From Mucilaginibacter tundrae (GTDB lineage Bacteria; Bacteroidota; Bacteroidia; Sphingobacteriales; Sphingobacteriaceae), in NCBI RefSeq assembly GCF_013408825.1, contig NZ_JACCBZ010000005.1, forward strand, positions 186,001 through 250,000: 64,000 bases of DNA. The letters are read 5' to 3'. Shown piece by piece: positions 1-64,000 of this stretch. A program made the position numbers and the translations under genes. Below the pieces are notes generated by a model. The model ran no database searches and was not told the origin of the DNA. It was given only the letters and a program-made list of their open reading frames with translations. The stretch's first letter is position 1, and each line of letters opens with the position of its first letter.

Positions 1-60
1 GGATACCGGCCCGCACCTAATGCCTGCGGGCGTATGAGTGTAAAGCCCGACCGTAGGTAA
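1..60 (+). other. possible 3' end of a gene cut by the window edge
   Basis: Frame 1 is open from the window edge to a TAA at 58-60 and would encode a 19-residue arginine- and proline-rich tail. Frame 2 is also open, to a TGA at about 36. Nothing in either tail identifies a family, and a short hairpin (CCCGCA/TGCGGG, near 10-30) lies here as well. This may be the end of an upstream gene or plain intergenic sequence. Confidence 0.2.
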
Positions 61-132
61 CACCCCAAAAATAAGAGTTTATTTTTATATTTAAATCGAT
101 TTTAACCCCACTCATTTTATCAATGTATTATA

Positions 133-2049
133 ATGAAAAACAGGATTATTATTTTGCTATTTCTAATTATTTCGGGCATGACTGCTAAAGCTCAGAATTT
201 ACTTACCCCTGAATTGCTTTGGAAACTCGGTCGTGTTAGCGGTAAAGGAATTTCTAAAGATGATAAGTATGTGATCTATACTGTTGGTGTGCCCGATGTT
301 GCCGGCAATAAGATCGTTACCAAAACATACAGCCTGCCTATTGAAGGTGGTACACCATTGCTGGTTACTGATTTAAATGACTGGATGGTGGATGACAAAG
401 TATCGCCGGATGGAAAATATAAGATCAGCAGCCAGGATATTAAAGTGGAGAAGGTTTCTGGCACTGATTATTATCCCGAGCTGAAAAAAAGCAATGTGTT
501 AATATATGATAGCCTGAACTATCGCCATTGGGATACCTGGGAGGATGGTAAATTTGGCCACGTAATGCTTGCGCCAATGGTTAATGGCAAACCTGGCAAA
601 GCTAAAGATCTGATGCCTAATGAGCCTTATGATTGTCCGCTGAAACCAGATGGCGGTGATGAGGATTTTGTTTGGAGCCCGGATAGCAAACGTGTTGTAT
701 ATGCTTGCAAAAAGAAATTTGGTACAGCTTATGCCATCAGCACTAATACAGATATTTATAGCTATGATATTGCCACCGGCATAACTACTAACTTAACTGC
801 GGATAATCCGGGTTATGATTTGCAGCCAACCTTTAACAAAAAAGGACAAATGGCCTGGCTGGAAATGAAACGCGATGGTTACGAAAGTGACAAACAGGAT
901 TTGGTTGTTACTAATGGTACGGTTAAATTAAACCTTACCGCGCAGCGGGATGATATACATGTGGAAGGCTATAAATGGGCCGAGGATGGCAAAAGCATAT
1001 TTTTTACCGCGCCAATAAATGGTACTTCGCAGTTGTTTAATGTGACGTTTGCTATTTCAAGCAAGATGAAACCTGTGATAACCCAGGTTACGGCCGGTGA
1101 TTTTGATGTAAACGACATTGTTGGGCAAAAAGGCCATACATTGATTGTTACCCGAGGTGATTTTAACCATGCTAACGAGCTTTATACGGTTGATGTTACC
1201 AATGGCTTTATGAAACAACTGAGCCATGTTAATGATGATATTTATGGCGGTTTAGCCATGTGTAAAACGGAGCGCCGTTCGGTTAAAACGGTTGATGGTA
1301 AGGATATGCTGGTTTGGGTGATCTATCCGCCGAACTTCGACAAGACTAAAAAATATCCTGCATTGCTGTATTGCGAGGGTGGGCCACAGAGTCCGTTAAC
1401 GCAGTTTTATTCATTCAGGTGGAATTTGCAGTTGATGGCATCTAATGGTTATATTATCGTGGCTCCTAACCGCCGTGGTATGCCGGGGCATGGTACGGAA
1501 TGGAATGAAGAGATCAGCAAGGATCATGGTGGTTTGGCTATTAAAGATTACCTGAGCGCGATTGACAATGTAAGCAGTGAACCTTTTGTTGATAAAGCGA
1601 GATTAGGTTGTGTTGGCGCAAGTTATGGTGGCTACTCGGTTTATATGCTGGCGGGCGTGCATAAAAAACGTTTTAAAACATTCATCGCGCATGATGGTAT
1701 TTTTGATTTTCGCAGCATGTATGGTACAACCGAGGAGATGTGGTTCCCGAACTGGGATTACGGTGGCCCGTATTGGGATAAGAATAATGCGGCTGCCCAA
1801 AAATCATATAAAGAATTTTCGCCAAGCAATTTTGTAGTGAACTGGGATACGCCAATACTGATTTTCCACGGTGAGAAGGATTTTAGAGTACCATTGGAGC
1901 AGGGTTTACAGGCTTTCCAGGCAGCGCAACTGCAGGGTATTAAGAGCAGGCTGATTGTGATGCAGGATGAGAACCACTGGGTGCTGCATCCGCAGAATGC
2001 GCTGATATGGCAGCATGAGTTTTATAAGTGGTTGAGGGAGACGTTATAA
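133..2049 (+). CDS. S9 family prolyl oligopeptidase-type peptidase, secreted
   Basis: A 638-residue serine peptidase of the prolyl oligopeptidase/dipeptidyl-peptidase family, expected to cleave short peptides in the periplasm. The first 20 residues form a Sec signal peptide ending in AKAQ. Residues ~30-380 have the repeat-rich, DPP4-like propeller character, and the alpha/beta-hydrolase domain follows. The triad is visible: Ser497 in GASYGGYS, Asp583 in HGEKDFRVP and His615 in DENHWVLHP. The length fits family members of 600-700 residues. It stands alone, with a hairpin repeat separating it from the convergent sigma-factor operon. The family is clear. The exact specificity (DPP4-like or acylaminoacyl-peptidase-like) cannot be read from the sequence. 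Confidence 0.93.
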   Translation: MKNRIIILLFLIISGMTAKAQNLLTPELLWKLGRVSGKGISKDDKYVIYTVGVPDVAGNKIVTKTYSLPIEGGTPLLVTDLNDWMVDDKVSPDGKYKISSQDIKVEKVSGTDYYPELKKSNVLIYDSLNYRHWDTWEDGKFGHVMLAPMVNGKPGKAKDLMPNEPYDCPLKPDGGDEDFVWSPDSKRVVYACKKKFGTAYAISTNTDIYSYDIATGITTNLTADNPGYDLQPTFNKKGQMAWLEMKRDGYESDKQDLVVTNGTVKLNLTAQRDDIHVEGYKWAEDGKSIFFTAPINGTSQLFNVTFAISSKMKPVITQVTAGDFDVNDIVGQKGHTLIVTRGDFNHANELYTVDVTNGFMKQLSHVNDDIYGGLAMCKTERRSVKTVDGKDMLVWVIYPPNFDKTKKYPALLYCEGGPQSPLTQFYSFRWNLQLMASNGYIIVAPNRRGMPGHGTEWNEEISKDHGGLAIKDYLSAIDNVSSEPFVDKARLGCVGASYGGYSVYMLAGVHKKRFKTFIAHDGIFDFRSMYGTTEEMWFPNWDYGGPYWDKNNAAAQKSYKEFSPSNFVVNWDTPILIFHGEKDFRVPLEQGLQAFQAAQLQGIKSRLIVMQDENHWVLHPQNALIWQHEFYKWLRETL

Positions 2050-2105
2050 TTTCAGCCACGATTTTCACGCTATTTATTTTGAAAGGAGTGCAGAATATCA
2101 AGGAC

Positions 2106-2138
2106 AGACTTACGAAGTTTTTAAAACTTCGTAAGTCT
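2106..2138. repeat. 15-bp inverted repeat, dispersed-element type / bidirectional terminator
   Basis: Perfect arms at 2106-2120 and 2124-2138 (AGACTTACGAAGTTT and its complement) around a 3-nt loop. It lies between the convergent stops of the S9 peptidase and the membrane-protein gene, so it could end transcription from both sides. From memory, the sequence resembles a hairpin dispersed in Bacteroidota genomes; this was not searched. Confidence 0.6.
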
Positions 2139-2148
2139 TACAATATAA

Positions 2149-2757
2149 TTATAATTCCTCTCTTAGCTGCCCGTTAATAGCTTCCAATTTTGTTATCAAA
2201 TCATCAAAATGCCTTTTTCTTTTTTTCATTCCTATTGGTTTTAGGTAAAACAAAGCAAACGCCATGCATAATGCTGTTACAGCATATAAAGTTATTCCAT
2301 TAACAATTTTCATATGCGTAAAAGGCTGTATTAAAAATAGAGCTAACCCTGTAGATAAAAGTGCGAAATAAATATTTGTCATCACGGTATCTAAAAAGGC
2401 ACTTTTTCGGTTGATAGTAATCAGCTGGTTTAAATATTCCAGGTTGCTGATCTCCGGGTTAGTTTTAAATAATATCGGGATTAATTGATTATAAGCTACA
2501 AGGTATGATATATAAGCTATTAGCATCAATGCGGCGCCAATTTTACTAACAAGCCACTCATTTGCAATTATATTATTTGCATAAATTGTAATAACAATGG
2601 TTGCCAGCAATACTATATTCAATAATATTAATTTCAATCTGAATATTCTTTTTAGTTTTTCAGCTTTCATAACTACTTGTTCAATATCCGGTTTAGCATC
2701 AATGGGTTGTTTATTCCATAATGCCTTAAAGTCCATTTCAGTGCTCATAACTTTCAA
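2149..2757 (-). CDS. membrane protein overlapping an ECF sigma gene, putative anti-sigma partner
   Basis: A 202-residue protein with a soluble N-terminus of ~45 residues, about four predicted membrane segments (near 43-62, 70-90, 125-145 and 152-170) and a charged C-terminal tail. It shows no zinc-binding HxxxCxxC anti-sigma motif. Its 5' end overlaps the sigma gene by 20 nt, so the two are almost certainly co-transcribed and translationally coupled. In-frame ATGs at 2748 and 2736 are alternative starts; the last begins MDFKALWNKQ, which looks like a natural N-terminus. Position beside the sigma factor suggests a non-classical anti-sigma role, which is inference only. Confidence 0.75.
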   Translation of the reverse strand: MKVMSTEMDFKALWNKQPIDAKPDIEQVVMKAEKLKRIFRLKLILLNIVLLATIVITIYANNIIANEWLVSKIGAALMLIAYISYLVAYNQLIPILFKTNPEISNLEYLNQLITINRKSAFLDTVMTNIYFALLSTGLALFLIQPFTHMKIVNGITLYAVTALCMAFALFYLKPIGMKKRKRHFDDLITKLEAINGQLREEL

Positions 2758-3208
2758 ATTTTTTGGCCAGTCGTTCTTTAATCCGATAAATTTTTACCCG
2801 TGTATTTGATTCATTTAAGCCAACTATTTTCGCGATTTCGGCTTGTTTTACATCTTCCAGTTCTAATGAGATAATCAGGCGGTCAGTCTCAGATAATTCT
2901 GATATACATTTATATAAAAACTGAACAGCCGGTTCAATATCATGTGTAATTATTTCTGCTATCTGCTCAGGCATTTCGCTGCGGGGCATGCGGTTTTGGC
3001 GCTCTATTTGCCGCAAGCAATTGTTGGATGCAATGCGAAATATCCACGTACCAATGGCTGATTCGTTCCTGAATTTTGGTAACTGCTGCCAAATAGTAAC
3101 AAAAGTTTCCTGGGCGATATCCTTTGCCCAGTCATGGTCATTAACATAACCCATGCAAATGCGGAAAACCTTGCTCCAGTAAGTTTTGTAAATTTCCTCA
3201 AACGCCAT
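2738..3208 (-). CDS. ECF-type RNA polymerase sigma factor
   Basis: A 156-residue sigma-70 family protein of extracytoplasmic-function type. Region 2 occupies residues ~1-70, with the motif DIAQETFVTIWQ and a GTWIFRIASN stretch. Region 4 occupies ~105-150, a helix-turn-helix with QAEIAKIVGLNESNTRVKIYR that would contact the -35/-33 element. The length is typical for ECF factors. It is the first gene of a two-gene minus-strand operon with the overlapping membrane protein. A divergent small zinc-ribbon gene lies upstream, with a 9-bp inverted repeat between them. Confidence 0.93.
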   Translation of the reverse strand: MAFEEIYKTYWSKVFRICMGYVNDHDWAKDIAQETFVTIWQQLPKFRNESAIGTWIFRIASNNCLRQIERQNRMPRSEMPEQIAEIITHDIEPAVQFLYKCISELSETDRLIISLELEDVKQAEIAKIVGLNESNTRVKIYRIKERLAKKFESYEH

Positions 3209-3294
3209 TTAAATATTTTTTGCCATATGTGCTTATTATTTGTTAGATACCAAGATTTTAAAAATGCTACAGATTTGCGCTAATTAATTGTAAA

Positions 3295-3323
3295 TTAGGG
3301 GAATATTACTTCATTTCCCCTAA
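3295..3323. repeat. 9-bp perfect inverted repeat between divergent genes
   Basis: TTAGGGGAA (3295-3303) and TTCCCCTAA (3315-3323) flank an 11-nt spacer. It sits between the sigma-factor start (minus strand) and the zinc-ribbon gene (plus strand), where an operator or a 5'UTR hairpin would be expected. No U-tract follows, so a terminator is less likely. Confidence 0.4.
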
Positions 3324-3359
3324 TCCCAGTTTGATAAACTAAAGTATTAAATAACTATT

Positions 3360-3515
3360 ATGGAAAAAGACACGATAAAATGTCCTAAATGCGGACACGG
3401 GTTTTTAAAATCACGTGTTAAAAGATCTCTTGCTGTAAAGATTTTTCTTTTTTGGCTCCCCATTAAAAGGTACCGGTGCGGCAAATGCATTCAAAAATCC
3501 TATGTATGGGGTTGA
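3360..3515 (+). CDS. small zinc-ribbon protein, 51 aa
   Basis: ATG at 3360 and TGA at 3513-3515 encode 51 residues beginning MEKDTIKCPKCGHGF. Two CxxC knuckles (Cys8/Cys11 in CPKC and Cys40/Cys43 in CGKC) could hold one zinc ion in a rubredoxin-like ribbon, separated by a basic and hydrophobic stretch. It lies alone between the divergent sigma operon and the transporter gene. Function is unknown; nucleic-acid binding or a metal-dependent structural role are both possible. The paired knuckles and correct spacing make a real gene likely. Confidence 0.65.
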   Translation: MEKDTIKCPKCGHGFLKSRVKRSLAVKIFLFWLPIKRYRCGKCIQKSYVWG

Positions 3516-3590
3516 TTATACTTTCTATATCTTAATTTGTTATTAAAAATGCGGCTGCAATTTTTTATGTTTATGTGTTAAACATCTGCA

Positions 3591-4901
3591 TTGAAAAAAA
3601 TACGCCCTATACAGCTTGTCGCTGTTATCTTCTTCACCGTATCCGGCGGCCCATACGGGCTTGAACCTTTGCTTACTTATGCCGGGCAGCATGGTGCTAT
3701 ACTTCTGTTATTACTTACTCCCTTACTTTGGGATGTCCCTGCCATATATACGGTTCTTGAGTTAAATAGTATGATGCCCGTGACCGGAGGCTATTACAAA
3801 TGGGTGAAATATGCTTTGGGGAACCGCTGGGGATTTTATGAAGGTTGGTGGACCTGGCTTTATACTTTTGTCGACCTCGCTTTGTATCCGGTGTTATTTG
3901 TGCTCTATGCAGGTTTCTTTTTCCCGCAAGCAAATGACCATAAACTTCTGATAGGTTTTGTATTTATATGGATATCGGCAGGGTTAAATATATTGGGGAT
4001 AGTGCCCGTAGGAAAGGTATCGTTATTTTTAGGGGCGATAGTGTTAACGCCGTTTGTTATATTGTATGTGTTAGCATTTTACCACCACGCTGGCAGCATT
4101 GCGTTGCCGGCACCAAGCTTAAAGGGAATTTCCTTTCCATCATTAGGCATGGCATTATACATTATTATGTGGAACTGTTTGGGTTGGGATAATACTACTA
4201 CTTATGCCGAAGAAGTTGAAAATCCTATCCGTTCGTATTTAATATCTACATTTATTGCTTTCGCGATGGTGATTGTGGTTTATTTTTTGGTGATATGGGT
4301 ATCGCAGTTTTCCGGTATCAGCGCTGCACGGTTGAAGGATGAGGGTTTCCCGGCAGTTGCAACTATTATTGGCGGGCATTGGCTGGGCGCGCTGATCGCT
4401 GTTGGGGGCATGGCCAGTTGTTTCGGCATTTATGCTTCGGTGTTGTTATCTGTATCGCGTGTTCCAATGGTGATGGCCGAAGATAAATTGCTTCCAGCTA
4501 AATTAAATAAACAGCACAAACGGTTTAATACACCCTATATATCCATCATCGTGTGCTCAGTTGTAGTGAGCGCTATGGTCCATTGGGATCTGGAGGCTTT
4601 GTTTATTATTGATGTTACTATTTATGGCGCCGGGTTGGCATTGGAGTATATATCGCTAATCAAGCTTCGGATTAATGAGCCTGATACTTATCGACCTTTT
4701 AAAATCCCTTTGGGAGTTAAAGGGTTGTGCATGGTGATAGCCTTGCCAACTATTATATATTTTGTGGCATTTACCGGTGCGCTTTCATCTACCCAAAATG
4801 GTATTATGGCAGCTTTATTTGCCTTTGTACTTTTATGCAGTGCAGAATTATTATGGCAGATAGTGAAGAGGAGAAAAGCGTTTATTAATCAACAATTTTA
4901 A
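3591..4901 (+). CDS. APC-superfamily amino acid permease
   Basis: A 436-residue inner-membrane transporter with about 12 membrane segments and almost no soluble regions. The first segment carries the broken-helix glycine motif SGGPYGLEP near residues 18-26, as in amino acid/polyamine/organocation permeases, which drive substrate uptake or exchange with ions. The start is TTG at 3591: a stop lies close upstream in frame and no ATG precedes the first membrane helix. The 3' end overlaps the convergent DUF1801 gene by 17 nt. The substrate cannot be told from sequence. Confidence 0.85.
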   Translation: MKKIRPIQLVAVIFFTVSGGPYGLEPLLTYAGQHGAILLLLLTPLLWDVPAIYTVLELNSMMPVTGGYYKWVKYALGNRWGFYEGWWTWLYTFVDLALYPVLFVLYAGFFFPQANDHKLLIGFVFIWISAGLNILGIVPVGKVSLFLGAIVLTPFVILYVLAFYHHAGSIALPAPSLKGISFPSLGMALYIIMWNCLGWDNTTTYAEEVENPIRSYLISTFIAFAMVIVVYFLVIWVSQFSGISAARLKDEGFPAVATIIGGHWLGALIAVGGMASCFGIYASVLLSVSRVPMVMAEDKLLPAKLNKQHKRFNTPYISIIVCSVVVSAMVHWDLEALFIIDVTIYGAGLALEYISLIKLRINEPDTYRPFKIPLGVKGLCMVIALPTIIYFVAFTGALSSTQNGIMAALFAFVLLCSAELLWQIVKRRKAFINQQF

Positions 4902-5322
4902 GCTGGGTGTGATGCTTTTCCTTTAAAAACTTAAAAGATTCTTTTATCAGGATTTCTAATACATCTACTTTAACATCATCTAACTTTTTAATATAAAGGC
5001 AGCCTTTACCAGATTTATGTTTCCCTAATTTCTGAAGAAGTTCCTCTTGCCCAGGAAAACCGGCTAATACGTATAGTGTAATATTAGCTTCCCGGGGAGA
5101 GAAGCCGGTGATGCATATTTCACCTGAACGGCCGCTTTCATATTTGTAAGTGTATTTGCCAAAGCCAATAATCGCAGGCCCCCACATTTTGGGTTTTTCA
5201 CCCGTAATATTCTCCATCAAATTAATGATGGTATAACAATCCGCCCGAACTTTATCGTCCTCTATAGTTGCTATAAAGCTGTCTGCCGATATTTCCGTAG
5301 GTTTTGTTTTTACTTCGGTCAT
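4885..5322 (-). CDS. DUF1801 domain protein
   Basis: A 145-residue soluble protein. The central part, with a GPAIIGFGKYTYKYESGR segment, ITGFSPREANITLYV and LGKHKSGKGCLYIKKL, matches the YdhG/DUF1801 fold, whose biochemical role is not established. There is no signal peptide, so it should be cytoplasmic. It is monocistronic and overlaps the convergent permease stop. The upstream region shared with the galactanase gene contains AGCTAC/GTAGCT arms that could be regulatory. Confidence 0.8.
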   Translation of the reverse strand: MTEVKTKPTEISADSFIATIEDDKVRADCYTIINLMENITGEKPKMWGPAIIGFGKYTYKYESGRSGEICITGFSPREANITLYVLAGFPGQEELLQKLGKHKSGKGCLYIKKLDDVKVDVLEILIKESFKFLKEKHHTQLKIVD

Positions 5323-5444
5323 ACAATGATTGTTGATAATATATTATAAAGCTACTATTCTATAAAATGAATTCAAATTATTTATGTAGCTATTTGAAGT
5401 AGCTTTTTTTGTAAAATCTCAGATATATTTTTAAATAAATGTCA

Positions 5445-5472
5445 TTGTTACAATTTAAGTTTATTAGCTTTA
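5445..5472 (+). promoter_or_regulatory. candidate promoter of the GH53 gene
   Basis: TTG at 5445-5447 and TAGCTTTA at 5465-5472 are 17 nt apart, close to the Bacteroidota pattern (TTG, ~19 nt, TAnnTTTG) with one mismatch in the -7 element. The predicted start of transcription is then ~10-15 nt upstream of the ATG at 5492. This is weak evidence by itself. Confidence 0.35.
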
Positions 5473-5491
5473 TAGTAGCAATTAAAAAGCC

Positions 5492-6889
5492 ATGTTAAGA
5501 AACAAATTTTTAAGCGTGCTTATGGCAATCGTAAGCATTAGCGCAATAGCCCACGCACAAAGCCGAAGAATGCGGAAAATGCCGCCTGCCGGTCAGCCAA
5601 TGGAAATTCAGCTTACACCTTACAAAACCACCATGTTGGGCAATGGTAAGGATACCGCACTCATCAGTGTTAAAATAATAGATAGGGATGGGAAGGAAGT
5701 AGCCGATGCAAAAGAGCATATTACATTTAAAATTAAAGGTGATGCCAAAATTTTAAGTATCAGCAAAACAGCACCGTTTAATACCCCTACAGACAGCACT
5801 TATACTGCTGATATTACAGGCGACTGCTGGTTGGTATTACAAGCAGGCCCAACACGCGGCATTATAAAACTGGATGCCAAGGCTGATAGTTTGTATACCG
5901 GTTCAACCGAAATACATACAGTGCAACCTGGCGTCGCGCACAAAGTAACCAATGTGGTTTATCAGCCTAAAAAAGTAAAAGATAAAATTTTGGGTGCCGA
6001 TATTTCTTTTTTGCCTGAGTTGGAAAATCAGGGTATGAAGTTTTCGGACAAGGGAACGCCAGGCGATGCTATTGAGATATTAAAAGCACACGGCTTTAAC
6101 TACATCCGGCTACGTTTATTTGTTGATCCGGCTAACCCGAAGGGATATTCGCCCGGCAAGGGATTTTGCGATCTGGATCATACACTAGCCATGGCTAAAC
6201 GGATTAAAGCGGCAGGGATGAAGTTTCTGCTTGATTTCCATTACAGCGATTACTGGGCTGATCCTCAGCAACAGAACGAGCCTAAGGCTTGGGTAGGTGA
6301 GGACTTTGATGGCGTAAAGAAATCGTTATATGACTTCACGGTAAAAGCTATGACCGAGCTTAAAGCACAAGGCACGGCGCCTGATATGGTGCAGGTAGGT
6401 AATGAAATTAACCACGGCATGGTTTGGCCCGATGGGGCTATTAATAATTTGGATAGCCTGGCGCAACTGATTTATGCCGGAGTTAGGGGTGTTAAAGCGG
6501 TTAACCCATCAACTATTATTATGCTACATATCGCCTTGGGAGGACAAAATGCTGAAGCGAGATTCTTTTTGGATAATATGACCGCCCGGAATGTGCCTTT
6601 TGATGTTATAGGGCTTTCTTACTATCCGAAATGGCATGGTACCCCTGTAGATTTAAAAAATAATATGGCTGATCTGGCTTTCCGTTATAAGCAACAGGTA
6701 ATGGTGGCTGAATACTCTCAGCTTAAACAGGAAGTGAATGATATTGCTTTTACTGTGCCGAATGGCAAAGCGGTAGGCTCATTTATATGGGAACCATTAA
6801 GTACCTGGGAAGGGGTTTTTGACCGGGATGGTAAATCAAATGCCTACATGGATATTTATCCAGGGATAGCTAAGGAGTATTTGAAGTAG
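5492..6889 (+). CDS. GH53 arabinogalactan endo-beta-1,4-galactanase with N-terminal Ig-like domain
   Basis: A 465-residue secreted glycoside hydrolase predicted to cut beta-1,4-galactan, the side chain of pectin. Residues 1-22 form a signal peptide ending in AHAQ. Residues ~35-150 form an immunoglobulin-like domain of the kind seen in GH2-type enzymes. The GH53 barrel runs from ~165 (ILGADISFLPELE) to the end. The acid/base Glu305 in QVGNEINHGMVWP and the nucleophile Glu407 in VMVAEYS are at family positions, and YIRLRLFVDP is also typical. There is no SusCD pair next to it, so it is not part of a visible polysaccharide-utilisation locus. Confidence 0.93.
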   Translation: MLRNKFLSVLMAIVSISAIAHAQSRRMRKMPPAGQPMEIQLTPYKTTMLGNGKDTALISVKIIDRDGKEVADAKEHITFKIKGDAKILSISKTAPFNTPTDSTYTADITGDCWLVLQAGPTRGIIKLDAKADSLYTGSTEIHTVQPGVAHKVTNVVYQPKKVKDKILGADISFLPELENQGMKFSDKGTPGDAIEILKAHGFNYIRLRLFVDPANPKGYSPGKGFCDLDHTLAMAKRIKAAGMKFLLDFHYSDYWADPQQQNEPKAWVGEDFDGVKKSLYDFTVKAMTELKAQGTAPDMVQVGNEINHGMVWPDGAINNLDSLAQLIYAGVRGVKAVNPSTIIMLHIALGGQNAEARFFLDNMTARNVPFDVIGLSYYPKWHGTPVDLKNNMADLAFRYKQQVMVAEYSQLKQEVNDIAFTVPNGKAVGSFIWEPLSTWEGVFDRDGKSNAYMDIYPGIAKEYLK

Positions 6890-6903
6890 GCTGCTTATCT
6901 TAT

Positions 6904-6978
6904 TGTCTTTCTGAGTATAGCTAAGAATCTGCAGAAAGGAAACTACTTTACAGATTCTTCGCTATACTCAGAACGACA
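6904..6978. repeat. long imperfect inverted repeat, dispersed-element type
   Basis: Core arms at 6909-6931 and 6951-6973 are 23 nt with one mismatch (TTCTGAGTATAGCKAAGAATCTG and complement), and weaker pairing extends to 6904 and 6978. It lies between the convergent GH53 and Ku genes. The sequence resembles the CTGAGC...GAAGAATCT dispersed intergenic repeats of Bacteroidota (from memory). It could also act as a bidirectional terminator, though no strong U-tract follows. Confidence 0.6.
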
Positions 6979-7018
6979 AATCAAGATGATTTAGGCAGTC
7001 AGATACCGTGCAGATTAT

Positions 7019-7786
7019 TTACGCGCCTTTTTTCAAGCTTTGCATCAGTTTATCATATAAATCATCGCTGGATGTTTTGGCTTGTGGTTTAAGCTTTTTA
7101 ACTGTTGCACGTTTTCCTTTGCTCTTGTCTTTAATTATTTGCAGTAATTGGCTGCTGTACTCATCTTTAAATTTCGATACATCAAACTTTTCGGCATATT
7201 GGTTGATGAGGATCATGCCCATATCCAATTCTTTTTTGCTGACATCAATTTTATCCGGCAGGTTTAAATCCTCGGTACTGCGAATTTCCTGTCCGAAACG
7301 GATGGTAGTTACTACCAATACATTTTTCACCGGGTGCACAATGCACAGGCTTTCGGTGCTACGTAATACAAAACGTGCCAGCCCCGCTTTTTTTGAATTG
7401 GTTAGGGCCTGTATTAATAAGGCGTAAGCTTTGTTAGTTTTGGTATCGGGTTCGGTATAGTAGGATGTTTCGTAAAACATGGGATCAACTTCGGCCATAT
7501 CAACAAAACTTTCTATTTCAATCACCTTGCTTTTTTCGGGCGCGGCATCTGCAAAATCCTGGTCGTCCATTATTACATAGCCGTCATCTAGCTTGTAACC
7601 TTTTACAATCTTATCGTAAGGCACTTCCTTATGCGTTTGCTCATTAACCCGTTGAAAACGGATGCGCGAGTGGTCGCGGCCATCGAGCATATCAAAATCA
7701 ATAGAACTTTTTTGTACAGCAGAATATAACTTTACGGGGATGCTTACCAACCCAAATCCTAACGATCCTTTCCAGATAGATCTCAT
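7019..7786 (-). CDS. ku: Ku protein, non-homologous end joining
   Basis: A 255-residue bacterial Ku, which forms a homodimeric ring on DNA double-strand ends and normally recruits LigD. The N-terminus MRSIWKGSLGFGLVSIPVKLYSA is diagnostic; I prefer this ATG at 7786 over one two codons upstream because family members start here. The core beta-barrel and bridge run to about residue 210, and a basic, lysine-rich C-terminal tail follows (KGKRATVKKLKP). The length is typical. No LigD ligase/polymerase lies nearby, so the partner must be encoded elsewhere. The neighbours are the GH53 gene and a small membrane protein. Confidence 0.95.
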   Translation of the reverse strand: MRSIWKGSLGFGLVSIPVKLYSAVQKSSIDFDMLDGRDHSRIRFQRVNEQTHKEVPYDKIVKGYKLDDGYVIMDDQDFADAAPEKSKVIEIESFVDMAEVDPMFYETSYYTEPDTKTNKAYALLIQALTNSKKAGLARFVLRSTESLCIVHPVKNVLVVTTIRFGQEIRSTEDLNLPDKIDVSKKELDMGMILINQYAEKFDVSKFKDEYSSQLLQIIKDKSKGKRATVKKLKPQAKTSSDDLYDKLMQSLKKGA

Positions 7787-7866
7787 AACCAAACTATTAA
7801 TGTGTTTTATATAACCTATAAATGGGCAAACGGTTTTATTTAAAATTTAGAAGTTCATAGTCAATA

Positions 7867-7901
7867 AAAAAGGCGTTTCACGAAACATGAAACGCCTTTT
7901 T
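7867..7901 (-). terminator. hairpin terminator of the Lmo0937-type gene
   Basis: Perfect 14-bp arms (AAAAAGGCGTTTCA at 7867-7880 and its complement at 7888-7901) around a 7-nt loop. It lies 19 nt past the stop of the small minus-strand gene. The A/T ends give a U-tract in either direction, so it could also act on plus-strand transcription. Confidence 0.75.
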
Positions 7902-7919
7902 ACAAATATTTATTACAGT

Positions 7920-8075
7920 TTATACCGCTGTTGGCCTTCTGATTATGCCCAGGATCAAGGCAATAATAGCTATAACCAATAAGATATGTATGATGCCTGT
8001 TGCAGAATACAAAAATACGCCTAATGCCCAACCTATGAGCAATATAACGGCTATAATATACAGTAGTGAATTCAT
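7920..8075 (-). CDS. Lmo0937-type small membrane protein, 51 aa
   Basis: ATG at 8075 to TAA at 7920-7922 encodes 51 residues starting MNSLLYIIAVILLIGWALG and ending RRPTAV. There are two hydrophobic helices (about 3-22 and 27-45) with a short SATGIIH turn, which matches the Lmo0937 family of tiny inner-membrane proteins, common in stress-linked contexts but without a defined activity. It is a single-gene unit with its own terminator. Length and hydrophobic pattern fit the family closely. Confidence 0.8.
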   Translation of the reverse strand: MNSLLYIIAVILLIGWALGVFLYSATGIIHILLVIAIIALILGIIRRPTAV

Positions 8076-8180
8076 GGTGATGTTATTTAATTAATGATTT
8101 TCATAGATGATAGACTAACATTACTCTTTACGAGAATGTTTTGATCACCACGAAATATTCGCTAATTAATTGACAATCAA

Positions 8181-9980
8181 CTATAATTTAAGCCATTTGC
8201 TTCTCACTTTTAGCTGTTGTGCTGATGGGGTTGCCACTGTTTCTATTTTGTATTTTACCAATGAATTTTTAAGTAGAGTAACAGGCAATACCAGTGATAA
8301 GCCATCCCGGTTTACAGTTATTGATAGTTTATCGCCCACTTTTTTATTGGCGAGTATACCGTTTACATCCGTAACAGGTGTACCATCAACAGATACTATT
8401 TCATCGTTTACATTTATGCCATCAACCCAGGCAGTACCATCTCGAAGTACGTTTGTTACAACTATTTTGCCACCGATAGTTGCAGTCATGATGCCTAATG
8501 ACGGATCGTTATTGCCAGCGGCCTCGTCAGTAAGTTGATAGCCGGCATAACCCAGGTATTTATTGTAATCCACGTCGGCCACGCCGTAAACGTATTTTTT
8601 GTAGAAATCGTCCAGGTTTTTACCTGAGAATTTTTCCAGTCCTTTTTTAAACTCGGCATCGGTATAACCACGTTTCAAGTTTTTATAATATTCATGGTAC
8701 ATGTATTTCATTACGTCATCCAATGAATATTTAGTTTGACTATCATTAATGATCTCCAGATCAAGGAGCATGGCCGCAACCGAACCTTTGCTGTAATAGG
8801 ATATGGTGCTGTTGTTAGAATTTTCAGTAGGGCGGTAAGCCTTTATCCAGGCATCATAACTGGCATCGGCAATACTTTGGATCTTTTTACCGGGCGTGTT
8901 CTCCACTTGGTTAATATCATTGGCCATAACGCCCAGGTAATTATCGGCATCAATAAGTTTGGCGTGTCTTAAAATAATGTCCTCATAATAGGCGGTAAAA
9001 CCTTCAGCTATCCAAAGGTCGGTGGTGTAATTTTCGTTATCATAATCAAACGGACCTAGTGCTATTGGGCGAAGGCGCTTTACGTTCCATAAATGGAAAT
9101 GCTCATGCGCAACGAGGCTTAAAAAGTTTTGATAACCACGTGGCGTGCCATAAGCATCGCGCGAAGCGCCCAAAACAGTCGAGCTTAAATGCTCTAACCC
9201 GCCGCCGCCGCGAAAATAATTGTGAACGATAAAAACGTAATGCTTATTAGGGTTTTCGCCATAAACAGCGGTTTCCTGTTCCACAATTTTGGCTACATCT
9301 ACTTTTAACTTTTCTTTATCATAATTGCCACCACCATACATGGCAAACTGGTAATGTACGCCGGCGGCGTCGAAACCAAAAACGTCTTGGTTACCTACTT
9401 CAATAGGTGAATCAAATAAAATATCATAGTTAGGGGCATGAACGGTGAAAGGGTCGTTATTCACCATATCCAAACTGGTAGAAACTTTATCCCAGCCGCC
9501 GAAAGGTACAATGTGTATGGTTGATGGCTGATTAAGCATCCCCTCAGGATACATGAATATACCTGATGTTGACAGGAACGCATGCGAAATATCAACAAAG
9601 GCGGTACGTACCGAAACTTCGAAACAATATACTTTGTACTTAATGGTTACGTGATTTAATCCTTTTGTATTGATGCTCCACCAGTTTTTGCGTGTTTTTA
9701 CAAAAGGAATTTCTTTACCGTTAGTGCTTACAGTAAAACTTTCAACACTTTTGGCAAACTCACGTACAAGGTACGATCCGGGAGTCCAAACGGGCATTTT
9801 TAAGACTAATGTTGATTGGTTAAGATGTTCGATATTCATTTCAATATCAACATAATGTGCTTGTACCTCAGGAAAAGTAACGTTGTATGAAATTTTTGCA
9901 AGGGTAACAGCGTTACTGGTATTAATATTCATAAAAAAGAGTATTAGGGAAAAAAGAGCGCAGAACTGGATTTTTTTCAT
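8181..9980 (-). CDS. M61 family metallopeptidase with PDZ domain
   Basis: A 599-residue protein of the glycyl-aminopeptidase (M61) family, predicted to be a zinc peptidase in the periplasm. Residues 1-24 form a signal peptide. An N-terminal beta-rich domain (to ~180) precedes the catalytic domain. His292, Glu293 and His296 form HEHFH, and the third ligand Glu326 is in WIAEGFTAYYED. A PDZ domain lies near 495-580, with LGIMTATIGGKIVV and the loop DGINVNDEIVSVDG. The gene is monocistronic and divergent from the receiver-protein gene. Natural substrates are unknown for most family members. Confidence 0.93.
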   Translation of the reverse strand: MKKIQFCALFSLILFFMNINTSNAVTLAKISYNVTFPEVQAHYVDIEMNIEHLNQSTLVLKMPVWTPGSYLVREFAKSVESFTVSTNGKEIPFVKTRKNWWSINTKGLNHVTIKYKVYCFEVSVRTAFVDISHAFLSTSGIFMYPEGMLNQPSTIHIVPFGGWDKVSTSLDMVNNDPFTVHAPNYDILFDSPIEVGNQDVFGFDAAGVHYQFAMYGGGNYDKEKLKVDVAKIVEQETAVYGENPNKHYVFIVHNYFRGGGGLEHLSSTVLGASRDAYGTPRGYQNFLSLVAHEHFHLWNVKRLRPIALGPFDYDNENYTTDLWIAEGFTAYYEDIILRHAKLIDADNYLGVMANDINQVENTPGKKIQSIADASYDAWIKAYRPTENSNNSTISYYSKGSVAAMLLDLEIINDSQTKYSLDDVMKYMYHEYYKNLKRGYTDAEFKKGLEKFSGKNLDDFYKKYVYGVADVDYNKYLGYAGYQLTDEAAGNNDPSLGIMTATIGGKIVVTNVLRDGTAWVDGINVNDEIVSVDGTPVTDVNGILANKKVGDKLSITVNRDGLSLVLPVTLLKNSLVKYKIETVATPSAQQLKVRSKWLKL

Positions 9981-10202
9981 CCTGTAATTTATTAAATATA
10001 GTTAATTGTGTTAAAAAGCAATATTGATAAAAATAAGCTATAAAAATATGATGAAGTGTAATATATAGGTAATTAATAACTTAAAATACATTACACATAT
10101 ATGTATATCAAAAAAATTACATAACTTAACGCCCTAAACCATATCTTTAGATCATATTCTTACGTATAACCTGAATAATATTTTAGCAAATTAAAAAAAC
10201 GA

Positions 10203-10604
10203 ATGACGGCTGCACGCTACAAAACTTGTTTACTCATTGACGATAATTACATCGATAATTACGTTACGAGGAAAATTTTGCAGAGCGGCAATTTTGTTGA
10301 AGATATTATTGTAAGACAATCTCCCGATGAGGCTATTGAGTCATTACTTATAGGTGCGATAACACCAGATGTAATTTTCCTGGATATTAGGATGCCTTTA
10401 ATGAGCGGTTTTGAATTTTTGGAAGAATATGATAAACTTGTATTCCCAAATAAGGAGAATATAAAAATATATATGCTATCTTCATCGCTTGATCCGGCTG
10501 ACATCCAAAAGTCGGAACTTAATAAACACATCACTAATTTTATTCATAAGCCTGTAACTCAAAAGGCTCTGGAAGAGGTATTTTCAAATGATCTTAGTTG
10601 CTGA
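10203..10604 (+). CDS. single-domain response regulator (receiver only)
   Basis: A 133-residue CheY-like receiver with no output domain. The acidic pair Asp13/Asp14 (LLIDDN), the phosphoacceptor Asp61 in VIFLDIRMPLMSG, the Ser/Thr position in YMLSSS and the conserved lysine in HKPVT are all present, so it should be phosphorylatable. It resembles Rcp1-like receivers that act through protein-protein contact. No histidine kinase is adjacent. The end overlaps the next gene by 17 nt, implying co-transcription with the BadF-type kinase. Confidence 0.92.
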   Translation: MTAARYKTCLLIDDNYIDNYVTRKILQSGNFVEDIIVRQSPDEAIESLLIGAITPDVIFLDIRMPLMSGFEFLEEYDKLVFPNKENIKIYMLSSSLDPADIQKSELNKHITNFIHKPVTQKALEEVFSNDLSC

Positions 10605-11442
10605 TAGCGGATCTTCAAAAACAGACTGGTTGCTGGCCACACCACAGCAGGAAACACAACAATTCAGAACATCGGGACTAAATCCTTACTTTTTAACCGA
10701 GAAGGAAATATCCAAGATTTTGCGAGATCAAATACCTGAGCTAATTGCGCAGGGCAATGAGATATCGGAAATATATTTTTTTGGCGCCGGATGTTCAAGC
10801 CCCGACAGGCACGAGATCGTATCAAATGCATTAAGCCAATATTTTCCAAAAGCATTCATTAGTGTTGATAGCGACCTGTATGGTTCGGCGTATGCCACTT
10901 GTGGGCATGACAAAGGGATTTGTTGCGTATTGGGTACCGGTTCAAATATTTCGTTTTTTGATGGTGAGGAGATACATGCCGGCAAACATGGTTTAGGTTT
11001 TGTTTTGGGCGATGAAGGCTCAGGAACCTGGTTTGGTAAGGCGCTGGTTACCGGGTTTTTATATGGCAATATGCCTGATGACATCAATACAAAATTTGAA
11101 AAAGCTTATCATCTTACCCGTGAGGATGTAATAAAGAACGTATATCAAAAACCAGGTGGCAACTCTTATCTGGCCGGATTCTCTAAATTTCTTACCGAAA
11201 TAAGGAATACTGAATATGCGCAAACCTTACTAAAAGGCGGATTCCAGGAATTTATCGATACTAACATTAAGTCGTATCCTGAATATCATAAATACAAATG
11301 CCATTTTGTGGGTTCTATAGCACATGTTTTTGCCGATGAATTAAAAGCGCAATGCGAGGCTAATGGCATACGTGTTGGCAAAATTATTCGTCAGCCAATA
11401 CATGATCTGCTGGATTTTATGCTGGAGAAGAGTGTGGGGTAA
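10588..11442 (+). CDS. BadF/BadG-type ATPase, N-acetylglucosamine kinase-like
   Basis: A 284-residue ASKHA-fold protein. The phosphate-1 loop is VADSGSSKTDWLL at the N-terminus, the second phosphate motif is VLGTGSNISFF near 113-123, and GFVLGDEGSGTWFG follows at ~137-150, as in N-acetylglucosamine kinases and BadF-type ATPases. It probably phosphorylates an amino sugar, perhaps in cell-wall recycling. The reading frame overlaps the receiver gene by 17 nt, an unusual pairing that suggests coupled expression. The sugar specificity is inferred from the family. Confidence 0.88.
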   Translation: MILVADSGSSKTDWLLATPQQETQQFRTSGLNPYFLTEKEISKILRDQIPELIAQGNEISEIYFFGAGCSSPDRHEIVSNALSQYFPKAFISVDSDLYGSAYATCGHDKGICCVLGTGSNISFFDGEEIHAGKHGLGFVLGDEGSGTWFGKALVTGFLYGNMPDDINTKFEKAYHLTREDVIKNVYQKPGGNSYLAGFSKFLTEIRNTEYAQTLLKGGFQEFIDTNIKSYPEYHKYKCHFVGSIAHVFADELKAQCEANGIRVGKIIRQPIHDLLDFMLEKSVG

Positions 11443-11481
11443 TTGAGCTATCTTCCTGTCGTCAGTAATGATGGTAGTTAA

Positions 11482-11949
11482 CTATTTCGCTTTCTTCAAT
11501 AATTCATCAATGCGCGGGTCTGGCATTAAGGGTGTCAGCTTAATTAGCTTTATTTTATCAAAATCAGGGTGAAGTGTGTTGATCACATAGTTATTGCAGA
11601 TGCTTAACGCTGCCGATGGAACCCTTAAAACTAAACTTTGCTGTTCATTAAACCAGTTGTCGGCCAATTTTTGGCATTTAGAGTAATCGTTCGGGCTATC
11701 CCATCCTTTTTGCAGATCCTTTAAATGTATTTGTTTGATCTCGGCATCATCAGGTATATTGATAAAGGCGATCTTGAAATCACCATTAAAACCCGCACCT
11801 TGCCGCCTAATCATGCTTTCCATAAAGGCCAAGGGTATGGATTCACTGCAATATAATACCTTTTTGCCGCGGCTATTCCACCTGCCTTCTATGCCCGGTG
11901 CATATAGCGCATCGCCATATTTTTTATGCAATATCCGGAAAACAAGCAT
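11482..11949 (-). CDS. RES-domain toxin (NAD+-degrading type)
   Basis: A 155-residue RES-domain protein. Characterised relatives deplete NAD+ in the cytoplasm and stop growth. The signature residues are visible: Arg23 in GRWN, Tyr33 and Glu36 in VLYCSES, and Ser112 in RVPSA, followed by the family's NYVINTLHPDF segment. The length is typical. It lies 1 nt after the stop of the Xre antitoxin gene, the standard antitoxin-then-toxin order of RES-Xre modules. No mutation that would inactivate it is evident. Confidence 0.92.
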   Translation of the reverse strand: MLVFRILHKKYGDALYAPGIEGRWNSRGKKVLYCSESIPLAFMESMIRRQGAGFNGDFKIAFINIPDDAEIKQIHLKDLQKGWDSPNDYSKCQKLADNWFNEQQSLVLRVPSAALSICNNYVINTLHPDFDKIKLIKLTPLMPDPRIDELLKKAK

Positions 11950-11950
11950 T

Positions 11951-12385
11951 TTATACCGGGTATCCGTAAGCTAATTGGTCGAGTTCCTGCAATATAAGGT
12001 CAATTCCTACCGGAGTAACCAGGCGGTCAAAAGGTTTTTCGTTTGATTGCCAGAATGGTTTGTTGAGCCAATAGTTAAATTCCTCAATGGATCCAAATAT
12101 TTCAATCCCTTTATCGTATAACGCGATCAATTTTAATAAATGTTCGCCCTGTACAGGTTCAAGGGTTTGTTTATTTTGATGGTAGTTACTGATGGTACGG
12201 GAGGATAAATGCAAAATGGCTGCCAATGATTTATTCCCCATTTTAACGGTTTCGGCAAAGGAATAAAATAAGTCAGTAGCAACGCCTGTCATCGCGTATT
12301 TAAATATCTGCACGTCACTTTCAATCCAGTGATTGCTGAAGTTGGGTATTGAGATACCCGGAGCGCTTTTAGTTAAAACAGCCAT
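11951..12385 (-). CDS. Xre-type antitoxin with toxin-binding domain (DUF2384)
   Basis: A 144-residue antitoxin. Residues ~50-75 form a helix-turn-helix (NKSLAAILHLSSRTISNYHQ), and residues ~90-144 form the MbcA/ParS/Xre toxin-binding domain (GIEIFGSIEEFNYWLNKPF...DLILQELDQLAYG). It should neutralise the RES toxin encoded downstream and repress its own promoter. The two direct repeats just upstream are candidate binding sites. The toxin start follows the antitoxin stop by a single base, so translation is probably coupled. Confidence 0.92.
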   Translation of the reverse strand: MAVLTKSAPGISIPNFSNHWIESDVQIFKYAMTGVATDLFYSFAETVKMGNKSLAAILHLSSRTISNYHQNKQTLEPVQGEHLLKLIALYDKGIEIFGSIEEFNYWLNKPFWQSNEKPFDRLVTPVGIDLILQELDQLAYGYPV

Positions 12386-12402
12386 AGTGATAAATCCTTA
12401 TT

Positions 12403-12443
12403 CAAATATAGTGAAAATATTCCATTTATAAAGTGAAATATTT
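12403..12443 (-). promoter_or_regulatory. candidate xre-res promoter and operator repeats
   Basis: Two near-identical half-sites, AGTGAAAATATT (12410-12421) and AGTGAAATATTT (12432-12443), are spaced 22 nt start to start, two helical turns. On the minus strand a TATATTTG -7-like element (12410-12403) touches the first repeat. A repressor bound here would block the antitoxin-toxin promoter. No clear -33 TTG was found. Confidence 0.45.
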
Positions 12444-12477
12444 CGTTTATTAAATAACTGGATATATTGGATTTGTT

Positions 12478-12516
12478 TTTTGTCATTTATTCTGAGCACA
12501 GCGAAGAATGACAAAA
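12478..12516. repeat. inverted repeat carrying a CTGAGC...GAAGAATGAC core
   Basis: Perfect 10-nt arms TTTTGTCATT (12478-12487) and AATGACAAAA (12507-12516) flank a CTGAGCACAGCGAAG-like loop. It lies just past the lnt stop and resembles the same dispersed-repeat class as the element near 6,904. It may end lnt transcription. Confidence 0.5.
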
Positions 12517-12519
12517 TGT

Positions 12520-14136
12520 TTATAATACTATTCTTTTCTTCCTTCTCACCAAAACCCAAATAATCCCTAATACAGCTAAAATGCAGCCCAGATGCGCTAT
12601 ATAATCGCCATGCAGTACGTAGAATGTTAGATCGGAGTTTAGATTAATATTTTGTTTGAGAGCGGTTTTTACCCACCAGCCGGTTTGCTGCACAATATCG
12701 CCACGTTGATTAATAAAGGCTGATATGCCCGTATTTGCGGAGCGGCATACCCAGCGGCGGGTTTCTATTGCCCGTAGTTTGGCATAATCCAGGTGCTGGT
12801 CTTTACCGGATGTGTTGCCCCACCAGCCATCGTTAGTGATGATAGCGATGAACTGCGCACCCATGTGAACCGAAGTTGCCACATATTCGCCCCAAATGGA
12901 TTCGTAGCAGATCACAGGATCGACGCCTATGCCACTTTGTGAGTAGAATACACTTGGCGCTGGTTGACTACCGTAGCTGCCCGTAGCGCCGCCTAAATGC
13001 TCGAACACGGGTTTTAAAAAGAACAAGGCATTGCCAAATGGTAATGATTCAGCGCCGGGAACCAGTTTTGATTTATGATAGAACTGTACCTCTGCAGAGT
13101 TCTCAATATTAATAGCTGCATTAAAATTATCAGCATATTCACCTGGGTTTTCTGTGGGGCTGGCTGTTTTGGTCAAGCGCGAATTGTATAATTTATAGGT
13201 TTCGGCGCCTGTAATAACGTTGCCGTTTTTGTATTTGTTTAAGAAGTGCTGTATTTGTAAAAAGTAGTTATTACTGCGAATCTTATTTTCATCAACATAA
13301 TCGGCGATAGCGGTTTCGGGCCAAATAAAAAATTCGGTATTGGCTTGGCCGACTGAATCAGACAAATGAGTTAAAATGCCAATCTGTTCCTGCGCGGGAA
13401 TAGTCGAATCCTTGGCATAAGGATCAATATTGGGCTGCGCGACAACAATGTTTGCCGGATCGGATTGCTCCTGGTAAGTATTATAGATATAATAAGAACA
13501 GCATAGCGGCAATAATAGTATCAGCACTAAGCCGGTGATTAAACTTAATCTTGTGGCTTTGCTTTGCGTTTCGCGGAGACCTGTATAAACTAGGAAAATT
13601 AGGATATTTACCGTCCAAATCCAAATAGTACCACCATAAATGCCGGTATAGGAATACCATTGGATCCATTTGTGGCTTACGGCGAAACCATTGCCTAAGG
13701 TCATCCACGGGAAATTCAGATCCCAGCTTTGGTGCAGGTATTCGTAGGCTATCCAAAAACAAACTAAACAAATTAAACTTACCCAACGACTGGTACTTAA
13801 ACGCATGCGATAATACAACCAGCAGGCCGACGACATTAATAGCGGCCCAAGCGAGTATGGGATTAATGTGATAGGTATAGCCACCAACGGCCCAATGGTT
13901 TTGAGCGAATTATAAACCCAATAAATACAAAGGGTATTCCAGATGAAAAAGCCTAAAAAGGTTATGTGAAAAATCTTTTTCCCTTTTTTGGTGATGTCGG
14001 ATTGGATTATATTCTCAATAGCTATCAGCATCGGCACAAAACCAATAAATAGCAGGAAAGTAGTATATGGGGTAGGTGGCCAGGCTATCCAAAGTAACAG
14101 GCCTGAAAGGATGGATAGGATTATGCTTTTTTTCAT
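12520..14136 (-). CDS. lnt: apolipoprotein N-acyltransferase
   Basis: A 538-residue inner-membrane enzyme that adds the third acyl chain to the N-terminal cysteine of lipoproteins. The N-terminal half has about seven membrane helices, then comes a periplasmic nitrilase-like domain and a final C-terminal helix. The catalytic triad is present: Glu274 (FIWPETAI), Lys355 (YHKSKLVPGAE) and Cys410 (VICYESIWGEY). The length is normal. Its start overlaps the DinB-family stop by 4 nt, so the two genes form an operon. Several lipoprotein genes in this window are potential clients. Confidence 0.95.
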   Translation of the reverse strand: MKKSIILSILSGLLLWIAWPPTPYTTFLLFIGFVPMLIAIENIIQSDITKKGKKIFHITFLGFFIWNTLCIYWVYNSLKTIGPLVAIPITLIPYSLGPLLMSSACWLYYRMRLSTSRWVSLICLVCFWIAYEYLHQSWDLNFPWMTLGNGFAVSHKWIQWYSYTGIYGGTIWIWTVNILIFLVYTGLRETQSKATRLSLITGLVLILLLPLCCSYYIYNTYQEQSDPANIVVAQPNIDPYAKDSTIPAQEQIGILTHLSDSVGQANTEFFIWPETAIADYVDENKIRSNNYFLQIQHFLNKYKNGNVITGAETYKLYNSRLTKTASPTENPGEYADNFNAAINIENSAEVQFYHKSKLVPGAESLPFGNALFFLKPVFEHLGGATGSYGSQPAPSVFYSQSGIGVDPVICYESIWGEYVATSVHMGAQFIAIITNDGWWGNTSGKDQHLDYAKLRAIETRRWVCRSANTGISAFINQRGDIVQQTGWWVKTALKQNINLNSDLTFYVLHGDYIAHLGCILAVLGIIWVLVRRKKRIVL

Positions 14137-14651
14137 TTGTTAAATTTCTCGGCGTTAAAATCGTCAGATTTACCTTGGGGGATTGATAATGAATTCCAAT
14201 CGGCACCAGCAAGCATTTTACCTATAAATACAATTTGCCCGACATGATAGGGGCAATGTGATAATTGTCTGTTTATAGCATCAACTACACTATGCGGCTC
14301 ATTACGGATGTATATTGTTTTTTCTAAATCGGCTTCGGTAATGGAATTTAATGCATTAAAAAGGCAATCCCAACCCTCATTCCATTTAGCTAACAATTCC
14401 TGTCGTGTTGTTATGATGCTCTCAAATTCAGTATCCCGATTTCTCGATTCTTTTTCACCATCGGTAGTTAAAAACGCTGTCCAACGGGAAAGCATGTTTC
14501 CGGCCATGTGTTGTACAATAATAGCAATGCTGTTGCTTTGTTGATTATATTGCCAAAGCAGGTCTTCATCTTTTAACTGATTAAAAGTGCTTTCGCCAAG
14601 TGCTTTATAGGATTGAAAACGTTTTATTACGCTGTCTAGATATGCTTTCAT
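14133..14651 (-). CDS. DinB-like/DUF1572 family protein
   Basis: A 172-residue four-helix-bundle protein of the DinB/YfiT superfamily. A metal site of three histidines is expected from the family: one in IVQHMAGNM near residue 48 and others in the C-terminal QLSHCPYHVGQIV segment. Members are often thiol-dependent transferases, but the activity here is unknown. It overlaps lnt by 4 nt. A second, distinct DinB-like gene lies near 58,608. Confidence 0.83.
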   Translation of the reverse strand: MKAYLDSVIKRFQSYKALGESTFNQLKDEDLLWQYNQQSNSIAIIVQHMAGNMLSRWTAFLTTDGEKESRNRDTEFESIITTRQELLAKWNEGWDCLFNALNSITEADLEKTIYIRNEPHSVVDAINRQLSHCPYHVGQIVFIGKMLAGADWNSLSIPQGKSDDFNAEKFNK

Positions 14652-14664
14652 AATATCTGCTACT

Positions 14665-14706
14665 TGTCATTGCCTATGTGCGATTGCTTCATACCTCGCC
14701 ATGACA
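14665..14706. repeat. short inverted repeat, GTCATTGC...GCCATGACA type
   Basis: TGTCATTGC (14665-14673) pairs with GCCATGACA (14698-14706) with one mismatch, and the inner sequence reads GATTGCTTCATACCTCGCC. It resembles the GTCATTGCGAGG...GAAGCAATC dispersed element of Bacteroidota (from memory). It lies between rsmI and the DinB gene. Confidence 0.45.
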
Positions 14707-14723
14707 TGGTATTTTATTCATTG

Positions 14724-15440
14724 TTAATCATCATCTTCGTCCTGAGAGCCTTTTTTGTTTGATATGCTTTGCTTTGGCCCAACACATATTACAAACTCGC
14801 CTTTTACAGGGTGTGTTTCATAGTATGTTTTAACCTCTTCAACCGTTCCCCGTACCGTTTCTTCAAACATTTTAGTTAGCTCGCGCGATACGGAGATCAG
14901 GCGGTCGGCACCAAAATAAGTGATCATTTCATCTAGTGTTTTTAATAAACGGTGAGGGGATTCATACAGTATGATTGTCCGCTCTTCCAGGGCTAAAAAT
15001 TTATAACGGGTTTGGCGGCCTTTTTTAAGCGGTAAAAATCCCTCAAAACAAAACTTATCAGTAGGGAATCCGGAGTTAACCAGTGCAGGTACAAACGCAG
15101 TAGCGCCAGGTAAGCACTCAACAGGAAGATCATTTTTTAATGCTTCGCGAACCAAAAAAAAGCCAGGATCGGAAATGGCAGGCGTACCTGCATCTGATAT
15201 TAGCGCAACGTTTTTGCCTTCCTTTAAAAATTTGATTATTTCGAGTGACGATTGGTGTTCGTTATGCTGATGATGAGAAAATACTTTTTGATGGATATCG
15301 AAATGCTTTAGCAGCGGGGCGGAGGTACGCGTATCCTCAGCCAAAATCAAGTCGGCTTCCTTTAAAATACGGATGGCCCTAAAGGTCATGTCCTCCAGGT
15401 TGCCTATAGGGGTGGGTACTAAGTAAAGTTTACCGCTCAT
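14724..15440 (-). CDS. rsmI: 16S rRNA (cytidine-1402-2'-O)-methyltransferase
   Basis: A 238-residue tetrapyrrole-methylase-fold enzyme that 2'-O-methylates C1402 in the decoding centre of 16S rRNA using S-adenosylmethionine. Diagnostic segments are LYLVPTPIGNLEDMTFRAI at the N-terminus, LAEDTRTSAPLLKHF, and ALISDAGTPAISDPG at the SAM site. I choose the ATG at 15440 (MSGKLYLVP) because family members start there; an ATG seven codons upstream adds only an unconserved extension. A short acidic tail ends the protein. It is divergent from serS. Confidence 0.94.
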   Translation of the reverse strand: MSGKLYLVPTPIGNLEDMTFRAIRILKEADLILAEDTRTSAPLLKHFDIHQKVFSHHQHNEHQSSLEIIKFLKEGKNVALISDAGTPAISDPGFFLVREALKNDLPVECLPGATAFVPALVNSGFPTDKFCFEGFLPLKKGRQTRYKFLALEERTIILYESPHRLLKTLDEMITYFGADRLISVSRELTKMFEETVRGTVEEVKTYYETHPVKGEFVICVGPKQSISNKKGSQDEDDD

Positions 15441-15549
15441 TTTCAGTTTGCTGTTGGCCATTTACAGTTGGCTTAAGTTTCGGATAAAAAAATGCAAAAG
15501 CACACTACAAACCGCCAACTGATTATATCTTTGCCTAAAAAATAAAATA

Positions 15550-16821
15550 ATGCTGCAAGTTAGTTATATCCGCGATAACAGGGAACAGGTTTTAGAACGT
15601 TTAGCTGTAAAAAATTTTAAACAGCCTGAATTGGTTGACGAGATTATTCAATTGGATGAAAAACGCCGTCAAACACAAAACCAAATGGATAGTGTATCGG
15701 CACAAGCTAACTCCGCTGCAAAACAGATAGGGGAGCTAATGCGTGCAGGCAAAAAGGATGAAGCTGAAACCATTAAAGCCAATACCGGAGCATGGAAGGA
15801 AGAAATTAAAACTTTGGGTGATGCATTAGCGGCTACTGAAGATGAATTGCAGCAGAAAATTGTGTTGCTGCCAAATTTGCCCCATAGCTCTGTACCAAAA
15901 GGAACAACCCCCGAAGAAAATGAGGTAGTACTGGAAAATGGTGCCAAACCTGATTTGTACGAAGGCGCTTTACCACATTGGGAACTTGCCACAAAATATA
16001 ATTTGATTGATTTTGAGCTGGGTGTTAAAATAACCGGTGCGGGTTTCCCGGTATATAAGGGCAAAGGCGCTAAACTACAACGCGCGCTGATCGCTTATTT
16101 TTTGGATGAAGCCGAAAAAGCGGGTTATAGCGAAGTGCTGCTGCCATTGCTGGTTAACGAAGCATCAGGTTTTGGAACAGGACAGTTGCCGGATAAAGAA
16201 GGCCAGATGTATTTTGTAGGTCAGGATAATCTGTTTTTGATCCCGACTGCTGAAGTGCCTATTACCAACTTATACCGTGATGTGATTTTAAAGGCTGATG
16301 AGCTGCCGGTTAAGAATTGTGGCTATACGCCATGCTTCCGCCGTGAAGCGGGCTCATACGGAGCCCACGTGCGTGGCTTGAACCGTTTGCACCAGTTTGA
16401 TAAGGTGGAGATAGTGCAGGTGGTACATCCGGATACATCTTATGAAGTATTGGAAGGCATGAGCGCGCATGTGCAGAGCTTATTACAAAACCTGGGCCTG
16501 CCATACAGAGTATTGCGCTTGTGTGGAGGAGATATGAGTTTTACTGCCGCTCTTACTTATGATATGGAAACCTGGAGCGCGGCGCAGCAACGCTGGTTGG
16601 AGGTTTCATCCGTATCTAATTTCGAAACTTTCCAGGCTAATCGTTTAAAACTACGTTTCCGCAATGCTGAGGGAAAAACGCAGTTAGCGCATACGCTAAA
16701 TGGTAGCGCGTTGGCATTGCCACGTATTGTTGCTACTTTGTTGGAGAATAATCAAACCGCTGAAGGCATTAAAATACCCGAAGTATTAGTGCCTTACACC
16801 AAATTTGAGTGGATCAATTAA
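15550..16821 (+). CDS. serS: seryl-tRNA synthetase
   Basis: A 423-residue class II synthetase that charges tRNA-Ser with serine. The N-terminal long coiled-coil arm (about residues 28-105, rich in Glu/Lys/Gln) contacts the tRNA, and the catalytic domain follows. Class II motifs are visible, including motif 2 in YTPCFRREAGSYG near 258-270 and motif 3 in LNGSALALPRIVATLLEN near the C-terminus. The length is typical. It is monocistronic with a hairpin terminator downstream. Confidence 0.97.
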   Translation: MLQVSYIRDNREQVLERLAVKNFKQPELVDEIIQLDEKRRQTQNQMDSVSAQANSAAKQIGELMRAGKKDEAETIKANTGAWKEEIKTLGDALAATEDELQQKIVLLPNLPHSSVPKGTTPEENEVVLENGAKPDLYEGALPHWELATKYNLIDFELGVKITGAGFPVYKGKGAKLQRALIAYFLDEAEKAGYSEVLLPLLVNEASGFGTGQLPDKEGQMYFVGQDNLFLIPTAEVPITNLYRDVILKADELPVKNCGYTPCFRREAGSYGAHVRGLNRLHQFDKVEIVQVVHPDTSYEVLEGMSAHVQSLLQNLGLPYRVLRLCGGDMSFTAALTYDMETWSAAQQRWLEVSSVSNFETFQANRLKLRFRNAEGKTQLAHTLNGSALALPRIVATLLENNQTAEGIKIPEVLVPYTKFEWIN

Positions 16822-16862
16822 GGGATTTTACCGGCTAAAAGCGGTTAAAAAGATTCTTTTAC

Positions 16863-16904
16863 GGGTGGTTTTCGGGCGATGAGCGGTCGAAAGTCACCCT
16901 TTTT
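16863..16904 (+). terminator. serS terminator
   Basis: Arms GGGTGGTTTTCG (16863-16874) and CGAAAGTCACCC (16888-16899) pair over ten of twelve positions and are followed by five T residues. It begins 42 nt after the serS stop. Confidence 0.7.
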
Positions 16905-16960
16905 ATATTTTTATACAGTTTTTTAAGGTAGAAATACAGCAGGAATAGTGCTAAAATAGC

Positions 16961-17374
16961 TTAATTATGCACATTTGAAAGCATTCCTAAAACAGGTCTT
17001 TCTAATATTTCCGTAAACACGCTGAAGATATTTTTGCTTTTCTGGATGGTTCTTAACTCTTCTTCGTAAACAAAAAAATCAACACCAATGGCTTTTAACA
17101 GGCTATCAGCTTTAGGCTCAACCTTTGATTTGTAGCAGCAGATTTTGATTTTACTATAAAAATTGTTGGCTCTGATTCTACGAATGATATTTTCAAGATC
17201 CTTGCTCAGAAAATTATGGTCAAAAACGATCAGGTTTGGAGCTGATTCGTAGATAGAAGGGAAGATATTATTGATAGCATAAATATGCCTAACATTCTTA
17301 TAATCAGTAGTTAACTGCTGTGAAGAGATCTCAGGCGCAACTAAAAGCACCTTCTTAAAGCGGGTACGAATCAT
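16961..17374 (-). CDS. uncharacterised protein with receiver-like (pseudo-receiver) pattern
   Basis: A 137-residue soluble protein that I cannot assign to a named family. Its alternating strands and helices (KKVLLVAPE, APNLIVFDHNF, KIKICCYKS, GVDFFVYEE) follow a CheY-like plan. The N-terminal acidic pair is missing and the lysine of the last strand is not evident, so phosphorylation is doubtful although an Asp lies at the acceptor-like position (VFDHN). It stands alone on the minus strand, with an 11-bp inverted repeat upstream at 17433-17464. A signalling adaptor role is speculative. Confidence 0.6.
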   Translation of the reverse strand: MIRTRFKKVLLVAPEISSQQLTTDYKNVRHIYAINNIFPSIYESAPNLIVFDHNFLSKDLENIIRRIRANNFYSKIKICCYKSKVEPKADSLLKAIGVDFFVYEEELRTIQKSKNIFSVFTEILERPVLGMLSNVHN

Positions 17375-17432
17375 GCTTAAACAATTAGGTTTTTAAATAT
17401 AGAATGTAAAAATCACATTGCCAAGCACTTAT

Positions 17433-17464
17433 TAAATAAATCTCAAAAGGTTAAGATTTATTTA
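17433..17464. repeat. 11-bp inverted repeat
   Basis: TAAATAAATCT (17433-17443) and AGATTTATTTA (17454-17464) are perfect arms with a 10-nt loop. It lies upstream of the pseudo-receiver gene and downstream of the SIMPL-domain gene. It could be an operator of the former or a weak terminator of the latter. Confidence 0.4.
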
Positions 17465-17585
17465 TGATTTCTTAACATTTATTAAAACAAATTGCCTAAT
17501 AAATTGTGTTTGAGAACATTCTATCGCACGTATACGCTTAATGCATTTCAGAAGTTACTCAAAATGTGTGTTTTATGAAAATATT

Positions 17586-18284
17586 TTATTTAACTATTTC
17601 GAACACGGCATTTACCTGAAAACTTAGTTTTATGGTTTTAAAATCGATGTCAGATTGGGGTGTGGAATTAACTGAAACCCCAGCTACTTTTCCCATCAGC
17701 ATTGAGTATACCCTTGGTTGAGGGTAGTTGCTATTATCAACTTCGGTAATACTGATCGGGGCGCCCAATTTTTCGCCGATACCGTTCAAAAGGTAAGCCG
17801 CCTTATCCCTTGCTGCAAGCAGTGCTTTCAGCTTTAATTGATTTTTTAGTTGATCCGCTTTTGAGTATTCGTAGCTGTCAATATTGGTTGATTGTATGCC
17901 TTTAGGATCAACAGCGCTTAATATTTGGTCGAATTTATTCAAGTCACTTAGTTTAAGGCTGTATTGTTTACTAGCTAAAAAATCAGGTGATTTCTTTTTC
18001 TGGTAATTATTATTCCAGGCAGATAAATTGTTGATGGTAAAGTTTTCTTTTGGTATACCGGCCTCTTTAACAGCGCTTTCCAGTTGATTCTCCAGTTGAT
18101 CTATGGTAACCCGAGTTTTACCATTCATGTACTCCTGTAGTGATATAGACACATAAATAATGTCGGGAGTAACTTCTTGTTCGGCAGTACCGCTTACTTC
18201 GATTTTGCGGCGTAAGTCAACATTTTGAGCAAAAGTAGAATAGGTAAACGCAAAAATGGCAACAAGTAAGAATAGCTTTTTCAT
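17586..18284 (-). CDS. SIMPL-domain (DUF541) periplasmic protein
   Basis: A 232-residue exported protein. I use the ATG at 18284, which gives a clean signal peptide (MKKLFLLVAIFAFTYSTFAQ); a longer frame begins 12 codons upstream without one. The mature part shows the SIMPL/DUF541 pattern: ISVSGTAEQEVTPDIIYVSISLQEY-like opening, DQLENQLESAVKEAGI, KSPDFLASKQYSLKL and the ALLAARDKAAYLLNGIGEKLG helix. The family includes oxidative-stress and outer-membrane-associated proteins such as E. coli YggE, and its biochemical role is not defined. Confidence 0.88.
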   Translation of the reverse strand: MKKLFLLVAIFAFTYSTFAQNVDLRRKIEVSGTAEQEVTPDIIYVSISLQEYMNGKTRVTIDQLENQLESAVKEAGIPKENFTINNLSAWNNNYQKKKSPDFLASKQYSLKLSDLNKFDQILSAVDPKGIQSTNIDSYEYSKADQLKNQLKLKALLAARDKAAYLLNGIGEKLGAPISITEVDNSNYPQPRVYSMLMGKVAGVSVNSTPQSDIDFKTIKLSFQVNAVFEIVK

Positions 18285-18377
18285 GATTATGTATTTGTAC
18301 CGATATGACGGTGTGAACAAGGATATAGTTTAATGGTTCACAAATTTAAACCATATTAGATCAACAAAGTTTGCTGA

Positions 18378-18698
18378 CTATAAATAATCCCGAAGCGAAG
18401 TTGTTAAAATATCGATCAATCCGGGGTCGTTGAATCGATAATTGTCTTCGATGTCTAAAATAATAATTGGCTTATTAACAAGGATATCTGAGAAATTCCG
18501 TTCTAATATTTTTTGATGTTTGCGTTCCATCACAAAAATAAGATCGGCCCAGGCAATCATTTTCTGATTGACTTTAATGCGCGCTTTATCACTGGTCCCG
18601 GCAGATTTTGCCAAATGAATGGGGTGATTTTTAAACAGTAGCTCAGCTGTAGGGCTGCGCCACTGGTTTTTGCTACAAACGAATAGAAGATTGGGCAA
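18378..18698 (-). CDS. short low-molecular-weight protein tyrosine phosphatase-like protein
   Basis: A 106-residue protein with the phosphatase loop C(X)5R: Cys8 and Arg14 in VCSKNQWRSPTAE. The short form (about 105 residues) with LDIEDNYRFNDPGLIDIL near the C-terminus is a known compact branch of the LMW-PTP family, and the Asp in NDP is the probable general acid. It begins with TTG directly after the stop of the upstream FKBP gene (zero spacing), so it is translated from the same message. The phosphatase role is inferred; the substrate is unknown. Confidence 0.85.
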   Translation of the reverse strand: MPNLLFVCSKNQWRSPTAELLFKNHPIHLAKSAGTSDKARIKVNQKMIAWADLIFVMERKHQKILERNFSDILVNKPIIILDIEDNYRFNDPGLIDILTTSLRDYL

Positions 18699-19184
18699 TT
18701 AGTTATAAAAGCCTATTAAGTCAATTGTAAAATCAAGTACTTGATTTGCTGGGACTGTTCCATCAGCACTGCCGGCACTACCATATCCAAGCGCAGAAGG
18801 AACAATTAACCTAAGCCTGCTATAAGGCCGGGTAACGCCATCAGCACCAATAAATGGTAAAGCTATTTGCCATCCTTTAATTGCAGTACTCATAAAAACC
18901 AACCCAACAGTTTGAGCTTGGAAAACTGTGCCATTTAACAATTTTCCTGTATACTGCGCCTGTATAGTATCAGCGATAGTTACCTTGGGTCCCGGGGCAG
19001 GTGTTGTAATTCGATAGTATAGTCCAGATGGGTCTTTTGTTAAACTATCAATATGGTTGGCTTTTATATATGCTTGTATTTTCAGCTCATCAATTGTAGC
19101 CTGCCTGGTATCATTAAACGTTTGCTTTTTGCATGCAGAAAATAGAATGATAAGTAATCCGGATAGTAAAAATATTCTCTTCAT
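18699..19184 (-). CDS. FKBP-type peptidyl-prolyl isomerase, lipoprotein
   Basis: A 161-residue periplasmic lipoprotein. The lipobox LFSAC puts the acylated cysteine at residue 18. The FKBP domain fills the C-terminal ~100 residues, with QYTGKLLNGTVFQAQ, KGWQIALPFIGADG, LIVPSALGYGSAG and the closing VLDFTIDLIGF strand. It should assist proline isomerisation of exported proteins. It is followed with no gap by the LMW-PTP-like gene, and a paralogue lies 163 nt upstream. Confidence 0.92.
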   Translation of the reverse strand: MKRIFLLSGLLIILFSACKKQTFNDTRQATIDELKIQAYIKANHIDSLTKDPSGLYYRITTPAPGPKVTIADTIQAQYTGKLLNGTVFQAQTVGLVFMSTAIKGWQIALPFIGADGVTRPYSRLRLIVPSALGYGSAGSADGTVPANQVLDFTIDLIGFYN

Positions 19185-19347
19185 ATTGTTGTATAACGCT
19201 ATAACTGATTTTTTTATTGAAAATTATAGGCTTCAGTAATTTTAACAGTTTAAATTAATGGTGCCAAGTTAATAAAAAACATTTTATGCGAGCTCACCCA
19301 ATTTTTGCAGATACTGTAATTTTATTGTTAGGTAAGCCGCTTTATTA

Positions 19348-19824
19348 TTAATTAGTGAAACTGATCAGTTGAATAGTAAATATTAATACTGAATTGTTTG
19401 GTATTGTTGGGCTTGGTGAGCTATCGCCATAACCATAACGGGATGGTAATAAAAGCATTATAGTGCCTCCTGTATTAATAAATGGCAGCCCTATTTGCCA
19501 ACCACTTATTAGGTCAACTAATGGAGATCCCAAATTACCTTGTGGTGCAAATACAGATCCGTTAAGTAGCATGCCCTGATAATTTACAATTACTGTAGAG
19601 CTAGCCGTAGGATACGCCCCCGTACCTTTCGCAACTATTTTATAATAAATGCCCGAAGCTGAGTCTTTTTTTACGCTATCTATGTTGTGCGTTGATATAT
19701 AGGTTTTTATTAATCCATCATCAACACCGGCTTGTTGCGCCGCGGTAAGGGTTGGGCTGCTTTTTTTGCATGATATAAAGCCAATAGTTAGTACCGACAG
19801 AATTATTATAAAGGTTTTTTTCAC
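19348..19824 (-). CDS. FKBP-type peptidyl-prolyl isomerase, lipoprotein (paralogue)
   Basis: A 158-residue lipoprotein with lipobox GFISC (Cys19) and the same domain plan as the gene at 18,699: VNYQGMLLNGSVFAPQ, SGWQIGLPFINTGG, LLLPSRYGYGDSS and LIFTIQLISF. The two look like a tandem duplication that has diverged. It ends the unit behind aspS, whose stop is 2 nt upstream, so it is probably co-transcribed with aspS. Confidence 0.92.
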   Translation of the reverse strand: MKKTFIIILSVLTIGFISCKKSSPTLTAAQQAGVDDGLIKTYISTHNIDSVKKDSASGIYYKIVAKGTGAYPTASSTVIVNYQGMLLNGSVFAPQGNLGSPLVDLISGWQIGLPFINTGGTIMLLLPSRYGYGDSSPSPTIPNNSVLIFTIQLISFTN

Positions 19825-19826
19825 TA

Positions 19827-21578
19827 TTAAAGGGGTAACGTGGTTTTTATTTTAAGTTCGTTTAATTGAGCATCTGATATAGTTGCTGGCGTATCGATCA
19901 TCACATCACGGCCTGAATTGTTTTTTGGGAAAGCTATCACATCACGGATGGAATCCAATCCCGCGAATATTGAGCACAACCTGTCAAACCCAAAGGCGAT
20001 ACCACCGTGCGGAGGTGCGCCATACTCAAATGCATCCATTAAAAAGCCAAATTGTTTTTGAGCTTCTTCCGGCGTAAAGCCTAAGTGTTTAAACATTAAT
20101 GCTTGTAAAGTCCTGTCGTGTATACGGATAGAGCCACCACCTATTTCTGTACCATTAATTACCAAATCGTAAGCATTGGCACGTACTTCGCCCGGTTCAG
20201 TATCCAGCATGGCTATATCTTCCGGTTTTGGTGACGTGAATGGGTGGTGCATGGCGTGATAACGTTCAGTTTCTTCATCCCACTCTAACAGTGGAAAGTC
20301 TAACACCCATAATGGCGCAAAATCATTTTTATTACGCAGCCCTAAACGGGTGCCCATTTCAAGGCGTAACTCGTTCATTTGTTTGCGAACTTTTTGGCTT
20401 TGGCCTGCCAATATCAGGATCAAATCGCCTGGTTCGGCACTTAATGCAGCAGCGAGGTTGGTCAAATCATCTTCGCCGTAGAACTTATCTACCGATGATT
20501 TTAAAGTACCATCAGCTCCGTAACGACAATAAATTAAGCCGGTAGCGCCAATTTGCGGGCGTTTTAACCATTCGGTTAGTTCGTCCAGTTGCTTGCGGGT
20601 GTATTCAGCACAGCCTTTGGCATTGATACCTATTACCAGTTCAGCATTATCAAAAACGCTGAAGTTTTTACCTTTCATGATGCCGTTCAGTTCAACAAAC
20701 TCCATCCCGAAACGAAGATCGGGTTTGTCGGAACCGTATAAACGCATGGCATCGGCATATTGCATGCGTGGGAATTTGATCAGGTCGATACCTTTAACTG
20801 TTTTAAACAGGTGGCGGGTAAGGCCTTCAAATATGTTTAATATATCTTCCTGGGTGATAAAAGATAACTCGCAATCGATTTGGGTAAACTCAGGCTGACG
20901 GTCAGCGCGTAAATCCTCATCCCTGAAACATTTAACGATTTGGAAATAACGGTCGAAACCGCTTACCATTAATAACTGTTTAAAAGTTTGCGGTGATTGT
21001 GGTAGGGCATAAAACTCGCCCGGATTCATGCGGCTTGGTACTACGAAGTCGCGTGCGCCTTCGGGTGTCGATTTAATCAATACCGGAGTTTCTACCTCAA
21101 TAAAGTCAAGGCCATCTAAATATTTACGAACTTCCTGGGCCATTTTGTGGCGCAGCATCAGGTTGTTGCGTATTGGGTTACGGCGCAAATCCAGGTAACG
21201 GTATTTGGCACGTAATTCCTCGCCACCGTCAGTTTCATCTTCAATGATGAACGGCGGCGTTTTTGATGAATTTAATATCTCTATATCAGTAACAGCAATT
21301 TCAATATCGCCGGTTACCATTTTTGCATTTTTGCTGGTGCGTTCAATTACCTTACCGGTAACCTTTAATACAAACTCCCGGCCTAAGCCTTTAGCTTTTT
21401 CGCGTAAGGTTGCATCATTATCGGTATTTAAAACCAACTGAGTTAAGCCATAGCGGTCGCGCACATCAATAAATGTGGTAGCACCCAAATCGCGCGATTT
21501 TTGTACCCATCCGCATAAAGTAACGGTTTCGCCTAAATTGCTGAGGGTTAATTCGCCGCAGGTATGTGTTCTTAGCAT
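19827..21578 (-). CDS. aspS: aspartyl-tRNA synthetase
   Basis: A 583-residue bacterial-type class II AspRS. The anticodon-binding OB domain is N-terminal ([23 protein letters not shown]), and the catalytic core has [22 protein letters not shown] (motif 2) and [10 protein letters not shown] (motif 3). A bacterial GAD insertion domain lies between. The ATG at 21578 ([10 protein letters not shown]) is the family start; an upstream in-frame ATG adds eight unconserved residues. It could be discriminating or non-discriminating; that was not determined. The FKBP paralogues follow. Confidence 0.97.
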
Positions 21579-21610
21579 AGTACGTATATATAAAGTTTGC
21601 AAAAGTAGAG

Positions 21611-21647
21611 TTTTGATTTCGAATTTCGGATTTTTGATTTCGAATTT
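21611..21647. repeat. 16-bp direct repeat upstream of aspS
   Basis: TTTTGATTTCGAATTT occurs at 21611-21626 and again at 21632-21647, a 21-nt period. It lies in the 453-nt gap between aspS and the thiamine receptor gene, within 40 nt of the aspS start. It may be a regulatory pair or the trace of a dispersed repeat. Confidence 0.45.
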
Positions 21648-21818
21648 TTGGAATTGATAATTCCTGGTCAGCAGATTGTTGCAAAATCAATAAATTTTAG
21701 TTGATAAACAAGTCTGTAAATTCATTTTATATGCAAAGGGGCTTTTATAATTCCGAAATTGAAATTTCGACATCCGAAATAATAATTATTCAAAATCATT
21801 ATTACATTTGCCCCATAA

Positions 21819-21963
21819 TTCTCAAGGGGTGCCTTGCTTTGAGCAATCAAACTGAAAGACAGGCTGAGATCAAACCCATTGTTGTAGTTATAAGTCGTGA
21901 TTAGATCATCGACCCATAACATCAACATGCACCTGATCCGGGTAATGCCGGCGTAGGGAGAGG
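21819..21963 (+). promoter_or_regulatory. TPP riboswitch (THI element)
   Basis: The conserved cores of the thiamine pyrophosphate aptamer are present in order: AAGGGGTGCC (21824-21833), GGCTGAGAT (21862-21870), ACCTGATCCGGGTAATGCC (21931-21949) and GGCGTAGGGA (21950-21959). Outer arms TCTC and GAGA can close P1. The P3 arm between 21871 and 21930 is unusually long. The element ends ~69 nt before the TonB-receptor start, with CTGCA/TGCAG hairpin arms (21979-22003) that could form the expression platform. It should repress the downstream gene when TPP is plentiful. Confidence 0.95.
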
Positions 21964-22031
21964 TAATAGTTAAGTGTACTGCATATTCAACCCTGGTGTG
22001 CAGATGGTTTAACAAGTTTTATTTATTTACG

Positions 22032-24449
22032 TTGAAAAAAAATTTACTCGTGGCGTTTTTCGCCCTGCTGCTGCCTGTCCTGGCATCGGCCCAATTCTCT
22101 GTATCCGGTAAAGTTACCGACCAGCAAACCGGCGAGCCGTTATCTGGCGCCACCATCCGCATTCAAAATGCCAATATCAGCACCAGTTCAGGTACAGATG
22201 GGCACTACACTTTCACCAATTTAAAAGCCGATAATTACAGCATCAAGATCACTTACATCGGTTATGAGGCCACTATCAAAACTATTCATTTAAAAAGCAA
22301 TTCTACGGTTGATTTTTCACTTAATCTGGCCAGCATAGTGAACGATGAAGTTACCGTAAATGCAACCCGGGCTGCTATTAACGCGCCTATTGCTTTTACT
22401 AACCTGAGCGGTAAGGATATCCAAAAGAATAACCTCGGACAAGATCTGCCTTATTTGCTGGATCAAACGCCATCGGTTGTCACCACGTCTGACGGTGGTA
22501 CGGGGATCGGTTATACTTATATCCACATTCGTGGGTCTGATGCTACACGTATAAACGTTACCATTAATGGCATCCCCTATAATGACTCGGAAGAGGAGGG
22601 TGTTTACTTTGTGGATATACCGGACATCGCTTCATCTGTTAATGATATACAAATCCAGCGTGGCGTGGGCACGTCAACCAATGGCGCGGGTGCTTTTGGA
22701 GCCAGTATCAACATACAAACCACCACCCGTCGCGATACCGGATACCTGGAACTGAACAACTCAGCAGGCTCTTATGGGGCTTTAAAAAATACCCTGAACA
22801 TAGGTACAGGCCTTTTAGGCGGCAAGTTTACTTTTGATGGTAGGTTATCGAGCATTACCTCAAACGGGTATATAGACAGGGCTTCGGCTAATTTAAAATC
22901 TTACTTTTTTAATGGTGCTTACTACGGCAAAAATACCATCATCAGGCTGGTAACTTTTGGTGGTACCGAGCATACTTACCAGGCATGGGATGGCGTGCCC
23001 GAGGATAGTATTAAAGCAGGTAACCGTACCTATAATGAGTTAGGTTTAGAATCAAACGGGACATTCTATCCTAACCAAACTGATAATTATACGCAGATAC
23101 ACTACCAGTTATTGGTAGATCAAAAAATATCGGACAAAATATCATTCAGTGGGGCTTTGCATTATACACATGGCTACGGTTATTACGAGGAATATGTTAA
23201 TAACGATTCCGTTAAAAATTATGGGTTAACGCCAAAACCGAATGATTCCACCAGCAATTTAACCCGCCGTTTATGGTTAAACAATAAGTTTTATGGTGTT
23301 ACTTATAATTTCAAATATCAGCCTAACCACAACCTGAATTTTAATTTGGGCGGCGCTTATAATGAATATCGTGGCGAGCATTATGACGATATTGAATGGT
23401 CACAACAAAATTTGGGGATCGGGCCGAACTATCAATACGAAAGCGATAACGCCTTTAAAACCGATTTTAATATTTATGGTAAAGCAGATTATAAATTAGG
23501 CAAATTTACTTTGTATGCTGATATGCAGTATCGCCATATTTACTACTCGTTTTTAGGTTTCAATGATGCCTTGCAAAACGAGCAGGAGCAGGTGAAGTTG
23601 AACTTTTTTAACCCGAAGGCGGGTGTCACTTACCAAATCGACCCGAAAAGTAATGTGTACTTATCCTTCGGTATAGGTAACCACGAGCCTGACCGTGATG
23701 ATTATGTGCAATCAACACCTGACAGTCGCCCAAAACCTGAAAATCTTAAAGATTGGGAACTGGGTTACCGTACTACCCAAGGAATATTTACCGGCGGCAT
23801 TAACGCATTTTATATGCTGTACTACAACCAATTGGTAGTAACCGGCGCATTGAATGATGTAGGCGACCAAATACAAAGCAACGTGAAAAATAGCTTTAGA
23901 GAGGGACTGGAGTTTGACGGCAGGATAAGGCCGAACAAATGGTTTATATGGTCGGCAACTGCTTCGTGGAGTGCGAACAAGGTTAAAAACTTTAACCAAT
24001 ATTTGTTCGATTACGACAATAACACAACGGTTGATTATCAATATAAAGAAACAGATATCGCTTTCTCGCCAGATTGGGTAGCTTCCAGCGAAATTGGCTT
24101 TATGCCATTTAAAGGCAGCGAAATAGCTTTGATCAGTAAATATGTAAGCAGGCAATATCTGGATAATACTTCCAATATTAACCCGCCGGGCTATGCTCCA
24201 TCTGATCCTACGTCAAACCGTTACCTGAATAGCTATTTTGTAAATGGTTTAAGGTTGAATTATGACTTTAGCATAAAATCAGTTAAAGACATCGGCATCA
24301 GCTTATTGATAAACAATATTTTTAGCGAGAAGTATGAATCAAACGGAGCAACTTACCCGGATATAGAAAGCGGCAAAGTGGTGAACTATAATTATTTATT
24401 TCCGCAGGCACCGATTAACTTTTTGGTTGGATTGAGTTTGAAGTTTTAA
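22032..24449 (+). CDS. TonB-dependent outer-membrane receptor, probable thiamine transporter
   Basis: An 805-residue receptor, predicted to import thiamine or its phosphates across the outer membrane using TonB energy. The start is TTG at 22032, which gives a clean signal peptide (KKNLLVAFFALLLPVLASAQ); the frame runs further upstream but without one. A CarboxypepD_reg-like domain (residues ~22-105) precedes the plug (~110-220, with LPYLLDQTPSVVTTSDGG and IHIRGSDATRINVTINGIPYND). The barrel ends in the family-typical aromatic SLKF. The substrate is inferred from the TPP riboswitch directly upstream; TPP-controlled TonB receptors are known in Bacteroidota. No SusD partner is adjacent. Confidence 0.92.
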   Translation: MKKNLLVAFFALLLPVLASAQFSVSGKVTDQQTGEPLSGATIRIQNANISTSSGTDGHYTFTNLKADNYSIKITYIGYEATIKTIHLKSNSTVDFSLNLASIVNDEVTVNATRAAINAPIAFTNLSGKDIQKNNLGQDLPYLLDQTPSVVTTSDGGTGIGYTYIHIRGSDATRINVTINGIPYNDSEEEGVYFVDIPDIASSVNDIQIQRGVGTSTNGAGAFGASINIQTTTRRDTGYLELNNSAGSYGALKNTLNIGTGLLGGKFTFDGRLSSITSNGYIDRASANLKSYFFNGAYYGKNTIIRLVTFGGTEHTYQAWDGVPEDSIKAGNRTYNELGLESNGTFYPNQTDNYTQIHYQLLVDQKISDKISFSGALHYTHGYGYYEEYVNNDSVKNYGLTPKPNDSTSNLTRRLWLNNKFYGVTYNFKYQPNHNLNFNLGGAYNEYRGEHYDDIEWSQQNLGIGPNYQYESDNAFKTDFNIYGKADYKLGKFTLYADMQYRHIYYSFLGFNDALQNEQEQVKLNFFNPKAGVTYQIDPKSNVYLSFGIGNHEPDRDDYVQSTPDSRPKPENLKDWELGYRTTQGIFTGGINAFYMLYYNQLVVTGALNDVGDQIQSNVKNSFREGLEFDGRIRPNKWFIWSATASWSANKVKNFNQYLFDYDNNTTVDYQYKETDIAFSPDWVASSEIGFMPFKGSEIALISKYVSRQYLDNTSNINPPGYAPSDPTSNRYLNSYFVNGLRLNYDFSIKSVKDIGISLLINNIFSEKYESNGATYPDIESGKVVNYNYLFPQAPINFLVGLSLKF

Positions 24450-24486
24450 GGTAGTGCGAGGAGCGTAGGGCAAGGTGCGTTGGTGG

Positions 24487-24535
24487 GAGTGTGTTTATAC
24501 GCTGAACACACCCCCGCCCCCTCAAGAGGGGAACC
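24487..24535. repeat. pair of short inverted repeats after the receptor gene
   Basis: GTGTGTT (about 24490-24496) pairs with AACACAC (about 24506-24512), and CCCCTCAAGAGGGG forms a second hairpin (24518-24531). The second resembles the C/G-rich dispersed hairpins also seen near 26,340, 32,140 and 44,012. They may limit read-through from the receptor gene into the phosphatase gene. Confidence 0.45.
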
Positions 24536-24635
24536 CAAATGGTCGCTATTTGAACTTTAATTTAAACTTTCCCTAACATAAACATCACACAAAATTTTTA
24601 TTACATTACTGATATTTGCACATTAATCCCAAACA

Positions 24636-26333
24636 ATGAAAACTAAACATCTGCTTTTTGTAGCGTTTGCATTTATTGCTGTTAATGTATCAGCACAAAC
24701 AAAAAAGAAAAAAACTGTAGTAGTGGCACCAACTCCGGTAGCATCAACCCAAATCCCTCGCCCTAAATTGGTAGTAGGTATTGTGGTTGATCAAATGCGT
24801 TGGGATTACCTGTATCGGTTTTACGAACGCTACCAAAGCAATGGTTTTAAACGTTTATTGAACGAGGGCTTTAGCTGCGAAAATACACAGGTAAATTACA
24901 TCCCAACCTTTACCGGCCCAGGGCATACTTGTATCTATACCGGATCGGTACCATCTATACACGGCATCGCCGGTAATGATTACATTATCCAGGCTACCGG
25001 AAAATCAATGTACTGCACCGAGGATAATAGTGTGCAAACCGTTGGCAGCACTTCGATTGCAGGGCAGATGTCGCCGCGTAATTTATTGGTGACTACGGTT
25101 ACTGATGAGCTTAAGCTGGCAACAAATTTCAGGTCGAAAGTTATCGGTATAGCCCTGAAAGATAGAGGCGGAATTTTACCTGCGGGACATACCGCGAATG
25201 CCGCTTATTGGTTTGACGATAAAAGTGGAAACTGGATAACCAGCACCTATTATATGAAGGAATTGCCGCAATGGGCAAAAGACTTTAATGACCAAAAGCT
25301 ACCTGAAACCTACTTAAAGTTAGACTGGACTTCGCTATACCCGGTAGAAACCTACCTGCAAAGTACCCCAGACGACAGTAAATATGAAGGAAAGTTTAAA
25401 GGAACCGACGCGCCGACTTTGCCGGTTAAAACATCAGCCTTATATAAGCAATCAGGTTTAGGCCTGATCCGTTCTACACCTTACGGCAACACTTTAACTA
25501 TTGATATGGCCGTTGCTGCTATAAACGGTGAACAATTAGGCCAGGGTGATCAAACCGACTTTTTAGCGATGAGTTTATCATCACCGGATTATATCGGTCA
25601 CCAGTTTGGTATTAATGCGGTAGAGATTGAGGATACTTACTTACGTTTGGACCGCGATATCGCTAACTTCCTTAATTTCTTAGATGCTAAAGTGGGTAAA
25701 GGCAATTATACTGTTTTCTTGACAGCGGATCATGGTGCGGCGCATAACACCGCGTTTTTGAATGATCACGATATTCCGGCTGGGGTATGGGATGAGGCAT
25801 CGGTTTTGAAAGATATGAACAAGATGCTGATGGATAAATACAAAACGGATTCATTGGTATTGAGCCTGAACAATTACCAGGTAAATTTTAATTATCGCAT
25901 TGTAAATTACCTGCATATTGATCAGGACGAACTTAAAAAAGAGTGCATTAAATACCTACAAAAGCAACCGGAAATTGAATATGCGGTAGATATGGCTAAA
26001 GTAGCATCGTCTAGTATTCCTGAGCCGCTGCGCGAACGCATCATCAACGGGTATAACGCTAAAAATAGTGGTGCTATACAAATTATATTAGATCCGGCAT
26101 GGTTCACAGGTCATGGTTCAGGCGATGGTGGCCCGACGGGCACCACGCACGGTACATGGAATCCTTATGATAACCATATTCCGCTGGTATTTATGGGGTG
26201 GGGTATACAACACGGTAGTGCTGTACGCGAAGTACACATGACGGACATTGCGCCAACCATAGCTGCTTTATTACACATACAAGCACCAAACGGCTGTATT
26301 GGCGTGCCGATACCTGAAGTGTTGAAGAAGTAG
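24636..26333 (+). CDS. PafA-type alkaline phosphatase
   Basis: A 565-residue exported phosphatase of the alkaline phosphatase superfamily, PafA-like branch. Residues 1-20 form a signal peptide. Metal ligand Asp52 is in GIVVDQMRWDY, the nucleophile is Thr93 in PTFTGPGHT, and the KDRGGILPAGH segment matches the PafA lysine/arginine pair that binds phosphate monoesters. DHGAAHN and HGTWNPYDNHIPL supply further metal ligands. PafA enzymes hydrolyse diverse phosphate monoesters without phosphate repression. Its position behind a TPP-regulated receptor suggests dephosphorylation of thiamine phosphates, which is inference; it could equally be a general phosphate scavenger. Confidence 0.92.
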   Translation: MKTKHLLFVAFAFIAVNVSAQTKKKKTVVVAPTPVASTQIPRPKLVVGIVVDQMRWDYLYRFYERYQSNGFKRLLNEGFSCENTQVNYIPTFTGPGHTCIYTGSVPSIHGIAGNDYIIQATGKSMYCTEDNSVQTVGSTSIAGQMSPRNLLVTTVTDELKLATNFRSKVIGIALKDRGGILPAGHTANAAYWFDDKSGNWITSTYYMKELPQWAKDFNDQKLPETYLKLDWTSLYPVETYLQSTPDDSKYEGKFKGTDAPTLPVKTSALYKQSGLGLIRSTPYGNTLTIDMAVAAINGEQLGQGDQTDFLAMSLSSPDYIGHQFGINAVEIEDTYLRLDRDIANFLNFLDAKVGKGNYTVFLTADHGAAHNTAFLNDHDIPAGVWDEASVLKDMNKMLMDKYKTDSLVLSLNNYQVNFNYRIVNYLHIDQDELKKECIKYLQKQPEIEYAVDMAKVASSSIPEPLRERIINGYNAKNSGAIQIILDPAWFTGHGSGDGGPTGTTHGTWNPYDNHIPLVFMGWGIQHGSAVREVHMTDIAPTIAALLHIQAPNGCIGVPIPEVLKK

Positions 26334-26336
26334 GCC

Positions 26337-26421
26337 CCACCCAAACTCCCCGGTAGGGAGGGCTTTGAAATTTATAACTATTAAAATAAAAGTCTCCCCT
26401 ACAGGGGGAGATTTAGAGAGG
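26337..26421. repeat. two inverted copies of a C/G-rich dispersed element
   Basis: CCCACCCAAACTCCCC...GGGAGGGCTTTGAAA (from 26338) is followed, in opposite orientation, by AGTCTCCCC...GGGGGAGATTTAGAGAGGGC (to 26421). Each half forms its own hairpin, and together they form a larger palindrome. They fill the gap between the phosphatase and the ThiE-like gene and reach to within 4 nt of its ATG. The type resembles intergenic repeats of Mucilaginibacter and Pedobacter (from memory). Confidence 0.55.
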
Positions 26422-26425
26422 GCTT

Positions 26426-27052
26426 ATGAAAAAATACATATCAAAATTCCACTATCTAACACAAGACTTGCCTAACCGTAGTCATGTTGAGCAGGCAGAA
26501 ATAGCTTGCTCTGCGGGCGCTAACTGGCTGCAATACCGTTGCTTAACCAAAACGGATGAAGATCTGATAGAAGAAATAAACCAAATAGCCGAGATCTGCG
26601 ATGAATGGGGAATGACGCTAATCATCACTAATCATTATCATTTGCTAGATCAGGTTGATGCACAGGGTGTTCATATAGAAGACTTTGAGGCGGATTTGAA
26701 GTCTATCCGCGAGTATATTGGAGAGGATAAGACTTTGGGAACTTCGGCCACCAATATTAAAGACCTGTTAAGGGTACAAGCCACCGGGGTTATTGATTAT
26801 TGCGGCTATGGTCCATTTGCGCATACGGATACTAAGCCGAATAACAAACCGTTGCTCGGTTTTGAAGGTTATCGCCTGGTGGCAGAGCAGTCTGTTGAGA
26901 TCCCTGTAATAGCTGTAGGAGGCATACAATTGGTTGACGTTGATCCGCTTTTGCAAACGGGTGGCGTATATGGTATAGCGGTATCAGCAGCGGTAAATAA
27001 AGCTATTGATCCCGGCAGGGCGGTTAAAGAGTTTTATAAGAAGTTGTATTAG
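26426..27052 (+). CDS. ThiE/TenI-family protein, divergent
   Basis: A 208-residue TIM-barrel protein of the thiamine phosphate synthase/TenI family. Family segments are WLQYR, LIITNHYHL, GVHIEDFEADL, LGTSATN, YCGYGPFAHTDTKPN, IPVIAVGGI and GGVYGIAVSAA. Compared with canonical ThiE, the lysine of the QxRxK motif is replaced and the ND pair reads NH, so a metal/phosphate ligand is missing. It may be a TenI-like paralogue rather than a true synthase. It follows the phosphatase on the same strand after 92 nt of repeat DNA. The family is firm; catalytic capability is uncertain. Confidence 0.82.
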   Translation: MKKYISKFHYLTQDLPNRSHVEQAEIACSAGANWLQYRCLTKTDEDLIEEINQIAEICDEWGMTLIITNHYHLLDQVDAQGVHIEDFEADLKSIREYIGEDKTLGTSATNIKDLLRVQATGVIDYCGYGPFAHTDTKPNNKPLLGFEGYRLVAEQSVEIPVIAVGGIQLVDVDPLLQTGGVYGIAVSAAVNKAIDPGRAVKEFYKKLY

Positions 27053-27143
27053 TCAAGCGTCACCTCCCCGCCATAGTTCAAACTTTATTATCGTATTAAA
27101 ATCAGTCTGTGTAAATTCGCAACTCAATTACTGACACTAAATT

Positions 27144-28136
27144 ATGAGAGTTGCAATAAACGGTTTCGGGCGGATAGGAAGAATATTTTTAAGGAATGTA
27201 CTAAGCAAACCTGATATTGAAGTTGTTGCCATAAACGATTTGACCGATACCCACACCCTTGCTCATTTATTTAAGTACGATTCTGTTCACCGTGGTTTTA
27301 AGGGCACGGTAACTGCTGATGATGAGCACCTTTATATCAACGATCAAAAAATAAAAGTACTGTCAGAGCGTGAGCCATCAAACCTTCCCTGGAAGGAAAT
27401 GGACATTGATCTGGTTATAGAATCAACCGGGAAATTCATCACCCGCCAAGGTGCTGAACAGCATTTATCAGCAGGAGCTAAACAGGTAATCATATCAGCG
27501 CCATCAGGTACTAAGGATGTTCCTACAGTAGTTTTAGGGGTGAATGATGGTGAGGTTGATCTGCAATCGCCTATACTCTCAAATGCTTCCTGTACCACCA
27601 ATAACGTAGCTGTAATGGTGAAAATATTGGATGAAAACTGGGGTATAATTGATGGTTACATCACTACTGTGCATTCAATGACAGGCGACCAAAGTCTGCA
27701 TGATGCACCGCATAAGGATTTGCGCAGGGCGAGGGCGGCATCAGCCTCTATCATTCCAACAACAACGGGAGCGGCAAAGGCTATAACGGCTATATTCCCG
27801 CATTTAAACGGCAAATTAGGCGGTGCGGGTATACGGGTTCCCGTGTTAAATGGCTCATTAACAGATTTTACCTGTAGCCTTAAAAAGCTGCCAACAGTTG
27901 AGGAGATCAACACCGCATTCAAGCAAGCGGCCGGTGGTCGTATGGAGCATATCTTAGAATATACCGAAGATCCTATTGTATCTACTGATATATTGGGCAA
28001 CCCGCATAGCTGCATATTTGATGCACAGCTAACCTCGGTAGTTGGCGGCCTGGTAAAAGTGGTTGGCTGGTATGATAACGAAATGGGCTACTCAAGTCGT
28101 TTGGTTGATCTGGTTCAAAGAATCAGCGAATTGTAA
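27144..28136 (+). CDS. gapA: glyceraldehyde-3-phosphate dehydrogenase, type I
   Basis: A 330-residue glycolytic enzyme converting glyceraldehyde-3-phosphate and phosphate to 1,3-bisphosphoglycerate with NAD. The Rossmann motif INGFGRIGR is at the N-terminus. Catalytic Cys150 is in SNASCTTNN, the phosphate-binding HSMTGDQ and RARAASASIIPTTTGAAKA follow, and YDNEMGYSSR closes the protein. The length is typical. pgk, the next enzyme of the pathway, lies 563 nt downstream with a GNAT gene between. Confidence 0.96.
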   Translation: MRVAINGFGRIGRIFLRNVLSKPDIEVVAINDLTDTHTLAHLFKYDSVHRGFKGTVTADDEHLYINDQKIKVLSEREPSNLPWKEMDIDLVIESTGKFITRQGAEQHLSAGAKQVIISAPSGTKDVPTVVLGVNDGEVDLQSPILSNASCTTNNVAVMVKILDENWGIIDGYITTVHSMTGDQSLHDAPHKDLRRARAASASIIPTTTGAAKAITAIFPHLNGKLGGAGIRVPVLNGSLTDFTCSLKKLPTVEEINTAFKQAAGGRMEHILEYTEDPIVSTDILGNPHSCIFDAQLTSVVGGLVKVVGWYDNEMGYSSRLVDLVQRISEL

Positions 28137-28169
28137 TTGAACTATTGGCGTTTACTCCCTTTTCTTAAA

Positions 28170-28601
28170 ATGATAAAATTCATAAAATCCACTGATATCC
28201 TGAACATTCGGAATATTGTTTTACGCGATAGTAAGCTTACTCCAGACGAATGCCGTTTCCCTACTGACGAGATTGATGGCGCGTTTCATTTAGGATATTA
28301 TGATGGTGATACCCTTGCTACCGTGGTGTCGCTGCATCCCCAAAACTATGGCGAACATGTAGAGAACGGTTATCAACTACGCGGCATGGCAACGTTAGCC
28401 AAATATCGTGGCAAAGGTTTTGGTAAGTTGATAGTTGATTACGCAGTAAACTATCTACAGCAAAAACAAGCTGACTATATATGGTGCAATGCCCGTAAGG
28501 TGGCTTCAAAGTTTTATCAAGACAGCGGTTTCGAAATAATTTCCGATGAATTTGAGATCAAAGGCATTGGCCCGCACTATGTTATGCGTCGTAAATTGTA
28601 A
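28170..28601 (+). CDS. GNAT family N-acetyltransferase
   Basis: A 143-residue acetyltransferase-fold protein. The acetyl-CoA loop YRGKGFGKLIVDYAVNYL fits the R/Q-x-x-G-x-G/A motif, and a WCNARKVASKFYQDSGFE segment is typical of motif B. I choose the ATG at 28170 (MIKFIKSTDIL); the frame runs back to 28137, directly after the gapA stop, without a good start. It is probably co-transcribed with gapA. The substrate is unknown. Confidence 0.85.
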   Translation: MIKFIKSTDILNIRNIVLRDSKLTPDECRFPTDEIDGAFHLGYYDGDTLATVVSLHPQNYGEHVENGYQLRGMATLAKYRGKGFGKLIVDYAVNYLQQKQADYIWCNARKVASKFYQDSGFEIISDEFEIKGIGPHYVMRRKL

Positions 28602-28699
28602 CGATAACATTTAGTTAAAACAGCTTTTTTACTTTTACGTTCAGGATTTAAAATTAAAATGCTGAATTTGGCGCCCGATTACATTTAAGACTAAACAAT

Positions 28700-29893
28700 A
28701 TGAAAACCATAGATCAAATAAGTTTTGCCGGAAAACATGCCCTTATCCGTGTGGATTTTAACGTTCCTTTGGATAAGGACTATAACATTACCGACGATAA
28801 CCGTATGACAGCTGCCCTGCCAACCATCAAAAAGATATTAAATGATGGTGGTGCAGTAATACTGATGTCGCACTTAGGACGGCCAAAAGGTGGTCCTGAA
28901 GATAAATACTCATTGAAGCATTTGGTGCCTCATTTATCTGATCTACTAGGTCAACAAGTTGAATTTGCTAATGATTGCATTGGTGCAGAAGCTATTGAAA
29001 AAGCAAAGAAGCTAACTAAAGGCGAAGTACTTTTATTAGAGAACCTGCGTTTTTACAAAGAAGAAGAAAAAGGCGATATTGACTTCGCTAAAAAATTAGC
29101 AGCTTTGGGCGATGTTTATGTGAATGATGCTTTTGGTACTGCTCACCGTGCACATGCTTCAACAGCGGTTATCGCGCAGTTTTTCCCTGATGCCAAATAC
29201 TTTGGTTACTTAATGGCAGGCGAATTGGCGAATGCCGAAAAAATATTGAATGGTGCGGAAAAGCCTTTTACGGCCATTATGGGCGGTTCAAAGGTATCTG
29301 ACAAGATCGAACTGATCGAAAAATTATTGGATAAAGTTGATAACTTGATCATCGGCGGTGGTATGGCTTATACATTTGCTAAAGCGGATGGTGGTAATAT
29401 CGGTACTTCATTGGTTGAAGCAGACAAGTTAGAATTGGCACTAAGCCTTAGGCAGAAAGCGAAAGATAAAGGAGTAAACCTATTGCTTCCTGTTGATAAT
29501 ATTACTGCCGATGCATTCTCTAACGATGCCAATACCGGCTTAGCTAAAACAGGCGAGATCCCTGACGGCTGGATGGGTTTGGATATTGGCCCTGAAACAG
29601 TTAAATTATTCAGTAAAGTAATTGAAGAATCAAAAACCATTTTATGGAATGGCCCGATGGGCGTATTTGAAATGGAGAAATTTTTGATTGGTACAAAAGC
29701 TATTGCCGAGGCAGTTGCCAAAGCTACCGAAAACGGCGCATTTTCATTGATAGGCGGCGGCGATTCGGCTGCAGCAGTTGCTAAGTTTGGTATGACTGAT
29801 GAGGTGAGCTACGTATCAACAGGCGGTGGCGCGTTGTTAGAATACATGGAAGGTAAAGAATTGCCTGGTGTAAAAGCAATCAACGAAGATTAA
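28700..29893 (+). CDS. pgk: phosphoglycerate kinase
   Basis: A 397-residue glycolytic kinase that transfers phosphate from 1,3-bisphosphoglycerate to ADP. The N-terminal signature RVDFNVPLD is near residue 17, the substrate residues SHLGRPKG are near 55-62, and the C-terminal nucleotide-binding GGGDSAAAV is near 350. The length matches the family. A strong terminator follows, and gapA lies just upstream on the same strand. Confidence 0.97.
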
Positions 29894-29941
29894 TTCCGAT
29901 ACAATAGAAGTTAAATCCGACTTAATGGCGGAACAATAAAT

Positions 29942-29977
29942 AAAAAGGTACTGACAAAAAATGTCAGTACCTTTTTT
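29942..29977 (+). terminator. pgk terminator
   Basis: Perfect 15-bp arms (AAAAAGGTACTGACA at 29942-29956 and its complement at 29962-29976) around a 5-nt loop, ending in a T-tract. It begins 49 nt past the pgk stop. Confidence 0.85.
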
Positions 29978-30130
29978 CGGTTTTATACTGTATCTTAGTA
30001 CTATCCCTCGGTATATATGTAGTCGAAACAACATATAGTAAACAATTCTAACATATTCATCACCCCGTCAATTGAAATATTTACAATATTATTGCAGACA
30101 TTATTACTTTTGCACTTTAACTGACTGCCA

Positions 30131-32005
30131 ATGAAAAAAATGCTCGCAGCTATCAGCTTTATGCTTGTAGCTATATCCTCTTTCGCGCAACAACCCCAAG
30201 CACCCGATGCCGAATATATAAAGGCAAACTATACCAAATACGAATATCAAATTCCCATGCGCGACGGCAAAAAGCTGTTCACATCGGTATATGTACCTAA
30301 AGACCAGTCAAAAAAATATCCCATCATGATGGATCGCACCTGTTACAGCGTTGCGCCTTATGGGGTTGGTAAGTATAAAACCGCCATCGGCCCGTCTTCA
30401 TTATTTACTCATGATGGATTTATCTTCGTTTACCAGGATGTTCGTGGCCGTTTCATGAGCGAAGGTATATTTCGCGAAATGACTCCCGAATTAGAGGATC
30501 ACAAAACCAACAAAAATGTTGACGAAGGCACAGATACTTACGATACAATCGACTGGTTGATCAAAAACATACCCAACAATAATGGCAAAGTAGGCGTATG
30601 GGGAATTTCATATCCTGGTTTCTATACCACTACATCTTTGCTAAGCCGTCATCCGGCATTAGTTGCCGCTTCGCCACAAGCCCCAATTGCCGATTTGTAT
30701 CGTGATGATGCCTTCCACAATGGCGCATTTATGCTGGTAGCTAATTTTGGTTTTTATCCATTCTTTACAAACAGACAAGACGATAAACCAACACAAGGCA
30801 AAGGTTTTAATGTAGACTTTGGCACAAAGGATGGTTACGAATATTACCTCCGAATGGGTTCGGTTAAACATACCACGGATATTTATTTAAAAAATTATAA
30901 AGACACCGTTCGCCTATGGCAGGAAATGCTGGATCATCCAAACTACGATCAGCATTGGAAAGATCGTAACGTATTGACTCATCTTCACGATATTAAAACT
31001 GCGGTATTAGTTACAGGTGGATGGTATGATGCTGAGGATTTATATGGCGCGATAAACACCTACAAAACCTTAGTAAAAGATAACCCAACCACGCCGATCT
31101 ATTTCGCGATGGGCCCGTGGGTACATGGTGGCTGGTCGCGCGGCCCTGGTGATCATTTAGGCGATATTGAATTTGGTGGTGCGCAAGGCTCTTACTATCG
31201 CGAGAAAATTGAGTTCGCTTTCTTTAGTCATTATTTAAAAGGTACAGATACTGATATTCCAAAAGTATCCACTTTCGAAACCGGTAAGAACGAATGGAAA
31301 ACCTACAAGTCATGGCCTCCAAAAGATGCAGAAGATAAAAACCTATATTTCCTGCCGGGAGGAAAATTGTCTTTCACTGCACCAACTAACACAGGAGATT
31401 ACAGCGATACATACGTATCTGATCCAAACAAACCAGTGCCATTCATTAGCGATATCACCGATGATATGAAACGTGAGTACATGACCGCAGATCAACGTTT
31501 TGCATCCCGCAGACCGGATGTATTAACCTATGAAACTGATGTGCTGGATAAGGACTTAACGCTTGCAGGTAACATCATCGCAAACCTGAAAGTGTCAACT
31601 ACCGGTACCGATGCCGATTGGGTTGTGAAAGTGATTGACGTTTACCCAGACTCTGCTGAAAATAATAAGTTCACTGCACCAAACACTTTCATGTCCAATT
31701 ATGAGCAAATGGTACGTAGCGAGGCTATGCGGGGTAAATACCGTAATGGTTTTGATAAGCCAGAACCCTTCATCCCCGGCAAAATAACCCCGGTAAATTT
31801 TGAATTGCAGGATGTGCTGCACACCTTCAAAAAAGGCCACCGCATTATGGTCCAGGTACAAAGCACCTGGTTCCCCCTGATCGACCGCAACCCGCAGGTA
31901 TTCGAAAACATCATGAAAGCAAAAGATTTAGATTTCAAAAAAGCGACAAATAAGGTCTATATTTCAAAAGAACATCCGAGTTATTTGAAGGTTAGGGTTT
32001 TGTAA
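30131..32005 (+). CDS. CocE/NonD-type serine hydrolase, secreted
   Basis: A 624-residue S15/CocE-type alpha/beta hydrolase. The signal peptide ends in SSFAQ at residue 20. Ser160 is the probable nucleophile in GVWGISYPGF, Asp300 is in GGWYDAED, and His332 is in GPWVHGGWSRG. The C-terminal ~200 residues form the jelly-roll domain typical of X-Pro dipeptidyl peptidases and cocaine esterases (e.g. LTLAGNIIANLKVSTTGTDADWVVKV). It acts in the periplasm on peptides or acyl esters; which cannot be told from sequence. A TACTTTTG -7-like element lies at 30105-30112. Confidence 0.92.
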   Translation: MKKMLAAISFMLVAISSFAQQPQAPDAEYIKANYTKYEYQIPMRDGKKLFTSVYVPKDQSKKYPIMMDRTCYSVAPYGVGKYKTAIGPSSLFTHDGFIFVYQDVRGRFMSEGIFREMTPELEDHKTNKNVDEGTDTYDTIDWLIKNIPNNNGKVGVWGISYPGFYTTTSLLSRHPALVAASPQAPIADLYRDDAFHNGAFMLVANFGFYPFFTNRQDDKPTQGKGFNVDFGTKDGYEYYLRMGSVKHTTDIYLKNYKDTVRLWQEMLDHPNYDQHWKDRNVLTHLHDIKTAVLVTGGWYDAEDLYGAINTYKTLVKDNPTTPIYFAMGPWVHGGWSRGPGDHLGDIEFGGAQGSYYREKIEFAFFSHYLKGTDTDIPKVSTFETGKNEWKTYKSWPPKDAEDKNLYFLPGGKLSFTAPTNTGDYSDTYVSDPNKPVPFISDITDDMKREYMTADQRFASRRPDVLTYETDVLDKDLTLAGNIIANLKVSTTGTDADWVVKVIDVYPDSAENNKFTAPNTFMSNYEQMVRSEAMRGKYRNGFDKPEPFIPGKITPVNFELQDVLHTFKKGHRIMVQVQSTWFPLIDRNPQVFENIMKAKDLDFKKATNKVYISKEHPSYLKVRVL

Positions 32006-32040
32006 GATATAAAATAGGGGATAATATCACATACTCTTCT

Positions 32041-32215
32041 GAGCGTAGTCGAAGCATGTGCGTAAAGGCTTACGCTCACATGTCTCTGCTAACAAAGGTT
32101 CCGAAATGTTTTTAAAAGCAGCGTTGGACTTGTGCGATTCCCTCCTCTGGGAGGGCGGAGGGAGGGGTTTAACCGACTTCGTACAACGCCATTGTTGGTG
32201 TTGTCACCAACAATG
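32041..32215. repeat. patchwork of three different dispersed hairpin elements
   Basis: The 233-nt gap 32006-32238 holds no gene. It contains a CTGAGCGTAGTCGAAG segment with hairpin arms CATGTGCGTAA and TTACGCTCACATG (32055-32082), a C/G-rich element (CCCTCCTCTGGGAGGG, near 32138-32153) and a perfect 11-bp hairpin CATTGTTGGTG/CACCAACAATG (32190-32200, 32205-32215). All three resemble repeat classes common between genes in Sphingobacteriaceae (from memory, not searched). Confidence 0.6.
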
Positions 32216-32238
32216 TTTACCCTCGATAGATTGATAAC

Positions 32239-32805
32239 TTAATTCGCGTTAGTACTTGCTGGCTTATTCTTCAAAAAACGATTTTTAATAACAGCCAATT
32301 GTGCATCGCTTAATTTAGATGATGATTTTAACAGGCTAATAAAATAAGCCACTTCATCAGCCTCTGCCGGGCAGCCCACGTTATCTTTAGCAGTTCCAAC
32401 GCTACTACCAACTGGTGGTTTATATGAGTTACCGAAAGCTTTTCCGCTTGGGTCTAATATCACCCAAAAAGGTATGCCACCATTAGGGTCACCATTAAAG
32501 CTTTTCATCACATCAGCGCCGTCTGGGTTTTCAAGGTTTTCCTTGCCTGCGCGCTCTAAAATATCAAGGTAAACTATAACATAATTATCGCTGAATAATT
32601 TTTGGCATTCAGGGTCGTTGATAGAAGCTTCCATCTTTTTGCACCATCCGCACCATGAAGCATGGAACATTAATATCACATTTTTATGTTCGCTTTGCGC
32701 TTTTGCATAAGCTGCATTTAATACGGTGGTCGAAGGATCAGGAGCGGTTTGCGCAAAGCTTCCAAGGCTTACAAGTACCAGTATCAGGGCAAATAATGTT
32801 TTCAT
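32239..32805 (-). CDS. exported thioredoxin-family protein
   Basis: A 188-residue periplasmic thioredoxin-fold protein. I use the ATG at 32805 (MKTLFALILVLVSLGSFAQ signal peptide); nine more codons upstream are open but unconserved. The redox motif CGWC is in ASWCGWCKKMEASI near residue 50. The cis-proline region GGIPFWVILDPSGKAFG supports a DUF255/thioredoxin-like oxidoreductase. It stands alone. A role in reducing or folding exported proteins is inferred from fold and location. Confidence 0.85.
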   Translation of the reverse strand: MKTLFALILVLVSLGSFAQTAPDPSTTVLNAAYAKAQSEHKNVILMFHASWCGWCKKMEASINDPECQKLFSDNYVIVYLDILERAGKENLENPDGADVMKSFNGDPNGGIPFWVILDPSGKAFGNSYKPPVGSSVGTAKDNVGCPAEADEVAYFISLLKSSSKLSDAQLAVIKNRFLKNKPASTNAN

Positions 32806-32929
32806 GGTCAATGTGTTTATGTAAAAATACATTTATTGCGGGTAACTGCAATAGTTCTTAGCATAAATCTAAAAACAATTCCCGCAGCTGTATAGTTATT
32901 CAGTTGATTAAAAAAATCGGAGTAGCATT

Positions 32930-33376
32930 ATGGCCCAGGTATCAAGTTCAGTAAAAAAAATGCATTTTGTGGAGATCGTGCTTATCCTTTCGGTAGTGGT
33001 AGCAACTATGGTAAAGTATGCATTCGGTTTTCAGTCATCTTTTTTTCTGGAGATATTTTGCATCTTGCTGGCAGTGGTATATTTTCCGTTTGGGTTTTAT
33101 TTCATTGGCAAACCTGCTGATAATTATAGCAGTACCGTCTCTATTGTGCTTGGCTTTATCTATTCTTTAGGGGTGATGGCTATTCTCATCAGCGAAGTAA
33201 ACATCGATAGCTACCGTTATCCGCTAATAGCCGATTTTTTCATTTTGGCGGCAGTAGTAGGTTATTTGTTATATAGATTACGCTCCGCGGAGTTTCCCCG
33301 TGTGTACATTAATGCTCAATTGATTAGGGTTGCGTTCATCGTTTTTGTCAGCCTTTTCATCCTCATCGCTAAATAA
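32930..33376 (+). CDS. uncharacterised membrane protein
   Basis: A 148-residue protein with about five membrane segments (near 11-30, 39-60, 68-88, 97-115 and 130-148) and only short loops. I do not recognise a family, and no catalytic motif is seen. It precedes the dcw cluster by 268 nt on the same strand. Whether it is part of that unit is unlikely, because the mraZ operator region lies between. Confidence 0.7.
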   Translation: MAQVSSSVKKMHFVEIVLILSVVVATMVKYAFGFQSSFFLEIFCILLAVVYFPFGFYFIGKPADNYSSTVSIVLGFIYSLGVMAILISEVNIDSYRYPLIADFFILAAVVGYLLYRLRSAEFPRVYINAQLIRVAFIVFVSLFILIAK

Positions 33377-33572
33377 TAACCCGTTTTATCATTGTAATTT
33401 CAGGCATTCCCGGTTCTTGGGCGTTCACTATCTGCTCAAATAAACTTATACACTTTTAACTAACATTTCGATGCCAATTATTTGCGCGATGCTTTGTTGC
33501 GAACGGGCTAATACCCAGTTGTTTTAGGCTAAAAGTCAAAAAATTAGTTATAGCCAAAAATGTTGAAAACTT

Positions 33573-33600
33573 TTGGTGTTTCAAAGTGGTAGAAAGTGGT
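33573..33600 (+). promoter_or_regulatory. candidate MraZ operator: 10-nt-phased GTG repeats
   Basis: AAAGTGGT occurs at 33583-33590 and 33593-33600, with a degenerate copy (TTGGTGTT) at 33573-33580. The central GTG triplets thus recur exactly every 10 nt, the phasing expected for MraZ, whose known sites are tandem repeats (TGGG-type in E. coli, AAAGTG-type in Mycoplasma). They lie 45 nt upstream of mraZ, so autoregulation of the dcw cluster is likely. Confidence 0.6.
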
Positions 33601-33644
33601 AAAAGTATTTACTTTTACATAACAATTAATGCTATAGTCAGCTA

Positions 33645-34118
33645 ATGTCGTATTTGACCGGAGAATTTGAATGTAAATTGGATCCTAAATCAAGGATGAT
33701 GATTCCCTCTGGCCTCAAGAAAAAACTTCCTGAGGTAGAAACAGAAGGGGTAGTCATTAACCGTGGTTTTGGTGCCAAAAAGCATTTAGTCATCTTCACC
33801 AAGTCGCAATGGGACAAAAAACTGGACGAACTTAGCAAACTTAACGAATACGAAGAAGATAACATCAAGGTGATTCGTTATTTTACCCGCGGCGCTACCG
33901 AGTTAAGTCCGGATGCTGCCGGGCGTGTATTGTTGCCAAAATTCCTATTGGAATACGCTGGTATTAAAAACGATATAATACTTACTTGTTTGATCAATAA
34001 GATCGAGGTTTGGGATTCATCTACTTATAATGAAATGATGGACGAGGAGCCGGATAACTTCGGCCCGTTAATGCAAAAAGTATTGGGCAACAATAAAGCA
34101 GGGGGTAAAGATGAGTAA
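33645..34118 (+). CDS. mraZ: MraZ transcriptional regulator
   Basis: A 157-residue first gene of the dcw cluster. MraZ is a ring-forming DNA-binding protein with two SpoVT/AbrB-like domains; here LTGEFECKLDPKSRMMIPSGLK opens the first and SPDAAGRVLLPKFLLEYAGI the second. It binds phased repeats upstream of its own gene. Its stop overlaps rsmH by 8 nt. The length is near the usual 140-160. Confidence 0.95.
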   Translation: MSYLTGEFECKLDPKSRMMIPSGLKKKLPEVETEGVVINRGFGAKKHLVIFTKSQWDKKLDELSKLNEYEEDNIKVIRYFTRGATELSPDAAGRVLLPKFLLEYAGIKNDIILTCLINKIEVWDSSTYNEMMDEEPDNFGPLMQKVLGNNKAGGKDE

Positions 34119-35016
34119 CACTTACCACACCCCTGTAATGCTTGCTGAGTGTATCGATGGTTTAAATATTAAACCCAGCGGTACTTATATAGATGTGACT
34201 TTTGGTGGCGGCGGCCACTCCCGCGAGATCATGAAACATTTGGGCGAAGATGGTCAATTGCTTGCTTTCGATCAGGATGCTGATGCGCAGCAGAATATTA
34301 TTGCTGATGATCGCTTTACTTTTATAGATCAAAACTTTCGTTACATCAAAAACTTCACCCGTTTACATGGTGCTGTTCCGGTTGATGGTATTTTGGCTGA
34401 TCTGGGGGTTTCATCCTACCAGTTTGATCAGGCGGAGCGTGGCTTCTCTATTCGCTTCGATGCGGAATTAGATATGCGTATGAATCAAGCATCCGGCATC
34501 AGCGCTAAAGATGTGGTAAATGCTTATTCTGAGACTGACCTACACCGCATCTTCGGTATTTATGGCGAGATACAAAACGCGAAATCGTTGGCCAATACCA
34601 TTGTAATGGCCCGCTTGATAGCGCCGATAGTTACCATTGCTGACCTGAAAAACGCCATCTTGGCACGTATCCCGAAAGGAAAAGAAAACAAATACCTGGC
34701 ACAGGTTTTCCAGGCTTTGCGTATTGAGGTTAACCAGGAGTTGGAAGCATTAAAAGATTTTTTAATCCAATCTGCCGATATTTTGGTATCGGGTGGCAGG
34801 TTGGTAGTAATGTCTTACCATTCATTGGAAGACAGGCTGGTAAAAAACTTTATAGCCAAAGGTAAATTTAGTGGCGAAGTGGAAAAAGACTTTTTCGGTA
34901 ACAATCAAAAACCTTTTGAGGCGGTTAGTCGCGGTGCGATAACAGCATCCGAAGAAGAGATAAAATTGAATAACAGGGCACGTAGCGCGAAATTAAGGAT
35001 AGCTGTAAAAAAATGA
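34111..35016 (+). CDS. rsmH: 16S rRNA (cytosine-1402-N4)-methyltransferase
   Basis: A 301-residue SAM-dependent enzyme that N4-methylates C1402 of 16S rRNA, partner in modification of the same base with RsmI encoded at 14,724. The start HTPVMLAECIDGL and the SAM motif DVTFGGGGHSREIM are diagnostic, and the C-terminal NNRARSAKLR is typical. It overlaps mraZ by 8 nt and ftsL by 4 nt. Confidence 0.96.
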   Translation: MSNTYHTPVMLAECIDGLNIKPSGTYIDVTFGGGGHSREIMKHLGEDGQLLAFDQDADAQQNIIADDRFTFIDQNFRYIKNFTRLHGAVPVDGILADLGVSSYQFDQAERGFSIRFDAELDMRMNQASGISAKDVVNAYSETDLHRIFGIYGEIQNAKSLANTIVMARLIAPIVTIADLKNAILARIPKGKENKYLAQVFQALRIEVNQELEALKDFLIQSADILVSGGRLVVMSYHSLEDRLVKNFIAKGKFSGEVEKDFFGNNQKPFEAVSRGAITASEEEIKLNNRARSAKLRIAVKK

Positions 35017-35420
35017 CCAATCGTTTACGCACAGAAATTCAGGAAGAGGTAGAAGCCGAAAAAAAATTGGTTGTTGAGGAAAAGACTGTAAAGGAAATCC
35101 CCGATAACTTTTTAACGCAGTTTCTTACCAAAGGCTTTATTACAACCGAGGCAGCTACCAAAGCGCTGCCTTTTGTGTTGTATGTGGCCCTTCTAGGTAT
35201 GGTGTATATCGGCAACCGTCATTTAGCCGAAAAAAATATCCGTGATATTGATAAGCTTACTAAAGAAGTTAAAGAATTAAGCTGGGACTACAAATCAACC
35301 AAAGCTGACCTGGCTTTTAAAAGTACCTTAACCGAAGTTGAGAAGCGCGCTGATACTTTGGGTATCAAGACATCTATGCAACCACCGCAAAAAATAACCG
35401 TGAAGGAGGATGAGCAATGA
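35013..35420 (+). CDS. ftsL: FtsL-like divisome protein
   Basis: A 135-residue bitopic protein: a cytoplasmic acidic N-terminus of ~50 residues, one membrane helix (about 52-70, ALPFVLYVALLGMVYIG), and a periplasmic coiled-coil leucine-zipper region (about 75-115). Sequence identity in the FtsL family is low, and the call rests on topology and on the position between rsmH and ftsI, overlapping each by 4 nt. FtsL joins FtsB and FtsQ to activate septal wall synthesis. Confidence 0.8.
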   Translation: MTNRLRTEIQEEVEAEKKLVVEEKTVKEIPDNFLTQFLTKGFITTEAATKALPFVLYVALLGMVYIGNRHLAEKNIRDIDKLTKEVKELSWDYKSTKADLAFKSTLTEVEKRADTLGIKTSMQPPQKITVKEDEQ

Positions 35421-37525
35421 GTATAAGAAGTAACATACTACTCAGGGTTTATCTGGCATTCGGGCTTATATTAATTTTAGCCGGAGCGGTAATGGTGCAG
35501 GTTGTTCGTCTGCAATTTGTGCAGGGTAAAAAATGGAGAGCTATGTCGGCCAAGTTATCTACGCATTACGAAGCGGTAGAAGCAGCCCGTGGCAATATTT
35601 TAGCTGTTGATGGCAGCTTACTGGCTACCTCAGTACCTGAGTATGAGCTGCACATGGACATGATGGCTGGTGGTATATCTGAAGATAAAGTGTTTTATAG
35701 TAAGGTAGATTCATTGGCACTTAAATTGTCGCAGTTATATCCTGATATGTCTGAACGAGAATTTTCGCACATATTGCGTGATGCCCGCAAGGATAGTTCG
35801 CGTTATGCGCTTATCAGGCGAAAAGTAACCTATCAGGAATTAAAGCAGATCAGGAAATTTCCGCTATTCAATTTAGGTAAAAACAAAGGTGGTTTAATTG
35901 TAGTTGAGCAAAATAGGCGTATACTGCCATTCCGCACTTTGGCCGCGCGTACCATTGGCTATAAAAACCAAAACGTTAAAAACCCAGTAGGCCTTGAAGG
36001 GGCTTATGCAAATTATATCAATGGCGAGAACGGTAAACGCTTGATGCAGCGTACCGCCGGTGGCACGTGGATCCCTGTTAATGATGACGATGACGAAGTC
36101 CCAGCCGTACAAGGCGCTGATATAATTTCGACCATTGATGTTAATTTTCAGGATGTTGCCCAGCAAGCTTTGAAAAATGAATTGATCAAAAGCCAAGCCG
36201 ATCATGGTTGTGTTATTTTGATGGAAGTTGCTACCGGCGAGATTCGCGCGATAGCCAATTTTACCCACACTAAAGACGGCGATTACCAGGAAAAATTAAA
36301 CTACGCTATTAGCGATGCTACCGAACCGGGTTCAACATTCAAGTTGGCAACCTACATGACTTTGCTCGATCAGCATAAAATAGATACCAGCTCAAAAATT
36401 GATGGCGAAGGCGGTAAAAGTCACGTGATTCCCGGCAATAATAAATACACGGTTACCGATGTGGAACATAACGGTATTATATCAGCTAAAGAAGCATTTG
36501 AATTTTCTTCGAATGTTGCAGCGGCCAAATTTGTATATCAACATTATAGCGCTAATCCCTCAGAATTTACAGATAAACTATATAGTTATCACTTGAACGA
36601 AAAATTGGATTTGCAAATCCCGGGAGAAGGTCAACCCCTGATTAAAACCCCAAAATCACGCTCATGGAGTAAGTTAACATTACCCCAAATGGCCTATGGT
36701 TATGAAGAGAAATTGACACCATTGCAATTGCTGGCCTTTTATAACGCAGTAGCCAACAATGGCAAAATGATAGCGCCAATATTTGTTAGTGAAATACAAC
36801 GAATGGGCAATACCGTGGAGCAATTTCATGCACGTGTTATTAACCCTAAAGTATGTTCCGATGAAACTTTAGGTAAAGTTAAAGGTATGCTTGAAGGTGT
36901 GGTAACTGATGGTAACGTTAGAAAGATCATCAAAAATCCATTATATACGGTAGCAGGAAAAACAGGTACCGCACAAATAGCTAATGGTTCATCAGGTTAC
37001 GGGGTTAACAAATTACACCAGGCATCTTTTTGCGGATATTTCCCGGCTGATCACCCTAAATATTCGATGATTGTGGTGATCAATAACCCAACTGTGGGTT
37101 CCTATTTGGCCGCCTTGGTTGCTGGCCCGGTTTTCAGGCAAATTGCCGATAGGGTTTACGCTAGTGATTTGGATATTAATCAAACTCCACAGGTTCATTT
37201 TGTTGGTAATACAACCTTACCATCAGTTAAGCAAGGTAATGCAAAAGCATTGCGTAAAGTTTACAGCACACTTAACGTTAAACCATTATATGCATCCAAT
37301 GCACCGGGTGTTGACACCAGCAACGGTATCGCTTACCAGGAAACTGACTACAAAAGCGGTGTAGTTCCATCCGTAGTAGGCATGGATTTAAGCGATGCAT
37401 TATACAGGTTGGGTAACGCGGGTTATAAAGTAATAGCAAGAGGTAGTGGCATGGTTACTGCGCAATCTGTAACCGGGGGTAGTGAAATACCTAAAGGATC
37501 AAAAATAACAATTGAATTGCAATGA
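35417..37525 (+). CDS. ftsI: division-specific penicillin-binding protein with PASTA domain
   Basis: A 702-residue class B transpeptidase that cross-links septal peptidoglycan. It has one N-terminal membrane helix (about 8-28), a dimerisation domain to ~240, and the transpeptidase domain: Ser306 and Lys309 in SxxK (EPGSTFKLAT), SSN in FEFSSNVAA, and KTG starting at Lys515 (AGKTGTAQ). A C-terminal PASTA domain (about 640-702, VPSVVGMDLSDALYRLGN) follows, as often in Bacteroidota FtsI. It overlaps ftsL and murE by 4 nt each. Confidence 0.95.
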   Translation: MSIRSNILLRVYLAFGLILILAGAVMVQVVRLQFVQGKKWRAMSAKLSTHYEAVEAARGNILAVDGSLLATSVPEYELHMDMMAGGISEDKVFYSKVDSLALKLSQLYPDMSEREFSHILRDARKDSSRYALIRRKVTYQELKQIRKFPLFNLGKNKGGLIVVEQNRRILPFRTLAARTIGYKNQNVKNPVGLEGAYANYINGENGKRLMQRTAGGTWIPVNDDDDEVPAVQGADIISTIDVNFQDVAQQALKNELIKSQADHGCVILMEVATGEIRAIANFTHTKDGDYQEKLNYAISDATEPGSTFKLATYMTLLDQHKIDTSSKIDGEGGKSHVIPGNNKYTVTDVEHNGIISAKEAFEFSSNVAAAKFVYQHYSANPSEFTDKLYSYHLNEKLDLQIPGEGQPLIKTPKSRSWSKLTLPQMAYGYEEKLTPLQLLAFYNAVANNGKMIAPIFVSEIQRMGNTVEQFHARVINPKVCSDETLGKVKGMLEGVVTDGNVRKIIKNPLYTVAGKTGTAQIANGSSGYGVNKLHQASFCGYFPADHPKYSMIVVINNPTVGSYLAALVAGPVFRQIADRVYASDLDINQTPQVHFVGNTTLPSVKQGNAKALRKVYSTLNVKPLYASNAPGVDTSNGIAYQETDYKSGVVPSVVGMDLSDALYRLGNAGYKVIARGSGMVTAQSVTGGSEIPKGSKITIELQ

Positions 37526-38985
37526 AGTATTTGAGCGAAATTATAGAGGGGCTTGCATTCACTGAACTACAGGGAAGTGCTGATGTAGAGATCACTGCTG
37601 TGGTATTTGATTCACGTAAAGTGATCCCGGGCTCGTTATTTGTAGCCGTAAAAGGTACTGTTGTTGATGGCCACGATTATATTGACAAAGCCATTAAAGA
37701 CGGCGCCATTGCTATTATTTGCGAAGATCTTCCGGCGCATACTGCTGCCGAGGTTGACTTTTTGATGGTTGCCAATTCTGCTATAGCATTAGGTATTGTA
37801 TCAGCTAATTTTTACGATAATCCATCCAAAAAATTAAAATTGGTTGGCGTTACCGGTACTAATGGTAAAACTACTATCGCCACTTTATTATATCAACTAT
37901 TCCGTGACCTGGGTTATAAATGCGGTTTATTATCGACCGTAGAAAATCAGATCAATGGACAAATAATCCCATCTACCCATACCACTCCTGACCAGGTTGA
38001 ACTAAACAGGTTAATGGATGAAATGGTAGAAGCAGGTTGTGATTATTGCTTTATGGAAGTAAGCTCGCACGCAATCGCGCAGCACCGTATCCAGGGCTTG
38101 GTATTTGCAGGTGGTATCTTTAGCAACTTAACCCACGATCATTTAGATTACCACAAAACTTTTGCAGAATATCTGAAAGCCAAAAAGGCATTCTTTGACG
38201 GTTTGCCTAAAAATGCATTCGCGTTAACCAATGTTGATGACAAGAACGGCAACGTAATGCTGCAAAATACCATCGCCTACAAAAAATCATACGGACTTAA
38301 AAACATGGCTGATTACAAAGCCAAGATTTTAGAAAACCAGTTCGGCGGTTTACTGCTGCAAATTGATAACGAAGATGTTTGGTTCAAAATGGTAGGCACA
38401 TTCAACGCCTACAATTTATTAGCTGTTTACGCAGCCGCGATGTTGTTAGACCAGGATCGTGCTAAAGTATTAACCGTACTAAGCAAGCTATCAGGCGCCG
38501 AAGGCCGTTTTGAATACATCGTAGCCGCCAATAAGATCATTGGTATTGTTGATTACGCTCACACACCCGATGCTGTACAAAATGTATTAAGCACCATTCA
38601 CGACATCCGTAAAGGAAACGAGAAAGTAATAACAGTTATCGGTTGCGGTGGCGATAGGGATAAAACCAAACGTCCTATTATGGCTAAAGTAGCCTGTGAG
38701 TGGAGTGATAAAGTGATCCTCACATCTGATAACCCGCGAACTGAAGACCCTGGCCAGGTCATTAAAGATATGGAAGAAGGTGTTGACCCTGCATTTAAAA
38801 GAAATACGCTAAGTATAGCGGACAGGAAAGAAGCGATCAAAACGGCATGCCACTTAGCCCGCCCCGGCGATATTATTCTTTTAGCAGGTAAAGGCCACGA
38901 GAAATATCAGGAAATAAATGGTGTAAAAAACCACTTCGACGATATGGAGGAGTTAGTTAACCAATTTAAATTAATGGAATTATAA
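37522..38985 (+). CDS. murE: UDP-MurNAc-tripeptide synthetase (meso-DAP type)
   Basis: A 487-residue cytoplasmic ligase that adds the third residue to UDP-MurNAc-dipeptide. The ATP loop GVTGTNGKTTIATLL is near residue 111. The motif DNPRTEDP marks meso-diaminopimelate rather than lysine specificity, in keeping with dapA at 52,779. All three Mur domains are present. It overlaps ftsI by 4 nt, and mraY starts 18 nt downstream. Confidence 0.96.
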   Translation: MKYLSEIIEGLAFTELQGSADVEITAVVFDSRKVIPGSLFVAVKGTVVDGHDYIDKAIKDGAIAIICEDLPAHTAAEVDFLMVANSAIALGIVSANFYDNPSKKLKLVGVTGTNGKTTIATLLYQLFRDLGYKCGLLSTVENQINGQIIPSTHTTPDQVELNRLMDEMVEAGCDYCFMEVSSHAIAQHRIQGLVFAGGIFSNLTHDHLDYHKTFAEYLKAKKAFFDGLPKNAFALTNVDDKNGNVMLQNTIAYKKSYGLKNMADYKAKILENQFGGLLLQIDNEDVWFKMVGTFNAYNLLAVYAAAMLLDQDRAKVLTVLSKLSGAEGRFEYIVAANKIIGIVDYAHTPDAVQNVLSTIHDIRKGNEKVITVIGCGGDRDKTKRPIMAKVACEWSDKVILTSDNPRTEDPGQVIKDMEEGVDPAFKRNTLSIADRKEAIKTACHLARPGDIILLAGKGHEKYQEINGVKNHFDDMEELVNQFKLMEL

Positions 38986-39003
38986 GCCAGTAAATAAGAG
39001 AAG

Positions 39004-40245
39004 ATGCTATACTACCTGTTCAATTATTTAAATAAAAATTACAGCATTCCGGGAGGGGGGGTGTTTCAGTACATCACGTTCCGTACCGCTATGGCTGTGA
39101 TCGTTTCGTTAATAGTAACAACGGTGTATGGCCGTAGGTTGATCGACTATTTGCGCTACAAACAGGTAGGCGAAAGTGTAAGAAATTTAGGTTTAGAAGG
39201 TCAAATGCAAAAAGCAGGTACCCCAACAATGGGCGGTATCATCATCATTTTAGGCATCCTCATCCCGACACTTTTATTTGCAAAGCTGGATAACATCTAT
39301 ATTATTATGATGATTGTAACCACGCTTTGGTTGGGTGCCATTGGTTTTTTAGATGATTACATTAAAGTATTTAAAAAGAATAAAGAAGGATTGGCGGGCA
39401 GGTTCAAGATTACGGGGCAGGTTAGTTTGGCCTTGTTTATCGGCTTCACCATGTATTTTAATACCGATATAATTATCCGTCAAGAAGTTAAACTTCCAGT
39501 AAAATATGATGCGCCGGTTGGTTTCCATTTAAAAAACAATACACCGGTTTATACCCAGGACATTAAGTCTACCAAAACTACCATGCCTTTTTATAAGAAC
39601 AATGAGTTCGACTATGGTAAGGTGTTAAAATTCATTGGGAATGGCTATGATAATTACTCATTGGTGGTATTTCTGTTTTTTGTAATCGTAATAATCACAG
39701 CCGTATCAAACGGTGCAAACCTTACCGATGGAATAGATGGGCTTGCTACAGGTACGTCGGCAATAATAGGTATTACTTTAGCTATACTGGCCTTTGTTTC
39801 GGGTAATACGGTTATTGCCGATTATCTCAATATTATGTACATACCAAATTCCGGCGAGTTGGTGATCTTCGCAGGAGCATTTGTAGGTGCTTGTGTTGGC
39901 TTTTTATGGTACAACTCATACCCGGCGCAGGTATTTATGGGCGATACAGGCAGTTTGGCAATTGGAGGTATCATTGCTGTATTCGCCATCATGATCCGCA
40001 AAGAATTGATGATTCCATTATTATGCGGTGTGTTTCTGCTTGAGAGTGTTTCGGTAATTATGCAGGTATCCTGGTTCAAATTCACTAAGAAAAGATATGG
40101 CGAGGGTAGAAGGATCTTCCTGATGGCGCCGCTGCACCACCACTACCAAAAAAAAGGTTTTCATGAAGCAAAAATTGTAACACGATTTTACATTATAGCC
40201 ATTTTACTGGCCATAGTAACAATAATAACATTAAAGTTGAGATAG
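39004..40245 (+). CDS. mraY: phospho-MurNAc-pentapeptide transferase
   Basis: A 413-residue inner-membrane enzyme that makes lipid I from UDP-MurNAc-pentapeptide and undecaprenyl phosphate. There are about 10 helices. Catalytic acidic residues are in [11 protein letters not shown] and [12 protein letters not shown], and the histidine-rich loop [11 protein letters not shown] is near the C-terminus. It is longer than proteobacterial MraY (~360) because of a soluble loop insertion around residues 155-205, a form often seen in Bacteroidota. Confidence 0.95.
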
Positions 40246-40275
40246 GAATGAGTAATCATCAAGTGATAAAAAGAA

Positions 40276-41643
40276 ATGAGCGGTAACAAAAACATAAATC
40301 AAACTAACGGACAAAGAATTGCCATCCTTGGCGCCGGCGAAAGCGGTGTGGGTACGGCATATCTTGCCCGGCAGCAAGGTTATGATGTTTTTGTGTCAGA
40401 TTTTGGTGCCATTGCTGATAATTATAAAAAGCAGCTAACCGATTGGAGAATTCCTTTCGAAGAAAAACGACATACCGAAGCAGAGATATTAAAAGCTGTT
40501 GAAGTAATAAAAAGTCCGGGAATACCTGATAAAGCCCCTATCGTCAAAAAAACAAAAGAAAAAGGCATCCCAGTAATATCCGAAATTGAATTTGCAGGCA
40601 GATATACCGACGCGAAGATCATTGGCATAACGGGATCAAACGGAAAAACAACCACAACAAGCTTGGTTTACCATATCCTGAAAGATGCGGGGTTAAATGT
40701 AGGTCTTGCCGGTAATATTGGCCAAAGTTTCGCTTACCAGGTAGCTACCGAGAGGTTTGAGTACTATGCATTGGAGTTAAGCAGCTTTATGCTGGATGAT
40801 ATGTACAATTTCAAAGTAGATATCGCTATACTTTTAAATATCACGCCCGACCATTTGGATCGTTATGACTATAAGATGGAGAACTATGTGGCATCAAAAT
40901 TCCGCATAGCGCAAAATCAAACCGCAGCTGATTATTTTATTTTTTGTGCTGATGATCCTGAAACCATTAAAGGAATGGAATCAAAGAGCTTTACGGCACA
41001 ACTGTTACCATTTTCAATAGAAAAAAGCATTGAACCGGGAGCATATCTCGATAAAGACAATATTGTCATCAACACACACCAACAACATTTTCAAATGTCA
41101 ATTAACGAACTAGCTCTGCAAGGCAAGCACAACATCTACAATTCTATGGCATCAGGTATTGTAGCAAAAGTGCTCGAATTACGCAACGAAACCCTAAGGG
41201 AGAGCATGGGTAATTTTAAGAACATTGAACATAGATTAGAGTCTGTTGGAAAAATTTCCGGCATCAGCTTTATCAATGATTCAAAAGCGACTAATGTAAA
41301 TTCAACATGGTACGCGCTTGAAAGCATGACCAGTGATGTTATCCTGATATTAGGCGGTGTTGACAAAGGCAATGATTACAGTATGCTGAAGGAATTGGTT
41401 AAGCAAAAGGTAAAAGCCATTGTTTGCCTGGGTAAAGATAACAGCCGCATACACGCTGCGTTTGAAGATTTGGTTGATATGATCATTAACACATCATCGG
41501 CAGAAGAAGCTGTACAAGTATCTTACCATCTGGCAACAAAAGGAGACACTGTATTATTATCGCCAGCTTGTGCAAGTTTCGATCTTTTCAAAAATTATGA
41601 AGATAGAGGAAGGCAGTTTAAACAAGCGGTAAAAGAATTATAA
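40276..41643 (+). CDS. murD: UDP-MurNAc-L-alanine:D-glutamate ligase
   Basis: A 455-residue Mur ligase adding D-glutamate to UDP-MurNAc-L-Ala. The N-terminal Rossmann motif is ILGAGESGVGTA, the ATP loop is GITGSNGKTTTTSLV near residue 118, and HRLESVGKISGISFINDSKATN is a conserved central block. LSPACASFDLFKNYEDRG at the C-terminus is typical. It lies between mraY (30 nt) and ftsW (33 nt). Confidence 0.96.
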   Translation: MSGNKNINQTNGQRIAILGAGESGVGTAYLARQQGYDVFVSDFGAIADNYKKQLTDWRIPFEEKRHTEAEILKAVEVIKSPGIPDKAPIVKKTKEKGIPVISEIEFAGRYTDAKIIGITGSNGKTTTTSLVYHILKDAGLNVGLAGNIGQSFAYQVATERFEYYALELSSFMLDDMYNFKVDIAILLNITPDHLDRYDYKMENYVASKFRIAQNQTAADYFIFCADDPETIKGMESKSFTAQLLPFSIEKSIEPGAYLDKDNIVINTHQQHFQMSINELALQGKHNIYNSMASGIVAKVLELRNETLRESMGNFKNIEHRLESVGKISGISFINDSKATNVNSTWYALESMTSDVILILGGVDKGNDYSMLKELVKQKVKAIVCLGKDNSRIHAAFEDLVDMIINTSSAEEAVQVSYHLATKGDTVLLSPACASFDLFKNYEDRGRQFKQAVKEL

Positions 41644-41676
41644 GCACATGCAGGTATGCAAATGAAATAAGCAAAA

Positions 41677-42828
41677 ATGAACAAGATACTCAACAATACA
41701 AAAGGCGACAGGTGGATTTGGTTGATAGTAATTTTACTATCGGTTATTTCGTTACTGGCTGTTTATAGCGCTATCGGTAGCCTTGCGTATAAAAGGGGGG
41801 TAGGTGCAGAGTCGATTTTGATGAAGCACGTGGCAATGATGGTTGCCGGTTTGGCGCTGATGTATATTTGTCACCGGTTAGATTATCGCTATTACGCGGG
41901 TATCTCCAAATTGCTGATGTACATCACCATTCCGTTGTTGATTTATACCCTTATTTTCGGTAGCCATGTAAATGATGCAAGTCGCTGGATAGCTATACCA
42001 GGTACTGGCTTAAGTTTTCAGACTTCAGATTTGGCGAAGCTTGCGTTGATTACTTATCTGGCACGAACACTCTCCAAAAAGCAGGAAAATATTAAGAATG
42101 TAAAGGAATCTTTTGTGCCGATTATGGGTGCTGTTTGCTTAGTATTTATATTAATCGCATGGGCCAACCTTTCAACTGCTTTAATGTTATTCGTAGTAAG
42201 CATTTTATTGCTGATAATGGGTCGTATAAGTGTTAAGCAAATTGCTGTTACCTGTTTAGTCGGAGCGATATTATTAGGCGCCGTAGTGATGCTCGGCCCC
42301 CGAAGGCACGTGTACATGGCGCGTATCAATACCTTTATGCATCCGGAGAAAGCTAACCCCGATAAATCATTTCAGGCAGATCATGCTAAAATAGCTATAG
42401 CTACAGGTGGTTTATTTGGCCGTGGCATTGGCAATAGCAACGAAGTTAACTACTTGCCTGAGGCCTACTCAGATGAAATTTACGCCATAATCATTGAAGA
42501 ATATGGCTTAGTTGGCGGCTTTTTATTGATAGGTATTTACATTTTCTTACTATACCGGTGCATAAAAATAGCTACCAAAGCGCCAAAAGCCTTCGGTACC
42601 TTATTGGCAGCTGGCTTAAGTTTTAGCTTAACCATACAAGCGTTTGCTAACATGGCGGTGGCGGTAGGCTTAGGTCCGGTAACAGGGGTGCCTTTGCCAT
42701 TTGTAAGCATGGGCGGTACATCAATATTGTTTACAAGTATAGCGTTCGGAATTATCCTATCGGTTAGCCGTGATAATGATGAAGCAAAAGTGGTAGTAGG
42801 AGAAATTAGAGAAGTGGCAGTAGCATAA
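41677..42828 (+). CDS. ftsW: FtsW lipid II glycosyltransferase
   Basis: A 383-residue polytopic SEDS-family protein that polymerises septal glycan with FtsI as partner. About ten membrane helices are visible. Conserved parts include FQTSDLAKLALITYLAR, the large periplasmic loop with PEAYSDEIYAIIIEEYGLVGG, and GLGPVTGVPLPFVSMGGTS. In the dcw context it is FtsW rather than RodA. Confidence 0.95.
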   Translation: MNKILNNTKGDRWIWLIVILLSVISLLAVYSAIGSLAYKRGVGAESILMKHVAMMVAGLALMYICHRLDYRYYAGISKLLMYITIPLLIYTLIFGSHVNDASRWIAIPGTGLSFQTSDLAKLALITYLARTLSKKQENIKNVKESFVPIMGAVCLVFILIAWANLSTALMLFVVSILLLIMGRISVKQIAVTCLVGAILLGAVVMLGPRRHVYMARINTFMHPEKANPDKSFQADHAKIAIATGGLFGRGIGNSNEVNYLPEAYSDEIYAIIIEEYGLVGGFLLIGIYIFLLYRCIKIATKAPKAFGTLLAAGLSFSLTIQAFANMAVAVGLGPVTGVPLPFVSMGGTSILFTSIAFGIILSVSRDNDEAKVVVGEIREVAVA

Positions 42829-42887
42829 ATAATGAGCGGATGTGCAGAAGAAGAATTGATAATCAGTGTAATTAAAAATACAAATCG

Positions 42888-44000
42888 GTGAAATCAGGAA
42901 ATAAAATAATCATAAGCGGTGGTGGTACAGGAGGGCATATCTTCCCGGCTATTGCTATTGCCAATGCATTAAAAAAACTTGATCCCACAACCGAGATATT
43001 ATTTGTGGGTGCCCTCGGCCGTATGGAAATGGAAAAAGTTCCTGCTGCCGGGTATAAAATTATAGGTCTGGATATTCAGGGGATACAGCGTGGCTCGATA
43101 GTTAAAAACCTGCAATTCCCAATCAAACTGATCGGCAGTTTAAAGAAGGCGTTAAAAATAATAAAAGAATTTAAACCGAACGCGGTTGTCGGCGTGGGGG
43201 GCTATGCATCAGGGCCATTATTATATGCAGCATCAATTAAAGGCATCCCATATTTAATACAAGAGCAAAACTCTTACGCGGGTATAACTAATAAATGGTT
43301 GGGTAAAAAAGCAACCAGGATATGTGTGGCTTATGATGGGATGGATAAGTTCTTCCCTGCAAAAAATATTATCAAAACAGGCAACCCTATTCGTAAGGAG
43401 TCGGTTGATATAGCAGGCAAAAAACTGCAGGCGTTGGAATTGTTAAAACTATCTGGCGATAAAAAAACAATACTGGTAACAGGTGGTAGTTTAGGCGCGC
43501 GTACGCTAAATAACAGTGTAATGGCAGGTTTGGATAAAATTATCGCTGCCGATGTGCAGGTTATATGGCAAACAGGTAAGTTCTACTACAAAAGCATCAT
43601 CGAAAAGTTGGGCGAAGATTACAACCCCAACATTCGCATTATGGAGTTTGTAAATCGCATGGATCTGGCTTATGCCGCTGCCGATATAATTATTTCACGT
43701 GCAGGTGCGGGCACAATAGCCGAATTATGTGTGGTAAAAAAGCCAGTAATATTAGTGCCTTCACCAAATGTGGCTGAGGATCATCAAACTAAAAATGCCT
43801 TGGCATTGGTACACGATAACGCTGCAGTTTTTATTGCTGACAGAGATGCCCAATCAAAATTGATATACAGAGCTATTGAGCTTTTAAATGATACAGACAA
43901 ACGAAAAACATTAAGCAACAACATCGGTAAACTGGCCCTGCCCAATGCCGATGAGGTAATTGCGAAAGAAGTTATGAAAATAACAATTAATAACAATTAG
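42888..44000 (+). CDS. murG: UDP-GlcNAc:lipid I N-acetylglucosaminyltransferase
   Basis: A 370-residue membrane-associated GT28 enzyme that makes lipid II. The N-terminal loop SGGGTGGHIFPAIA is diagnostic, and GGSLGARTLN and SRAGAGTIAELCVVKKPVILVP form the UDP-GlcNAc site. It starts with GTG at 42888, 59 nt after ftsW; no better ATG precedes the glycine loop. Downstream lies a terminator-like hairpin before murC. Confidence 0.96.
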   Translation: MKSGNKIIISGGGTGGHIFPAIAIANALKKLDPTTEILFVGALGRMEMEKVPAAGYKIIGLDIQGIQRGSIVKNLQFPIKLIGSLKKALKIIKEFKPNAVVGVGGYASGPLLYAASIKGIPYLIQEQNSYAGITNKWLGKKATRICVAYDGMDKFFPAKNIIKTGNPIRKESVDIAGKKLQALELLKLSGDKKTILVTGGSLGARTLNNSVMAGLDKIIAADVQVIWQTGKFYYKSIIEKLGEDYNPNIRIMEFVNRMDLAYAAADIIISRAGAGTIAELCVVKKPVILVPSPNVAEDHQTKNALALVHDNAAVFIADRDAQSKLIYRAIELLNDTDKRKTLSNNIGKLALPNADEVIAKEVMKITINNN

Positions 44001-44011
44001 TTTAATCTTAG

Positions 44012-44047
44012 CCTCATCCTCCGCGCTAGGCGGGGGAGAGGTTTTTT
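44012..44047 (+). terminator. terminator-like hairpin inside the dcw cluster (murG-murC)
   Basis: A C/G-rich stem (44012-44024 with 44030-44041) has 12 base pairs including one G-U and one bulge, and six T residues follow at once. It has the form of an intrinsic terminator or attenuator. A good Shine-Dalgarno-like AAGGAG (44054-44059) comes directly after, 10 nt before the murC ATG. The G/C arms resemble the dispersed elements near 26,340 and 32,140. Confidence 0.6.
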
Positions 44048-44068
44048 GAAACAAGGAGTAAAAGAAAA

Positions 44069-45418
44069 ATGGAACTGCAAAATATTAAAAGAGTTTATTT
44101 GATAGGCATAGGCGGCATAGGCATGAGCGGCCTTGCGCGCTATTTTCATCATTTAGGCTGTATTGTTTGTGGTTACGATAAAACTTCAACTGATTTAACT
44201 AATGAGCTAAAAAATGAAGGTATCCAGATCATTTTTGATGATAACGAAGAATGGATCCCAATGAGTTTCCGCCAAATTGATGAAGGTACGCTGGTAATTT
44301 ATACACCCGCTATTCCAAAAGATTCGGCTATAGTAAATTTCTTTCAGAAACGTGGTTTCGAGTTATTTAAACGCTCACAAGTTTTAGGTCTGATAAGTAA
44401 AGGAAAATATACAGTGGCTATTGCGGGTACACATGGTAAAACAACAACATCTACCATGGTTGCCCACATTTTAAAAGATTCAGGTAAAGATTGCTCTGCA
44501 TTTTTGGGTGGTATCGCATCAAACTACAATAGCAATGTACTTTACGGCAAAAACGATATTGTAGTGGTTGAGGCAGATGAATACGACCGTTCATTCCTTA
44601 CCCTGTATCCGGACATCGCGGTTATCACATCTATGGATGCCGACCACCTTGACATCTACGGCGATCATCAGCATTTAACTGATTCTTTTAAAATGTTCGC
44701 CTCGCAAATAAAACCAGGCGGCGTTCTGATTCATAAACAAGGCTTGCCTTTAAATACTGGTTATACTTATAGCATTAAAGATGCAGCCGACGCCATTGCG
44801 TTAAATATTCGTATTGAAAACGGCAGCTTTTATTTCGATTTCAGGAATAGCAACACAGATATAAAAAATATCCAGTTAGGCATTCCCGGTTTCCACAATG
44901 TAGAAAATGCTACTGCCGCTATCGAAGCAACTTTACGTTTGGGTGTAAAACCGGATGCTATAAAAAGTGCCTTATCTTCATTCCGTGGTGTGCATCGCAG
45001 GTTTGAGTATATTGTAAAAACACCGGAGCATATTTATATTGATGATTATGCTCATCATCCGGAAGAGTTGCGTGCTGCCATCAACTCCGTAAAAAAATTA
45101 TATCCAGATAGAAAGCTGGTAACCATCTTCCAGCCACACCTGTTTACCCGCACCCGCGATTTTGCCGATGGCTTCGCCGAGGTGTTGGATATGACTGATG
45201 AATTGATCCTGCTGGATATTTACCCCGCTCGCGAATTACCAATAGAAGGCGTAGACGCAGAAATGATATTAAGCCGCATGAATTTAGTTAACAAACGTAA
45301 GCTGACTAAACAGCAAGTTATTGATGCCATTGCAAATGAAAAACCAGCCCTGCTGTTAACCGTAGGTGCTGGTGATATTGATCAATTGGTTGAACCATTA
45401 AAAAATGCTTTAAAATAA
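44069..45418 (+). CDS. murC: UDP-MurNAc:L-alanine ligase
   Basis: A 449-residue first Mur ligase of the pathway, adding L-alanine to UDP-MurNAc. The N-terminal GIGGIGMSGLARYF, the ATP loop AGTHGKTTTSTMVAHIL near residue 118 and YIDDYAHHPEELRA are characteristic. The AAGGAG ribosome site upstream is unusually good for this phylum and could keep translation high after the hairpin. It overlaps ftsQ by 1 nt (TAATG). Confidence 0.96.
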   Translation: MELQNIKRVYLIGIGGIGMSGLARYFHHLGCIVCGYDKTSTDLTNELKNEGIQIIFDDNEEWIPMSFRQIDEGTLVIYTPAIPKDSAIVNFFQKRGFELFKRSQVLGLISKGKYTVAIAGTHGKTTTSTMVAHILKDSGKDCSAFLGGIASNYNSNVLYGKNDIVVVEADEYDRSFLTLYPDIAVITSMDADHLDIYGDHQHLTDSFKMFASQIKPGGVLIHKQGLPLNTGYTYSIKDAADAIALNIRIENGSFYFDFRNSNTDIKNIQLGIPGFHNVENATAAIEATLRLGVKPDAIKSALSSFRGVHRRFEYIVKTPEHIYIDDYAHHPEELRAAINSVKKLYPDRKLVTIFQPHLFTRTRDFADGFAEVLDMTDELILLDIYPARELPIEGVDAEMILSRMNLVNKRKLTKQQVIDAIANEKPALLLTVGAGDIDQLVEPLKNALK

Positions 45419-46296
45419 TGTTTAAGAAACCCATTGTTAAGTACATCCTCATAAGCCTTTGCTGGTTAATCAGCTTGGGTGGCGTGGTTGTGCTCATGAG
45501 TTTCATCAACATTAAAAAAGGCGAAGTGATTTGTAAGGATGTTAAAGTTTATATCCCAGGTAACCAATATTTTATTGATAAACAGGAGATAGACAATATC
45601 CTGCAGGTAAAAAGCCATACGCTTATCGGCAGGCGAATGGAAGATATTAACATACAGGTACTGGAAAGTAAACTAAAGGCCAACCCTTTTATTGAAACCG
45701 CTAGTGTTTATGTTGACATGGATGACGTAATCAGGGTTGAGATCACTCAGCGCCAGCCAATATTGAGGATCATAAACCAATTTGACCAGGATTTTTATGT
45801 GGATTCTCATGGTTTAAAAATTCCGTTATCCGACAATTTTACCGCGAGGGTATTGGTAGCTAATGGTTTTATAGATGAACCATTTAGCGGTAAAGTTGAT
45901 ACGATGCACACTGATATTGCTACCCAGGTTTACAAAACAGCAGATTATATCCGCAGGGATTCACTTTGGGATGCACAGATCGCGCAAATATATGTGAACC
46001 AGGCTCACGAAATTGAACTAATACCACGGGTAGGTAGTCAACGGATATTGTTAGGCAATGCGGATTCGCTGGATGCGAAGTTCCACAACCTATTGATTTT
46101 TTACAAAAAAGCACTGCCACAGGTAGGATGGGGCATGTATAAAATTATAAATATAAAATATGCAAACCAGGTTATCGGCGTAAAAAACCAAATGACCAAA
46201 CAGGATTCACTTGCTGCTATTACGGCCAAAAAGGACAGTGTAATAAAGAATTCTATAAATAATGCAATTACAGACACATCTCAAATAGTGAAATAA
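45418..46296 (+). CDS. ftsQ: FtsQ/DivIB divisome protein
   Basis: A 292-residue bitopic protein: a short cytoplasmic N-terminus, one membrane helix (about 9-28, ILISLCWLISLGGVVVLMS), a POTRA-like domain (about 35-115) and an FtsQ domain to ~245, with a lysine/serine-rich tail. Identity is low, as usual, and the call leans on topology and on the place between murC and ftsA. FtsQ links FtsL/FtsB to the divisome. Confidence 0.88.
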   Translation: MFKKPIVKYILISLCWLISLGGVVVLMSFINIKKGEVICKDVKVYIPGNQYFIDKQEIDNILQVKSHTLIGRRMEDINIQVLESKLKANPFIETASVYVDMDDVIRVEITQRQPILRIINQFDQDFYVDSHGLKIPLSDNFTARVLVANGFIDEPFSGKVDTMHTDIATQVYKTADYIRRDSLWDAQIAQIYVNQAHEIELIPRVGSQRILLGNADSLDAKFHNLLIFYKKALPQVGWGMYKIINIKYANQVIGVKNQMTKQDSLAAITAKKDSVIKNSINNAITDTSQIVK

Positions 46297-46297
46297 T

Positions 46298-47644
46298 ATG
46301 GACAAAGTTTTAAGCCAGGAAAAGAGTTCGCCAATCGTGGTAGGGTTGGATATCGGAACTACAAAAATATGTGCCATTGTTGGCCGCCGAAGCAAAAACG
46401 GGAAGATTGAAGTACTGGGTATAGGTAAGGCTGAATCGGCGGGTGTAACGCGCGGAATGGTTTCGAATATCGATAAAACCGTGCAGGGTATCATTCAGGC
46501 TGTTGAAGTTGCGGGTACGCAATCAAACGTAGAGATACGTGTGGTAAATGTGGGCATCGCTGGTCAGCACATCAAAAGCTTACAACACCGTGGGCTGATA
46601 ACCCGTCGTGATTTGAACAGCGAGATAGGCCGCAAGGATATTGAAAAACTGGTTGAAGACATGTACAACCTGGTAATGCCCCCTGGCGAAGAAATCATCC
46701 ATGTATTACCGCAAGAATTTACTGTGGACAGTGAACCTGGGGTAAGAGATCCTATTGGTATGGCGGGTGTGCGTTTGGAAGCAAACTTCCACATCATATC
46801 TGGCCAGGTTACGGCTATCAAAAACATTGTAAAATGTGTTAACAAAGCAAACCTGGAAAGTCAGGAGCTGATATTAGAACCATTGGCATCTTCTGAGTCG
46901 GTTTTAAGCGATGAGGAAAAAGAAGCAGGTGTTGTTTTGGTTGACGTTGGTGGTGGTACTACCGATGTGGCTATCTTCCACGAAGGAATTATCAGGCATA
47001 CCGCTGTGATCCCTTTTGGGGGTAACAGCATTACCGAGGATATCCGCGAAGGCTGCTCAGTAATGCGCAATATCGCCGAGCAATTAAAAGTGAGGTTTGG
47101 TTCTGCCCTGGCTGAGGAGAACAAAGAAAACGAGATTGTATGTGTACCCGGATTACGTGGGCGTGAGCCAAAAGAAATATCTGTTAAAAACTTGGCTTTT
47201 GTTATCCAGGCCCGTATGGAAGAGATTGTTGAGCATGTATACTATGAGATCAAATCATCAGGCTACGAGAAAAAACTGATTGCCGGTATAGTAATAACCG
47301 GTGGTGGTGCGCAATTAAAGCACTTGCCGCAATTGGTAGAATATGTTACCGGTTTGGATTGCCGCGTAGGTTATCCTAATGAGCATTTGGCAAAAAATGA
47401 GGTGTTGCCAAAAAACACGTACGAGGAACTGCAAAGCCCGATGTTTGCCACAGGTATAGGCCTGCTTATAAAAGGCATTCAGAAAATGGAATACAACGGA
47501 CAAACACAATCTACCACCGAATTAAAAGTTGAAAAAGCTAAAGTTACTGAGGAAAGAAAAACAGGCGGGTTATTTGCCAAAATTCTGGAAGGAAGTAAGA
47601 AGTTTATAAAGGATGATATAAAGGATGAGGACTTTTTGAAATAG
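46298..47644 (+). CDS. ftsA: FtsA membrane anchor of the Z-ring
   Basis: A 448-residue actin-fold ATPase that tethers FtsZ to the membrane. ATPase motifs VGLDIGTTKICAIVG (near 15) and VVLVDVGGGTTDVAIFHEG (near 210) are visible, and GIVITGGGAQLKHL closes the fold. The C-terminal amphipathic tail ending KKFIKDDIKDEDFLK may contribute to membrane contact. It starts 1 nt after the ftsQ stop. Confidence 0.95.
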   Translation: MDKVLSQEKSSPIVVGLDIGTTKICAIVGRRSKNGKIEVLGIGKAESAGVTRGMVSNIDKTVQGIIQAVEVAGTQSNVEIRVVNVGIAGQHIKSLQHRGLITRRDLNSEIGRKDIEKLVEDMYNLVMPPGEEIIHVLPQEFTVDSEPGVRDPIGMAGVRLEANFHIISGQVTAIKNIVKCVNKANLESQELILEPLASSESVLSDEEKEAGVVLVDVGGGTTDVAIFHEGIIRHTAVIPFGGNSITEDIREGCSVMRNIAEQLKVRFGSALAEENKENEIVCVPGLRGREPKEISVKNLAFVIQARMEEIVEHVYYEIKSSGYEKKLIAGIVITGGGAQLKHLPQLVEYVTGLDCRVGYPNEHLAKNEVLPKNTYEELQSPMFATGIGLLIKGIQKMEYNGQTQSTTELKVEKAKVTEERKTGGLFAKILEGSKKFIKDDIKDEDFLK

Positions 47645-47708
47645 CAATAAGTAACACTAAACACATCAAAATTGATTGTGATTGGCTTACTTATTCACAT
47701 CTGGTAAC

Positions 47709-47750
47709 TTTTCCACATTGTTAACGATTGTGGAAAAAGCTTGTGGAAAA
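47709..47750. promoter_or_regulatory. cluster of three DnaA-box-like 9-mers upstream of ftsZ
   Basis: TTTTCCACA at 47709-47717, and its complement TGTGGAAAA at 47729-47737 and 47742-47750, each fit the relaxed DnaA box TTWTNCACA. The first two also form an inverted repeat around GTTAAC. They lie 66-108 nt upstream of the ftsZ ATG in an otherwise empty 172-nt gap. They could link ftsZ expression to DnaA; an ordinary hairpin is the alternative. Confidence 0.45.
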
Positions 47751-47816
47751 AGTCATATTATTACGTTAGTGAAATCTAATAATTCGTCAAAATAGATATA
47801 ACTGGAAATAAGGATT

Positions 47817-49418
47817 ATGCAGTTCGAGATGTTAAAAGAAAAGTCGTCCATCATCAAAGTAATTGGTGTTGGCGGCGGCGGCGGTAACGCGGTAAACCAT
47901 ATGTACAAGCAAGGCATTACAGGTGTCGACTTTATTATCTGTAATACCGATGCGCAGGCTTTAGAGCTTAGCCCTATCCCTAACAAGGTGCAATTAGGTG
48001 CTAGCCTAACCGAAGGTATGGGCGCAGGCTCAATTCCCGAAGTTGGCAAAAACTCGGCTATTGAAAATATTGACGATATAAAACAGATGTTGGGTTCTAA
48101 TACCAAAATGTTATTTATAACAGCAGGTATGGGCGGTGGTACCGGTACAGGCGCAAGCCCTATTATTGCCAAAGCAGCACGCGAATTAGATATATTAACC
48201 GTTGGTATCTTCACCACACCATTCTCGTTCGAAGGCAAACGCCGTAAAATGCAGGCCGATGCGGGTATGGAAGAACTGAAGAAATATGTCGATTCATTCT
48301 TAGTGATCTCAAACGACAGGCTTCGCCAGATCTTTGGTAACTTAACTTTAGGATCGGCATTTGCCCAGGCAGATAATATTTTGACAACTGCCGCCAAAGG
48401 TATTGCTGAAATAATCACATTGCCGGGTTATATAAATGTTGACTTTAAAGACGTACGTACCGTTATGAAAGATAGCGGTGTATCTATAATGGGTAGTTCA
48501 ACCGGCGAAGGTGAAAACCGGGCGCTGAAAGCTGTTGAAGGCGCTTTATCATCACCATTATTAAAAGATAATGAGATAGAAGGTGCACGTTATATTTTGC
48601 TTAACATCAGCTCGGGTACTACAGAAGTTACCATGGATGAGGTAAGTATCATTACCGATTACATACAGGAAGAAGCTGGTTTAGCTGCTGACCTGATCTG
48701 GGGTAATTGTGTTGATGAGAATTTAGGTGATAAAATATCAGTTACGATTATAGCCACTGGTTTCCAAACTAAGGATGAGCGTGAAAAAGAGAACAGCAGC
48801 AAAAAGATTGTTTCGATGCTGGTTCCTGAAAATACGCCGTTGGTTAGACCGGTTAATGAATTTATAAACCATGTTAAGGAAAATGCTCCGGCTGAACCTT
48901 ACATGAAACATGCTGCGCCAAAAGAAGAACCAAAACAAACCGGTTTATTTGATCTTTTCGCATCTCGCAATGAAGATCCGGGCATGGTAAAATATAACCT
49001 AGCTGAAGAGCCTGCAATAGAAGAAACGGAGCCTGATATGGGCGAGTTTACCTTCAAAGTTGCGGAGTCCATCAGCTATGAGCCAGCTGCTGAAGTTCAG
49101 ATGTCGGAGCCGCAAATTGAAAAAGAACCTGAGCCTGTTGTTGGTGCCGATGATTTGAAAACAGAGGAATCAATGGAAGAGCAATTGCGCAAATCACGGG
49201 AGCGTATCATGCGCTTAAAGGATTTGAGCATGAAACTCCGTACTGGTAATATACAGGAAATGGAAAATGTACCGGCTTACAAACGCAAGGAAATAGCCTT
49301 GCAGGAAACCCCTGCATCTGATGAAAGCCAGGTGTCACGCTTTTCTTTGTTACCTGATAGTGAAGGAAAAATAGAGATCAGGAATAACAACTCTTTCCTG
49401 CACGATAATGTTGACTAA
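47817..49418 (+). CDS. ftsZ: cell division GTPase FtsZ
   Basis: A 533-residue tubulin-like GTPase that forms the Z-ring. The GTP loop GMGGGTGTGASP is near residue 103 and the T7 catalytic loop NVDFKDVRTVM is near 210. A long variable linker (about 330-480) precedes NVPAYKRKEIAL and a conserved-looking last segment ending NSFLHDNVD. The linker and tail make it much longer than E. coli FtsZ (383), normal for Bacteroidota. A terminator follows. Confidence 0.97.
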   Translation: MQFEMLKEKSSIIKVIGVGGGGGNAVNHMYKQGITGVDFIICNTDAQALELSPIPNKVQLGASLTEGMGAGSIPEVGKNSAIENIDDIKQMLGSNTKMLFITAGMGGGTGTGASPIIAKAARELDILTVGIFTTPFSFEGKRRKMQADAGMEELKKYVDSFLVISNDRLRQIFGNLTLGSAFAQADNILTTAAKGIAEIITLPGYINVDFKDVRTVMKDSGVSIMGSSTGEGENRALKAVEGALSSPLLKDNEIEGARYILLNISSGTTEVTMDEVSIITDYIQEEAGLAADLIWGNCVDENLGDKISVTIIATGFQTKDEREKENSSKKIVSMLVPENTPLVRPVNEFINHVKENAPAEPYMKHAAPKEEPKQTGLFDLFASRNEDPGMVKYNLAEEPAIEETEPDMGEFTFKVAESISYEPAAEVQMSEPQIEKEPEPVVGADDLKTEESMEEQLRKSRERIMRLKDLSMKLRTGNIQEMENVPAYKRKEIALQETPASDESQVSRFSLLPDSEGKIEIRNNNSFLHDNVD

Positions 49419-49440
49419 TTAGTTTAGAAATATGTTTGAG

Positions 49441-49471
49441 GCCTTTGTGTGTAATGCGCAAAGGCTTTTTT
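49441..49471 (+). terminator. ftsZ terminator
   Basis: GCCTTTGT (49441-49448) pairs with GCAAAGGC (49458-49465) including one G-T pair, followed by six T residues. It ends the dcw cluster before the separate spt promoter. Confidence 0.75.
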
Positions 49472-49483
49472 ACATTTTGCGGA

Positions 49484-49514
49484 TTGCGTAAAGCCTGTAA
49501 AACGGCTATATTTG
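49484..49514 (+). promoter_or_regulatory. spt promoter, Bacteroidota type
   Basis: TTG at 49484-49486 and TATATTTG at 49507-49514 are 20 nt apart, matching the -33/-7 pattern of Bacteroidota housekeeping promoters exactly in the -7 element. Transcription would begin ~20 nt before the TTG start codon at 49545. Confidence 0.65.
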
Positions 49515-49544
49515 TACAATTTTTAACGTTTAAATTTTACCATT

Positions 49545-50789
49545 TTGGATTTATTTGACAAGATTTTAAAGAGCATGGGCGGCCCCTTAGGGCAGCATCA
49601 AAAATGGTCGCATGGTTATTTCTCTTATCCTAAGTTGGAGGGCGAAATCGGTCCGCACATGATGTTTAACGGTAAAGAGCATTTGGTTTGGAGCCTTAAC
49701 AATTACTTAGGATTAGCTAATCACCCCGAAGTAAGGGCAGCCGATACCCAGGCAACAGCTGATTACGGTTTGGCTTATCCAATGGGTGCACGTATGATGT
49801 CGGGTAACTCTATTCACCACGAAGAATTAGAAAATGACCTGGCTGCCTTTGTCGGTAAAGAAGCCGCATATTTATTAAATTATGGTTACCAGGGCATGTT
49901 ATCAATCATCGATGCATTGGTTGACCGTAATGACGTGATCGTTTACGATGCGGAATCACACGCCTGTATCATAGATGGTTTACGCATGCATATGGGCAAA
50001 CGTTTTGTATACCAGCATAACGATATCGCAAGCTGCGAAAAGCAATTAGAGCGTGCCACTAAACTAACTGAGCAATCAGGCGGTGGCATCTTGTTAATTA
50101 CCGAGGGCGTATTCGGTATGTCGGGTGCGCAGGGCAAATTAAAAGAGATCAGCGAGCTTAAAAAGAAATTTAATTTCCGTTTATTGGTTGACGACGCGCA
50201 CGGTTTTGGTACCATGGGCCCAACTGGGGCAGGTACACACGAAGAGCAGGATTGCGTTGATGATGTGGATGTTTACTTCGGTACGTTCGCCAAATCTATG
50301 GCAGGCATAGGTGGCTTTGTGGCCGCAGATCGTGAAATTGTTAATTACCTGCGTTATAATATGCGCTCGCAAACATTCGCTAAGGCTTTGCCTATGCCAA
50401 TGGTACTCGGCCTTAAAAAACGTTTTGAATTGCTTAGATCAAAACCTGAGTTGCGCGAAAAATTATGGCTGATCGCCAAAACGCTGCAAAGTGGTTTAAA
50501 AGAACGTGGCTTTAATATCGGCGTAAGCAATACCATGGTTACCCCGGTAATTTTGCAAGGTGATCTGTACGAAGCAACTGCTCTAACTCGTGACTTGCGC
50601 GAGAATTATGGCATCTTTTGCTCAATCGTCATCTACCCGGTGATACCAAAAGGAATCATTTTATTAAGATTGATACCAACCGCGGCACACAGCTTGGAAG
50701 ATGTGCAACGTACATTAGATGCTTACACCGAGATGGGTGAAAAATTAAAGGCGGGATATTACAAAGAAAACAACGTTCCTGTTGTTTAA
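49545..50789 (+). CDS. spt: serine palmitoyltransferase (alpha-oxoamine synthase)
   Basis: A 414-residue PLP enzyme condensing serine with an acyl-CoA, first step of sphingolipid synthesis. YFSYPKLEGEIGPHM, WSLNNYLGLANHPEVR and YPMGARMMSGNS match Bacteroidota Spt closely. The PLP lysine is Lys250 (TFAKSMAGIGG) and the cofactor residues are in LLVDDAHGFG. The start is TTG at 49545, where the aligned N-terminus begins. It is monocistronic with its own promoter and terminator. Confidence 0.92.
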   Translation: MDLFDKILKSMGGPLGQHQKWSHGYFSYPKLEGEIGPHMMFNGKEHLVWSLNNYLGLANHPEVRAADTQATADYGLAYPMGARMMSGNSIHHEELENDLAAFVGKEAAYLLNYGYQGMLSIIDALVDRNDVIVYDAESHACIIDGLRMHMGKRFVYQHNDIASCEKQLERATKLTEQSGGGILLITEGVFGMSGAQGKLKEISELKKKFNFRLLVDDAHGFGTMGPTGAGTHEEQDCVDDVDVYFGTFAKSMAGIGGFVAADREIVNYLRYNMRSQTFAKALPMPMVLGLKKRFELLRSKPELREKLWLIAKTLQSGLKERGFNIGVSNTMVTPVILQGDLYEATALTRDLRENYGIFCSIVIYPVIPKGIILLRLIPTAAHSLEDVQRTLDAYTEMGEKLKAGYYKENNVPVV

Positions 50790-50811
50790 AGTATAAAGAA
50801 ACATTTACATT

Positions 50812-50840
50812 AGCCTTTCGGATAGCCGAAAGGCTTTTTT
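50812..50840 (+). terminator. spt terminator
   Basis: Perfect 10-bp arms AGCCTTTCGG (50812-50821) and CCGAAAGGCT (50826-50835), a 4-nt loop and a T-tract to 50840. Confidence 0.85.
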
Positions 50841-50859
50841 GTTTATAAACCATTATAAC

Positions 50860-52293
50860 ATGATCTCACGTCGCAACTTTATAAAAGTTAACGGAATTAC
50901 AACTGCCGGAATTGGCATGGGCTTAAGGCCTGCCTGGTTTGCGCAAAAATTGGCAAAATTTGACAGTCTTCGCCCCAAATTAGCTGAACGCAAGTTTACC
51001 AGCGAAGCTGTAGAAGCCAAAATAAAAAGCATCAAAGCCACTATAAAAGATCCCGAACTGGCTTGGCTTTTTGAGAACTGTTACCCCAATACTTTAGATA
51101 CAACAGTAAACTATTCTGAGGCTAATGGCCGTCCAGATACCTTCGTCATAACAGGCGATATAAATGCCATGTGGATGCGCGATTCATCAGCGCAGGTTTG
51201 GCCTTATTTGCCACTGATAAAGTCGGATGTGAGGCTTAAAAATGTCATAAAGGGTGTTGTAAACAGGCAGGCTAATTACATCCTTATTGATCCTTATGCT
51301 AATGCATTTAACTTTGGCCCAACGGGCAGTGAATGGGATTCTGACGACACTACGATGAAACCTGAATTGCATGAACGCAAATTCGAGATCGATTCACTTT
51401 GTTACCCGGTAAGATTAGCTTATAACTATTGGAAAATAAGTGGTGATAATAGTTTTTTTGATGAACAATGGCAGAAGGCGGGCAAGCTAATAGTACAAAC
51501 GTTCAAACAACAACAACGCAAACACGATTTAGGGCCATATCACTTCCAGCGAAAAACAGAAGTTTCTACTGATACCGCTCCGCTTGGTGGTTATGGTAAT
51601 CCGGTTAAGCCTGTGGGGCTAATATGTTCTGTTTTTCGTCCTTCAGATGACGCGACTATCTATCCGTTCTTAATACCATCTAACTATTTCGCGGTTATCA
51701 GCCTAAACCAAATGGCCGAAATGTATCGTGCTATCGCTAAAGATGATATAACGGCCGAAACCTGTACCGCATTGGCAGTAGAAGTACATACCGCGTTACA
51801 GAAATACGCAACAGCCGAACATCCGTTATATGGTAAAGTTTTGGCATATGAAGTTGATGGTTTTGGTAACCAATTATTTATGGATGATGCCAATGTGCCA
51901 AGTCTACTGGCATTACCTTACCTGGGCGCAATGACTGAGCAAGATCCATTGTATCAAAATACACGTCGCATGGTGCTAAGCCACGATAATCCTTACTTCT
52001 TTAAAGGCAAAGCAGCCGAAGGTATTGGTGGCCCCCACGTTGGATTAAATTATATATGGCCAATGAGCATTATAATCCGCGCGATAACATCAACAGATAA
52101 GGCAGAAATAAAAACCTGTATAAGTTGGCTAAGATCAACTCACGCTGGCACTGGTTTTATGCATGAGTCTTTTAATAAGGATAATGCTGCTGATTTCACC
52201 CGCAAATGGTTTGCCTGGGCCAATACCCTATTCGGCGAATTGATCATAAAAACGCATCAAAATTACCCGGAGGTTTTAGCATCAAACTTTTAA
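50860..52293 (+). CDS. GH125 exo-alpha-1,6-mannosidase-like protein with Tat-type signal
   Basis: A 477-residue glycoside hydrolase of family 125 (formerly DUF1237), metal-independent mannosidases. GDINAMWMRDSSAQVWPYLPL and GPTGSEWDSDDTTMKPELHERKFEIDSL are family blocks. Asp178 (EIDSLCYP) and Glu436 (MHESF) are the probable acid and base, judged from family knowledge. The ATG at 50860 gives MISRRNFIKVNG, a twin-arginine signal, so export in folded form is likely; the frame is open for seven more codons upstream. It probably trims mannose from glycans. Confidence 0.93.
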   Translation: MISRRNFIKVNGITTAGIGMGLRPAWFAQKLAKFDSLRPKLAERKFTSEAVEAKIKSIKATIKDPELAWLFENCYPNTLDTTVNYSEANGRPDTFVITGDINAMWMRDSSAQVWPYLPLIKSDVRLKNVIKGVVNRQANYILIDPYANAFNFGPTGSEWDSDDTTMKPELHERKFEIDSLCYPVRLAYNYWKISGDNSFFDEQWQKAGKLIVQTFKQQQRKHDLGPYHFQRKTEVSTDTAPLGGYGNPVKPVGLICSVFRPSDDATIYPFLIPSNYFAVISLNQMAEMYRAIAKDDITAETCTALAVEVHTALQKYATAEHPLYGKVLAYEVDGFGNQLFMDDANVPSLLALPYLGAMTEQDPLYQNTRRMVLSHDNPYFFKGKAAEGIGGPHVGLNYIWPMSIIIRAITSTDKAEIKTCISWLRSTHAGTGFMHESFNKDNAADFTRKWFAWANTLFGELIIKTHQNYPEVLASNF

Positions 52294-52536
52294 AACAATC
52301 TTTTTTTGATAATATTTTAATCAGCTGTTAACCTGTATAAGAAGTATAAGTTTTACCTATCGGGTTATATTATTGCTAAATAATAAGTATATAATACAGG
52401 AAATGGCGCAAAATGTTGAAAAAAAGCACTTTAAAGGCCGTATTTTTTTTGGTTTAAAGTTTTTTTTTAGATAAAAAGATTTTAGATTAGCTTTAAGTTA
52501 ACAATAAACCCTCATTATTTAAAAGGAGTAACACAA

Positions 52537-52713
52537 ATGAAGAAATTTACTGAAGTAAAGGAATTGATTGCATCACTTGAGGCTGACGCTGACAAGTTTT
52601 ACAACAAAGGTAACAGTGCGGCCGGAACCCGCGTTCGTAAAGGCATGCAAGACCTTAAAAACCTTGCTCAAGCAATCAGACTTGAAGTCCAGGAATCTAA
52701 AAATAAGAAATAA
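52537..52713 (+). CDS. histone H1-like protein Hc1, 58 aa
   Basis: ATG at 52537 to TAA at 52711-52713 encodes 58 residues beginning MKKFTEVKELIASLEADADKF and containing NSAAGTRVRKGMQDLKNLAQ. This matches the short Hc1-like proteins of Bacteroidota, predicted DNA-binding nucleoid proteins. A clear AGGAG ribosome site (52524-52528) is unusual for the phylum and suggests strong translation. The upstream 243 nt contain T-rich tracts but no recognised gene. Confidence 0.85.
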   Translation: MKKFTEVKELIASLEADADKFYNKGNSAAGTRVRKGMQDLKNLAQAIRLEVQESKNKK

Positions 52714-52747
52714 GAAGCCTCTGGAAAAAGAACTTTACATGATGTGT

Positions 52748-52780
52748 AAAAAAGCCCGGTTAGTTAACCGGGCTTTTTTT
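52748..52780. terminator. bidirectional terminator between hc1-like gene and dapA
   Basis: 15-bp perfect arms (AAAAAAGCCCGGTTA at 52748-52762, complement 52765-52779) with a 2-nt loop. A/T ends give U-tracts on both strands. It serves the convergent Hc1-like and dapA genes and overlaps the last bases of dapA. Confidence 0.85.
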
Positions 52781-53660
52781 ACTTGATTAGTTTTTGCGTC
52801 TCTTGTATTATTCGCTGAGCTGTGGCATCGCTAACCTGCACTAACGGTAATCTTAGCGTGTCGCTACAGATTCCTAAATGTTTTAGGGCTGTTTTAACAC
52901 CGGCTGGGCTACCTTCAGCAAACATCAACCGGGTAAACTCAATGGCTTGCAAATGCGGTTTTTGTGCAGCTTTATAATCGCCGTTAAGGCACAAGCGTAT
53001 CATGTCCGAAAAATGGCGCGGTATAGCATTAGCTACTACAGAAATAACACCTACGGCACCCAATGCTATCATTGGCAAAGTAATAGGGTCATCTCCTGAT
53101 ATTACCATAAAATCTTCAGGTTTATCACGCATAATCTGGTTCAGTTGATCGAAATTGCCTGAAGCTTCTTTTGTGCCTATGATATTTTTAAAATCTTTGG
53201 CAAGCCTCACAGTAGTTTCCGGGCTTACATTGCTGCCTGTACGGCTGGGTACATTGTACAAAATTACCGGCAAAGGCGATGCTTCCGCAATGGCTTTATA
53301 ATGTTGATATATTCCTTCTTGCGTTGGTTTATTATAAGCAGGACTGGCAGATAATATGGCATCATAACCAATAGCATCAAATTGCTTTATCTGTTCAATA
53401 ACATCCAGTGTATTATTGCTCGCAATACCGGCTACAAGGCCAACCCTTCCAGCAACAATTTGCGCGGTGTGAGCAAATATCTTCTTCTTTTCTTCCTTAC
53501 TCAATGTGGCGTTTTCGCCGGTTGTTCCCAGGGATACTAGATAGTCAATCCCGTTATCAATTAAATAGTTTACCAGGTTTGTAAGCCCGTCGTAATCAAC
53601 CTGTCCGTCTGCCTGAAAAGGAGTTACAATAGCCACTCCAGTTCCGTGAAATTTGTTCAT
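52779..53660 (-). CDS. dapA: 4-hydroxy-tetrahydrodipicolinate synthase
   Basis: A 293-residue TIM-barrel aldolase condensing pyruvate with aspartate semialdehyde on the way to diaminopimelate and lysine. Schiff-base Lys164 is in GTKEASG, the catalytic tyrosine is in YNVPSRTG, and the substrate-binding VSLGTTGENATLS is near residue 40. The length is typical. It would feed the meso-DAP that MurE (37,522) appears to use. Confidence 0.95.
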   Translation of the reverse strand: MNKFHGTGVAIVTPFQADGQVDYDGLTNLVNYLIDNGIDYLVSLGTTGENATLSKEEKKKIFAHTAQIVAGRVGLVAGIASNNTLDVIEQIKQFDAIGYDAILSASPAYNKPTQEGIYQHYKAIAEASPLPVILYNVPSRTGSNVSPETTVRLAKDFKNIIGTKEASGNFDQLNQIMRDKPEDFMVISGDDPITLPMIALGAVGVISVVANAIPRHFSDMIRLCLNGDYKAAQKPHLQAIEFTRLMFAEGSPAGVKTALKHLGICSDTLRLPLVQVSDATAQRIIQETQKLIK

Positions 53661-53766
53661 GTTTATTGTTAAAGGATGCTAAGATAAGATTTTATGATTT
53701 TAGCTTATAAATTTTTCATTTTTTATCTGTGTTCTTTCAATATCAAAAAATGAGTTAAACAAAAAT

Positions 53767-53790
53767 GGAGAAAACTATACCGTCTTCTCC
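53767..53790 (-). terminator. candidate terminator of the small zinc-ribbon-like gene
   Basis: GGAGAA (53767-53772) and TTCTCC (53785-53790) pair around a 12-nt loop. Read on the minus strand, the stem is followed by ATTTTTG. It begins 28 nt past the stop of the gene at 53,818. The stem is short. Confidence 0.45.
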
Positions 53791-53817
53791 GTTCCAAAGT
53801 CTTTAATTATTTGTTGT

Positions 53818-54039
53818 TTACGATGCTTTTTGCACCGATTTTAAATTCGATAATTGATTGTGTATTTTATTTTTCATATTCCAATCATTAACATCAACTA
53901 AGCCTGGCTTAGTACTGTAATGATTATTAGGGCACATTACTGTATACTTTTTTTTCTCTAGTTTCAGAACCGGTCTGGCGCCACAGTCTTTACAAGGTTC
54001 ACAAAAAATGGCCGGTTGTATTTGGTAAATTTGTATCAT
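53818..54039 (-). CDS. small hypothetical protein with zinc-ribbon-like cysteines
   Basis: A 73-residue protein starting MIQIYQIQPAIFCEPCKDCGARP; ten more codons are open upstream to 54069 but look unconserved. CEPCKDCG supplies three cysteines and MCPNNH a fourth plus a histidine, suggesting a zinc site. I do not recognise a family. It lies between dapA and ligA on the same strand as both. Confidence 0.55.
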   Translation of the reverse strand: MIQIYQIQPAIFCEPCKDCGARPVLKLEKKKYTVMCPNNHYSTKPGLVDVNDWNMKNKIHNQLSNLKSVQKAS

Positions 54040-54146
54040 ATATGTAGAAATGTGTAGGATGCTTTGCAAACTTATGTAAACTACAATAATATTAAACGGC
54101 CGAACGTTGATAAGGTTTAAATATATCTGCTTTGTTACAGTAAAAA

Positions 54147-56195
<2,049 letters not shown>

Positions 56196-56307
56196 TTATT
56201 AGAGTGAAAATCAATGTTTGAAGAAAAATATTGTACTGAAAACTAGTTTTGATTAAACCATTTTAAAATTCGGGTATCTTATTACTATAAAACAAATATT
56301 ATCTATT

Positions 56308-56613
56308 ATGAAAAAGTTAAGTAAAATTTTAATGCTATTTATGGCAGTATCCTTATTTACTGCATTAAAAAGTAACGCTCAAATTATTGTAAGGGTTAGG
56401 CCTCCGCGCCCCGTTGGTGTTGTTATAGCGCGCCCACCTGCTCCATCACCACGCCACGTTTGGGTTGCCGAGGAATGGACCAATGAAGGTGGTAGATATG
56501 TTTATCATGCCGGTTATTGGGCATTACCTCCACGCCCGCATGCTGTTTGGATAGCAGGGCACTGGCGTAACCGCCCAAGAGGATATGTTTGGATTCCTGG
56601 CCATTGGGCATAA
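56308..56613 (+). CDS. YXWGXW-repeat exported protein
   Basis: A 101-residue secreted protein with a signal peptide (to ~residue 24, SNAQ) and a basic, proline-rich mature part. The repeat-like segments HVWVAEEW, YVYHAGYW, AVWIAGHW and YVWIPGHW fit the YXWGXW repeat family of unknown function, common in cell envelopes of Bacteroidota and Proteobacteria. Its stop codon abuts the long palindrome that follows. Confidence 0.85.
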   Translation: MKKLSKILMLFMAVSLFTALKSNAQIIVRVRPPRPVGVVIARPPAPSPRHVWVAEEWTNEGGRYVYHAGYWALPPRPHAVWIAGHWRNRPRGYVWIPGHWA

Positions 56614-56665
56614 TTATATAAATAAGAAAGGCGATATTTTATATCGCCTTTCTTATTTATATAAT
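56613..56665. terminator. 25-bp perfect palindrome, bidirectional terminator
   Basis: Arms at 56613-56637 and 56641-56665 are exact complements over 25 nt (core AAGAAAGGCGATAT) with a 3-nt TTT loop. It sits between the convergent YXWGXW and DUF885 genes. The G/C core and A/T ends give a terminator in both directions; the length and perfection are unusual. Confidence 0.8.
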
Positions 56666-56675
56666 AACTATTAAC

Positions 56676-58448
56676 TCAATTAGCATCCTTACTAACTGTT
56701 TGTTTTTTCATCATTGCCTCTTTAATATATTTAACAGGGGCACTGCCGTAGCTTAAAAACTTCTCGTTAAAATCTTTAAGATTATATTTATCTCCCTGAT
56801 CTTTTTTCCAGGCTTCACGTAAATCCATTATCTCTTTATACCCGGTAAAATAACAATCCAGTTGTACGCTGGTTTCAGTTACACGTGTCCATTTATTTTC
56901 GGCCTCGGCTACTTGTTGAAACGCTTCATGAGTTAGTAGTTTAATAGCATCAGGTTTTGTCATACCGCCAGCATGCACGCTATAATCCAAAATAGTATTA
57001 CAAACCGAACGTAAATGCCATTTATACCACATTAACCTCATCTCAGGTTCAGTACTATCGTAACCATTATCCATCATCATTTGCTCACCATATACTGCCC
57101 ATCCCTCAATCATGGCATTATTACCCAATACTGATTTTATTAAGCTTGGTGATTGATTTGCATAAATTAATTGAACATAATGGCCAGGTATAGCTTCATG
57201 TATACTCAGGATTTGCAAAGTATAATTATTGTACTCGCGCAAATAACTCTCAGCCTTTTCAGGTGAATAATTTGCTAAACTACCAACATTATAATAGGAG
57301 TTTCCATCTTTATCATAAGGGCCAGGGGAACTCATAGATGCACCGGCCACACCAGCCATATAAGCAGGCTCTTTACGAATAATAAGTGGTTTTGATGCAT
57401 CAAGTGTAACCAGGTCCTTTGTTCTTACAAACGAGGTTAACTTAGGTATTGTATTTTCAATAGTTGATTGAAACTCTGCAACTGTGGTGTGCTGAGCAGA
57501 GATCGTATCCAATAATTGGGCTATTAAATCAAGACTGTCTTTTGGCATCGCCTTGCTGCCAAAATATTTAGGCCATAGCTGTTTGCTAAGTTTTGCCATT
57601 TCTCGATGCACATATTTTTTTCGCTCCATTGCAGCGTTAAATATCTGTTGCGAGGTATATTGTGATTGCAGCTCGTATTTGAGTTTATCATCGTAAAACT
57701 CCTTACCCAATCTAAAGCTTCGAGGGTGATCATTCTTCATATTTTTTAACCAATCTACAAAACCCTTTATGGCAGTAACTGATGCAGTTGCCCGGTCAAG
57801 CATTAATTTCTTTTCCGTTTCAGGTATTTTTGTTTTACTTAATGAATCTGCAAAATCTTTTTCAAAAACTGCCGAACCACCCGTGAGTTGTTCTTCTGCT
57901 AGATTGGTGAGTTCAACAACCGGATCTTTAATTTGCTTCTCCGCTTCTTTATAATATTCGGGAATAAAGGCCATCTTTTCATAAAAATTACGGAGGCGTT
58001 TATCCAGCGGGGCATAATGTTCGTTCAGAATGGTAGCGAAAGAGCCAATTACATTATACTGGCTTGGATCCCACATGAATTGTTTTAAGGTGGTAATTTG
58101 CCATTGCGAATATTGCAACTGGTTTTGAATTAAATAATAATCTATCCTATTGTCCTGTGATAATTTTTCTACCGGGTAATGATCCAGTGAATCAAGTTGC
58201 ACTTTGTCAAAATCGAGCATCTTGTCGCGATTTTTATTACTTGGGGCATATAAAAGGCTATCATATTTATGATATCCTACTGATGTGGCCCAATCGGGGT
58301 CATGCTTCCATAAGGCATCCAAAAATGAGCTTTCATATATGGTAAATCCAGCATCGTCTTTAGCTGCTTGTGGGTCAATAGAACCATCTTTTTTACAACC
58401 TGTAAAAAATGCAGCCGCAAGCAGGAGTGGTATGATTATTTTATTCAC
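56676..58448 (-). CDS. DUF885 family lipoprotein, probable metallopeptidase
   Basis: A 590-residue protein. I choose GTG at 58448 because it gives a lipoprotein signal (NKIIIPLLLAAAFFTGC, acylated cysteine in FFTGC); an ATG 25 codons upstream buries it. HEAIPGH (His417-His423) is the DUF885 signature and resembles an M32-like HExxH-type zinc site, with EGWAVYGEQMM downstream as a likely third-ligand helix. The peptidase role is inferred from the family. Confidence 0.9.
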   Translation of the reverse strand: MNKIIIPLLLAAAFFTGCKKDGSIDPQAAKDDAGFTIYESSFLDALWKHDPDWATSVGYHKYDSLLYAPSNKNRDKMLDFDKVQLDSLDHYPVEKLSQDNRIDYYLIQNQLQYSQWQITTLKQFMWDPSQYNVIGSFATILNEHYAPLDKRLRNFYEKMAFIPEYYKEAEKQIKDPVVELTNLAEEQLTGGSAVFEKDFADSLSKTKIPETEKKLMLDRATASVTAIKGFVDWLKNMKNDHPRSFRLGKEFYDDKLKYELQSQYTSQQIFNAAMERKKYVHREMAKLSKQLWPKYFGSKAMPKDSLDLIAQLLDTISAQHTTVAEFQSTIENTIPKLTSFVRTKDLVTLDASKPLIIRKEPAYMAGVAGASMSSPGPYDKDGNSYYNVGSLANYSPEKAESYLREYNNYTLQILSIHEAIPGHYVQLIYANQSPSLIKSVLGNNAMIEGWAVYGEQMMMDNGYDSTEPEMRLMWYKWHLRSVCNTILDYSVHAGGMTKPDAIKLLTHEAFQQVAEAENKWTRVTETSVQLDCYFTGYKEIMDLREAWKKDQGDKYNLKDFNEKFLSYGSAPVKYIKEAMMKKQTVSKDAN

Positions 58449-58607
58449 TGTGGGATCAATTAATTTTTGAAAAGTAAACTTAAAACTTTTAGTCGAAATA
58501 AAATCATCAAATAAAACCGACACAATTCGTCAATCGTTATTGCGATTTAAATTATCAAATTTCGGCAACTAAAAATCAGTATAGCTGTTATAAGTAAAAT
58601 TACATCA

Positions 58608-59084
58608 ATGGATAGGCAGAATAAGAAATTAGTTGACGAATTATCAAAATTGTTACTGGGCGGCAACGCGCATGCCGGTTTAAAAGATGCATTGGCTGGT
58701 TTACCGGCCGAATTACGCGGTGTTAAGCCCCATAGCTTACCTTACAGCATTTGGCAGTTGGTTGAACATATTAGAATTGCACAATGGGATATGCTGAATT
58801 TTTGTATTCACCCTGATCATAAATCGCCGAAATGGCCCGATGAATACTGGCCTAAAGAAAGCGCACCCGCAGATGATGATGCCTGGAATAATTCTGTTAA
58901 GCAAATTAATAGTGACAGGGATGAGTTTATTTCGCTTGTTGAGAAGGGTGATTTGTATGAACCAATCCCGGGTGGAAACGGGCAAACTATTTTACAGGAA
59001 GCACTGCAAATGGCTGATCATACCGCATATCATATAGCTGAAATTATTATTATAAGAAGATTATTAGGTGCCTGGAAAAAGTAA
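58608..59084 (+). CDS. DinB-like protein
   Basis: A 158-residue DinB/YfiT-type four-helix protein. Histidines in QLVEHIRIAQWD and MADHTAYHIAEI occupy the expected metal positions. It differs from the DinB-like gene at 14,133, so this is not a recent duplicate. The pentapeptide gene starts 36 nt downstream. The activity is unknown. Confidence 0.85.
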   Translation: MDRQNKKLVDELSKLLLGGNAHAGLKDALAGLPAELRGVKPHSLPYSIWQLVEHIRIAQWDMLNFCIHPDHKSPKWPDEYWPKESAPADDDAWNNSVKQINSDRDEFISLVEKGDLYEPIPGGNGQTILQEALQMADHTAYHIAEIIIIRRLLGAWKK

Positions 59085-59119
59085 AGAGCATTTAAATTAT
59101 ATATTTGCTGTATACACAT

Positions 59120-59704
59120 ATGGATACACTAAATACAGCTTTTGCACATGATAATAAGACGTTTGAAGGTATAAGTTATACCGGAAAAGCAATCAAAAAC
59201 AGGGAATTTCAAAGCTGTATATTCAAAAAATGTGATCTTTCAGATACGGATCTGTCACACAATAAATTCTTAGAATGTACTTTTCAGGATTGTAACTTAT
59301 CAATGGTTACATTAAACGGCACGACACTAAATGATATAACTTTTATCAATTGTAAAATATTGGGTGTAAATTTTAGCGATTGCCTTAGCTTTTTATTTGG
59401 GGTTAAATTTGACTGCTGTATATTAGATTATTCATCATTTATGGGTAGAAAAATGACGAAAACACAATTCTACAAATCATCGATAAAAGAAGTAACCTTT
59501 AGCCAGGCTAATTTGGCAGGCTCATCTTTTAGCGGTTCAGATTTAATGGGCGCTGTTTTTAATCGTACCGATCTGAGTACAGTTAACTTTGTTGATGCAC
59601 ATAACTATATAATCTATCCTGAGCTTAACAACATTAAAAATGCGGTTTTTTCTTCGCAGGGATTAGCGGGGTTGTTAGCTGCTTATCAAATTAAAATAGT
59701 TTAA
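59120..59704 (+). CDS. pentapeptide-repeat protein
   Basis: A 194-residue protein made of A(D/N)LxX-type repeats that should form a right-handed quadrilateral beta-helix: CDLSDTDLSHNKF, CNLSMVTLNGTTL, ANLAGSSFSGSDL and TDLSTVNF are examples. Such proteins range from DNA mimics that protect gyrase to scaffolds; nothing here picks one. I use the ATG at 59120. A TATATTTG element (59100-59107) lies close upstream, implying a very short leader. Confidence 0.85.
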   Translation: MDTLNTAFAHDNKTFEGISYTGKAIKNREFQSCIFKKCDLSDTDLSHNKFLECTFQDCNLSMVTLNGTTLNDITFINCKILGVNFSDCLSFLFGVKFDCCILDYSSFMGRKMTKTQFYKSSIKEVTFSQANLAGSSFSGSDLMGAVFNRTDLSTVNFVDAHNYIIYPELNNIKNAVFSSQGLAGLLAAYQIKIV

Positions 59705-59711
59705 TACTTCG

Positions 59712-60722
59712 CTATTTTAGCTTTTGTATAAAATCAACTATATCCGCTACCATTTCCGCATTAAGTGGCAGGTCAGGCTGTTTATAGGTAGCTAAGTTTG
59801 GCTCTTTGTCTGACGGTGATGTTTTTAATACATAATTCATACCTCTTATCGGCATTAAAATAGCGCTTGACTTTGCACTTTTTAGTTTCTGGCCATTATC
59901 AGGAGTTACCTGTAAATCGGTAGTGCCTTGGATAAGTAGTATCGGCATCTTTAATTTTCTTATCACTTGCGTAGGGTCATATCTACACCATGACATCATA
60001 TAAAACTGTACGCTAGGGCGTGCAATACCGTACAATTGTGGATCTACATTTGGATTTATTTTGCCTCTTCGTAAACTATCCAATATATTCTTTATACCAT
60101 CGGCCATGTACTGCGGCTGGTTTTTCATTTGATCCATCAATATTTTTTCGCCGGGGTAGCCTGCACCTTCTAGTGAGATAAATCCTTTTACAGGCTCATC
60201 ACTGGTTGCCAGCATACCTACCAACGCCCCTTCACTGTGCCCTGCTATAACTATTTTCGAAAAACGTTCATCAGTTGCCAGCATCTCAATTAAACTCACT
60301 ACATCATCTACGTTATCCTCAAATCTCAGCTCATTTTCTTTTTGATTACCGGTACTTTGGCCAACCATCCTTCTATCATAACGTACAGAGGCAATTCCAC
60401 TTTTACCTAATGCATAAGCTAATAGCTTGTACATATTTGTGTTTAAGCCATTATTGCTATTGCCATCACGATCAATAGGGCCTGTACCTGGTATAATTAT
60501 TACCACAGGGATTTTGCCTGATACATCTTTAGGTGTAGTTAAAGTGCCCGAAATTGTTCCTACCAATGTTTTTACGGTAATAGGTGTTTCAACCAACGAC
60601 GGATCAACTGCGTTATTAGAAGTTATAGTACTTATAGCTGTGTGGTAGCTGACAGGTTCTGCTTGTGCCCATATTTTAACAACACATGATAGCAATGTAA
60701 CACAAAAAATAAATTTCCTCAT
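59712..60722 (-). CDS. exported alpha/beta hydrolase lacking the usual catalytic histidine
   Basis: A 336-residue secreted alpha/beta-hydrolase. I use the ATG at 60722 (MRKFIFCVTLLSCVVKIWAQ signal peptide). Ser163 is in IAGHSEGAL and Asp269 in QGTTDLQV, at family positions. The usual histidine of the GMNHVLK segment reads tyrosine (GMNYVLK, Tyr297), one base change from a CAT codon. Either catalysis uses another base or the protein has lost activity. It is convergent with the pentapeptide gene. Confidence 0.88.
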   Translation of the reverse strand: MRKFIFCVTLLSCVVKIWAQAEPVSYHTAISTITSNNAVDPSLVETPITVKTLVGTISGTLTTPKDVSGKIPVVIIIPGTGPIDRDGNSNNGLNTNMYKLLAYALGKSGIASVRYDRRMVGQSTGNQKENELRFEDNVDDVVSLIEMLATDERFSKIVIAGHSEGALVGMLATSDEPVKGFISLEGAGYPGEKILMDQMKNQPQYMADGIKNILDSLRRGKINPNVDPQLYGIARPSVQFYMMSWCRYDPTQVIRKLKMPILLIQGTTDLQVTPDNGQKLKSAKSSAILMPIRGMNYVLKTSPSDKEPNLATYKQPDLPLNAEMVADIVDFIQKLK

Positions 60723-60908
60723 TTTAAATCTTTTCACTTTATAGGGGCTTAATTAGCGTACTAATTTAAGGATAATTTGAACATTTAGGGAGTAACAGTA
60801 TGATTAGTTCTCTATCAAAATTTTTCACGATTAATTTTTTATTATTAACTTAGCGTTTAACTATAGTTACCTTAACACAAAATATAGCAGTTTTACTGAC
60901 AGTTATTA

Positions 60909-63335
60909 ATGAAATTTTTGGCCGGGTTCTTTTTAACAGGAATCATCGTAATCATATATTCCTTTTCGTACGCACAAAGTAGCTATACTATTACAGGTAG
61001 GGTTATTATTACAAGTACATCATTTGCCGGGGGCGCCACAATCACATTGCTTCAAAATTCTGACTCGTCTTCTGTTAAATCCACTGTTTGTAATAACCAA
61101 GGTGTTTTTGAACTAAAGGGTGTAGCGCCCGGCAATTATATCTTATTAATTAATAAGATCGGGTACCAAAAGCTTTATAGCTCACCAATTCGGATTGTAA
61201 ATGTTAATATTCACTTGCCGGATGTTTTGTTATTACCTGCAACAAAGGATTTAAAAGAAGTAACTATAACAGCTAAACGAGATTACATTGAAGTTAAGCC
61301 GGATAAGACCATACTTAATGTAGATAGAAGCATACTTGCTGCCGGTAATTCGGTTTTTGATATATTGGGTACTGCGCCAGGTGTTCGCATTTTAGATAAC
61401 GGGGTTTATATTAAAGGTGGCCAAAAGGCCCTGATAGCCATTGATGGGAAGCCCATTGGGCAATTGACTGATGAACAGCTGGCTGATTTACTGAAAAGTT
61501 ATCAGAGTAGTATGATAACCCAAATCGAGATCATCAGTAACCCACCTGCCAGATATGATGCAGCGGGTGGTGGTGTTATCAATATCATATTAAAAAAGAG
61601 CAAGGATTATGGCTTTAAGGCAAATATTATTGAAAGTGCCGCCGCTGGTCAGGATTATAGATTGAGCTCAGGTATCAACCTGGATTACCGGATCAAAAAT
61701 TTAAACTTTTTTGGCAACTATAATTTCAGTGATAGTAAAATCCCGCGTATACTTGATATTGATAGAACGATAGGCTCAACAGCTCTTAATGAAAATTATT
61801 TGGGTATTACTCATTTGTTAAATAATGGTTTTAATGGCGGAATAGATTATAATTTAAGCGCGAAACAAACTGTAGGCGTTTTAATGTATGGCTATCATAA
61901 TCAAATTGATATTGACAAAAATAATACGACAGATATTTTAAATCAAGGATCGTTAGATTCTAATATTACTACAAATTCCCATATCAATCGGTCTATTACT
62001 AACCTTAACTATAATTTTAATTATAAAGGCAGTTTTGGTAAGGAGGATAACACCACGCTAAGCGCTGATTTTGATTACTCGACCTATAGAAGAAACTCAG
62101 CGGAGTTATTAGAGAATAATTTCTTTGATGCCGACGGCATTCAATATCAAGATCCACTTTTTTATGTAGATAATTCACCATCTCAAATTAATGTAAGATC
62201 AGAAAGAATAGATTTTACCCAAGCATTATCTAAAACGGGTACTCTTGGCCTTGGCTTACGGAATAATCAGGCGAATAGTAATAACATGATCGATTTTAAG
62301 CAACGATCTTCTGCTGATTCTGTTTATATTCCCGTGCCATCATTAACAGATCATTTTACTTACGACGAGCGAATTAACGCAGCCTATATTAATTATGATG
62401 ATAAGCTTAATAATACCGGCATTGCATTGGGTCTTCGCGCAGAGCAAACCAGTTCATTAGCCGAATCACTTAATCCAAATAAGACTACTTCCAGCAGTTA
62501 TTTAGATTTCTTTCCAAATGTGGAAATTACACAGTGGGTAGATAAAGATAATACTTTAGTAGTGGCATATAATCGCCGTTTAACACGCCCGCAATATCAA
62601 GATCTTAACCCGTTTGTGGCCTACATTGATGAATATTCCTACAGTACAGGTAATACCTTTTTAAAACCGGAGTACTTTACAACGTACCAGGTAACTGATG
62701 TGTTTAAACAGAAATATAAGTTAGATTTGAGCGTGCAGGTAACAACAGATTTCTTTGTGAATATATTCCAGCAGAATGATTCGACTAAAGTATTTACCTC
62801 GACTATAAGTAATATTGGTACACGCTATGAATATAATGCTGAGGCAACCTTGCCTGTTGACGTTACCAAATGGTGGAACGCCAATGTTTATTTGTATGGA
62901 TCATATCAAAAATATGTTTATAATACAGGTAATCCTGATAAAACAACAACAGATTTTGAAATAAAAATTACTCAAAACTTTACCCTCGCACATACTATAC
63001 GGGCTGAACTATTTACCGGCTGGGAGTCGCCAACCTATTATGGCATTAAACAGTATGCCGATGAATGGTCTACAAGGGCTGGGGTTAGCAAGTCAATTTT
63101 GAATGATAATGGCAGCATAAAACTGGCTATAAGCGATATATTTAATTCGCAGGAGTACAGATATACTTCACAGTACCAAAACCTGAATCTTACTGGGTTT
63201 GAAAAAGCCGGCAGCCGTTTTGTAACAGCCACGTTTACTTACCGATTTGGTAGGCAGACTATTAAAAGTAATAAGCAACAAAATGGAAATGCCGATGAGC
63301 TAAAAAGGTTGAATCCTAGTACTATTGATAATTAA
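60909..63335 (+). CDS. outer-membrane beta-barrel receptor (TonB-like, OMP_b-brl_3 type)
   Basis: An 808-residue outer-membrane protein. The signal peptide ends in SYAQ at ~23. A CarboxypepD_reg-like domain (residues ~26-110) precedes a plug (~120-235, with NSVFDILGTAPGVRILDNGVYIKGGQKALIAIDGK) and a large barrel of the outer-membrane beta-barrel family that often replaces the standard TonB barrel in Bacteroidota. LKEVTITAKRDYIEVKPDKT is typical of the group. No SusD partner and no riboswitch are seen, so the substrate is unknown. Confidence 0.9.
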   Translation: MKFLAGFFLTGIIVIIYSFSYAQSSYTITGRVIITSTSFAGGATITLLQNSDSSSVKSTVCNNQGVFELKGVAPGNYILLINKIGYQKLYSSPIRIVNVNIHLPDVLLLPATKDLKEVTITAKRDYIEVKPDKTILNVDRSILAAGNSVFDILGTAPGVRILDNGVYIKGGQKALIAIDGKPIGQLTDEQLADLLKSYQSSMITQIEIISNPPARYDAAGGGVINIILKKSKDYGFKANIIESAAAGQDYRLSSGINLDYRIKNLNFFGNYNFSDSKIPRILDIDRTIGSTALNENYLGITHLLNNGFNGGIDYNLSAKQTVGVLMYGYHNQIDIDKNNTTDILNQGSLDSNITTNSHINRSITNLNYNFNYKGSFGKEDNTTLSADFDYSTYRRNSAELLENNFFDADGIQYQDPLFYVDNSPSQINVRSERIDFTQALSKTGTLGLGLRNNQANSNNMIDFKQRSSADSVYIPVPSLTDHFTYDERINAAYINYDDKLNNTGIALGLRAEQTSSLAESLNPNKTTSSSYLDFFPNVEITQWVDKDNTLVVAYNRRLTRPQYQDLNPFVAYIDEYSYSTGNTFLKPEYFTTYQVTDVFKQKYKLDLSVQVTTDFFVNIFQQNDSTKVFTSTISNIGTRYEYNAEATLPVDVTKWWNANVYLYGSYQKYVYNTGNPDKTTTDFEIKITQNFTLAHTIRAELFTGWESPTYYGIKQYADEWSTRAGVSKSILNDNGSIKLAISDIFNSQEYRYTSQYQNLNLTGFEKAGSRFVTATFTYRFGRQTIKSNKQQNGNADELKRLNPSTIDN

Positions 63336-63341
63336 GGCCGA

Positions 63342-63728
63342 TTAGCCTACATGCCCACTTATTGAACTTACGATGATTATAAGCAACACTAAAAGGCTTA
63401 TACCTGTATATAAATAATCTTTTTCAAGTACAAAGCTTACGGTTGAGAATACTATCCGCAGTATGGGGGTGGCAATAAGCAGTATAATTCCCGCCTGTAT
63501 TATTGATCGGCCCCTTAGGTTAATAATTCCATTTACAAGTCCGTGCAATTGCACAAAATTAGGGACACCGTTAAACTTTGAATAATCGGGTATTAAACCG
63601 CCGTGCCGATATATGTATATTACGCCACCAACGAAAACCACACTTACAGATACAATAACGCCAATGCGTAATACCCAGCCAATAACTGCCTGCATGTCGG
63701 TATCCTTAAAACGTGCCTTAGCTGCCAT
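63342..63728 (-). CDS. DUF1634 membrane protein
   Basis: A 128-residue protein with three membrane helices (about 20-42, 72-92 and 102-122). I use the ATG at 63728 (MAAKARFKDTDMQAVIGWVLRIG), 1 nt after the TauE-type gene's stop; a TTG five codons upstream would overlap that gene. DUF1634 proteins commonly sit next to TauE/SafE permeases, as here, but their role is not defined. Confidence 0.88.
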   Translation of the reverse strand: MAAKARFKDTDMQAVIGWVLRIGVIVSVSVVFVGGVIYIYRHGGLIPDYSKFNGVPNFVQLHGLVNGIINLRGRSIIQAGIILLIATPILRIVFSTVSFVLEKDYLYTGISLLVLLIIIVSSISGHVG

Positions 63729-63729
63729 A

Positions 63730-64000
63730 TTATATTTTACCAATTAGTCCGTTATAAATTAATTGCGACGCCAACCCTATCACTACAATAACAAAAACCC
63801 AGCGTAGCCAACCTGATGATTTTGTTTTTACTAATATTTTCGACCCTACCATCGCGCCTATTAATACGCCAATAACCACCGGCATTGAAATTGACGGCTC
63901 AATATACCCGCGTTGCAAATATACCACCGCGCTTGCTGCCCCGGTAACTCCTATCATGAAATTACTGGTAGTAGTTGATACTTTAAAAGGAATGCGCATA
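63730..64000 (-). CDS. TauE/SafE-type permease, C-terminal part (cut by window edge)
   Basis: The last ~90 residues of a sulfite-exporter TauE/SafE-family transporter; the 5' part lies beyond the window. The visible end has about three membrane helices, with STTTSNFMIGVTGAASAVVYL and GVLIGAMVGSKILVK, both characteristic of the second TauE repeat. It should move an organosulfur or other anion across the inner membrane. DUF1634 follows 1 nt downstream. Confidence 0.85.
   Translation of the reverse strand, partial: MRIPFKVSTTTSNFMIGVTGAASAVVYLQRGYIEPSISMPVVIGVLIGAMVGSKILVKTKSSGWLRWVFVIVVIGLASQLIYNGLIGKI

Follow-up and report, generated by a model that had tools for sequence, protein, structure and literature searches.

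A locus of Mucilaginibacter tundrae holds, in this order on the plus strand, a TPP aptamer, a TonB-dependent receptor, a PafA phosphatase, and a ThiE-like gene that we call ThiX. The question it raises is whether these parts form one route for scavenging thiamine. An earlier note on this DNA had proposed such a route, in which the receptor imports thiamine phosphates, the phosphatase strips the phosphate in the periplasm, and a TenI-like protein acts inside. We analyzed a 64,000-nucleotide stretch that we call the window (G000:C5:186001-250000), from an assembly of 4.83 Mb in 24 contigs with 99.96% completeness, together with genomes of the same genus and family. The aptamer, the receptor, PafA, and the ThiE-like gene were all confirmed. 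The gene after ThiX, from position 27144, resembles glyceraldehyde-3-phosphate dehydrogenase by sequence.

A TPP aptamer precedes the TonB-dependent receptor

A gathering-level RNA-family scan of the whole window reported nothing. RF00059 matched positions 21914-21976 with 37.7 bits (E = 1.1e-5), which misses the gathering score of 54.3, and this alignment omits the 5' half of the aptamer. From the RF00059 match, the fold, and the relatives, we place the aptamer at 21819..21963 (+), with a long, variable P3 insert between its 5' part, the P1/P2 strands (21819-21833) and the CTGAGA from 21864, and the 3' core (21930-21963). The score falls under the gathering level because this insert separates the two halves, and we therefore class the element among the TPP aptamers, with its P3 enlarged. 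The core motifs are intact (CUGAGA and CCUGAUC...GCGUAGGGA). The minimum-energy fold has P1 to P5, with an energy that is modest relative to shuffles (z = -1.36; 23/200 shuffles equally good). This aptamer is the only RF00059 match in the window's genome at E 1e-3, and a weak-scoring TPP element of the same kind is present in 58/60 same-genus genomes; the two genomes that lack a TPP match (G018 and G040) are 61% and 70% complete.

Just 5' of the aptamer, TACATTTG at 21803..21810 (+) fits TAnnTTTG, which we take to be the Bacteroidetes -7 type promoter element. Of the 40 genus loci in which this region is available, 39 have TAnnTTTG within 45 nt 5' of the aptamer's GGGGTGCC, and the spacing from TAnnTTTG to the GGGG of the aptamer is 12 to 18 nt in 39/40 loci.

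The receptor has the Pfam TonB barrel, plug, and CarboxypepD_reg domains, so the earlier description of a clear TPP aptamer before a TonB-dependent receptor holds. Its longest open reading frame spans 21996-24449. The sequence TTGAA[AG] stands at the position equivalent to 22032 in 38/38 aligned rows, and translation probably starts at this TTG, giving a gene at 22032..24449 (+). The aptamer and the PnuT neighbors suggest that the receptor would transport thiamine. Between the aptamer and the receptor start lies a conserved stem-loop (21969..22013, +), a putative expression platform. In the leader alignment (38 rows from 41 loci; omitted were G005, which lies at the end of a contig, G042, with a misplaced pattern, and G007, with a divergent leader), 94.3% of the stem cells are paired, mostly invariantly, and two pairs show compensatory change. 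Covariation is weak relative to shuffles in these 38 rows because the stem hardly varies.

Profile searches detect few thiamine pathway genes in the window's genome

Profile searches of the window's genome at E 1e-3 found no match to ThiC, ThiD, or ThiG, and ThiX was the sole match to the ThiX query, leaving no second ThiE. ThiL is present (311 bits). With these four missing and ThiL kept, the profile searches indicate that this Mucilaginibacter is probably a thiamine auxotroph, and a TPP-preceded receptor in such a genome fits thiamine scavenging. Across the genus, ThiC is above the cut-off in 15/61 genomes, with a partial match in one more.

The linkage is conserved in most of the relatives examined

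We compared the surroundings of the TPP element in 41 loci of the genus. In its fuller form the order reads TPP-receptor-PnuT-flavin monooxygenase-PafA-ThiX-TPK-like. Of the 41 loci, 31 carry the PnuT-like gene and 29 the monooxygenase, and the window locus, with neither, is in the minority. The window's genome encodes one PF04973 protein, on a different contig from the locus.

ThiX occurs in 44/61 genus genomes, and PafA lies directly 5' of it in 38 of the 43 that have both. Of the 58 genus genomes that have TPP and PafA, 42 have the TPP element upstream of PafA at a distance of up to 9 kb, and the same holds for ThiX in 31/44. Eight genus genomes keep TPP-PafA but have no ThiX. In a set of 80 named loci located via ThiX, PafA is immediately upstream in 56 of the 74 with enough sequence, TPP and receptor are upstream in 49/62 (45/62 when adjacent PafA is also counted), and a TPK-like gene comes next in 46/79. 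A further 20 loci came from other genera of the Sphingobacteriaceae, and all but one of them (L239) yielded a ThiX. Here PafA precedes ThiX in 12/19, TPP and receptor are present in 13/18, all three including PafA in 9/18, and a TPK-like gene adjoins ThiX in 14/19. In some loci, among them that of Daejeonella, PafA is missing and ThiX directly follows the receptor. These 80 and 20 loci were found or chosen through ThiX, some from the same assemblies as our genome set, and are therefore silent on how often the receptor occurs without ThiX. The ThiX query, which also matches canonical ThiE, hit 163/201 family genomes. The earlier note called for a test of this order across Sphingobacteriaceae, and in most of the relatives that we looked at the genes are linked rather than unlinked. 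The genes likely form two transcription units, TPP-receptor(-PnuT-monooxygenase) and PafA-ThiX(-TPK-like).

PafA carries its own upstream block

PafA lies at 24636..26333 (+) and has a signal-peptide-like N terminus. It matches NF042991 over positions 1-554 of 554 with 795.1 bits, above the equivalog cut-off of 650, in agreement with the exported phosphatase of PafA type originally described on this strand. The nearest solved structure is 5tj3, aligned over the whole chain. Its nucleophile Thr, its Asn, its Lys-Asp-Arg, and its metal ligands, residues to which we presumptively assign catalytic and metal-ligand roles, are conserved in the alignment with the window's PafA.

Upstream of pafA, the block TAACATAAACATCACA ... 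GATATTTG (24574..24618, +) is, from motif counts, a probable candidate promoter with an operator, and TAACAnAAATATCACAT...GATATTTG is kept 5' of pafA across the genus. The -7-like motif [GCT]ATATTT[GA] lies within 60 nt of the pafA start in 45/46 copies in all, made up of 30/31 copies in TPP loci, 7/7 further copies beside ThiX/TPP, and 8/8 away from the TPP locus. It occurs at 0/139 starts of other locus genes and in 178/12300 random 60-mers, counts that come from related genomes and from a motif chosen after the sequences had been inspected. The strict TAnnTTTG precedes just 1/31 pafA starts, and scans for sigma-70 promoters and terminators gave yields no higher than shuffles. The block has some likeness to a Pho box; among the papers listed, titles and abstract openings gave no Pho box or PhoB description for Bacteroidetes that bears on it.

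The block is present whether or not pafA is linked to the TPP locus, so PafA is probably not simply riboswitch controlled; it would probably be expressed from its own promoter, with read-through from the receptor also possible. In Flavobacterium johnsoniae, PafA is reported to be constitutive (PMC8812569) and is tabulated with an orphan genomic context (PMC8115612). Given these two properties and the upstream block, position is no proof that PafA serves thiamine, and the tie that the earlier note had drawn from position is not supported as stated. Conserved gene order alone can mislead, since a gene within a thiamine locus may bring its own upstream block.

PafA may then be merely a neighbor, a general phosphatase for P and C scavenging under its own promoter and with no dedicated thiamine role, and we hold this to be an evenly balanced possibility. 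It agrees with the F. johnsoniae reports and with the block at all copies off the TPP locus, with the lack of linkage between PafA and TPP in 16/58 genus genomes that have both, and with the several other genera that lack PafA between receptor and ThiX. However, PafA directly precedes ThiX in the genus and in the other genera more steadily than a chance neighbor would.

ThiL is retained, and the TPK homologue lacks GDxDS

The TPK model TIGR01378 gave no hit in the window's genome at E 1e-3 and matched 0/37 genus genomes in a search that did recover the TPKs of four other families. A TPK-like protein of ~189 amino acids is encoded in the window's genome at G000:C7:253645-254211. It is found in 56/61 genus genomes (the five without a match are 58-87% complete), and in many loci it adjoins ThiX. 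Its homologues include GDxDS-bearing TPKs of other families (G070, G076, and G098; 34-43% identity), and the best structural match of its model is TPK 2omk. The GDxDS motif is missing from 70/70 TPK-like locus copies, of which the alignment took in 23 rows, and also from a copy of another family (G074). We considered this 189-amino-acid neighbor as a working TPK and rejected it on the absence of GDxDS, though the fold is that of TPK.

With the kinase motifs gone from the TPK homologue, the phosphorylation of free thiamine is not accounted for. Some other enzyme may carry it out, the cell may import TMP instead, or the TPK-like protein may still be active despite its changes.

ThiL is present in 36/37 genus genomes, most of them without ThiC, and TMP could therefore be used without dephosphorylation. 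On this basis the receptor might deliver TMP (or TPP) for direct use, with ThiL phosphorylating TMP and no need of a periplasmic phosphatase. We regard this as possible though somewhat unlikely. The missing TIGR01378 matches and GDxDS motifs agree with it, but no inner-membrane TMP carrier was identified, and PnuT is described as a thiamine transporter (PMC5613172). Moreover, ThiL is found in 23/23 other-family genomes of the same search, with or without ThiC, and is therefore not specific to this locus; among the other-family genomes without ThiC, 12/15 lack a TIGR01378 match and 15/15 have ThiL.

ThiX has an altered pyrophosphate site

ThiX (26426..27052, +) is a divergent protein of the ThiE/TenI fold. 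It carries the Pfam TMP-TENI domain and is below the curated cut-off of every one of 13 listed NCBIfam models. Its scores are 127.9 against 145.1 for the ThiE model TIGR00693, 142.5 against 227 for the ThiE model NF000736, and 44 bits against 251 for the TenI model NF005819. Its best named relatives are Mucilaginibacter proteins, with 94% to Mucilaginibacter sp. L196. The predicted structure (pLDDT 95.9) best matches ThiE 2tps (TM 0.88), followed by TenI 1yad (0.76). With so low a TenI score and ThiG unmatched in the genome, the proposed TenI-like protein acting inside finds no support.

We compared 39 of 95 ThiX rows with nine canonical ThiE proteins, seven from the genus and two from other families. 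The lysine of QLRxK is L, M, or F in 38/39 rows, and the asparagine of ND is T or A in 38/39 and C in one. The position after this asparagine is D in 10/39 rows, and the other acidic Mg-site position is D or E in 20/39. In B. subtilis ThiE, we take the Mg-pyrophosphate site to consist of K61, N92, D93, and D112. Other residues are retained, with R, S, and GG in 39/39 rows and TxT in 38/39. The nine ThiE proteins form one group at 100/99 in the tree, and the exceptional row, L240, falls with canonical ThiE. A D-to-H change at the ND site, suggested by a pairwise alignment, was discarded, as the multiple alignments show Asn replaced by T or A and a variable Asp position.

Since part of the ThiE pyrophosphate site is lost, ThiX is probably not a TMP synthase; its making TMP appears unlikely, even though the acidic Mg-site positions are lost in part only. 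The lack of a ThiD match also leaves the window's genome without a known source of HMP-PP. ThiX is probably a phosphate-binding TIM barrel whose ligand would be thiazole phosphate or TMP. That it is a working TMP synthase salvaging imported pyrimidine and thiazole precursors we consider highly improbable, for although the ThiE fold and the TxTK phosphate motif are retained and ThiL is available for the downstream step, the missing ThiD, the changed pyrophosphate-site residues, and the scores under the ThiE cut-offs stand against it, as does the retention of ThiX beside the thi operon in 13/15 genus genomes with ThiC.

We also put forward, as a long shot, that Sphingobacteriaceae gave up one-step thiamine pyrophosphorylation. 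The TPK homologue would have been left without a kinase center, ThiX and/or the TPK-like protein would convert thiamine to TMP, and ThiL would finish. If ThiX does convert thiamine to TMP, this would be a new activity for the ThiE fold. The enzymes that we found in this family leave the route from scavenged thiamine to TPP unexplained, and the locus supplies named candidates for thiamine activation in ThiX, the TPK-like protein, and the flavin monooxygenase. The remaining interest lies in this unexplained activation and in how widely a ThiE paralogue whose pyrophosphate site is altered has been kept.

A proposed working of the locus

The reading that we favor, and consider fairly likely, is a thiamine-scavenging locus of a probable auxotroph, in which PafA and ThiX form a second unit, ThiL remakes TPP, and ThiX is no TMP synthase. 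When TPP is scarce, the empty aptamer would allow the receptor to be made, perhaps through the stem-loop before the TTG start. The receptor, driven by TonB, would carry thiamine and/or thiamine phosphates into the periplasm. PafA and ThiX would be expressed from the promoter upstream of PafA. As a general phosphomonoesterase, PafA may strip TMP, and perhaps TPP, among other jobs, and ThiL would turn TMP back into TPP inside the cell. The gene content, linkage, upstream footprints, altered residues, and missing pathway genes are observed, whereas the substrates, the regulation, and every catalytic role in salvage are inferred.

The interpretation in the earlier note is therefore partly supported. 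Scavenging is well founded on the TPP-preceded receptor and the missing biosynthesis genes. The thiamine role of the phosphatase is weakened by the upstream block and the presence of ThiL, and the chain of receptor, phosphatase, and TenI is not supported as stated.

Comparison with known systems

The closest comparison is with OMthi-pnuT-tnr3, described as a TPP-riboswitch uptake operon of gut Bacteroidetes (PMC5613172). Both have a TPP aptamer before a TonB-dependent receptor, and many relatives of the window's genome also have PnuT-like and TPK-like genes in the locus. Unlike that operon, the window locus has neither PnuT nor an intact TPK, and the TPK homologue of the relatives is without kinase motifs. 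The word "phosphatase" is absent from the main text of that paper (PMC5613172). The same source reports that OMthi and pnuT transcripts of B. thetaiotaomicron changed little with thiamine (PMC5613172), and we are therefore cautious about riboswitch control here. As judged from titles and abstract openings in the open-access literature, none of the papers listed describes the present locus.

ThiX shares the TIM-barrel fold and phosphate-binding motifs with ThiE and TenI but differs from them in scoring below both cut-offs, in its partly altered pyrophosphate site, and in belonging to a genome without ThiG or ThiD matches. PafA shares a full-length match with NF042991 and an alignment along the whole chain with 5tj3; here it stands beside thiamine genes, whereas the F. 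johnsoniae protein is tabulated in an orphan context (PMC8115612). The locus is thus a variant of the known OMthi-pnuT-tnr3 uptake operon to which PafA and ThiX have been added.

Variable segments of the aptamer and the intergenic gaps

The hypervariable insert of the TPP aptamer is its P3 arm, at positions 21872 to 21929 of the window and at the equivalent place in relatives, and it contains repeat-like inverted segments. Some genomes also have an extra hairpin in P2. Short GC-rich segments resembling inverted repeats lie in two gaps of the window locus, before pafA (24490 to 24550) and before thiX (26340 to 26420).

Distribution of ThiX and the TPK-like protein

ThiX, the divergent ThiE/TenI-fold protein, was rare in the nine Mucilaginibacter genomes that carry a second, strong TPP element and lack ThiC, being found in 2 of the 9 versus 42 of the 52 other genus genomes (Fisher P = 0.001, kinship ignored). 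The genes behind this second element encode a methyltransferase along with proteins of the ThiL/AIRS-like and TMP-TENI types. Domains were assigned with Pfam in G002 only (L248:6390-8803); the G024 (L249) and G035 (L250) clusters were assigned by an ORF layout that resembles that of L248. The M. tundrae genome encodes its own TPK-like protein remote from the window locus (G000:C7:253645-254211, equivalent to L253:5646-6212), with neither the GDxDS motif nor a GRxxDH-type motif.

A flavin monooxygenase in related loci

Behind the TPP element in 29 of the 41 genus loci, a class-D-like flavin monooxygenase of 360 to 390 amino acids is encoded between the genes for PnuT, the thiamine-transporter-like protein, and PafA, as in L089 of genome G030. 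The locus in G029 (L088, contig C80) is rearranged: PnuT and the monooxygenase precede the receptor with their own strong TPP element in front. A second TPP element, this one weak, belongs to the receptor. The monooxygenase is HsaA/HpaH-like, with scores below the cutoffs.
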